NCBI GenBank assembly: GCA_945868085.1
Contig: CAMBKF010000023.1
Span: forward strand, 1 to 32,602
From: an uncultured Oscillibacter sp.
Lineage (GTDB): Bacteria; Bacillota; Clostridia; Oscillospirales; Oscillospiraceae
DNA length: 32,602 nucleotides
Direction of reading: 5' to 3'
Both the position numbers and the translations under genes were made by a program. This document shows, in pieces, positions 1-32,602 of the stretch. Numbering within the stretch: position 1 is the stretch's first letter; the number at the start of each line of letters is the position of its first letter. The notes under the pieces were generated by a model. The model searched no databases, was not told the origin of the DNA, and was given only the letters and a program-made list of their open reading frames with translations.

Positions 1-54
1 ACCTGTGACCCCATGCACGTCAAGCATGTGCTCTACCAGCTGAGCTAACCGCGC
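1..54 (-). tRNA. tRNA-Val (GAC), 3' end cut off by window edge
   Basis: Read on the minus strand, the gene begins with the acceptor arm GCGCGGT, followed by a normal D arm (GCTCAGCTGGTAGAGC) and a 5-bp anticodon stem closing the loop TTGACGT. The anticodon is GAC, which reads valine GUC codons. The T arm and 3' acceptor lie outside the window. A consensus promoter sits directly upstream. Confidence 0.9.
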
Positions 55-66
55 AAGAACAGTACT

Positions 67-95
67 ATAATACCCTGTCCACAGGCATTTGTCAA
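67..95 (-). promoter_or_regulatory. Promoter of the tRNA-Val gene
   Basis: On the minus strand TTGACA (95-90) and TATTAT (72-67) are separated by exactly 17 bp. The -10 box ends about 12 bp before the tRNA 5' end, as expected for a strong sigma-A stable-RNA promoter. Confidence 0.85.
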
Positions 96-103
96 CACTT
101 TTC

Positions 104-132
104 TTGCGCGGACGGGGAGAATTTGTTATAAT
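104..132 (+). promoter_or_regulatory. Probable promoter of the fabG-type gene
   Basis: A perfect TATAAT (127-132) lies 17 bp downstream of a weak -35, TTGCGC (104-109). The next gene starts at 165. The -10 is convincing; the -35 matches only half of the consensus. Confidence 0.6.
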
Positions 133-164
133 AGCTCCATCAAGCCCGGAGGAGGACGAATATC

Positions 165-899
165 ATGGAGAAAATCGCGCTGGTCACAGGGGCATCCCGG
201 GGCATCGGACGTGCCATTGCCACGGAGCTTTCCAACAGAGGATGGGCCGTTGCCATCGGCTACCGGGTGCGCCGAGACAAGGCCCAGGAGCTGGCCCGGC
301 AGCTGACGGCCCAGGGCCGCCGGGCTATGATCTGCCAGGCGGACGTATCCCAGCGGGAGCAGGTGGAGGCCATGGTCCGGCAGGTGGAGCAGACCCTCGG
401 GCCCGTTTCCCTGCTGGTGAACAACGCCGGCATCGCCGGGCAGTGCCTGTTTCAGGACCTGACGGATGCCCGGTGGCATGAATTTTTCTCCGTGAATGTG
501 GACGGCGCCTTTTACGCCAGCCGGGCCGTTCTGCCCCACATGCTCCACGAGCATGAGGGCTGCATCATCAACGTCTCCTCCATCTGGGGCCAGCGGGGCG
601 CCAGCTGCGAGGTGGCCTACTCCGCCACCAAGGCGGCCCTCATCGGCCTGACCCGGTCCCTGGCCGCGGAGCTGGCGCCCAGCCACATCCGGGTGAACTG
701 CGTGGCCCCGGGGGTCATCCGCACGGATATGCTGGATGAGCTGCCGGAGGAGCTGCTGCCCCAGCTGGCGGAGCAGACGCCTATGGGCCGCCTGGGCACT
801 CCGGAGGACATCGCGGCGGCGGTGGCCTTTTTGGCCGATCCGGCGGCGGATTTCATCACCGGCCAGGTGCTCACCTGTGACGGCGGGTTCATCCTCTAA
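165..899 (+). CDS. fabG: SDR-family 3-oxoacyl-ACP reductase-like protein
   Basis: This 244-residue protein is a classical short-chain dehydrogenase/reductase, the usual length for FabG. It shows the NAD(P)-binding TGASRGIG at residues 8-15, NNAG at 86-89, and the catalytic Ser139, Tyr152 and Lys156 (YSATK), ending in the usual GQVLTCDGG segment. The family reduces 3-oxoacyl-ACP to 3-hydroxyacyl-ACP with NADPH in fatty-acid synthesis. The ATG at 165 follows a GGAGGA ribosome site and its own promoter. It stands alone here, not in a fab cluster, so a role on another carbonyl substrate is possible; the SDR assignment is firm, the exact substrate is inferred. Confidence 0.85.
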   Translation: MEKIALVTGASRGIGRAIATELSNRGWAVAIGYRVRRDKAQELARQLTAQGRRAMICQADVSQREQVEAMVRQVEQTLGPVSLLVNNAGIAGQCLFQDLTDARWHEFFSVNVDGAFYASRAVLPHMLHEHEGCIINVSSIWGQRGASCEVAYSATKAALIGLTRSLAAELAPSHIRVNCVAPGVIRTDMLDELPEELLPQLAEQTPMGRLGTPEDIAAAVAFLADPAADFITGQVLTCDGGFIL

Positions 900-964
900 G
901 TACCGGCGAAGGGGATCGCGGTCTGCTGCGGACGCGAACTCTGGGATGCTTTTCAAAAAAATTT

Positions 965-1008
965 ACGGAGATGTTGCCCGTAAGCGGGCAACATCTCCGT
1001 TTCTTTCT
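965..1008 (+). terminator. Intrinsic terminator shared by convergent genes
   Basis: A perfect 16-bp stem (965-980 with 985-1000) with a 4-base loop is followed by a TTTCTTTCT tract. It ends the fabG-type transcript. The minus strand also has an A/T-rich flank, so it can also stop the repressor transcript that arrives from the right. Confidence 0.9.
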
Positions 1009-1011
1009 GTT

Positions 1012-1764
1012 TTAAATGGGGAGGGGCGGCGTGTGGAGCATCACCCGGCCGAAGCAGGTGAGGCTGCGGCCGCTGCCGGCGGTGAGCACCTGGTCGGCAT
1101 CGCTGCGGCGGCGATTGAGGGAGAACAGATACACCGTACCCATAGGGTCCCGGTAATACTGCTTGCACAGCATATCCCCGTCCACGCAGAAGATGCCCAC
1201 GTCGCCGGGGCGCAGAGGATCGTGGTTTACATACACCACGGATTCGTCGTGGATGTACGGCTCCATGCTGTCCCCCTGGATCCGCACCGCCAGCTCCGCC
1301 CCGGGGGGCACGTCCTCCGCCACCGGCAGCAGCTCGTAATCCTCCCCGAACACCGGGGCCGCGTACCCCGCCGCCGCCGGGGAGCAGTACAGGGGGATGG
1401 TCCGCGCTTCCGGGGCCGGGCGGTCCTGCTCCGCCTCCGCCTGCATCAGGCCCAGGGCATCCAGCATGAGGCTCAGGGTCTGCCGGCCGGCGAGGCCCAG
1501 CTCCCGGTACTTCTTCAGCAGGGACTGCTCCTCCTCACTGACGGCCTGGCCCGCCCGGCCGGCGGCGTAAAAGTCCCGGTAGAGGTAGTTGGGCTCCACC
1601 TGCAGCACGTCGAACAGCCGCAGCAGCACGCTCTCCTTAGGGGTACTGAGGCCGGTCTCGTAGTTGCCCACCGCCGAGCGGGTCACCCCCAGCTTGTCCG
1701 CCAGTTCCTCCCGGCTGAGGCCCAATTCCTTCCGCCGCCGACGCAGCTGTTCGCCAAATCCCAC
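1012..1764 (-). CDS. XRE-S24 (LexA/CI-like) autocleavable repressor
   Basis: The protein has an N-terminal XRE helix-turn-helix (about residues 3-58, LSREELADKLGVTRSAVGNYE) and a C-terminal S24 peptidase fold. The nucleophile Ser166 lies in GDSMEPY and the general-base Lys201 in CKQYY; an Ala132-Gly133 pair upstream fits the self-cleavage site. Members of this family repress promoters until cleaved, often in response to DNA damage via RecA. I chose GTG at 1764 (250 residues) because GGGAGGGG precedes it and because the promoter at 1805-1833 would make the upstream ATG at 1794 almost leaderless. Two palindromic operators lie just upstream, suggesting autoregulation and control of a divergent transcript. 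It could be a prophage relic or a resident SOS-like regulator. Confidence 0.85.
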   Translation of the reverse strand: MGFGEQLRRRRKELGLSREELADKLGVTRSAVGNYETGLSTPKESVLLRLFDVLQVEPNYLYRDFYAAGRAGQAVSEEEQSLLKKYRELGLAGRQTLSLMLDALGLMQAEAEQDRPAPEARTIPLYCSPAAAGYAAPVFGEDYELLPVAEDVPPGAELAVRIQGDSMEPYIHDESVVYVNHDPLRPGDVGIFCVDGDMLCKQYYRDPMGTVYLFSLNRRRSDADQVLTAGSGRSLTCFGRVMLHTPPLPI

Positions 1765-1804
1765 GTTGCATCCCCTCCCGACTTCTTTCGACATCCTTAG
1801 ACAC

Positions 1805-1833
1805 AGTGTACGACATTTCCCTGGCTTTGTCAA
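1805..1833 (-). promoter_or_regulatory. Promoter of the S24 repressor gene
   Basis: On the minus strand TTGACA (1833-1828) and TACACT (1810-1805) are 17 bp apart. The predicted transcription start near 1798 gives a leader of about 34 nt to the GTG start. The left operator lies just upstream of the -35 box. Confidence 0.8.
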
Positions 1834-1841
1834 CCAAAATT

Positions 1842-1885
1842 ACAAGAATCTTGTTATTTTAGTATTGACATAACAAGATTCTTGT
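1842..1885. promoter_or_regulatory. Double palindromic operator
   Basis: Two 13-bp near-perfect palindromes, ACAAGAATCTTGT (1842-1854) and ACAAGATTCTTGT (1873-1885), are spaced 31 bp centre to centre, about three helical turns. Extended by 3 bp they form a perfect 16-bp inverted repeat with a 12-bp loop. The left copy flanks the repressor promoter; the right copy fills the spacer of the divergent promoter. The natural ligand is the neighbouring XRE-S24 repressor; this is inferred from position. Confidence 0.75.
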
Positions 1886-1893
1886 GATATTGT
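1865..1893 (+). promoter_or_regulatory. Divergent promoter under the right operator
   Basis: TTGACA (1865-1870) and TATTGT (1888-1893) are separated by 17 bp, and the spacer is almost entirely the right operator palindrome. A bound repressor would block RNA polymerase. Just downstream, at the predicted start site, lies the 10-bp palindrome GGTTCGAACC (1896-1905). Confidence 0.7.
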
Positions 1894-2047
1894 AGGGTTC
1901 GAACCAAGAAATTTGTGATTAACAGGAAAACTTTGGAAAAAGAAGCGGAAAGATGGCATATGCGGCGTCAAGAAAGCCGGGCGCATATGCGTCCGGCAGG
2001 AGAGGGCTGCCAAGGGCAATGCCCAGGGGAGACGGCCCCGGATAAAC
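1894..2047 (+). other. Short orphan transcript unit, possible 30-residue ORF
   Basis: From the operator-controlled promoter to the terminator at 2048-2080 there is only about 180 nt of transcript. It contains an ATG ORF at 1953-2045 coding for a basic 30-residue peptide with no good ribosome site, and a possible hairpin formed by two GCATATGC words. Either a small RNA or a remnant of a deleted repressor-controlled gene would fit. I recognise no family. Confidence 0.35.
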
Positions 2048-2080
2048 AAAAAGGCCGATCGCTTGCGCAATCGGCTTTTT
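2048..2080. terminator. Bidirectional terminator of tRNA-Tyr/Thr and the orphan transcript
   Basis: A stem pairing AAAAAGGCCGAT with ATCGGCTTTTT, with a small CGC/GCG inner stem, has T runs on both strands. It directly abuts the CCA end of tRNA-Tyr on the minus strand. Confidence 0.85.
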
Positions 2081-2164
2081 GGTGGGGGATGGTGGATTCG
2101 AACCACCGAAGGCATCGCCAGCAGATTTACAGTCTGTCCCCTTTGGCCACTCGGGAAATCCCCC
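2080..2164 (-). tRNA. tRNA-Tyr (GTA)
   Basis: The 85-nt minus-strand gene has the acceptor GGGGGAT paired with ATCCCCC, an encoded CCA end, a long variable arm as expected for bacterial tRNA-Tyr, and the anticodon GTA in the loop ACTGTAAAT. It is cotranscribed with tRNA-Thr, 15 bp downstream of that gene. Confidence 0.95.
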
Positions 2165-2179
2165 ATATACATATGAATT

Positions 2180-2255
2180 TGGAGCTGGTGGACGGATTCG
2201 AACCCCCGACCTGCTGATTACAAATCAGCTGCTCTACCAGCTGAGCTACACCAGC
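2180..2255 (-). tRNA. tRNA-Thr (TGT)
   Basis: The 76-nt minus-strand gene has the acceptor GCTGGTG paired with CACCAGC, an encoded CCA, and the loop TTTGTAA giving anticodon TGT. It is first in a two-tRNA operon with tRNA-Tyr. Confidence 0.95.
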
Positions 2256-2274
2256 ACAACAACCAGCGAACATT

Positions 2275-2303
2275 ATGCTACCATAAATGCCGGCCTTTGT
2301 CAA
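2275..2303 (-). promoter_or_regulatory. Promoter of the tRNA-Thr/tRNA-Tyr operon
   Basis: On the minus strand TTGACA (2303-2298) and TAGCAT (2280-2275) are 17 bp apart, about 20 bp before the tRNA-Thr 5' end. Confidence 0.75.
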
Positions 2304-2358
2304 CAAAAAAGTTCCGTGAATCCACATTTTTTTATGTACGGGAAAGGAGAAGGAGAAC

Positions 2359-2592
2359 ATGACACTACAGCAGCTATCCTATCAGTATCAGGAGCAGGCC
2401 CAGGCCCTGCACCGGCGCATCGACCTCCTGCGGCAGGCCCAGGCCCGGTGCGGCGACCGGGAGAGCGCCGAGCATCTGCAGCGGCGCATCCGGGACCTGG
2501 AGCCCCTGCACCGACAGACACGCCAGCTGGCGGAGCTTACCGCCCGCTACTATGACAGGGGGTACCGCAAAAATGCATATTACACCCTCTGA
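2359..2592 (+). CDS. Small helical protein of unknown function
   Basis: The 77-residue protein is rich in Gln, Arg and Leu and predicted to be almost all helix, with heptad-like spacing suggestive of a coiled coil. AAGGAGAAGGAGAAC just before the ATG gives a strong ribosome site. The stop codon overlaps the next gene by about 20 bp, so the two are translationally coupled. I do not recognise the family. The tight coupling to a sigma-region-4-like protein suggests that the two products act together, for example as a partner or regulator of it; this is inference. Confidence 0.7.
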   Translation: MTLQQLSYQYQEQAQALHRRIDLLRQAQARCGDRESAEHLQRRIRDLEPLHRQTRQLAELTARYYDRGYRKNAYYTL

Positions 2593-2869
2593 GGCCTACG
2601 ACCCCATCGACATCGCCAGCCTGTGCCTGTGGAAGCAGGAGCAGTCCGGGGACAACCAGGATCGCATCCGCCGGCTGCTGAGCAACCTCCCCCTGGCGGT
2701 GCGGCAGGAGCTGACCCCCCGGCAGCGGGAGATCCTGCAGATGCGATTCACCGGCGGCATGAGCGTCACCGCCATCGCCCAGGAGCTGGGGCTGAACAAA
2801 TCCACCGTTTCCCGCTCCCTGGCCCGGAGCATGGAGCGGCTGTATAAATCTCTGCGGTACAGTTTGTAA
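2573..2869 (+). CDS. Sigma-70 region 4-like HTH protein
   Basis: The 98-residue protein has a C-terminal helix-turn-helix of the sigma-70 region 4 type (about residues 46-92; LTPRQREILQMRF then VTAIAQELGLNKSTVSRSL). There is no region 2, so it is not a complete sigma factor. Small proteins like this are known in Firmicute mobile elements and phages as activators or late-gene regulators. I chose the ATG at 2573, preceded by ACAGGGGG, over the one at 2552 because it has the better ribosome site. It overlaps the upstream coding end by 20 bp. The YitT gene that follows has its own promoter, so the unit probably ends here. Confidence 0.75.
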   Translation: MHITPSEAYDPIDIASLCLWKQEQSGDNQDRIRRLLSNLPLAVRQELTPRQREILQMRFTGGMSVTAIAQELGLNKSTVSRSLARSMERLYKSLRYSL

Positions 2870-2877
2870 GATTCGGC

Positions 2878-2906
2878 TTGACTTTTGCCCGGAAACCGGG
2901 AATAAT
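2878..2906 (+). promoter_or_regulatory. Promoter of the YitT gene
   Basis: TTGACT (2878-2883) and AATAAT (2901-2906) are separated by 17 bp and lie 31 bp before the start codon, immediately after the preceding stop. Confidence 0.7.
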
Positions 2907-2936
2907 GGGGGCAAGAAGAAAAAGGAGGTCTGCGCT

Positions 2937-3818
2937 ATGTTCGGCAAGCTGCTGCATAACCGCTGGCTGCGGCTCTGTGTGGGGGTCCTGGGGACGCTGC
3001 TGTCATCTGTGGCCATCAATCTGTTCATTGTGCCCCAAAATCTATACACCGGCGGTCTGCTGGGCTTCTGCCAGCTCATCCGCACCGTGGCCACCCAAAG
3101 GCTGGGCCTGGACATGGGCTTTGACTTTTCGGGTATCCTGTACCTGCTGCTGAATATCCCCCTGCTTTGGATGGCGTGGAAGAACCTGGGCCGTTCCTTC
3201 GTCCTGCGCACGGTGGTGTGCACCGTGAGCAACTCCCTGTTCCTCACGCTGATCCCCGTGCCGGCGGAGCCTATCATCCAGGATATGCTCACCAGCTGTC
3301 TGCTGGGCGGTATTGTCAACGGCTTTGCCGGGGGGCTGATCCTCACCTGCGCATGCAGCAGCGGCGGGCTGGATATTCTGGGCCTGTACCTGAGCAAGAA
3401 GGGCAAGAGCTTCACCGTGGGCAAGTTCAGCATCTCCTGCAACGCCGTGCTTTACACCCTGTGCCTGATCCTGTTTGACGCCACCACCGCCATCTATTCC
3501 TCCATTTACACGGTGTTCAACAGCCTGTTTGTGGACCGCTGCCATCAGCAGGGCATCACCGTGCAGGTGCTGATCTTCACCAAGGAGAAGCACCCGGAGC
3601 TGCCCCAGTTCATCATGGAGCGGCTGGACCGTGGCGTCACCTACTGGCAGGGCTACGGCGGCTACACCGGCCAGCCCCTGGAGGTGCTGTGCGTATGCCT
3701 GAGCAAGTACGAGATCCAGACCCTCCGCCAGGAGGTGCAGCGCATCGATCCCCACGCATTCTTCATTGTGCAGGAGGGCGTGCGGGTAGGCGGCAACTTT
3801 GAAAAGCACCTGAACTGA
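2937..3818 (+). CDS. YitT family membrane protein (DUF161-DUF2179)
   Basis: The 293-residue protein starts after AGGAGGTCTGCGCT. It has five to six membrane segments in the first 200 residues (for example 9-31 and around 115-135) and a soluble C-terminal DUF2179 domain (about 215-290), with the typical GVTYWQGYGGYTG stretch and a late Gly-rich GVRVGGNF end. The family is widespread in Firmicutes and is usually given no defined substrate; the length and domain order are standard. It is a single-gene unit between its own promoter and the terminator at 3848. Confidence 0.9.
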   Translation: MFGKLLHNRWLRLCVGVLGTLLSSVAINLFIVPQNLYTGGLLGFCQLIRTVATQRLGLDMGFDFSGILYLLLNIPLLWMAWKNLGRSFVLRTVVCTVSNSLFLTLIPVPAEPIIQDMLTSCLLGGIVNGFAGGLILTCACSSGGLDILGLYLSKKGKSFTVGKFSISCNAVLYTLCLILFDATTAIYSSIYTVFNSLFVDRCHQQGITVQVLIFTKEKHPELPQFIMERLDRGVTYWQGYGGYTGQPLEVLCVCLSKYEIQTLRQEVQRIDPHAFFIVQEGVRVGGNFEKHLN

Positions 3819-3847
3819 CAGGCTGCAGAATACTTTTTGGCATGCGG

Positions 3848-3880
3848 AAGGCCGCCCGAAAGGGCGGCCTTTATTTCTTT
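3848..3880. terminator. Bidirectional terminator between YitT and aminotransferase genes
   Basis: AAGGCCGCCC and GGGCGGCCTT pair perfectly around a GAAA tetraloop, followed by TTATTTCTTT on the plus strand. The aminotransferase transcript converges from the right. Confidence 0.9.
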
Positions 3881-3896
3881 CTTCGGATGGGCGGGC

Positions 3897-5117
3897 TCAG
3901 TCTTTGGCACGCTGCGCGTCAATGGCCGCTGCAATGCGCTCCAGGCCGGTCTGCACTGTGGCACGGGGCATGGCCAGGTTCAGCCGGATATAGCCCCTGG
4001 CATTGCCTACGAACAGACCGTCGCCGCCCTCCAGCAGCACGCCGGCCTTGTTGGCGAAAAAGTCCGGCAGGTCCTCCACCTGGGGCAGCACATGGCCCAG
4101 GTCCACCCAGGCGAAATAAGTGGCCTCCGGAACGGTGAACTTTGCGCCGGGGATATTCTCCCGCAGGAATGTATCCACCAGGGCCAGGTTGCCGTCCACA
4201 TAGGCCCTCAGCTGCTCCAGCCACGCACCGCCGTGCTCATAGGCCGCCTTATGCGCCGCGATGGACAGGGGGTTCACCGCGCCGATGTTCTTATCCCGGG
4301 CCTGGAAGCGGGCCCGCTCCTCGCCGCTGCGGATGATGATATTGGAGTGCAGCAGACCCGCCAGGTTGAAGGTCTTGCTGGCGGACATACAGGTGATGAG
4401 CCGCTCATAGTCCGGCATGACCTTGCCCATGGGAATATGCCGCAGGCCCGTGCGGAGCAGGTCGCAGTGGATCTCGTCGGACACCACCCAGAGCCGGTTC
4501 TTCTCGATGATCTCCGCCATGCGGCGCAGCTCCTCCTCCGTCCAGATGCGGCCGGTGGGATTGTGGGGATTGCAGAGCATCAACACCTTCACCGCAGGGT
4601 CGGACGCCTTCTTTTCGAAGTCCGCCCAGTCCACCGTGAAGCGGCCGTTTTCCTCCCGCAGGGGGGAGGTCACCAGCTCTACGCCGTTATACTCGCAGGC
4701 ATGGAGGAAGAAGCCGTAGGCCGGGGTCATGGTCAGCACCTTGCCACCGGTGGGCTTTGCCAGGTCCTCCACAAGCTGATACAGGGCCGGGATGACACCG
4801 GGGGAGAACGTCAGCTGCTCCTTGGGGAACGACCAGCCGTACCGGCTCTCGCACCAGGTGCGCAGGGCCTCATAATACCCATCGTCAGACACGATGGAGT
4901 AGCCCAGGATCTGCCGGTTCACCCGGTCGATGATGGCCTGGCGGATCTCCGGGGCCACGGCAAACTCCATGTCCGCCACCCACATCCGGATGAACTCCTC
5001 GTCCTTGTAGGGGAAAACCCGCTCCGGGCCACAATGGAAGATGTAGGGACGCCAGCCGTCCACATTTTCGGAATTGGTGTGGCGGCGGTCGATGATCTCG
5101 TCAAAATTATAAGTCAT
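3897..5117 (-). CDS. MalY/PatB family PLP aminotransferase (C-S lyase)
   Basis: The 406-residue protein is a fold-type I PLP enzyme of the MalY/PatB group. It shows NPHNPTGR (183-190), SDEIHCD (213-219) and the PLP lysine Lys248 in SASKTFNLAG. Members cleave cystathionine or cysteine conjugates by beta-elimination; some act as aminotransferases or, like MalY, as regulators. The ATG at 5117 follows AAGGAG; the ORF could extend 23 codons further upstream, but that would swallow the promoter. It is transcribed divergently from an XRE regulator, which probably controls it. Which sulfur substrate it uses cannot be told from sequence. Confidence 0.9.
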   Translation of the reverse strand: MTYNFDEIIDRRHTNSENVDGWRPYIFHCGPERVFPYKDEEFIRMWVADMEFAVAPEIRQAIIDRVNRQILGYSIVSDDGYYEALRTWCESRYGWSFPKEQLTFSPGVIPALYQLVEDLAKPTGGKVLTMTPAYGFFLHACEYNGVELVTSPLREENGRFTVDWADFEKKASDPAVKVLMLCNPHNPTGRIWTEEELRRMAEIIEKNRLWVVSDEIHCDLLRTGLRHIPMGKVMPDYERLITCMSASKTFNLAGLLHSNIIIRSGEERARFQARDKNIGAVNPLSIAAHKAAYEHGGAWLEQLRAYVDGNLALVDTFLRENIPGAKFTVPEATYFAWVDLGHVLPQVEDLPDFFANKAGVLLEGGDGLFVGNARGYIRLNLAMPRATVQTGLERIAAAIDAQRAKD

Positions 5118-5147
5118 ATGGCAGCGCTCCTTCCGTTTGTTGGGTTT

Positions 5148-5176
5148 ATAATAGCAGTCAGACGCTGCAGAGTCAA
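5148..5176 (-). promoter_or_regulatory. Promoter of the aminotransferase gene
   Basis: On the minus strand TTGACT (5176-5171) and TATTAT (5153-5148) are 17 bp apart, about 30 bp before the ATG. Confidence 0.8.
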
Positions 5177-5221
5177 AGTGCGCCATTTACCTTTCAGGAA
5201 TACCGGCGCTTAAAAACTTTC

Positions 5222-5269
5222 CTTAAAATTAAGTTTCAGCTTGCACAGGGCAAAAAATGCGGCTATACT
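5222..5269 (+). promoter_or_regulatory. Promoter of the XRE gene with adjacent palindrome
   Basis: TTGCAC (5241-5246) and TATACT (5264-5269) are 17 bp apart. Just upstream lies the palindrome CTTAAAATTAAG (5222-5233), between the two divergent promoters, a likely site for the XRE regulator. The promoter is well supported; the operator is a guess from position. Confidence 0.7.
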
Positions 5270-5317
5270 GAAAAGCAAGGGAACAAATCACCAAAATATG
5301 ATTTTGAGGAAAGTGCC

Positions 5318-6022
5318 ATGATGTTGACAGCGGAGATCGGAGCGAAGATCAAATATTACCGGAAAAAGCGAGGCCTGAAGATCGCGGAGCTGGCGGAGCT
5401 GCTGCACAAGACCGGGGCCACCGTGTCCAAATACGAGAGCGGGCAGATCGCCATAGATGTGGTGACGCTGTATGAGATCGCGGCGACCCTGGGCGTGCCG
5501 CCGGAGAAGCTGCTGTACTACGCGCCCATGCCCGCAGAGGAGCTGGAGGCCGACAGCGTGCCGGCCTTTTTCCGGGGCGTGGAGCGGCTGTACATGTACT
5601 ATTTCGACGGGCGCAATGGCAGTCTGGTCCGCAGTGTCATCGACATCCGGGCCAAGACCGGCCCCCACACCTACGACGTGGCTCTGTACATGAATTTCCA
5701 GGATTACCGGCAGTATCAGAACTGCGAAAACACATATCTGGGCGCCCTCAGCCACTACGACGCCCTGAGCAATATCGTCACCCACAACCGGGATACGGAG
5801 ATGGACATATACCTGGTGTGCGTGCCTGCGTCCTATCTGAACGCCGGGACAAAGTGGGGCCAGGGCTTCGGCATTTCCTGCCGGCCTATTATGCCCACCT
5901 CTACCAAGGTGTTTCTGTCCAAAACCATACAGGCCGAGACGCCGGAGTTTTTGCAGGACCTGCGCGTGTCCAAGGAGGACATCCAGCTGCTGAAGCGGTA
6001 CAATATGCTGTCGGTGATGTAA
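5318..6022 (+). CDS. XRE family transcriptional regulator
   Basis: The 234-residue protein has an N-terminal XRE helix-turn-helix (about 7-62; LKIAELAELLHKTGATVSKYESGQ) and a C-terminal region of about 160 residues that I do not recognise. The C-terminal half is rich in Tyr and Asp and could bind a ligand. A GAGGAAAG site precedes tandem ATG codons at 5318 and 5321. It is divergent from the MalY/PatB-like gene across about 200 bp, an arrangement that usually means the regulator controls its neighbour and itself. The gene stops only about 50 bp before the left end of the mobile island, so its own terminator has been split by that insertion. Confidence 0.8.
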   Translation: MMLTAEIGAKIKYYRKKRGLKIAELAELLHKTGATVSKYESGQIAIDVVTLYEIAATLGVPPEKLLYYAPMPAEELEADSVPAFFRGVERLYMYYFDGRNGSLVRSVIDIRAKTGPHTYDVALYMNFQDYRQYQNCENTYLGALSHYDALSNIVTHNRDTEMDIYLVCVPASYLNAGTKWGQGFGISCRPIMPTSTKVFLSKTIQAETPEFLQDLRVSKEDIQLLKRYNMLSVM

Positions 6023-6069
6023 GGCAGCGAGTTCCGGCAGCCGGTTCTTTTCAAAAAAGAAATCCCATC
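6023..6069. repeat. Left fragment of a duplicated tRNA-Gly terminator unit
   Basis: The stretch GGCAGCGAGTTCCGGCA through AAAAAAGAAATCCCATC matches 12894-12941 with a few differences. It contains the 5' arm of a terminator whose 3' arm is found 6.7 kb away, at 12768-12783. This shows where the island was inserted. Confidence 0.75.
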
Positions 6070-6095
6070 CTTTTGCTACGGACTAATAACGAAGT
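6070..6095 (+). repeat. Left end (attL-like) of the island
   Basis: CTTTTG (6070-6075), then ten bases, then ATAACGAAGT (6086-6095). The geometry is mirrored exactly at the right end. Confidence 0.7.
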
Positions 6096-6134
6096 ATTGA
6101 ACACAATGAGTTATCAGGCGTAGCGAGGGCAAGG

Positions 6135-6185
6135 AAAAATCGCCAAGATTAGTCTATTGCAGACTTTTCTTGGTGATTTTCTTTT
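6135..6185 (+). terminator. Terminator-like long hairpin near the island's left end
   Basis: AAAATCGCCAAGA...AGTCT pairs with AGACT...TCTTGGTGATTTT and is followed by CTTTTATT. It would stop transcription entering the element from the host XRE gene. Confidence 0.7.
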
Positions 6186-6254
6186 ATTCGCACATTCGAT
6201 TTTCGTTATTCCTCCTGCTACAATGATTGCAGAAATGCAAAGGAGGAACTGCGT

Positions 6255-6368
6255 ATGAAGCAGAAATACTATGTGGAACTGAACCGCCAGGAATGGCGGC
6301 TTATCATTGAGGGGCTGAACCGATTCCGCAACAAGCTGATTGCAGCAGAGCCGCAGAAGCTGTATTAG
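6255..6368 (+). pseudogene. Small mobile-element-associated protein, probably frameshifted
   Basis: A GGAGGAACTGCGT ribosome site precedes an ATG ORF of 37 codons beginning MKQKYYVELNRQEWRL. This opening resembles, from memory, a small conserved protein common in Clostridia conjugative elements. The frame ends early at 6366-6368. In another frame, from 6356 to 6391, the reading EAVLDEIIFTI follows, which looks like the missing continuation, so a one- or two-base indel near 6350 is likely. Function is unknown. It is inside the island next to its left end. Confidence 0.5.
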
Positions 6369-6397
6369 ACGAAATCATTTTTACGATTTAACTAATA

Positions 6398-6434
6398 AGG
6401 AAATCGCCGCTTCAGTTCTTCGGAAGCGGCGATT
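6398..6434 (-). terminator. Terminator of the TauE/MMPL transcription unit
   Basis: AATCGCCGCTTC (6402-6413) pairs perfectly with GAAGCGGCGATT (6423-6434). On the minus strand it is followed by TTTCCTTATT. It lies 11 bp after the TauE stop codon. Confidence 0.85.
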
Positions 6435-6444
6435 ATTGCTATGC

Positions 6445-7218
6445 TTACAGCACCTTAATGAGGATCGTAGCAACACCCAAAATCGTCAGCACGACACCGA
6501 CGATCTTATTGAGCCTTGTGATCTCGCACTTGTTGGCGAATTTGGCCGACACCAGCGCACCCAGCAGACAGGAAATCACCACGATCAGCATGGGAACAGG
6601 GAAAATCTGTGCGCCCATAGAAATGTGACTGACAGCGCCGGTCAGGGCAACCAGCGTCATGACCATTGTGCTGGTTCCCACAGCGACTTTCAGGTTATAG
6701 CCCAGCACCAGCGAGAACACCATCAGCATCAGCACACCGCCGCCGCTGCCGGTGAAGCCGCAGACCCAGCCGATGACACAGCCCAGCAACACAGCCCGAA
6801 CGGTTTTCCGGGTGGCATCGGAGGGCTTCGCCATCGCATCTGTACCGCCGTTCATGGGCTTAATCAGAAATTTGATGCCCAGCAGGATAGTGGTCGCCAT
6901 GGAGAGGTAGCCCAGTCCATCCGGGTTGCTGCGGCTGAACAGATACCCGCAGTAGCTTCCCAGTACCGTTCCGAGAAATGCAGTGAGTGTAACCAATGCA
7001 CCACGCCGCAGGTCGATATTCCTGTTTTTATAGTAAGTATAAGCGGACAGCAGACTTGCCAGCACATCGGAGGCCAGCGCCACCGTTACGGCATCATAGC
7101 TGGCCCAGCCGCACAGACTGACCAGCATAGGCGTGATGATGACCGCCGCAGAAAGGCCCGCAAGCCCGGTAACAACGCCGGCTCCCAGTCCGGCTAAAAT
7201 ATAAATGACATAAACCAT
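6445..7218 (-). CDS. TauE/SafE (DUF81) family permease
   Basis: The 257-residue protein has about eight hydrophobic segments and the two typical half-repeats, each opening with a small-residue-rich helix (GLGAGVVTGLAGLSAAVI near residue 10 and VIGWVCGFTGSGGGVLM in the second half). The family moves sulfite, sulfoacetate or related organic-sulfur anions across the membrane, generally as exporters. It is the last gene of the leftward unit, about 20 bp after a small basic protein. No strong ribosome site precedes the ATG. The substrate cannot be told from sequence; being beside an MMPL cluster does not indicate sulfur metabolism. Confidence 0.85.
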   Translation of the reverse strand: MVYVIYILAGLGAGVVTGLAGLSAAVIITPMLVSLCGWASYDAVTVALASDVLASLLSAYTYYKNRNIDLRRGALVTLTAFLGTVLGSYCGYLFSRSNPDGLGYLSMATTILLGIKFLIKPMNGGTDAMAKPSDATRKTVRAVLLGCVIGWVCGFTGSGGGVLMLMVFSLVLGYNLKVAVGTSTMVMTLVALTGAVSHISMGAQIFPVPMLIVVISCLLGALVSAKFANKCEITRLNKIVGVVLTILGVATILIKVL

Positions 7219-7238
7219 AGTTATCTTTTCATCTCGAA

Positions 7239-7532
7239 TTAAAAATGTATTTCATTCCGTCTGCCGCGGCGAGCGTCCCTGCGCGCCCGAAGTTTTTCGT
7301 GGCGCAAGGGCACACTTTCCACAACAGGGGGTGTTTCTTCTTCGCTGCCATGCTGGCCAGCCTTGATCTTCTTAACCGTTTTTGATGCTTTGAGTGCCGT
7401 GACCCAAATCGGCATTCTGAAATGGTAGAGCAGCATCAAGAGGTGGACAAGGATCCATTTGACCGCTTTAGGCAGCATTTTCGGCAGCTTTTCTTCTATT
7501 TTTGCTTTTACCGACTCAAAATCAACGGACAT
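7239..7532 (-). CDS. Small membrane-associated basic protein, unknown
   Basis: The 97-residue protein has a hydrophobic stretch (about residues 22-48, including ILVHLLMLLYH) and a strongly basic C-terminus (RARRDARRGRR). The ATG at 7532 is preceded by AGAGG; the upstream ATG at 7550 would place that site inside the gene. It lies 32 bp after the coiled-coil protein and about 20 bp before the TauE-like gene, so it is part of the same leftward operon. I do not recognise it. A role as a small partner of the MMPL exporter is possible but unsupported. Confidence 0.65.
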   Translation of the reverse strand: MSVDFESVKAKIEEKLPKMLPKAVKWILVHLLMLLYHFRMPIWVTALKASKTVKKIKAGQHGSEEETPPVVESVPLRHEKLRARRDARRGRRNEIHF

Positions 7533-7564
7533 AACGGAACCTCTTTTCAACTTTGCCTACTTGT

Positions 7565-9442
7565 TTATCGCAGCCCAAACAACGCCAGCAAGCGATCCCA
7601 GAAGGAAAGATGTTCTTCCTCGGCGGCAAAGGAAACGGTTTCAGGCAGTTCTACGCCGTCGGTGGAGATCACGAACTGTACGGAGCGGATGTTCTCATTC
7701 CGGCTGTCGGTAAAGGAAACGGCGTCATAATCGGAGCTGCTGTACTGCTCCATCATCTCGTCGATGGTGTCCTGTATTTTGCCGGGGATCTGACTGACTC
7801 CATCGGCAAATTCGTTCATGCCGTCTGCAAATGTGCCTGCGCCGTCGGCCAGAGAGCCGGTGCCGCCGGTGTAATCCCGCAGACCGCTGTGAAATGCGCC
7901 GTAATTTCCGGACAAGGTCTGAATCCCCTCCGCATAGGCGCAAAGTCCGCCGTGAAAGTCCGCATAGCCTGCGGAGAGCTCGGCAAGACCGGAGCGGAGC
8001 TGTCCGAGCATGGCTTCTATATCCTCATCGCCCAGCGCATCGGTCATGGAGGCGGACATGGTGTGCAGCGTTGCCGATACCGTTCCGATACCGGAAATCA
8101 CAGAGGTTTCACCGCTTGCATCCAGCGCACCGCTCACCGCCTGAAAGGCCGGCTTTACATTGTTCCACACGGCGACCAAGGTCTGGTATTGCTGATAGGC
8201 TTGCAGCAGCTTTTGATAACCGGACAGCGCGGAGGGATCAGCAGCGCAGGCAGCCTGCATGGCAGCCAGTTCCTCCTGTGTCGGTGCGGATACCACCCCG
8301 TTCTGCACGGCACCGTCCATGGCCTGATAGGCGGTATCAAAGCCCTCTTTCAGCTGGCCGAGTCCCGCTGAGAGCTGATCCAGCGCTCCGGAGAGTTGTT
8401 CCAGTCCACCGGGAAGCTGCGAAAGCTGGGAAAGACCGCTGAGGTCAGCCTGTGCAAGCTGGGTGCTGATGGCGGAAAGGGCGCTGCTAAACTGTGCCGA
8501 GGCATCCACAATGGACTGTGAATTGCTGCTCAACGCCGAAAGCCCATCCTGTATCTGCGCCGAACCGTCCAATACAGAGCCGCCACCGTCGTTCAGCTTG
8601 CGGATGCCGTCCAGCAGTTCCTTTGCACCGTCGTTCAGCTGCTTGGCAGCATCGGTCAATTCCGAAAACTGACTGGTCAGGTCGTCGGTGTCAAAGCCGT
8701 CCATATCCACGCTGATGCTGTACGGAACGGCTGCGATGGAGAAACCGGACATGGAGAAATTCTGCACATCCGCTTCGATGGTGAAGTCGGCATCCGCACC
8801 GGGCAGCACGGTGAAGGAAAGCTGCGTGCCGTCCCCGGCATCAGCCATGGTCGCACCGGGTGCCTGAATATTGGCACAGGTGTCATTATCCAGCGTCAGG
8901 GACACCTGCATCACATAATTGTCACTGAACACAGCGTCGGCCTTTGGATTTTTCTTGCCTTGGAAGTGAATCTTCAAAGCGCCGGACTTGCCGCCCAGTT
9001 CCTTCGGCGTGACGGTTTTTCCGTCCAGTGTATAGGTGATCTGAAAATTCCAAGGCAGCTCTGCCGTGGTCATATTCCCCTGATAGTAGAAGTTTCCGGC
9101 CTGCGCTGAGAAGCGGACAGCACCATCTTTTGCAGTAAGGCTCTCGGTAGTGGAGAGGTTCGTCACATCGGAGAAGCTGCCGTAATCGGTGATCTCTCCG
9201 GCCTTATTGACACGGAAGTGGTTGACGATATAAGCGCCGTTTGCCGAGCCGTCGGCGCTGAGCCGGGCATAGACATTCTCGGTTTTGGTGTAGTCGGCAT
9301 TCCCGACTGCTGCGGTGGACACCGTCAGCGATGAATTGCTGCCGGTATCATTTTCCTGCGCATAAGCGGTGCTCACTGTGCCGAGCAGCAGCACGGCACT
9401 GAGTAAAACAGCGGCCCCTTTTTGAACTTTATTCCGAAACAT
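7565..9442 (-). CDS. Secreted coiled-coil protein, YhgE/Pip-like, partner of MMPL
   Basis: The 625-residue protein has a signal peptide (FRNKVQKG then a hydrophobic core, cleavage predicted after AYA near residue 28), a beta-rich region to about 250, and a long helical region with repeated LxxG/LxDG-type units (about 260-500; for example LNDGAKELLDGIRKLNDG), like the extracellular part of YhgE/Pip proteins. The true ATG is at 9442 because GGAGGAAC lies between it and the upstream ATG at 9469. It overlaps the 3' end of the MMPL gene by 14 bp, indicating coupled translation. I infer an extracytoplasmic accessory for the exporter; the transported molecule is unknown. Confidence 0.8.
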   Translation of the reverse strand: MFRNKVQKGAAVLLSAVLLLGTVSTAYAQENDTGSNSSLTVSTAAVGNADYTKTENVYARLSADGSANGAYIVNHFRVNKAGEITDYGSFSDVTNLSTTESLTAKDGAVRFSAQAGNFYYQGNMTTAELPWNFQITYTLDGKTVTPKELGGKSGALKIHFQGKKNPKADAVFSDNYVMQVSLTLDNDTCANIQAPGATMADAGDGTQLSFTVLPGADADFTIEADVQNFSMSGFSIAAVPYSISVDMDGFDTDDLTSQFSELTDAAKQLNDGAKELLDGIRKLNDGGGSVLDGSAQIQDGLSALSSNSQSIVDASAQFSSALSAISTQLAQADLSGLSQLSQLPGGLEQLSGALDQLSAGLGQLKEGFDTAYQAMDGAVQNGVVSAPTQEELAAMQAACAADPSALSGYQKLLQAYQQYQTLVAVWNNVKPAFQAVSGALDASGETSVISGIGTVSATLHTMSASMTDALGDEDIEAMLGQLRSGLAELSAGYADFHGGLCAYAEGIQTLSGNYGAFHSGLRDYTGGTGSLADGAGTFADGMNEFADGVSQIPGKIQDTIDEMMEQYSSSDYDAVSFTDSRNENIRSVQFVISTDGVELPETVSFAAEEEHLSFWDRLLALFGLR

Positions 9443-11492
9443 TTTGAAGTTCCTCCTTCTTTTTGCCAAAGTGAAATGTGGTGTGAGGGATCAGCGGGTC
9501 GATGATCAGCAGGAATGTGGGCAGAAGCAGCACCACCATCAGGATCGCCAGAATAGCGCCCCTGCAGATCAGCCCGCCCAGCACCTTGACCACCTCATTA
9601 GAGGACGACCAGTTCAGGCAGAAGCCGGACAGCGACAGCGTTGCTGCCGAAATGAGGATCGAGCCAAACACATCGCCCAGCGTTTTGATCATCGCCGGTT
9701 TCTTTTGCAGCGTTTTCCGGTTGGCGAGATAGGTATTCGTCAGCAGGATCGCATAGTCGATAGTGGCACCCATCTGCACCGTGCTGATAATCAGATAGCC
9801 CAGATAACTGAGGCTGCTGCCCGCGAAATACGGGATGCACATATTCAGCCAGATGGAGCACTCGATGGCGAGGATCAGGAAGATCGGCATCAGCCAGTTT
9901 CGGGTCATCAGCAGCAGAATGAGATAGATGCTGACCACCGTGATGATCGTAACAACGGTATTGTCGTGCTGCACGCAGGTCTTGATGTCGTACATATTGG
10001 CGCTCTGACCGCAGAGATACCACGAATCCGGATAGTATTCCTCGGCAGTCTGCTGGACGCTCTCCACCATGGCAAAGGCTTCGTCGCCTTCATAGGCACA
10101 GTCCGAGGAGAGAATGATGCGGGCATAATCGTCCGAATAGAACTGATCCACAATGGAACTATCCAGGTAAGCAGCGGGGATCTTGTTGCTTACCATCGTG
10201 GCATAAGAGGTAACGGAGGTGATGTGGTCGAGGTCGTTCAGCGCATCGCACATCTGCACCTCTTTGGCGCTGTCACCCCTGGGCACCAACAGCACGGCGC
10301 TGTTGGTCACGCCGAACTCCTGCTGGGTGTCCCACGCTTCGCTGCCCTCCACGGTCTTTTCACTGGAGCCATAAAAATAGCTGTTGTGGCTCTGTCCCAG
10401 AAACGCCGGGAGCATCAAAAGCAGGATCAGGCAGAACACCGGAATACGGATCTTTGAGATACCCTTGCCGATATTCTGGAAGGTGGGTGTCAGACGGCGG
10501 TGCTTCGTCTTTTCGATGAGCTTGTTGCCGCACAGCAGCAGCGCCGGGAAGAATACCATCACGCTGATAAAGCTGATCAGGATCCCGATCACAAGACTGA
10601 TGCCCATATCCGCACCGATCTTGAAATTCATAAACAGCAGCGCCACAAAGCCGAACAAAGTGGTCAGCATACTGGCTCCGATGGAATTGACCGATGCGGT
10701 CATGGCAAAGCGCATGGCACGCTTTGGCTCCATCCCCAGTTTTTTATAGCTTTCAAAGCTGTGGGACAGGAAAATCGCATAGTCCAAAGATACGGCGATC
10801 TGCAGGACCGGGGCGGCGGCCAGCGTTACAAAGCTGATCTCCCCACGGAAGAAATTCGCCCCCAGATTGATAAGCACCGGCGTGCCGATGTTCATCAAGT
10901 AAAAGAACGGCTCGATCCAGCTTTCCGTCACAAGGATCAGAATCAGGATCGTCACCGGGATAATGAGGACGATCGCCTTCATGGCTTCGGAAACGGCCAT
11001 ATCCTGCGAAGTGGCCTGATCGGCTGCCGAGCCGGACACCTTGCAGTCCCCAATGGCGCTTCGTATAGAGGCAATGGCGGTGCGCTCCTGCCCATCCTCC
11101 ACGGAAACCATATACAGGGCATTGCCGTCCTTATAATAGGTTTCCACTGTCGCTGTGTCCTGCACCTGAAGGGGCGTTTGCAGGTTCACGGTATCGTCCA
11201 GCCAAAGCACCTCTTTTACATAGTCGGCACTCGCGATCTGCTCCTTAATGTCCAACGCCTGCGTCAGGCTGACATTTTCGACCATGACATTCAGGTTCGG
11301 AAGCGGCTGGTCAAATTCCTCCTGCATCAGATTCAATGCTTTGGTGGAGTTTGCATCCTCCGGCAGGTAATCCATCATGTTGTAGTTTACCGGGGTCAGC
11401 AAAAACAGCAGCACGCCCACCAGCGATACTGCTACAAAAGTGATGATGATTGACTTTTTATGTCGATCAACAAATTCAGATAGCCATCTCAA
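9429..11492 (-). CDS. MMPL/RND family exporter
   Basis: The protein of about 687 residues has the duplicated RND layout: one N-terminal helix, an outside domain, five to six helices (from about VLIIPVTILILILVTESW), a second outside domain and a final helix bundle. RND/MMPL proteins export lipids, fatty acids or drugs using the proton gradient. GGAAGGAG precedes a TTG at 11492; the ATG at 11519 would put that ribosome site inside the gene, so I prefer TTG, with moderate confidence. It is the first gene of the leftward operon, divergent from a TetR gene that almost certainly regulates it. The length is ordinary for the Firmicute subgroup. Confidence 0.85.
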   Translation of the reverse strand: MRWLSEFVDRHKKSIIITFVAVSLVGVLLFLLTPVNYNMMDYLPEDANSTKALNLMQEEFDQPLPNLNVMVENVSLTQALDIKEQIASADYVKEVLWLDDTVNLQTPLQVQDTATVETYYKDGNALYMVSVEDGQERTAIASIRSAIGDCKVSGSAADQATSQDMAVSEAMKAIVLIIPVTILILILVTESWIEPFFYLMNIGTPVLINLGANFFRGEISFVTLAAAPVLQIAVSLDYAIFLSHSFESYKKLGMEPKRAMRFAMTASVNSIGASMLTTLFGFVALLFMNFKIGADMGISLVIGILISFISVMVFFPALLLCGNKLIEKTKHRRLTPTFQNIGKGISKIRIPVFCLILLLMLPAFLGQSHNSYFYGSSEKTVEGSEAWDTQQEFGVTNSAVLLVPRGDSAKEVQMCDALNDLDHITSVTSYATMVSNKIPAAYLDSSIVDQFYSDDYARIILSSDCAYEGDEAFAMVESVQQTAEEYYPDSWYLCGQSANMYDIKTCVQHDNTVVTIITVVSIYLILLLMTRNWLMPIFLILAIECSIWLNMCIPYFAGSSLSYLGYLIISTVQMGATIDYAILLTNTYLANRKTLQKKPAMIKTLGDVFGSILISAATLSLSGFCLNWSSSNEVVKVLGGLICRGAILAILMVVLLLPTFLLIIDPLIPHTTFHFGKKKEELQNVSE

Positions 11493-11541
11493 AACAGGTT
11501 CTCCTTCCATGCTCAACACGCCGATTTATCTTGCACAGGTG

Positions 11542-11570
11542 TTGACTTTTATCCATATGTGCATTATACT
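11542..11570 (+). promoter_or_regulatory. TetR promoter overlapping the leftward MMPL promoter
   Basis: TTGACT (11542-11547) and TATACT (11565-11570) are separated by 17 bp, reading toward tetR. On the other strand TATAAT (11568-11563) is a likely -10 for the MMPL operon, though its -35 is poor. The two -10 boxes overlap, so only one polymerase can bind at a time. The palindrome TGTTTG-TTCG-CAAACA at 11611-11626 in the tetR leader may be an operator. Confidence 0.65.
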
Positions 11571-11661
11571 AAGTGAAGAACGAGAACACAATATTCAATT
11601 TCGTACAGTTTGTTTGTTCGCAAACAGATGTGCAAAATGTGTTCAAGAAAGTGGTGAGTTC

Positions 11662-12228
11662 ATGAAAAATTCAAATTTAGACCGGCGCACCAAGTATTCT
11701 CTGCGGGTAATTCGTGCTGCCATGTTTGAACTTCTGGAAACCAAATCATTGGATGCTGTTACTGTCACGGACATCTGCGCCAAAGCTGATGTGAATCGGG
11801 GAACTTTCTATAAATACTATCGGGATGTGTATGACCTGTTTGAAAAGACACAGGATGAATTCATAGACAAGCTCCATACGCTTTTTGAGGAAACGCAGGC
11901 TACCGGTTCCGAAATGCCGGATTTCTTCACCAGCGTGTTCCGCATTCTCTCCGAAAACAAGGAACTGGTGCAGGTGGCCCGCAACCGGGAGTTTACCGAG
12001 CAGTTCACAAAAAAGCTGCTGGTTTTCGTGCTGCCACAGATCAATCAGCTGATCGCCAATTCCGATCCACGTGCATCCGAAGAAAAGATTCGATTCCTCT
12101 CCGAGTACATCATGGGCGGCTGTACCCGTGTGGTGGCGGCATGGATCGGAGAGAATATGACCGTTCCCGCCGACCGCATGGATCGATATATCACGGAGTT
12201 TATCAAAAAGACCTTACAGATCGCATAA
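11662..12228 (+). CDS. TetR family repressor of the MMPL operon
   Basis: The 188-residue protein has an N-terminal TetR helix-turn-helix (about 34-53; VTVTDICAKADVNRGTFYKYY) and a helical C-terminal ligand domain. The start at 11662 follows GTGGTGAG; upstream in-frame codons belong to the leader. It is divergent from the MMPL gene over a shared promoter region, the normal arrangement for repressor-exporter pairs. Its stop codon is joined directly, with no gap, to the stump of a serine recombinase in the same frame, which suggests that cargo was placed in, or a deletion ran through, the recombinase gene. Confidence 0.9.
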   Translation: MKNSNLDRRTKYSLRVIRAAMFELLETKSLDAVTVTDICAKADVNRGTFYKYYRDVYDLFEKTQDEFIDKLHTLFEETQATGSEMPDFFTSVFRILSENKELVQVARNREFTEQFTKKLLVFVLPQINQLIANSDPRASEEKIRFLSEYIMGGCTRVVAAWIGENMTVPADRMDRYITEFIKKTLQIA

Positions 12229-12690
12229 GCGAGAGAAAAAGTGAAGCAGACCATTTCTACAAGTGAGCGGCGCATCCAAGCCATCGACAAGGCCATCGAA
12301 GGACTTTTTGAGGCGAATATCTCCGGAAAAATCACCGATGAGCGTTTCACAAAAATGACCGCCAACTACAAAAAGGAGCAGAGAGAACTGCTGGAACTCG
12401 TAGCTGATGGCAAGAAAAAGCTGCTGGATGCGGAGCAAATCAAGGTGGATTTGAGGCTGCTGATGAAAGCACCGCGGGACTATACAGACATTCGGCAGCT
12501 TACGCCGGAAATCGTCAATGCGCTGATTCGCCGTATTGAAGTCCACAGCAAGGATAAGGAGACCAAGAAGGTTAAGGTCGATATTTATTTCACTGCCGTG
12601 GGGCTGTTCACACTCCCTACGGGAAAGGAAATGCAGGCGGCATTGGAGGAGATCCGTCAAAACCCACAGCAGTTCAAGATTTCTGCATAA
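12229..12690 (+). pseudogene. C-terminal stump of a large serine recombinase (DUF4368-type)
   Basis: About 150 residues are open (AREKVKQTIS...QQFKISA). They match the C-terminal end of Tn4451/TnpX-like large serine recombinases: a coiled-coil pattern (RRIQAIDKAIEGLFEANISGK), the ITDERFTKM motif, and TPEIVNALIRRIEVH followed by a short beta segment ending in LFTLPTGKEM. The N-terminal catalytic domain with its serine, the recombinase domain and the zinc ribbon are absent, so the product cannot recombine DNA. A GTG at 12241 could start translation but it lacks a good ribosome site. It is next to the right end of the island, as expected for the element's own recombinase. Confidence 0.8.
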
Positions 12691-12698
12691 AGCAGAAC

Positions 12699-12730
12699 AC
12701 GGTGCAGCCCCTTTTCAGAGACTGCACCGT
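12699..12730 (+). terminator. Hairpin after the recombinase stump
   Basis: ACGGTGCAG (12699-12707) pairs perfectly with CTGCACCGT (12722-12730). There is no T tract, so this is a weak terminator at best or an end structure of the element. Confidence 0.4.
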
Positions 12731-12742
12731 ATCCTACATAAA

Positions 12743-12768
12743 ACTTCGTTATCCACCCGACGCTTTTG
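12743..12768 (-). repeat. Right end (attR-like) of the island
   Basis: ACTTCGTTAT (12743-12752), ten bases, then CTTTTG (12763-12768). Read inward it mirrors the left end exactly. Confidence 0.7.
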
Positions 12769-12812
12769 GATGGGGATTCTTTTTGGAGCGGGCGACGAGG
12801 CTCGAACTCGCT
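12768..12812 (-). pseudogene. Duplicated 3' end of tRNA-Gly with terminator arm
   Basis: These 45 bp are identical to 12946-12990: the right terminator arm plus CCA end, acceptor strand and T arm of tRNA-Gly, 178 bp from the intact copy. The rest of the gene (anticodon and D arms) is absent and replaced by unrelated sequence containing a GCGAATGG/CCATTCGC hairpin. It is a remnant of a duplication or an earlier attachment site. Confidence 0.8.
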
Positions 12813-12923
12813 TCCCGGCATCCCGCGAATGGCTACCGCCATTCGCAGGAACCCTACCGGACCTCCTGATTTCATGTGCTTCGCACGGGTCGAGGCAGCG
12901 AGTTCCGGCAATCTGGTTTTTTC

Positions 12924-12962
12924 AAAAAGAAATCCCCATCCTTTCGGATGGGGATTCTTTTT
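12924..12962 (-). terminator. Terminator of tRNA-Gly
   Basis: On the minus strand AAAGAATCCCCATCC pairs with GGATGGGGATTTCTTT around GAAA, followed by TTTTT. It abuts the CCA end of tRNA-Gly. Confidence 0.9.
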
Positions 12963-13037
12963 GGAGCGGGCGACGAGGCTCGAACTCGCTACCTCGACCT
13001 TGGCAAGGTCGCGCTCTACCAGATGAGCTACGCCCGC
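12962..13037 (-). tRNA. tRNA-Gly (GCC)
   Basis: The 76-nt minus-strand gene has the acceptor GCGGGCG paired with CGCCCGC, an encoded CCA, and the anticodon GCC in the loop CTTGCCAAG. Its terminator unit is duplicated next door, and the duplicate was the target of the 6.7-kb island. Confidence 0.95.
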
Positions 13038-13049
13038 AGAACAATAGTT

Positions 13050-13078
13050 ATTATAATGCATGATATAACCATTGTCAA
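13050..13078 (-). promoter_or_regulatory. Promoter of tRNA-Gly
   Basis: Perfect TTGACA (13078-13073) and TATAAT (13055-13050) on the minus strand with a 17-bp spacer, 12 bp before the tRNA. Confidence 0.9.
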
Positions 13079-13087
13079 GGGGTTTTT

Positions 13088-13726
13088 TCACTCTTTCAGA
13101 ATTATTTCCACGATCCCCCAGGCGTCCGTGTCCGGGTAGAACTGCACCTGCCAGGGCTGGCCGCCGTGGCCCAGCTCCTGCTGGAGCGCCGCCACGGTAT
13201 CCAGCACCGACTGGCGGCTGCCGTCAAAGCTGCTGACCTGCACCGCCAGCTCCTGTCCGTCATTCTCCGCCGCCACCCGCAGCAGATCCCGCAGGGCCGC
13301 GGCGTTGGTGGCGTGGACGATGGACTTGATCTGCCGGGCTGTGCACCGATACCCGGCGGTAAAGCGCAGCTGGGTGTATCCCCGGCCGCCGTCCTCCACG
13401 GTATAGGTCAGGTACTCCAGGGCATAGGCCCCCAGGGGCGTCTCCTGCAGCACCTCGTCGCAGGCCGCCTGGGCCAGCCGGGACGCATCCGCCCCATCGT
13501 CGCTGCCATACAGCCACACGGTGCCGCTCTCGTCATGGGCGCTCACCAGCAGCAGCAGGTCATTCACCAGGTCCTGGCGGCTCTCCGCCCGGAGCACATC
13601 CCGGCGGTCGCCCTCGTAATAGGTGGCGCTGTGGGGCTCGGTGCGGTTGTACTCCCGCTGCAGCAGGCTGCACCCGGACAAAAGCAGCGCCCCGCACAGA
13701 AACAGGGGGAAAAGTATTTTTTTCAT
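13088..13726 (-). CDS. Conserved-type lipoprotein, unknown function
   Basis: The 212-residue protein starts MKKILFPLFLCGALLLSGCS, a type II signal peptide with lipobox LSGC and lipidated Cys near residue 19. The mature part has alternating helix and strand stretches with no motif I recognise. The ATG at 13726 is preceded by AAAGGAG. It lies about 80 bp downstream of parC on the same strand, so it may be read from the parC transcript. Its 3' end reaches to within 10 bp of the tRNA-Gly promoter, with no clear terminator between. Confidence 0.75.
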   Translation of the reverse strand: MKKILFPLFLCGALLLSGCSLLQREYNRTEPHSATYYEGDRRDVLRAESRQDLVNDLLLLVSAHDESGTVWLYGSDDGADASRLAQAACDEVLQETPLGAYALEYLTYTVEDGGRGYTQLRFTAGYRCTARQIKSIVHATNAAALRDLLRVAAENDGQELAVQVSSFDGSRQSVLDTVAALQQELGHGGQPWQVQFYPDTDAWGIVEIILKE

Positions 13727-13809
13727 GGGGCGCTCCTTTCTTTTCAATGTCAGGATGAATATACGAATCACGCCTATAAAAAACCACGCAGATTTTTCGC
13801 CAGTTATTC

Positions 13810-16050
13810 TTATAATAGGGACATCTGCTCCCGGCCCTGGTCCTCCTCCCGCAGGAGGGCGCCGGCGGCGGGGATGCTGCGCACCCGGTAGCGGGCCAGG
13901 TTGGTGATGCCGCTCTCCTCCAGGGTACACACCCGCTCCAGATGATACCGGGGCTTCATATTCATCACCGCCACGCCCTGGGTGGAGCGGGTGGTCTTGG
14001 GCGCGAGCAGGGAGGTGTGCAGCAGCAGAGCCCGGGGCTCCGTGCTGATGAGGGCCAGCTCCTGATCCTCCGCCAGGGGCACCAGGGCCGCCAGGGGGCT
14101 CTTATCCGAGTAGGCCCCGGTGAGCTTGCGGCGGTTGGAGGTGGTGGCGTAGGCCGAGAGGGAAACCCTTGCGCACTTGCCGTTTTCAAAGAAGAACAGC
14201 AGATGCCCGCTGTAATCCCCGGGCAGCACCAGGTCGATGACCTTTTCGTCCTCGTCCATGCCCAGCTTGGTGGGCAGATAGTCCCCCAGGAGGGACGCCT
14301 TGCCGTCGGCAAAGTCGGCGGCCCGGACCTTATACACCTGCTGATGGTCCGTGAAGAACATCAGCTCCGTGTTGTTGGTGGCCTCCACCCGGCGGAAGAG
14401 CTCGTCGCCCTCCTTGAACTTCTGCTCGCCGCTCATGCGCAGGGACTGGGCGGTAATTTTCTTGAAATATCCCTCCCGGGACAGGAACAGGGTCACAGGA
14501 TAGTCCGGCGTCTCCTCCGGCTCCTCCTCGTACTCCGCCTCGTGGCTGTAAATGATCTCCGTTTTCCGGGGCTGGGCGTACTTTTTCCGCACGTCCTCCA
14601 GCTCGCCCACGATGATCTTGCGGATGCGGGCGGGCCTTTGCAGGGTGTCCTCCAGGTCCTCGATCTCCTCCTCCAGAGCGGCGGTCTCCTGGACCCGCTT
14701 GAGGATGTACTCCTTGTTGATATTGCGCAGCTTGATCTCCGCCACATACTCCGCCTGCACCTGGTCGATGCCGAAGCCGATCATCAGGTTGGGCACCACC
14801 TCCGCCTCCTCCTCGGTCTGGCGGATGATCTCGATGGCCTTGTCAATGTCCAGCAGGATGCGCTTGAGGCCCTGCAGAAGATGCAGCTTCTCCTGCTTCT
14901 TGTGCAGCACGAAATAAACCCGCCGCCGCACGCACTCCGTGCGCCAGGCCAGCCATTCCTCCAGCAGCGCCTTCACCCCCAGCACCCGGGGCATCCCGGC
15001 GATGAGGATATTGAAGTTGCAGCTCACCGTGTCCTGCAGGGGGGTCAGGCGGAAGAGCTTCTGCATGAGCTTGTCCGGGTCCACGCCCCGCTTTAAGTCA
15101 ATGGCCAGCTTCAGGCCCGAGAGGTCCGTCTCGTCCCGCATGTCGCTGATCTCCTTGATCTTCCCGGCCTTCATCAGCTCGGACACCTTATCCAGAATGG
15201 CCTCCAGAGAGGTGGAGTAGGGAATTTCAAAGATCTCGATAATATTTTCGCTCTTGATATAGCGGTACTTGGCCCGGACCTTCACGCCGCCCCGGCCGGT
15301 GTCATAAATGCGCCCCAGCTCCTCCGGGTCGCAGAGAATTTGTCCCCCGGTGGAAAAATCCGGAGCCAGCAGGGTAGTGGCGATGTCGTGGTCGGGGTTT
15401 TTCAGCAGCTGGATGGTGGTGTCGCACACCTCCCCCAGGTTAAAGCCGCAGATTTGGGACGCCATGCCCACGGCGATGCCCTGGTTGGCCGACACCAGCA
15501 CATTGGGATAGGTGGTAGGCAGCAGGGCCGGTTCCTTGGTGGTGTTGTCGTAGTTATCCACAAAGTCCACGGCGTCGCAGTCCAGGTCCCGGAAAAGCTC
15601 CGCGCAGATGGGGGCCAGCTTTGCCTCCGTATAGCGGCTGGCGGCGTAGGCCATGTCCCGGGAGTAGACCTTGCCGAAGTTGCCCTTGCTGTCCACAAAG
15701 GGGTGCAGCAGGGATTCGTTGCCCTTGGCCAGGCGGACCATGGTCTCGTAGATGGCTTGGTCGCCGTGGGGGTTTAGGCGCATGGTCTGGCCCACGATGT
15801 TGGCGGACTTGGTGCGGCTCCCTGTGAGCAGGCCCATCTTGTACATAGTGTACAGGAGCTTGCGGTGGGAGGGCTTGAAGCCGTCGATCTCCGGGATGGC
15901 CCGGGAGACGATGACGCTCATGGCGTAGGGCATATAGTTCTCGTCCAGGGTCCGGGTGATGGGCTGGGCCACCACCGTGCCCCGCAGGCCCATGACGTTG
16001 GGGTCCGCGGCGGGATGGACGGTTTTCGGTTCTGTTTTCTTCTTTGCCAT
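13810..16050 (-). CDS. parC: DNA topoisomerase IV subunit A
   Basis: The 746-residue protein is a type IIA topoisomerase A subunit. It has the winged-helix/tower core with catalytic Tyr140 (AASRYTEAK; Arg139 adjacent) and the quinolone-region segment around 75-110 (GSRTKSANIVGQTMRLNPHGDQAIYETM). There is no GyrA-box (QRRGGKG-type) in the C-terminal beta-pinwheel, which favours ParC over GyrA. It cuts and reseals double-stranded DNA and, with ParE, unlinks daughter chromosomes. The ATG at 16050 follows AAAGGAATC. It is 295 bp downstream of parE, separated by palindromic repeats, so it may have its own weak promoter. Confidence 0.9.
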   Translation of the reverse strand: MAKKKTEPKTVHPAADPNVMGLRGTVVAQPITRTLDENYMPYAMSVIVSRAIPEIDGFKPSHRKLLYTMYKMGLLTGSRTKSANIVGQTMRLNPHGDQAIYETMVRLAKGNESLLHPFVDSKGNFGKVYSRDMAYAASRYTEAKLAPICAELFRDLDCDAVDFVDNYDNTTKEPALLPTTYPNVLVSANQGIAVGMASQICGFNLGEVCDTTIQLLKNPDHDIATTLLAPDFSTGGQILCDPEELGRIYDTGRGGVKVRAKYRYIKSENIIEIFEIPYSTSLEAILDKVSELMKAGKIKEISDMRDETDLSGLKLAIDLKRGVDPDKLMQKLFRLTPLQDTVSCNFNILIAGMPRVLGVKALLEEWLAWRTECVRRRVYFVLHKKQEKLHLLQGLKRILLDIDKAIEIIRQTEEEAEVVPNLMIGFGIDQVQAEYVAEIKLRNINKEYILKRVQETAALEEEIEDLEDTLQRPARIRKIIVGELEDVRKKYAQPRKTEIIYSHEAEYEEEPEETPDYPVTLFLSREGYFKKITAQSLRMSGEQKFKEGDELFRRVEATNNTELMFFTDHQQVYKVRAADFADGKASLLGDYLPTKLGMDEDEKVIDLVLPGDYSGHLLFFFENGKCARVSLSAYATTSNRRKLTGAYSDKSPLAALVPLAEDQELALISTEPRALLLHTSLLAPKTTRSTQGVAVMNMKPRYHLERVCTLEESGITNLARYRVRSIPAAGALLREEDQGREQMSLL

Positions 16051-16144
16051 GAAAGATGATTCCTTTCGTATTCAAACTGGCGGGGGATAGGGAAAGGGTA
16101 CCCGCCAAAGGACGCGCGATTTTAATTTGCGGCGCACCGCAGGC

Positions 16145-16323
16145 GGCAGGGCACACGGGCCCTGCTCTACAAGAATATTGCGTAATCGGGACCGGGCGGG
16201 CAGAGGTGTCTGCCCCTACAAATCACTCTGTAGGGCGGCACCCATGTGTGCCGCCACACGGTAAACCCCCCGCCCTACGCATAACAGGGGAGTCGGTGCG
16301 ATCGAGCCGATGTGGGCATCGGC
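16145..16323. repeat. Cluster of variable-arm palindromic repeats between parE and parC
   Basis: At least four hairpin units: 16145-16171, 16194-16220, 16229-16259 and 16306-16323. The first three end or start in TGTAG(A/G)G(C/G) or its complement; their arms differ but stay self-complementary. This fills the 294-bp gap between the two genes. No ORF is supported here. Confidence 0.75.
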
Positions 16324-16344
16324 TGTGGCAATCCGCAGCTCCCC

Positions 16345-18333
16345 TCAGCTCACATCGATCATATCCAAATACTTATACCCGTTCTCGGCGATATAGTCCT
16401 TTCGGCCGGAGAGGTTATCCCCCAGCAGGAGGTCGAAAATGCGCTCGGTCTCCGCGGCATCGTCCGGCAGGACCTTCACCAGGCGCCGGGTCTCCGGATT
16501 CATGGTGGTCAGCCACATCATCTCCGGGTCGTTCTCGCCCAGGCCCTTGCTGCGGTCCACCTTCACCTTCTTCCCCTCCAGGGACTTGAGGATGTCCGCC
16601 TTTTCCTTTTCCGAGTAGGCAAACCAGGTCTTTTCCTTGCAGGTGATCTCAAACAGCGGCGTCTCCGCGATATACACATAGCCCTCCCGGATGAGGGTGG
16701 GGCACAGACGGTAGAGCATGGTGAGTATCAGGGTGCGGATCTGGAAGCCGTCCACATCGCCATCGGTGCAGAGGATGACCTTGCTCCAGCGGAGGTTATT
16801 CAGGTCAAACTGGTTCAGGTCCTTCACCGCCTTGCCGCTGACCTCCACGCCGCAGCCCAGGACTTTCATGAGGTCGGTGATAATATCGCTCTTAAAAATG
16901 CGCGGATAATCGGCCTTTAAGCAGTTCAAAATCTTGCCCCGCACGGGCATGAGGCCCTGGAACTCCGCGTCCCGGCTCTGCTTGCAGGCGCCCAGGGCGG
17001 AGTCGCCCTCTACGATGTAGATCTCCCGCTTGCTCACGTCCTTGGTGCGGCAGTCCACAAACTTCTGTACCCGGTTGGCGATGTCGATCTTCTCCGTCAG
17101 CTTCTTTTTCTGATTGATGCGGGTCTTTTCCGCCGTCTCCCGGCTGCGCTTGTTGATGAGCACCTGGTTGGCGATCTTCTCCGCCGCATCGGGATTCTCG
17201 ATGAAATACACCTGCAGCTGCTCCCGCAGGAATTCGTTCATGGCGTCCTGGATGAACTTATTGGTAATGGATTTCTTGGTCTGGTTTTCGTAGCTGGTCT
17301 GGGTGGAGAAGTTGTTGCTGACCAGAATCAGACAGTCCTGCACATCGGGATAGGTGATCTTGCTCTCGTCCTTGGTGTACTTGCCGTGGTCCCGGAGGTA
17401 CTTGTCAATGGCGTATACAAAGGCCAGGCGGGTGGCCTTTTCCGGGGAGCCGCCGTGCTCCAGGAAGCTGGAGTTGTGGTAATGCTCCACCAGGGCGCGC
17501 TTATTGGAAAAGCAGCAGGCGATGTTCAGCTTCACCTTATACTCGGGCTTGTCCGCCCGGTCCCGGCCCCGGCGCTCACACTCCCAGCACACGGGCTCGG
17601 TGAAGGCATCCAGCCCCGCCAGCTCCCGGATGTAGTCGGCGATGCCGTTTTCATAGAGGAAATCCTCCGTGTCGAAGGCCGCGCCGTTCTGATTCCGCAG
17701 CCGGAAGGTGACTCCGGCGTTCACCACGGCCTGGCGCTTCATCACGTCCCGGTAGTAGTCCAGGGGGATGCTGATGTCCGTGAACACGTCCAGATCCGGC
17801 AGCCAGTGGATGCGGGTGCCGGTCTTGCGCTTCTGACTGTCGGGCAGGGGGCGGGTCTGCATTTCGCCCACGATCTCGCCCCGCTCAAAGTGCAGGGAAT
17901 ACTCCTTGCCCTCCCGCCACACGGTGACATCCATATAGCGGCTGGCGTACTGGGTGGCGCAGGAGCCCAGGCCGTTGAGGCCCAGGGAAAACTCGTAGTT
18001 CTCGCTGTTTTCGTTGTCATATTTGCCGCCGGCGTAGAGCTCGCAGAACACCAGCTCCCAGTTATACCGGCCCTCTTTCTCATTCCAGTCCACCGGGCAG
18101 CCACGGCCCATGTCCTCCACCTGGATGGAAAGGTCGGAAAACCGGGTGACGGTGATGAGCCGGCCGTGGCCCTCCCGGGCCTCGTCGATGGCGTTGGAGA
18201 GTATTTCAAATACGGCGTGCTCGCAGCCCTCCAGGCCGTCGGAGCCGAAGATGACCCCGGGGCGCTTGCGCACCCGGTCCGCGCCCTTGAGACTGGAAAT
18301 GCTTTCGTTGTTGTAGGTTTTCTTTGCTGCCAT
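16345..18333 (-). CDS. parE: DNA topoisomerase IV subunit B
   Basis: The 662-residue protein has the GHKL ATPase with SNAIDEAREG (Asn and Glu of the ATP site) and EDMGRGCPV, a transducer region, and a TOPRIM domain with the EGDSA motif (YIVEGDSALGACKQSRD) and DGDVDGFQIRTL for magnesium. It drives strand passage by ATP hydrolysis with ParC. The ATG at 18333 follows GGAGGTCTCT; an upstream ATG at 18501 would run through the promoter. The TOPRIM motif reads LGACKQS where most family members have GGSAKQG, so it is a divergent clade. It is the first gene of the parE-parC pair. Confidence 0.9.
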   Translation of the reverse strand: MAAKKTYNNESISSLKGADRVRKRPGVIFGSDGLEGCEHAVFEILSNAIDEAREGHGRLITVTRFSDLSIQVEDMGRGCPVDWNEKEGRYNWELVFCELYAGGKYDNENSENYEFSLGLNGLGSCATQYASRYMDVTVWREGKEYSLHFERGEIVGEMQTRPLPDSQKRKTGTRIHWLPDLDVFTDISIPLDYYRDVMKRQAVVNAGVTFRLRNQNGAAFDTEDFLYENGIADYIRELAGLDAFTEPVCWECERRGRDRADKPEYKVKLNIACCFSNKRALVEHYHNSSFLEHGGSPEKATRLAFVYAIDKYLRDHGKYTKDESKITYPDVQDCLILVSNNFSTQTSYENQTKKSITNKFIQDAMNEFLREQLQVYFIENPDAAEKIANQVLINKRSRETAEKTRINQKKKLTEKIDIANRVQKFVDCRTKDVSKREIYIVEGDSALGACKQSRDAEFQGLMPVRGKILNCLKADYPRIFKSDIITDLMKVLGCGVEVSGKAVKDLNQFDLNNLRWSKVILCTDGDVDGFQIRTLILTMLYRLCPTLIREGYVYIAETPLFEITCKEKTWFAYSEKEKADILKSLEGKKVKVDRSKGLGENDPEMMWLTTMNPETRRLVKVLPDDAAETERIFDLLLGDNLSGRKDYIAENGYKYLDMIDVS

Positions 18334-18370
18334 AGAGACCTCCTGCCGGCGATTCCGGCCATACCTTTCT

Positions 18371-18399
18371 ATTTTACCGCATTTTTCCCGTCCTGGCAA
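18371..18399 (-). promoter_or_regulatory. Promoter of parE
   Basis: On the minus strand TTGCCA (18399-18394) and TAAAAT (18376-18371) are 17 bp apart and about 37 bp before the ATG. Confidence 0.75.
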
Positions 18400-18507
18400 G
18401 TGCCGGGGGCAGGTATGACAAAAAGTGAAATAAGGTACTAAAATGTTAGGCAGTTCCTGTTCTGATAACAAAGGGGCAACCGCCAATAAACAGCCTTGCA
18501 AAAGGGG

Positions 18508-18537
18508 TTATGCACATTATCCACAGAGTTTTCCACA
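18508..18537 (+). promoter_or_regulatory. Cluster of three DnaA boxes
   Basis: Three DnaA-box-like 9-mers stand in direct repeat: TTATGCACA (18508-18516), TTATCCACA (18517-18525, perfect consensus) and TTTTCCACA (18529-18537). An AT-rich stretch (18538-18600) follows. The cluster lies about 110 bp upstream of the parE -35. It could be an origin-like site, a DnaA-titration site or a regulatory site for parE. Confidence 0.65.
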
Positions 18538-18689
18538 TCATTATGTAAACAGAAAATCCGCGGAAAAGTTGCATAATTTTTCTTGTAGACATAAAAAAGG
18601 ATGCCGGACGCCATAAGCCGATGTTTTTCGCAGAAAAGAGCGTGTCAAGGTGCACGGGTCCTGCCGCAGGTACGGTGCAAAACCGGTTC

Positions 18690-19168
18690 GGGCCGTCGGG
18701 GACGCCGGCCCCTACGGGCAAAAATAAGAAGTGCCTGCGGCCGGGCCGATGTGGGCATCGGCCCCTACGGACGGTTTTCCGATAGAGCTCCGTAGGGCGG
18801 GCTGCCCTCAGCCCGCCGGAGATAGGGAGCTACGGATCGCCACAGCCGGTGTGCGCACCGGCCTCGCAATGACACATAACATGGGGTGCGGTGGGCAGCG
18901 GGACACACGGGTCCCGCCCTACAAGGCATTCCTTTGTAGGGGCGGACGACCCTGTCCGCCCGGTCCCGGTAACGCAGCACTTTGTAGGGCAGGGCCCGTG
19001 TGCCCTGCCGGGAAGGTGCGGTTGCAAGACCGGTTCGGGCCGTCGGGGACGCCGGCCCCTACGAATCGTTTACCGGCAGAACTCCGTAGGGGCCGATGCC
19101 CACATCGGCCCGCACGCACCAGCTCCCCCAATATCCGTAAAGCGGGGTGACCACACCCCGCCGCACGG
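18690..19168. repeat. Dense array of palindromic repeats
   Basis: About nine hairpin units lie in 480 bp: 18690-18716, 18743-18770, 18790-18819, 18897-18923, 18934-18962, 18981-19012, 19037-19063, 19084-19112 and 19137-19168. Most carry a constant (T/C)GTAGGG flank or its complement next to a GC-rich palindrome. The unit at 18690 recurs identically at 19037. A different palindrome, GCCGGTGTGCGCACCGGC with CGCAATGACA (18844-18874), belongs to a second repeat type. No gene is supported here. Confidence 0.8.
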
Positions 19169-19440
19169 TAGACACAGAGGTTTCCCCCCGTCCCACCAGG
19201 CCAGCACAAGCGCGGAGCGCGTCGCGGATGGAGACGCAGGGACGATACGAAAGCAAGGCACAAGGTTTGCTCATCCTGATTCGCGTGGCAGAAGGGGACC
19301 GGCACGGACGGCACCTCAGCCGCGGAAAGGATTCCAAAACCTTGGTTTTGGCGGCGTTCTTTGGGTACTTTCTGCCGCTGCTGGCAGAAAGTACCCCGCC
19401 GGAGGCATATGACAACAGGCACAAAGCGCCCGTGGCAATC
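19160..19440. repeat. Interspersed noncoding repeat with long hairpins
   Basis: The first part (GAGGTTTCCCC...CCAGGCCAGCACAAGCGC) recurs at about 25745-25780. Further on are CCAAAACC-TT-GGTTTTGG (19334-19351) and a perfect 14-bp stem (19363-19376 with 19383-19396, loop GCTGCT). No ribosome site or conserved ORF is seen. Confidence 0.65.
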
Positions 19441-19454
19441 CGTTTTTCCCCCAC

Positions 19455-19486
19455 AAAAAGCCCCGGAGCGGAAACGCTCCGGGGCT
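19455..19486 (-). terminator. Terminator of ftsH
   Basis: AGCCCCGGAGCG and CGCTCCGGGGCT pair perfectly around GAAA/TTTC, followed on the minus strand by TTTTTG. It lies about 20 bp after the ftsH stop. Confidence 0.9.
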
Positions 19487-19508
19487 GCTCTATGATTCTA
19501 TAACGCCC

Positions 19509-21671
<2,163 letters not shown>

Positions 21672-21726
21672 AGGGGTCTCCTTCCGTATGAAAAACTCCT
21701 TGCAGAGTATGGTTACATTTACTGGA

Positions 21727-21755
21727 AGTATATCATAGAAAGCAAAATCAAACAA
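21727..21755 (-). promoter_or_regulatory. Promoter of ftsH
   Basis: On the minus strand TTGTTT (21755-21750) and TATACT (21732-21727) are 17 bp apart, about 56 bp before the ATG. Confidence 0.7.
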
Positions 21756-21821
21756 GGCCGGAAAAACCTCCGCCGTGTAAAATTTCTATGAATTGGCCTT
21801 TCTATTATGCCCCGTGTGTGC

Positions 21822-21827
21822 TATACT
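21822..21827 (+). promoter_or_regulatory. Probable -10 box of the rlmB operon
   Basis: TATACT (21822-21827) lies 33 bp before the rlmB start; no good -35 is seen at the right distance (TTTCTA at 21799-21804). Confidence 0.45.
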
Positions 21828-21860
21828 ATTTTTTATTAATAAGCGATAAGAGGACGAGCT

Positions 21861-22634
21861 ATGAGAGACAACGACAGGCAGAGATCCCTGCCCCAGGCGG
21901 AGGCGGACGGCATCATCGAGGGCCGCAACGCCGTTATCGAGGCCCTGCGCTCCGGGGAGAATATCGACAAAATTTACCTGGCCAAGGGGGAGACGGACAA
22001 GACCCTGGGCCATATCGCCTCCCGGGCCCGGGAAAAGGGCATCGTGGTGGTGGAGGCCGACCGGCGCAAGCTGGACGGCATGAGCCGCACCCACGCCCAC
22101 CAAGGGGTCATCGCCCTGGCGGCCATGCGGGAATATGTGTCCGTGCAGTCCCTGCTGGATATCGCCGCAGAAAAGGGCGAGGCGCCGCTGCTGGTGGTGT
22201 GCGACGAGATTTCCGATCCCCACAACCTGGGCGCCATCCTCCGCACCGCCGAGTGCGCCGGCGCTCACGGGGTCATCATTCCCAAGCGCCGCTCCGCCGG
22301 GCTCACGGCCATCGTGGGCAAGACCTCGGCGGGGGCGGTGAGCTATATGCCCGTGGCCAGGGTCGCCAACCTCCCGGCCACCCTGGAGGAGCTGAAGAAA
22401 AAGGGCGTGTGGGTCTACGGCACCGCCGCCGAGGGAACTACCTCCCTGTATGACGCCGATCTCAAGGGCCCGGCGGCCATCGTCATCGGGTCCGAGGGCA
22501 GCGGCATGGGCCGCCTGGTGCGGGAAAAATGCGACTTTTTGGTGAGCATCCCCATGAAGGGGCATATCTCGTCCCTGAATGCCTCCGCTGCGGCGGCTAT
22601 TCTGTTATATGAGGCGGTGCGCCGCCGGATGTAA
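21861..22634 (+). CDS. rlmB: 23S rRNA 2'-O-methyltransferase, RlmB/TrmH family
   Basis: The 257-residue protein has the N-terminal ribosome-binding part (IIEGRNAVIEALRSG, about 18-32) and the C-terminal SPOUT knot with the three family motifs: DEISDPHNLGAILRTAE (near 114-130), IVIGSEGSGM (about 207-216) and IPMKGHISSLNASAAAAILLYE (about 230-252). The family 2'-O-methylates a guanosine of 23S rRNA (G2251 in E. coli). The ATG follows AAGAGGACGAGCT. Only 9 bp separate its stop from the next gene, so the two form an operon. Confidence 0.9.
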   Translation: MRDNDRQRSLPQAEADGIIEGRNAVIEALRSGENIDKIYLAKGETDKTLGHIASRAREKGIVVVEADRRKLDGMSRTHAHQGVIALAAMREYVSVQSLLDIAAEKGEAPLLVVCDEISDPHNLGAILRTAECAGAHGVIIPKRRSAGLTAIVGKTSAGAVSYMPVARVANLPATLEELKKKGVWVYGTAAEGTTSLYDADLKGPAAIVIGSEGSGMGRLVREKCDFLVSIPMKGHISSLNASAAAAILLYEAVRRRM

Positions 22635-22643
22635 GCGAGGACT

Positions 22644-24917
22644 ATGAGCAAATATACTGAGGAAGAACTGAATCAGGCCCTGGAGGACACCGGCAGGCTC
22701 CTAAAGGACGTGCCCCTGACCCAGGAGTACGACCTGGACGACATCCTGGCGGAGTTCGGCACCGGCGCGGTAAAGCCCAGGCAGGCTGAGCCGCCGGCGC
22801 AGCCCGACCCGGAGCCGGTCCCCCCGGCGCAGGTGCCGGAGGTCCCGGTGACGGAGCCCGACCCGGAGGAGGAGCCGGCGGCGGCGGAAGCAGAGAAGCC
22901 CGCCGTCCAGGAGGAGCCTGCGGCGGTGGAACCCGACCCGGAAAAACCCGGGGAGGACGAGCCCTCTCCGGAGGATCTCGCCGGGGAGGAAGCCCCGGAG
23001 GAGCCGCCGAAAGAGGACATCCCGGCCCCGGAGGAGGAGCCCCCGGAGCCGGAGGAAGAAGCCCCGCCCCGGGAGCATCTGGTGTCCCTGGAGGACATGA
23101 TGGACCGGACGGTCTCCGCCGTGATGGAGGAGGAATCGGCCCAGCGGCAGCTGGAGCGGGAGGAGCAGGAGCGCCAGGCCCGCCGGGCCCGTCGGGCCGC
23201 CCTGTGCCGAGCCAGGCTGGCGGCGGCGGGCGGATTTTTCCGGGCGCTGACAGCCCCCAAGGCCCGGCCCGAGCCGGAGCCGGAGGAGGAAGAAGTCATT
23301 CCCCCGGAGCCGGACATGGCCCAGGCGGAATTTGAGCAGAAGCGGCTGTGCCGCCTGCACCGGGGCACCACCCTGCGCTGCCTGCTGCCGGCGGTTTTGC
23401 TGGTGGGCATCACGGCGGCGGAGACCCTGGTGACCATGCCCGCCTTTTGGACGGATACCCCGGCCCTGCGCTTCGGCGCGGTGGCCGCCCTGCTGCTGGT
23501 GCAGACAGCCCTGGCCCTGCCTCTGTGGCGGGACATGGTATCGGAGCTGCGCCAAAAGCACGTTTCCTGCGCCTGGGGTGCGCTGCTGCTGGCCGTTTCA
23601 TGCCTGGGCGACTGCGCCTGGTGCATCGCCAAGGGGGGCGAGCACCTGCCCCTGGCCGGGGCGGCGGGCCTGGTGACCTTCTGCTGTGAGTGGGGCGTGT
23701 ACCTGCGGTGCGCGGCCCGGCGGGAGAGCTTCCGCCTGGCGGACCTGGGGGGGCACCCCCCTTGGAGCGTGCAGAAGACCGAGGCCGGCGCCATCAAGCG
23801 CCAGGGCCGCCTGGAGGGATTTTACACCCACACCATGGAGCCCGACATGCCCCAGAAATGGCACAATGCGGCGCTGCCGCTGCTGCTGGCCACCGCCTGT
23901 GTACTGGCGGGGGTGGTGTGCCTGTCCGAAGTTAAACCTGCGCAGCCCCTGTGGGTATGGTCGGCCCTGCTGACGGCGGCCATGCCCCTGTCCTGGCCCC
24001 TGGCCGGGACGCTGCCCACCTACTTTTTGAGCCGGCGGCTCAGCCACAGCGGCTGCGCCGTGGCGGGCTACAGCGGGGCCAAGGCCGTCAGCGGCGCCAA
24101 GCGCATGGTCATCACCGACGAGGACCTGTTCCCCGCCGGGACACTCTCCCTCAACGGCATGAAAATTTACGGCGAGGAGCTGGGCCGGGTGCTCAGCTAC
24201 TCCGTGGCCGTGGCCCGGGCGGCGGACAGCCAGGCCCTGCCCCTGCTGGAGCAGATGCTCTCGGACCAGGGGGGTCAGGCCGAGACGCTGGACGACTTTC
24301 ACTGGTACGAGGAGGGCGGCGCCGGGGGCACCATCCACGGGGAGACGGTGCTGCTGGGCAGCGCCTACTTCATGCGCAGGCAGAACGTGCGCCTGCCCCG
24401 GGAGCTGAAGGTCCCCTCGGGCCTGTTTCTGGCCGTGGACGGCCAGCTGACGGCCATCTTCGCCCTGCGGTACCAGCCCTCCCGGAATGTGGACTGGGCC
24501 CTGCGGGCCCTGCGGCGCAACCGGGTCACCCCGGTGCTGGCGGTGCGGGGGAGCAACATCACCCCGGAGTTCCTGCGCCGCAGCTTCAAGGTGGACGCCA
24601 AGCCCATCTACCCGGACGTGCAGACCCGCCTTTCCCTGCTGGAGCAGGCCCGGCGGACCGGCCCCGCCTACGCCCTGGTATACCGGGACGGGCTCATGCC
24701 CTACGCCGAAACGGTGCTGGGCAGCCGCAAGCTGCTGCTGGCGGCCCGGTGGACCGTCGCCCTGGCGCTGCTGGCGTCGGCGGCGGGGCTGCTGCTGTGC
24801 TACTACCTGACGGGCATCGGCGGCTACGCCTCCCTGACGCCCCTGCGGCTGGTGCTGTTCCAGCTTTTATGGCTGCTGCCGGGGCTGCTGCTGGCAGGCC
24901 AGGTGAAGCATTTCTGA
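22644..24917 (+). CDS. P1B-ATPase-like membrane pseudoenzyme with acidic tail
   Basis: The 757-residue protein has an acidic, Pro-rich cytosolic tail (about 45-145) and a basic segment (168-206). Membrane helices follow as four (about 243-262, 276-295, 307-328, 335-356), two (408-428, 435-461) and two (697-722, 732-752). That 4-2-2 pattern with a soluble part at 470-690 is the P1B ATPase layout. Segments such as FLAVDGQLTAIFAL (about 595-608) and ALVYRDGLMPYAET (677-690) align by eye with the P domain. But DKTGT is replaced by DEDLF (492-496), no TGD is seen (VRGS at 634-637), GDGxND is lost, CPC is MPLSWP, and the actuator domain is reduced to about 50 residues. It is therefore unlikely to pump. 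A sensor or scaffold role is inference. Confidence 0.7.
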   Translation: MSKYTEEELNQALEDTGRLLKDVPLTQEYDLDDILAEFGTGAVKPRQAEPPAQPDPEPVPPAQVPEVPVTEPDPEEEPAAAEAEKPAVQEEPAAVEPDPEKPGEDEPSPEDLAGEEAPEEPPKEDIPAPEEEPPEPEEEAPPREHLVSLEDMMDRTVSAVMEEESAQRQLEREEQERQARRARRAALCRARLAAAGGFFRALTAPKARPEPEPEEEEVIPPEPDMAQAEFEQKRLCRLHRGTTLRCLLPAVLLVGITAAETLVTMPAFWTDTPALRFGAVAALLLVQTALALPLWRDMVSELRQKHVSCAWGALLLAVSCLGDCAWCIAKGGEHLPLAGAAGLVTFCCEWGVYLRCAARRESFRLADLGGHPPWSVQKTEAGAIKRQGRLEGFYTHTMEPDMPQKWHNAALPLLLATACVLAGVVCLSEVKPAQPLWVWSALLTAAMPLSWPLAGTLPTYFLSRRLSHSGCAVAGYSGAKAVSGAKRMVITDEDLFPAGTLSLNGMKIYGEELGRVLSYSVAVARAADSQALPLLEQMLSDQGGQAETLDDFHWYEEGGAGGTIHGETVLLGSAYFMRRQNVRLPRELKVPSGLFLAVDGQLTAIFALRYQPSRNVDWALRALRRNRVTPVLAVRGSNITPEFLRRSFKVDAKPIYPDVQTRLSLLEQARRTGPAYALVYRDGLMPYAETVLGSRKLLLAARWTVALALLASAAGLLLCYYLTGIGGYASLTPLRLVLFQLLWLLPGLLLAGQVKHF

Positions 24918-24935
24918 GAGGGCGGACATAACGCG

Positions 24936-24956
24936 CACCGGCCGCGCAATGACAGG
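24936..24956. repeat. Copy of the GCGCACCGG...CGCAATGACA repeat
   Basis: A short partial copy of the second palindromic repeat type also seen at 18844-18874 and 25805-25831. It lies just after the pseudoenzyme stop. Confidence 0.5.
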
Positions 24957-24973
24957 TTTTTCCGACAAATATA

Positions 24974-25008
24974 AAAACGCAGAGCGGTGCACCGCCCTGC
25001 GTTTTTTT
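24974..25008. terminator. Bidirectional terminator of the rlmB operon
   Basis: AACGCAG-AGCGG-TGCA-CCGCC-CTGCGTT forms a stem with one mismatch, followed by TTTTTTT on the plus strand and a T run on the minus strand too. It also serves the 41-residue gene that arrives from the right. Confidence 0.85.
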
Positions 25009-25038
25009 GCTGGTTGATGATCCCGCCCCGGGTGCCGG

Positions 25039-25164
25039 TCACTCCTCCTGGTCATCGGCCTCCACATACAGCTCCTCGCACTTGCGCTGAGCCTCGATGA
25101 GGACGTTCTGCGCCTGCTCCGCCGCCCGCATCATGATGAGGTACATCTCCTTATAGTCCGGCAT
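25039..25164 (-). CDS. 41-residue acidic helical protein
   Basis: An excellent ribosome site (AAAAGGAGGTGAAACC) precedes an ATG ORF of 41 codons ending EADDQEE. The product is acidic and helical (YKEMYLIMMRAAEQAQNVLIEAQ). It is divergent from a small XRE gene, with directly repeated sequences between them. The longer frame reaching 25293 has no support. I do not recognise it; such small partners next to XRE regulators are sometimes antagonists or element-borne proteins. Confidence 0.7.
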   Translation of the reverse strand: MPDYKEMYLIMMRAAEQAQNVLIEAQRKCEELYVEADDQEE

Positions 25165-25188
25165 GGTTTCACCTCCTTTTCTGTGATT

Positions 25189-25226
25189 ATAGGACAATTT
25201 GACCCTATAATTAATAGGACAAATTG
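25189..25226. promoter_or_regulatory. Two direct repeats between divergent small genes
   Basis: ATAGGACAATTTG (25189-25201) and ATAGGACAAATTG (25214-25226) are 12-of-13 matches 25 bp apart, in the short AT-rich region between the two genes. On the minus strand TATAAT (25192-25187) is a likely -10. They are candidate operators for the XRE protein; the promoters are not otherwise clear. Confidence 0.6.
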
Positions 25227-25250
25227 GCATAATTCTACTGGGTGATGCTA

Positions 25251-25478
25251 ATGAGCCGATTAAGGGACCTCCGCAAGGAGCGGGGCTACACACAGGTGAA
25301 AATGCAGATGCTCACGGGCATCGATCAGAGCGCCTACTCCAAGATCGAGCGGGGCGAGCGCTACCTGAGTTTTGAGCAGTGCAAACGGGTGGCCCTGGCC
25401 CTGCACACCAGCATGGACTACCTGGCGGGCCTGACCGATGAAAAGTCCCCCTATCCCAGAACCAAAAACGCAGAGTGA
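25251..25478 (+). CDS. Small XRE family DNA-binding protein
   Basis: The 75-residue protein is a single XRE helix-turn-helix (RLRDLRKERGYTQVKMQ...QSAYSKIERGERYLS) with a helix and a short tail, and no effector domain. I chose the ATG at 25251, preceded by GGTGA at 5 bp spacing; GTG at 25242 and ATG at 25245 are alternatives. It is divergent from a 41-residue gene with two direct repeats between. It most likely binds those repeats and represses both genes. Confidence 0.8.
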   Translation: MSRLRDLRKERGYTQVKMQMLTGIDQSAYSKIERGERYLSFEQCKRVALALHTSMDYLAGLTDEKSPYPRTKNAE

Positions 25479-25519
25479 GCTGCCCCTGTCATTCCGGGAG
25501 CGCGATGTACGTCCGGGCG

Positions 25520-25831
25520 GCGGGACACATGGGTCCCGCCCTACAGCCGTTATTTTTGTAGGGCAGGGCCCGTGTGCCCTGCCGGGAGTGCGGCGCAAGT
25601 CCAATCGGCGGGCTGGGGGCAGCCCGCCCTACGAAATAAAAACAGGAAATTCGGCGGGCGGGCCGATGTGGGCATCGGCCCCTACGGAAAGGATGCGATC
25701 ATTGCGTAGGGCGGCGTGCCCTCACGCCGCCGCACGGCGGACGCGGAGGTTTCCCCTGTCCCGCCAGGCCAGCACAAGCGCAGGGACGCGGATCGTCACG
25801 GCCCGTGTGCGCACCAGCCGCGCAATGACAG
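25520..25831. repeat. Third cluster of variable-arm palindromic repeats
   Basis: Five units (25520-25545, 25557-25586, 25607-25633, 25660-25687, 25704-25735) carry the same CTACA/TGTAG flanks as the array at 18690. The unit at 25660 is identical to the one at 18743. They are followed by a piece shared with the repeat at 19160 (25736-25790) and a copy of the second type (25805-25831). No ORF is supported. Confidence 0.8.
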
Positions 25832-25847
25832 GAATTTTCGAGCAAAT

Positions 25848-25886
25848 AAAAGTGCAGAGTGACATGTGTCACTCTGCACTTTTATT
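25848..25886 (-). terminator. Terminator overlapping the pyridoxal kinase 3' end
   Basis: AGTGCAGAGTGACA pairs perfectly with TGTCACTCTGCACT, and the minus strand continues TTTTATTT. The last four codons of the kinase gene form part of the stem. Confidence 0.85.
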
Positions 25887-26714
25887 GTTTTTATTCTGCT
25901 GTGCCAGCCAGGGCAGGGCCTTTTCAAATTCCACGCCGTACCAGCCGGCCTGGGGATCGGCCTGGGTGCAGCGGATGCACTCCAGGGTGAAATCCACCGC
26001 CAGGGTCACCGCCTGCTCCAGGGTGTGGCCCTGCATCATGGCCCCCAGCACCGTGGCGGTGAAAATATCCCCGGTGCCGTGGAAGCCCGCGTGGACCTTC
26101 TCATTATAATAGGCAAAATACCGGCCGGTGGCCCGGTCGTAGGACATGGCGCCCAGGCGCCGGTCATCAAAGCTCACCCCGGTGAGCACCACCCGGGGGG
26201 CCAGGGCAGACAGCTTCTGCAGCAGCGCGCGCACGAAGGCCTCGTCCGGGTCCTCCCGGTAGGGGGTGTCCGTCAGGAGACAGGCCTCGGTGAGGTTGGG
26301 CAGCAGCACGTCCGCCCGGGCGCAGACCTTCTTCATATACTGGGGAAAATCCGGGGCAAAGGGCTTATAGAGCCGGCCGTGGTCGGCCATGGCCGGGTCC
26401 ACCACGATGAGGGTATCCGGCCCCCGGAGCAGGTCAAACACCCGGCACACCGCCTCCGTCTGCCGGGGGGAGGCCAGATAGCCGCTGGCGATGGCGTCCA
26501 GATGCACCTGCTGGCTCTTCCAGTGGCGGGCGATGGGCAGCAGCTCATCCGTCAGGTCCCGGCAGGTGAAATCCGGGAAAATGGTGTGGGTGCTCAGAAC
26601 CGCCGTGGGGATCACGGCGCACTCCACCCCCATCACCGACAGCACCGGCAGCGCCACCGTCAGGGAACACCGCCCCAGGCAGGAGATATCCTGTATGCTT
26701 GCCACTCGCTTCAT
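25869..26714 (-). CDS. Pyridoxamine/pyridoxal kinase (PfkB-like superfamily)
   Basis: The 281-residue protein is a ribokinase-superfamily vitamin B6 kinase of PdxY/PdxK type. It has IQDISCLGRCSLTVALPVLS (7-26) for pyridoxal binding, VVDPAMADHGRLY (104-116), LPNLTEACLLT (138-148), and the anion hole GTGD (213-216) with catalytic Asp216. It phosphorylates pyridoxal, pyridoxamine or pyridoxine using ATP to salvage B6. The ATG at 26714 follows GGGAGG; the ATG nine codons upstream has no ribosome site. It is a monocistronic gene. PLP made this way would serve enzymes such as the MalY/PatB-like protein here, though the two are not linked. Confidence 0.85.
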   Translation of the reverse strand: MKRVASIQDISCLGRCSLTVALPVLSVMGVECAVIPTAVLSTHTIFPDFTCRDLTDELLPIARHWKSQQVHLDAIASGYLASPRQTEAVCRVFDLLRGPDTLIVVDPAMADHGRLYKPFAPDFPQYMKKVCARADVLLPNLTEACLLTDTPYREDPDEAFVRALLQKLSALAPRVVLTGVSFDDRRLGAMSYDRATGRYFAYYNEKVHAGFHGTGDIFTATVLGAMMQGHTLEQAVTLAVDFTLECIRCTQADPQAGWYGVEFEKALPWLAQQNKNNKSAE

Positions 26715-26823
26715 GGTCCGGCCCTCCCGTTCGTTCTTCATTCCTCGTCAGCATAGCACAGGTCTGGATATAATAATAGTACCAGTTTCATTGTGCCGGA
26801 TAATACCAGACGGAAATTTCCCC

Positions 26824-26852
26824 TTGTTTTGCCGGGGGATCTGTGCTATACT
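26824..26852 (+). promoter_or_regulatory. Promoter of the truncated tRNA-Leu
   Basis: TTGTTT (26824-26829) and TATACT (26847-26852) are separated by 17 bp and lie 12 bp before the tRNA 5' end. The promoter is intact although the tRNA is not, so it may now express the downstream small ORF. Confidence 0.75.
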
Positions 26853-26864
26853 TTTCAAAAATCC

Positions 26865-26903
26865 GCGGGCATGATGGAATTGGTAGACATGCGAGATTTA
26901 GGT
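26865..26903 (+). pseudogene. 5' half of a tRNA-Leu gene
   Basis: The acceptor strand GCGGGCA, a D arm and the anticodon-loop words GATTTAGGT are all present, ending exactly at the end of the shared word GATTTAGGT that also occurs in the intact tRNA-Leu at 27239. The 3' half of the anticodon stem, the variable arm, T arm and acceptor are replaced by unrelated DNA. It cannot fold as a tRNA. A recombination event inside the anticodon loop is the simplest explanation. Confidence 0.7.
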
Positions 26904-26959
26904 GACGTCACCTCAGTGAAGATTTTTGCAAATGGATGAATTTGCAGGAGGATATGCCG

Positions 26960-27160
26960 ATGGGAAAGCTGAGAAAACAAAATAGCAACATACCCGCATT
27001 CCCCAGAATAACACCTGATAAGACCGAAACTTTTGCTGGCAAGTGGACTGCCCGTGTTACTAAGATATTCAATCATCCTGATGGCTCTATTATTAAAGCG
27101 ACCAGAAAAATCAACAAAGATGGGAGCATAACCGATAAAATCGAGCATAGACACAAATAA
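26960..27160 (+). CDS. 66-residue basic protein of unknown function
   Basis: The ATG at 26960 follows GGAGGA at good spacing; a second ATG at 26936 would put that site inside the gene. The product is basic and lysine-rich (GKWTARVTKIFNHPDGSIIKATRKINKDGS) with a beta-rich look. It starts just downstream of the broken tRNA-Leu and is probably transcribed from that tRNA's promoter. I do not recognise the family. It appears to be part of an accessory insertion. Confidence 0.55.
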   Translation: MGKLRKQNSNIPAFPRITPDKTETFAGKWTARVTKIFNHPDGSIIKATRKINKDGSITDKIEHRHK

Positions 27161-27207
27161 CATATTTGTGCTTCATCTTGACCCCTTGCGGTACCAAACA
27201 ATAAAAA

Positions 27208-27236
27208 ATAGCGGCAGTTTTTCTTGCCGCTTATAT
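27208..27236 (+). terminator. Weak hairpin between the small ORF and tRNA-Leu
   Basis: AGCGGCA pairs with TGCCGCT around an 8-base loop, followed by TATATA rather than a T run. It may end the small ORF transcript. Confidence 0.45.
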
Positions 27237-27238
27237 AT

Positions 27239-27323
27239 GCGGGTATGGCGGAATTGGCAGACGCGCAGGATTTAGGTTCCTGTGAAGTGATTCGTGTGGG
27301 TTCGACCCCCACTACCCGTACCA
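27239..27323 (+). tRNA. tRNA-Leu (TAG)
   Basis: The 85-nt gene begins GCGGGTA, ends TACCCGT-ACCA with a G-U closing pair, and has the anticodon TAG in GGATTTAGGTTCC and a long variable arm typical of class II tRNAs. TTGACC at 27178 is a possible -35, but the -10 is poor. Confidence 0.95.
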
Positions 27324-27328
27324 TAATT

Positions 27329-27374
27329 GGACCAAACATTGATACAATGTGTTGATGTTTGGCCCGTTTCTTTT
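27329..27374 (+). terminator. Terminator of tRNA-Leu
   Basis: GGACCAAACAT (27329-27339) pairs with ATGTTTGGCCC (27355-27365), with one bulge, followed by TTTCTTTTT. Confidence 0.75.
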
Positions 27375-27394
27375 TGCCCGGAAAGCCCGTGATG

Positions 27395-27710
27395 AGAATC
27401 AATCGGTCCCCATCTCGGTCTCCAATGCGGCACTCTCTGCATCGAGGGACTCCGTGTTCAGGTATTCATCCAGCAACATCTGGCAGGTTTCCATCAGGAC
27501 TTCCCGTTGTATTGCCAGATCACGCGGCGGTACTTGTCAGTGCTGTGCCATACCTTGGGACCATAGTATTCCCCGCAATCACCGCAGACGATCTTTGCCG
27601 AGAATGGACTCAGGCTGTTATGGTGCCGCCCTTTGGATTTACGGACTGCCCTGCTCCGTCAGGTGCTTTGCGATCAGGTTGATCTTCCCGGCCACGTGAA
27701 AGAGGAAAAC
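27395..27710 (-). pseudogene. Decayed large serine recombinase (middle fragment)
   Basis: On the minus strand, frameshifted pieces read KINLIAKHLTEQGSP then a stop, then a zinc-ribbon segment CGDCGEYYGPKVWHSTDKYRR ending at 27494, then MLLDEYLNTESLDAESAALE in another frame. These are the end of the recombinase domain, the zinc beta-ribbon and the start of the coiled coil of large serine recombinases, in the right order. Stop codons and frameshifts disrupt them, and both the catalytic domain and the C-terminus are absent. It marks a lost mobile element beside the restriction operon. Confidence 0.75.
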
Positions 27711-27744
27711 TTAACCACTTTTCAAAAAAGGATTAGAAAACGTA

Positions 27745-27776
27745 AAAACTGCCTCCGCAAAAGCTGCGGAAGCAGT
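27745..27776 (-). terminator. Terminator-like hairpin before hsdR
   Basis: CTGCCTCCGCA pairs with TGCGGAAGCAG with one mismatch; the minus strand continues TTTTTACG. It would stop leftward transcription, so it may be left from a gene that was once to its right. Confidence 0.55.
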
Positions 27777-27795
27777 AGATTATCCAGCTGGATCG

Positions 27796-27804
27796 TGATA
27801 TAAT
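27796..27804 (+). promoter_or_regulatory. Extended -10 promoter of the hsd operon
   Basis: TGATATAAT (27796-27804) is a consensus extended -10. The -35 (TAGATT at 27776-27781, 17-bp spacer) is poor, as is common for extended -10 promoters. Confidence 0.6.
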
Positions 27805-27859
27805 ATTATGTCAAAATATAAGTGTGATTTGTTTTTCGTTGTGCTGGGAGGCGACCAAC

Positions 27860-30610
27860 ATGACCCCTGAAGAAAGAGCCAGACAACTGATCGATGCCCG
27901 TCTTTCGCAATCCGGCTGGGTCGTTCAGGATCTGAAAAAAGTGAATCCCATGGCTTCTCTCGGTGTTGCTGTTCGGGAATATCCCACCAGTACCGGGCCA
28001 GTTGACTATGCTCTTTTTGTTGATGGGAAGCCCGTTGGCGTGATTGAAGCGAAAAAGGACGAGCTGGGCGAGAACATCACTGTGGTCGAGGGGCAGTCCG
28101 GACGCTATGCCAACAGCACCTTCAAATATATAACCACCGAGTATAAAATCCGCTTTGCCTATGAGGCCACCGGGCAGCTTACCCGTTTCACGGATTATGC
28201 TGATGTCAAGTATCGCTCCCGGCGTGTATTTTCCTTCCATAGGCCGGAAACGCTGCTGGCCCTGCTTGCAAAGGACGATACGATCCGCAACAACATGAAG
28301 CGCTTCCCGGCTTTCGACACCACCGGATTCCGCAAATGCCAGATCACAGCGATTCGGAATCTGGATGCTTCCTTTGCGGATAATCGCCCCAAGGCGCTGG
28401 TGCAGATGGCAACCGGCGCAGGCAAGACTTTCACAGCAATCACGGCAGCATACCGTCTGCTGAAGTTTGGCAAGATGAAGCGCATCCTGTTTCTTGTGGA
28501 CACCAAGTCACTGGGCGAGCAGGCGGAGCGGGAATTCCTTGCCTATACGCCGAATGACGACAACCGCTTCTTTGCCCAGCTTTACGGTGTTCGCCGCCTG
28601 AACAGCTCCTATATCCCCAATGACATCCAGATCTGCGTCAGCACCATTCAGCGGATGTACTCCATCCTGAAGGGTGAGGAAATGGATGAATCCGCAGAGG
28701 AAGAATCCTTCTTCGAGCAGGCCGGAGCCGACACACAGGCCGCAAAAGAGGTCGTCTATAACGAAAAGGTTCCCCCGGAGTTTTTCGACTGCATCATCGT
28801 CGATGAATGCCATCGGTCGATCTATAACGTTTGGAATCAGGTGCTGGAATATTTCGACGCCTTCATCATTGGCCTGACCGCTACGCCGGACAAGCGTACC
28901 TTTGCCTTTTTCAACCAGAACGTGGTCAGCGAATATTCGCGAGAGCAGGCCATTATCGACGGGGTCAATGTCGGTGAGGACATCTTCCTCATTGAGACCG
29001 ATGTTACGAAAAACGGTGCGATGATCCTGAAGCAGCAGATCGAGTACCGGGACCGCCTGACTCGCGCCAAGCGCTGGAAACAGATGGACGAGGACCTGAT
29101 CTATACCACGGCAAAGCTGGATCGGGACGTTGTAAATCCCAGCCAGATCCGCACCGTGATCCGAGCGTTCCGGGACAACCTGTTCACGCAGCTTTTCCCG
29201 CATCGCCGCGAAGTACCCAAGACGCTGATCTTTGCCAAGACCGACAGCCATGCGGATGATATCATTCAGATCGTCCGGGAGGAGTTTGGCGAGGGCAATG
29301 AATTCTGCCAGAAGATCACCTGTCAGGCGGACCGTCCGGAGACTGTTCTCAGCGCCTTCCGCAACGATTATAATCCCCGTATTGCCGTTACCGTTGACAT
29401 GATCGCCACCGGGACGGACGTGAAGCCCATCGAGTGCCTGATCTTCATGCGCGATGTTCGCAGCAAGAATTATTTTGAGCAGATGAAGGGGCGCGGCACC
29501 CGCACCCTCGGCAAGGACGATCTGCAGAAGGTGACGCCTTCCGCCACGGAGAACAAGGATCATTTTGTGATCGTGGACGCCGTTGGCGTCACGAAATCCA
29601 AGAAGACCGAGACCCGCACGCTGGAGCGCAAGCCCTCCGTCAGCATGAAGGAACTGATGCTGCGTGTAGCCATGGGAACAAAGGATGAAGACACCCTCAC
29701 ATCCCTTGCAAACCGTGTGATCCGGCTCAACAGCCAGATGACCGACCGCGAGCGCACCGAATTCAGCAGCACCGTCGGCAGCAGCGCCGGGAACATCGCC
29801 CAGCATCTGCTGGACGCCTTTGACCCAGATATTGTTTCCGCCAAAGCGGGGGTGGATCTGTCTGACGATCATGAGCCGACCGAGGACGAGCAGCGCCGCA
29901 TGGACGAGGCGAAGAAAGACCTGATCCGGCAGGCCGTTCAGCCCTTCTTCGATCCCGACGTCCGGGATTACATCGAGAATATGCGCCGCAGCCATGAGCA
30001 GGTCATCGATTCCGTGAATATCGACACGGTGCTCTTTGCCGGGTATGATACCGACAAGCAGGCGAATGCAGACCGCATCCTCAAGACCTTCCATGCGTTT
30101 ATCGAGGAGAACAAGGATGAAATCCTTGCCCTGCGGATCATTTACGATCAGCGGTACAAGGACCGTCCCATGGCGATCACAAAGCTCAAAGCCCTGTATG
30201 AAAAGCTGAAGGCGCAGAACATCACCATCGAGCGCCTGTGGGAATGCTATGCCATCAAGAAGCCGGAAAAGGTCAAGCGGGGCACCGTGGCGCAGCTTAC
30301 GGACCTGATCTCCATCATCCGCTTTGAGATGGGCTATGCTGATCACCTCGCCCCGTTTGCGGACAAGGTGAATTATAACTTCATGCAGTGGACGCTGCGC
30401 CGGAACGCAGGCCATATCCATTTTACGGATGAGCAGATGGAATGGCTGCGCCTCATCAAGGATCACATCGCTGTTTCCCTCAGTATTGAGCCGGAGGATT
30501 TGGACCTCAGTCCATTTGACCGCAAGGGCGGTCTGGGCAGGTTTTACGATGTGTTCGGAGATCAGTACGAGGCGATTTTACAGGAAATGAACGTGGAATT
30601 GGTAGCATAA
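27860..30610 (+). CDS. hsdR: Type I restriction enzyme R subunit (HsdR)
   Basis: The 916-residue protein has an N-terminal PD-(D/E)xK nuclease (Asp49 in PVDYALFVDG, then VIEAKK with Glu63 and Lys65), a superfamily 2 helicase with Walker A ATGAGKT (184-190) and DECH (315-318), a second helicase lobe with TGTDVKPIECLIFMR and QMKGRGTRT, and a C-terminal EcoEI-type region that contacts the methylase. It translocates DNA using ATP and cuts at a distance from unmodified sites. The ATG at 27860 follows GGGAGGCGACC; an upstream frame to 27824 lacks a ribosome site. It is the first gene of the hsd operon. Confidence 0.9.
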   Translation: MTPEERARQLIDARLSQSGWVVQDLKKVNPMASLGVAVREYPTSTGPVDYALFVDGKPVGVIEAKKDELGENITVVEGQSGRYANSTFKYITTEYKIRFAYEATGQLTRFTDYADVKYRSRRVFSFHRPETLLALLAKDDTIRNNMKRFPAFDTTGFRKCQITAIRNLDASFADNRPKALVQMATGAGKTFTAITAAYRLLKFGKMKRILFLVDTKSLGEQAEREFLAYTPNDDNRFFAQLYGVRRLNSSYIPNDIQICVSTIQRMYSILKGEEMDESAEEESFFEQAGADTQAAKEVVYNEKVPPEFFDCIIVDECHRSIYNVWNQVLEYFDAFIIGLTATPDKRTFAFFNQNVVSEYSREQAIIDGVNVGEDIFLIETDVTKNGAMILKQQIEYRDRLTRAKRWKQMDEDLIYTTAKLDRDVVNPSQIRTVIRAFRDNLFTQLFPHRREVPKTLIFAKTDSHADDIIQIVREEFGEGNEFCQKITCQADRPETVLSAFRNDYNPRIAVTVDMIATGTDVKPIECLIFMRDVRSKNYFEQMKGRGTRTLGKDDLQKVTPSATENKDHFVIVDAVGVTKSKKTETRTLERKPSVSMKELMLRVAMGTKDEDTLTSLANRVIRLNSQMTDRERTEFSSTVGSSAGNIAQHLLDAFDPDIVSAKAGVDLSDDHEPTEDEQRRMDEAKKDLIRQAVQPFFDPDVRDYIENMRRSHEQVIDSVNIDTVLFAGYDTDKQANADRILKTFHAFIEENKDEILALRIIYDQRYKDRPMAITKLKALYEKLKAQNITIERLWECYAIKKPEKVKRGTVAQLTDLISIIRFEMGYADHLAPFADKVNYNFMQWTLRRNAGHIHFTDEQMEWLRLIKDHIAVSLSIEPEDLDLSPFDRKGGLGRFYDVFGDQYEAILQEMNVELVA

Positions 30611-30622
30611 GGAGGGCAAATT

Positions 30623-31780
30623 TTGGAATTAGTCGAATTGGGCACACTCCTTGAAATGGAAAAGGGTAAAAAGCCAGCTATCGTGTCTGTGGAGCCCAAA
30701 GAGGGCTTCCTGCCTTATGTGGATATTGACGTTTTTGAAAAAGGCATAATAAAGCAATATACGGAAGGCTCAAAGTGTACACCCTGTGAGGACGGGGATA
30801 TTCTGATCGTGTGTGATGGTTCGCGCTCTGGCCTTGTCGGGAAAGCGGTAAAAGGTTATGTTGGTTCTACTCTTGCCAGAATTTCCGCTCCCGGATTGAT
30901 CAGAGATTATCTCTATCATTTCGTACAAGGGAAGTATGCCCTGTTAAATACAAGGAAAAAGGGTACCGGGACTCCGCATTTAAATCCTGAGTTGCTGAAA
31001 AAGCAAAAACTCGTAGTTCCAGATGTAGCAGAGCAGGAGCGTATTGTTGCCCGGATCGAGGAGCTGTTCTCCCAACTCGACGCCGGGGTGGAAACGCTGA
31101 AGAAAACAAAAGCACAGCTTGCGGTGTATCGGCAGGCCGTGCTGAAAGAGGCGTTTGATTCAATTGAAGATCAGTATTATCAAACACTCAATACAGCCAT
31201 TCTTGGGTCGCCACAGAATGGTTTATATAAACCGAAAAGCGATTACAGTGATAATGGAACTCCAATTTTAAGAATAGATGGTTTCTATGATGGCTTCATA
31301 GTAAAAGACTATTACTATAAGCGCGTTAACCTTACTGTGGATGAGATTACACGCTATTCATTGGAAATAGGAGATTTAATTGTCAATCGTGTGAACTCCA
31401 TGCCTTATCTGGGAAAATGTGCTTTGGTTCGTTTCCTAGGAGAGACAACTGTATTTGAAAGTAATATGATGCGCATAAAGTTGGACAACGAAAAGGTGAA
31501 CGGTGATTTTCTAACGTATTATCTATCGTCGTCCACCGGGAGAAAAGAATTAACTAAGAGTGCAAAGCAAGCAGTTAATCAGGCAAGCATTAATCAGACG
31601 GATGTCGGAAATGCAATCGTGCCAATGCCACCTGTGGAAATACAAAAGCGATTGCTGACATATATCGAATCCCGTCTGTCCGTCTGCGACAGCATTGAGC
31701 ATACCGTGGATACCGCCTTACAGCAGGCAGAGGCCATGCGGCAGAGTATTTTGAAAGACGCTTTTGAGGGGAAGCTATAA
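30623..31780 (+). CDS. hsdS: Type I restriction specificity subunit (HsdS)
   Basis: The 385-residue protein has two target-recognition domains (about 1-136 and 187-340), each followed by a conserved coiled-coil spacer: QERIVARIEELFSQLDAGVE (138-157) and EIQKRLLTYIESRL near the C-terminus (both ending in a VLKEAF / ILKDAF motif). It sets the DNA sequence read by both modification and restriction. It starts at TTG, 12 bp after hsdR, with GGAGGG correctly spaced, consistent with coupled expression. The recognition domains are more AT-rich than hsdR, as usual for exchangeable domains. The target cannot be predicted from sequence. Confidence 0.9.
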   Translation: MELVELGTLLEMEKGKKPAIVSVEPKEGFLPYVDIDVFEKGIIKQYTEGSKCTPCEDGDILIVCDGSRSGLVGKAVKGYVGSTLARISAPGLIRDYLYHFVQGKYALLNTRKKGTGTPHLNPELLKKQKLVVPDVAEQERIVARIEELFSQLDAGVETLKKTKAQLAVYRQAVLKEAFDSIEDQYYQTLNTAILGSPQNGLYKPKSDYSDNGTPILRIDGFYDGFIVKDYYYKRVNLTVDEITRYSLEIGDLIVNRVNSMPYLGKCALVRFLGETTVFESNMMRIKLDNEKVNGDFLTYYLSSSTGRKELTKSAKQAVNQASINQTDVGNAIVPMPPVEIQKRLLTYIESRLSVCDSIEHTVDTALQQAEAMRQSILKDAFEGKL

Positions 31781-31781
31781 T

Positions 31782-32450
31782 GTGGAAAATATAATCAACT
31801 TTCTAAATGTCAACAATGGTGCGTTGATGGTTATAATAACAGCCGTCTATGTTGTTGCTACTATTCAGATTTGCAGAGCAAACATAAAATCGGCGAAAGC
31901 ATCAAACGCACAAGTCGCCGCTGCAAAAGAGCAAACCGATGCGGTCAAAGCGCAGCTTGACGAATCGAAAAGAGAATATGAAGAAACAAAGCGTCTCCAA
32001 ATGATGCCGTATTTTGAAATCATAGTGCATGATGATATACGGGATTTTGTTGAGTGCATAGGGCTTACTATTTCGAACAGCAACGCAGAGAACAGTACCA
32101 TTATCGATCGAAGGATTTCAATAAAAAATATTGGTCTTGGTGTTGCAAAAGACTTTACATACACATGGTGCAATTTGGATGGATGTTATCCGCGGAACGA
32201 TCTTGGTTTTACAGCATTTGCTCCGGGAGAAGAAAAAAGCATCTATTTTGATTTTTATGCCGAACATAAAGAGGACTTTAGCGAATATGAAGCTCAGGTA
32301 TCAATGATTTTTTATTACTCTGATTTGCTTGAAAACAAGTATTCTGTAGTTCTGAACCTTGTATTTAGAATTGCCAAAGATGGTGAAGTTGATATAACAG
32401 ATTATCATGTTAGTATTCCAAGCCGTATAAAGGAGAGCAACAATGTCTGA
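31782..32450 (+). CDS. Membrane-anchored protein inside the hsd operon
   Basis: The 222-residue protein has a single membrane helix near the N-terminus (about residues 13-31, ALMVIITAVYVVATI), a charged coiled coil (about 35-75) and a beta-rich C-terminal domain I cannot assign (GLTISNSN...IKNIGLGVAKDFTY, resembling an immunoglobulin-like fold). I chose the GTG at 31782, with GAGGGG upstream; a TTG at 31764 would overlap hsdS. It begins directly after the hsdS stop, and its last 8 bp overlap hsdM, so it is translationally coupled to both. It is not a known subunit. A regulatory or defence-associated role is inference. Confidence 0.7.
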   Translation: MENIINFLNVNNGALMVIITAVYVVATIQICRANIKSAKASNAQVAAAKEQTDAVKAQLDESKREYEETKRLQMMPYFEIIVHDDIRDFVECIGLTISNSNAENSTIIDRRISIKNIGLGVAKDFTYTWCNLDGCYPRNDLGFTAFAPGEEKSIYFDFYAEHKEDFSEYEAQVSMIFYYSDLLENKYSVVLNLVFRIAKDGEVDITDYHVSIPSRIKESNNV

Positions 32451-32602
32451 ACAAACATCATCTATCATTTCCAAAGTCTGGGGCATGTGCAATCCTCTCC
32501 GCGATGACGGATTATCCTATGGAGATTATCTGGAGCAGCTTACCTATCTGATATTCCTCAAGATGTCGGACGAGTATGCCAAGCCGCCGTATAAGAAAGA
32601 GT
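32443..32602 (+). CDS. hsdM: Type I methyltransferase subunit (HsdM), partial
   Basis: An AGGAGAGCAAC site precedes the ATG, whose first codons overlap the previous stop (ATGTCTGA). The 53 residues visible (SSIISKVWGMCNPLRDDGLSYGDYLEQLTYLIFLKMSDE) are the typical HsdM N-terminal domain that bridges to HsdS. The methyltransferase motifs lie beyond the window. With HsdS it methylates adenine in host sites and protects them from HsdR. Confidence 0.85.
   Translation, partial: MSEQTSSIISKVWGMCNPLRDDGLSYGDYLEQLTYLIFLKMSDEYAKPPYKKE

Follow-up and report, generated by a model that had tools for sequence, protein, structure and literature searches.

A degraded island in a tRNA-Gly terminator points to a serine recombinase family that favors intrinsic terminators

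INTRODUCTION

Intrinsic terminators are common in bacterial genomes and are tied to no particular gene. Among the mobile elements of clostridia, Tn5397 (TndX) is driven by a large serine recombinase (LSR) and shares with Tn4451 (TnpX) a GA crossover dinucleotide, while the integrase of Tn916 is of the tyrosine type. A low target specificity is reported for Tn4451 in a review (PMC5704250), and Tn916 is described with a palindromic A/T-tract target consensus and with an inward terminator near its left end that acts as an insulator (PMC12084037, PMC11658703). LSRs with a DUF4368 domain, such as Cp36, have been published as “multi-targeting,” with loose sequence motifs (Durrant et al. 2022, PMC10083194); “terminator,” “hairpin,” and “palindrom” are absent from the main text of that paper. 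The element IME_Rho_tet often targets small MAFF2 ORFs (116 of 256) (Sidibe et al. 2026, PMC12904643), in an article whose main text does not contain the word “terminator.” For the A118 family, the attB model strongly favors T at half-site positions 17 to 19, and the zinc-ribbon motif of attP lies at positions 16 to 24 (Rutherford et al. 2013, PMC3783163). Among the open-licence papers listed by our literature searches, we found no report of terminators as serine recombinase targets, which is not proof of absence, nor any paper naming them as the target of DUF4368 LSRs.

RESULTS AND DISCUSSION

Structure of the island and its target

The window, i.e., the whole 32,602-nt stretch of DNA analyzed here, contains a degraded mobile island whose position falls precisely within the loop of a terminator hairpin behind a tRNA gene (Table 1). 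The window has exactly two copies of the arm ATAACGAAGT, one on each strand, compared with none in 100 shuffles. At each end, exactly 10 bases separate the arm from the CTTTTG core, which confirms at these positions the shared hexamer and inverted 10-mer described in an earlier note on this DNA. Its proposal of a symmetrical attP-like site also holds: circular joining of the ends, as read from the window sequence, gives a 46-bp site (arm-N10-CTTTTG-N10-arm) with symmetric arms about a short shared core. By analogy with the A118 family (PMC3783163), the left N10 would be the region contacted by the recombinase domain, and the left arm is probably the linker/zinc-ribbon motif.

TABLE 1 Features of the island and its surroundings in the window
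Feature	Positions	Strand	Basis
Left half of split terminator, A-run and stem AAAAAAGAAATCCCATCC	6053..6070	.	Pairs with 12768-12784
Left core copy CTTTTG, central dinucleotide TT	6070..6075	.	Window sequence
N10, left attP half	6076..6085	.	Window sequence
Left arm ATAACGAAGT	6086..6095	+	Arm search of window
Island's own inward-facing terminator near left end, hairpin 6136-6180, then CTTTTATTCG	6136..6190	+	Left-end terminator scoring (+50..+95)
Small left-end ORF remnant, 37 codons; region also in L025	6255..6368	+	
Cargo, TauE/SafE-type exporter (PF01925)	6445..7218	-	Pfam
Cargo, 103-aa protein, no Pfam family	7239..7550	-	Pfam
Cargo, 634-aa protein with xxxLxxG heptad repeats (TIGR03057)	7565..9469	-	
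Cargo, MMPL-family transporter (PF03176)	9429..11519	-	Pfam
Cargo, TetR-family regulator	11662..12228	+	Pfam
LSR, C-terminal 149 aa, DUF4368 only	12241..12690	+	Pfam, comparison with relatives
Hairpin between recombinase stop and right arm	12699..12730	-	Sequence, right-end hairpin scoring
Right arm ATAACGAAGT	12743..12752	-	Arm search of window
N10, right attP half	12753..12762	.	Window sequence
Right core copy CTTTTG	12763..12768	.	Window sequence
Right half of split terminator, GGATGGGGATTC and T-run 12780-12784	12768..12784	.	Sequence, fold
Intact native tRNA-Gly terminator, model for empty site	12924..12962	.	Sequence, fold
tRNA-Gly (GCC)	12962..13037	-	

When joined, the flanks fold into a terminator hairpin of -22.4 kcal/mol (z, -4.0; 1 of 200 shuffles was equally good); the intact native copy adjoining the tRNA-Gly gene gave -28.5 kcal/mol (z, -7.0) in the same comparison. 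This fold and the likeness to the native copy bear out the claim that the flanks rejoin into a complete tRNA-Gly-type terminator. What is split is the terminator of a tandem duplicate of the tRNA-Gly 3' end and terminator, and the one that serves the tRNA itself is intact. Searching the same genome by pattern for further empty-hairpin copies gave only the native one. Same-genus relatives have 19 places with a T-run directly 5' of the tRNA-Gly 3' sequence (one genome was entered twice in this list), and 18 of them look whole as hairpins by eye. The search for the empty site proposed in the earlier note was favorable to this extent, but of the two copies that the sister genome G001 has in a tandem tRNA-fragment context like that of the island's right flank, one has the hairpin whole and the other lacks it.

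The position beside tRNA-Gly, among tandem tRNA 3'-end fragments, would also suit the usual tRNA-gene island of a tyrosine integrase, with the terminator being incidental. We rejected this reading, which we consider extremely improbable, because the island joins its flank in the terminator loop, outside the tRNA, and a tRNA at 300 bases or less accompanies only 3 of the 73 right flanks from relatives. Furthermore, a Pfam scan of six island proteins detected no tyrosine integrase, and both the recombinase fragment and the arms match serine-recombinase elements.

We read the island as what is left of a serine-recombinase integrative (mobilizable) element. Its LSR fragment has DUF4368 (E value of 1.9e-15), while the catalytic, recombinase, and zinc-ribbon domains are missing from it by Pfam. 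The fragment matches the recombinase of G071 at 91% and, also at 91%, the closest full-length recombinase (locus L049), which has Resolvase, Recombinase, Zn-ribbon, and DUF4368 domains and is accompanied by MobA/VirD2 relaxase, NikA-like, ParB, and actin-like genes. No relaxase was found by Pfam among the six island proteins scanned. As cargo fills nearly all the space between the ends save for this fragment, the window copy can probably no longer move, unless it is mobilized in trans.

Target sites of related elements

All data used are genome assemblies. In G001, related ends (74% for the left arm; 87% in DNA for the recombinase end) form a pair at another locus, within the different terminator AAAAAATGGCACCCG...CGGGTGCCATTTTTT, showing that close relatives occupy different target loci; we collected 79 distinct right flanks overall, partly from related recombinases and not all independent. 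With the lineage ending in CTGGCGACAGC counted apart, a run of at least four T's was found at +3 to +20 outside the core in 62 of 73 distinct right flanks (background, 12.2%), being absent from the other 11, and one of at least six T's in 44 of 73 (background, 1.4%). The T4 runs start at positions 6 to 16, mostly 7 to 11. The flank logo reached 0.8 to 1.3 bits in the T-tract and only 0.02 to 0.20 bits at the first eight positions, with the stem bases of the target hairpins unconserved. Among distant members (37 to 47% identity), 21 of 28 loci, not deduplicated, had a T5 run 50 to 130 bases past the stop (background, 16%), and a distant subgroup with different ends had T4 to T7 past a variable stretch in all six loci.

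We rejected the possibility that the T-run belongs to the element itself, since flanks differ among elements with the same ends and the run is present in empty sites. The empty counterparts of the G256 site in G293 and G226 are intact hairpins, while for the G332 site we found relatives of the right flank only, in G371 and G415 (77% each), adjoined by whole terminators of other sequence. The other check proposed in the earlier note, a search for the same arms elsewhere, came out in its favor as well: elements with similar arms lie at unrelated places, most of them again terminators, and the two relatives with an empty G256 site keep the hairpin.

Left and right ends were then compared in 23 pairs. 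The complementarity between the two paired ends ranked best (18) or second best (2) in 20 of them, and the observed sum was reached by none of 100,000 permutations. Three pairs (L060, L064, and L100) came from an in-locus left-end search that ranked candidates by complementarity and are therefore circular here; when the test was repeated without them, 17 of 20 held (16 best and 1 second best), again with 0 of 100,000 permutations. The central dinucleotide was the same on both sides in 22 of the 23 pairs, including all 20 complementary ones; the crossover core is TT in the window and mostly AA or TT elsewhere. The arm shuffles, flank T-runs, and end-pair permutations led us to reject a chance origin of the end and target pattern.

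The pairs of the window and G001a were obtained by blast, and that of L110 was obtained by an arm-plus-motif scan. A first left-end set comprised 20 places in 17 of 53 genomes. Thirteen of these places begin like an arm, with TAAGG(A/C)(A/T)GTA; the one in G547 lacks a usable right end, which leaves 12, and 10 of them pair. In the second set (24 places in 15 of 19 genomes), five were used as left ends, of which four pair, and the other 19 were right ends (5), duplicates (2), or places dropped for poor arms or context (12, of which 4 were uninspected). G581 has two recombinase right ends (L131 and L136), and its left end was paired with L131. A recognizable arm was absent from 18 of 28 loci of one further set; among the ten scored, L225 and L226 repeat the flanks of L120 and L126.

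Some elements depart from this pattern. L049 is at a nonterminator site, and the CTGGCGACAGC lineage, which may be of the IME_Rho_tet kind, has the T-run in only one of six distinct flanks. Three of the 23 end pairs (G569, G559, and G567) do not complement each other and were kept in the count; two of them share the central dinucleotide and so may be true pairs at nonhairpin sites.

Terminators carried by the elements

Scoring of 24 left ends gave an inward terminator in 22 (background, 80 of 600). At the right end, 52 of 67 had a hairpin, with the T-rich tail facing inward in 36 and outward in 3, these counts having been made without a background run. In the window copy, the tail of this hairpin is weak (GTTCTGCT), with no clear T-tail, while many relatives have a T-rich tail facing inward. 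These structures are seen in many members, and their function would be to make the split of the host terminator harmless, as the element brings along inward-facing terminators that lie a short way in from its ends, in what would amount to a swap of terminator for terminator.

Recognition of the hairpin or of its tracts

The T-tract is informative and the stem positions almost not, and the motif published for Cp36 runs from A-rich through an AA core to T-rich (PMC10083194). Both would be expected of a recombinase that reads only a loose motif (A-rich, AA/TT core, T-rich), hitting terminators for their tracts with the hairpin being irrelevant, a plausible explanation to which we give somewhat less than an even chance. 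Two sites, those of L064 and G146, have few inner pairs in the register chosen, which also speaks for it. Against it, 15 of 17 observed sites with the A-run and T-run have hairpins (13 of 14 without the three pairs picked by complementarity), versus 2.0% of the 7,473 sites of this kind that have an AA/TT core in the contigs fetched and 82 of 1,507 similar A/T-motif sites outside ORFs, i.e., 2 to 5%. In the strictest motif class, the figures are 11 of 15 insertions and 32 of 232 sites outside ORFs, which reduces the excess of hairpins beyond the A/T motif to about fivefold.

The same comparison bears on near-random integration at A/T-rich sites, from which harmful insertions would have been lost, leaving terminators as the places of the survivors. 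In favor of this explanation, insertion into a terminator should do little harm, and the elements bring terminators of their own. However, fitness does not easily account for the low share of hairpins at similar sites outside ORFs or for the narrow range of distances between crossover and T-tract, which makes the explanation unlikely.

The many relatives found in unrelated terminators, with terminators of their own, point to an integrase family favoring such hairpins, as far as their sequences indicate. It is quite probable that the island is the remnant of an element whose DUF4368-LSR clade integrates mostly at intrinsic terminators, with the terminator swap. The attB and attP reconstructed in the earlier note are supported, as most checks were favorable; the CTGGCGACAGC lineage, L049, one of the G001 copies, and the remnant state of the island speak against it. 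The junctions show a 2-bp crossover, mostly AA or TT, that lies within the hairpin loop or beside it. In the mechanism that we propose, the recombinase would most likely read the terminator T-tract on each side as an attB half-site, at about +13 to +17, probably via its zinc-ribbon domain, and the dyad stem would hold both tracts at a symmetric distance. To our knowledge, a DNA target with covariation but no conservation would be unusual for a serine recombinase. If true, terminators would be a host-neutral landing place for mobile elements, and a loosely explained multi-targeting would become a concrete, testable target rule, with a bearing on the recombinases of this clade under development as genome-engineering tools (PMC10083194, PMC13137831).

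Comparison with known systems

The window fragment and its relatives combine DUF4368 with differing target loci, as does the multi-targeting DUF4368 clade. The Cp36-type LSRs are alike in this domain, in their many insertion places, in the AA/TT core, and in the A-rich and T-rich flanks (PMC10083194); the difference is that we interpret the present sites as intrinsic terminators whose dyad is complementary. There is perhaps an even chance that the published multi-targeting DUF4368 LSRs, as a clade, are terminator targeting, reading a variable inverted repeat flanked by A/T tracts and swapping terminators so that both neighboring transcription units stay terminated; the T-runs at the loci of the distant members point the same way.

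IME_Rho_tet resembles the present elements as a serine recombinase element of gut Bacillota with relaxase/MobC and terminal inverted repeats, and we count as a further likeness its 3' boundary 81 to 90 bp past the recombinase stop (PMC12904643). In contrast, the Pfam families of the window cargo include no tetracycline ribosomal-protection gene, and the island lies in a terminator beside tRNA-Gly rather than in MAFF2. Tn4451/TnpX (PMC5704250) and Tn5397/TndX are also LSR-driven mobile elements of clostridia. Tn916 shares the palindromic A/T-tract target and the inward left-end terminator, although the tracts of its target stand in the opposite order to those found here, T-rich first and A-rich second (TTTTTA....AAAAA) (PMC12084037, PMC11658703). 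Finally, the A118-family site is one defined sequence (PMC3783163), whereas the present targets are constant only in the T-tract.

The island and its target terminator

As the earlier note had described, the island opens with CTTTTG-N10-ATAACGAAGT and closes with the inverted arm, N10 and CTTTTG; both ends are present in the window, and the 10-mer arm occurs twice in the 32.6 kb, each time at an island end (no occurrence in 100 shuffles). Between the ends are the remnant of a small ORF and genes for a TauE-type exporter, two proteins that lack a Pfam family (one has a heptad-repeat match), an MMPL transporter and a TetR regulator. Only the last 149 residues of the large serine recombinase (LSR) persist, with DUF4368 as the sole Pfam match, and the island is therefore a remnant element. 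The nearest full-length LSR (locus L049, genome G071) is 91% identical to this fragment over its 149 residues. Its domains are Resolvase, Recombinase, zinc-ribbon and DUF4368, and its setting, next to genes for a relaxase, a NikA-like protein, ParB and an actin-like protein, resembles that of an integrative mobilizable element; the left end of the G071 element was looked for and not found. Besides the fragment, the window's own genome encodes a full-length DUF4368-type recombinase (57% to that of L049), with GGTATCGGGGTTTTCCGG as its right flank.

Joining the island flanks at the core does produce the predicted terminator hairpin (-22.4 kcal/mol; z of -4.0 for the fold against shuffles). The intact terminator copy adjoining tRNA-Gly folds at -28.5 (z of -7.0), and an invented control gave a z of -0.55. 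The expectation that relatives would show this terminator whole held for same-genus genomes, by eye, at 18 of the 19 places with a T-run immediately before the tRNA-Gly 3' sequence (one genome counted twice) and failed at one. Stem sequence at the tRNA-Gly locus varies among many species of the genus, and the hairpin is kept. The sister genome G001 has two copies in the tandem tRNA-fragment context of the island's right flank with no island there, one with the whole hairpin and one without.

The tRNA-Gly 3' end, terminator and linker are repeated in tandem; the window has two copies and G001 has three. Earlier tRNA-targeting integrations may have left these copies as scars, and any of them could present a new terminator target. 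In genome G002, an 80% match to the interior of the island's left end lies beside the tRNA-Gly locus and may be what is left of a separate insertion there.

Coordinates of the island and associated features
Feature	Genome (locus)	Positions
Island	Window	6070-12768
tRNA-Gly gene	Window	12962-13037
Tandem tRNA-Gly 3' end, terminator and linker	Window	12786-12900, 6022-6073
Tandem tRNA-Gly 3' end, terminator and linker	G001 (L027)	4220-4640
Hairpin after the recombinase stop	Window	12699-12730
Third end of the same family	G001 (L026)	7814-8040
Second full-length recombinase	G000:C3 (L056)	8616-10373
Match to left-end interior	G002 (L028)	5533-5594

Terminators at other insertions

G001 contains, at another locus, a related pair of ends (nucleotide identity of 74% on the left and 87% at the recombinase end) enclosing ORFs quite unlike those of the window island. 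This pair also lies within a terminator, AAAAAATGGCACCCG / CGGGTGCCATTTTTT (fold z of -6.0), a second insertion which shows that the terminator placement is no coincidence. Since the two recombinase fragments start at different residues, the two cargo islands look independent. G001 also has a third end of this family, where AAAAAAGCCAGTCAGAG lies beyond the arm and a recombinase remnant lies within.

Two further elements were compared with same-genus genomes. The G256 element has about 11.6 kb between its flanks, and its 260-base joined flank was sought in eight genomes; the match spans the junction, with an intact hairpin there, in G293 (91% over 2-166) and G226 (78% over 2-153), three others matched the left flank only partly and two gave no match. 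The joined flank of G332 matched two of five other genomes, in the right flank only, and intact terminators with a different sequence precede that flank there.

Of 394 genomes searched within the order, 122 had matches (E ≤ 1e-100), and the genome-contig scan for recombinase loci took in 80 of 211 confirmed loci. A right arm was recognizable in 101 of 120 loci examined, yielding 79 distinct right flanks; many belong to related recombinases, so the flanks are not fully independent. When the CTGGCGACAGC lineage is set aside (six distinct flanks, one with a T-run), runs of at least four, five and six T within +3 to +20 of the core were found in 62, 54 and 44 of 73 flanks, compared with 12.2%, 4.5% and 1.4% at random positions in the same loci. 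The 11 flanks lacking at least four T, several of which have T3, include that of L049, which lies shortly upstream of an ATG and has no T-run. Such a terminator pattern could also reflect which insertions survive, an explanation that we consider improbable.

Insertion mostly at intrinsic terminators may extend to distant recombinases. Among 391 genomes of the class, 45 had matches at E ≤ 1e-120; an arm was recognizable in 10 of 28 loci examined, and nine of those 10 flanks had at least four T (two duplicate earlier sites). A T5 run stands 50 to 130 bases past the stop in 21 of 28 loci of 37 to 47% identity, duplicates kept (background, 16%). All six distant loci with a different conserved end, TCCTAA, have a variable stretch and then T4 to T7. 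The right ends of two distant recombinases, L161 and L163, share one non-terminator flank, CAGAAGCTACGCAC, and are perhaps a site-specific offshoot.

Sequence versus structure of the target

We recovered 23 left ends, each matched with the right end of the same genome. The own right end was the best complement among all 23 in 18 cases and second best in two, and three failed; none of 100,000 permutations attained the observed sum. Without the three pairs whose left ends had originally been ranked by complementarity, 17 of 20 held, again with 0 of 100,000 permutations. Core positions 3-4 were identical on both sides in 22 of the 23 pairs and in all 20 complementary ones (AA or TT in 18, CA in one, AT in one), which agrees with a serine-recombinase crossover at 2 bp within or next to the loop.

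In the right-flank logo the stem is nearly uninformative (0.02 to 0.20 bits over the first eight positions), and the T-tract reaches 0.8 to 1.3 bits over flank positions 10-14, which correspond to half-site positions of about 13-17. For another serine integrase, T is reported as strongly favored at attB positions 17-19, in a putative zinc-ribbon motif (Rutherford et al. 2013, PMC3783163), so that a similar reading of the T-tract by the recombinases here is plausible. It is quite possible, if short of probable, that the recombinase reads an A/T motif alone and the hairpin has no role. A tract rule (A-run, AA/TT core and T-run in place) found 7473 sites in 1.17 Mb of fetched contigs, of which 2.0% had hairpins versus 15 of 17 insertions that fit this rule (13 of 14 once the three pairs above are removed). 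Outside ORFs, hairpins were found at 82 of 1507 tract-rule sites, and a stricter rule gave 32 of 232 sites versus 11 of 15 insertions. Pairing, logo and hairpin counts thus indicate that the terminator halves covary without conservation, which, as far as sequence comparison goes, argues for a target that is more than an A/T motif.

Terminators carried by the elements

An inward-facing terminator was scored about 50 to 150 bases inside the left end in 22 of 24 cases (80 of 600 random windows), and inspection found a hairpin with a weaker T-tail in the remaining two. A hairpin was scored between the recombinase stop and the arm in 52 of 67 distinct right ends; the T-rich strand of its tail faces inward in 36 and outward in three (raw counts); in the window island this T-tail is weak. 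The inward terminators would replace the split host terminator. The hairpin after the stop (GGTGCAGYC...GRCTGCACC type) keeps its fold and varies in sequence among relatives; it could also be regulatory.

Relation to known recombinases

The main text of Durrant et al. (2022, PMC10083194) describes DUF4368 LSRs as a multi-targeting clade, with Cp36 favoring sites made up of an A-rich stretch, an AA core and a T-rich stretch; it uses none of the words terminator, hairpin and palindrom. The first two are also absent from PMC13137831 and PMC12904643, and the latter describes MAFF2 ORFs as a frequent target of IME_Rho_tet, to which the CTGGCGACAGC lineage may be related. Among the literature matches listed, none reports terminators as the target of these recombinases. 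Multi-targeting and the A/T-rich preference are already published, and we therefore take terminator targeting, as far as the literature examined shows, to be a new aspect of a known clade.
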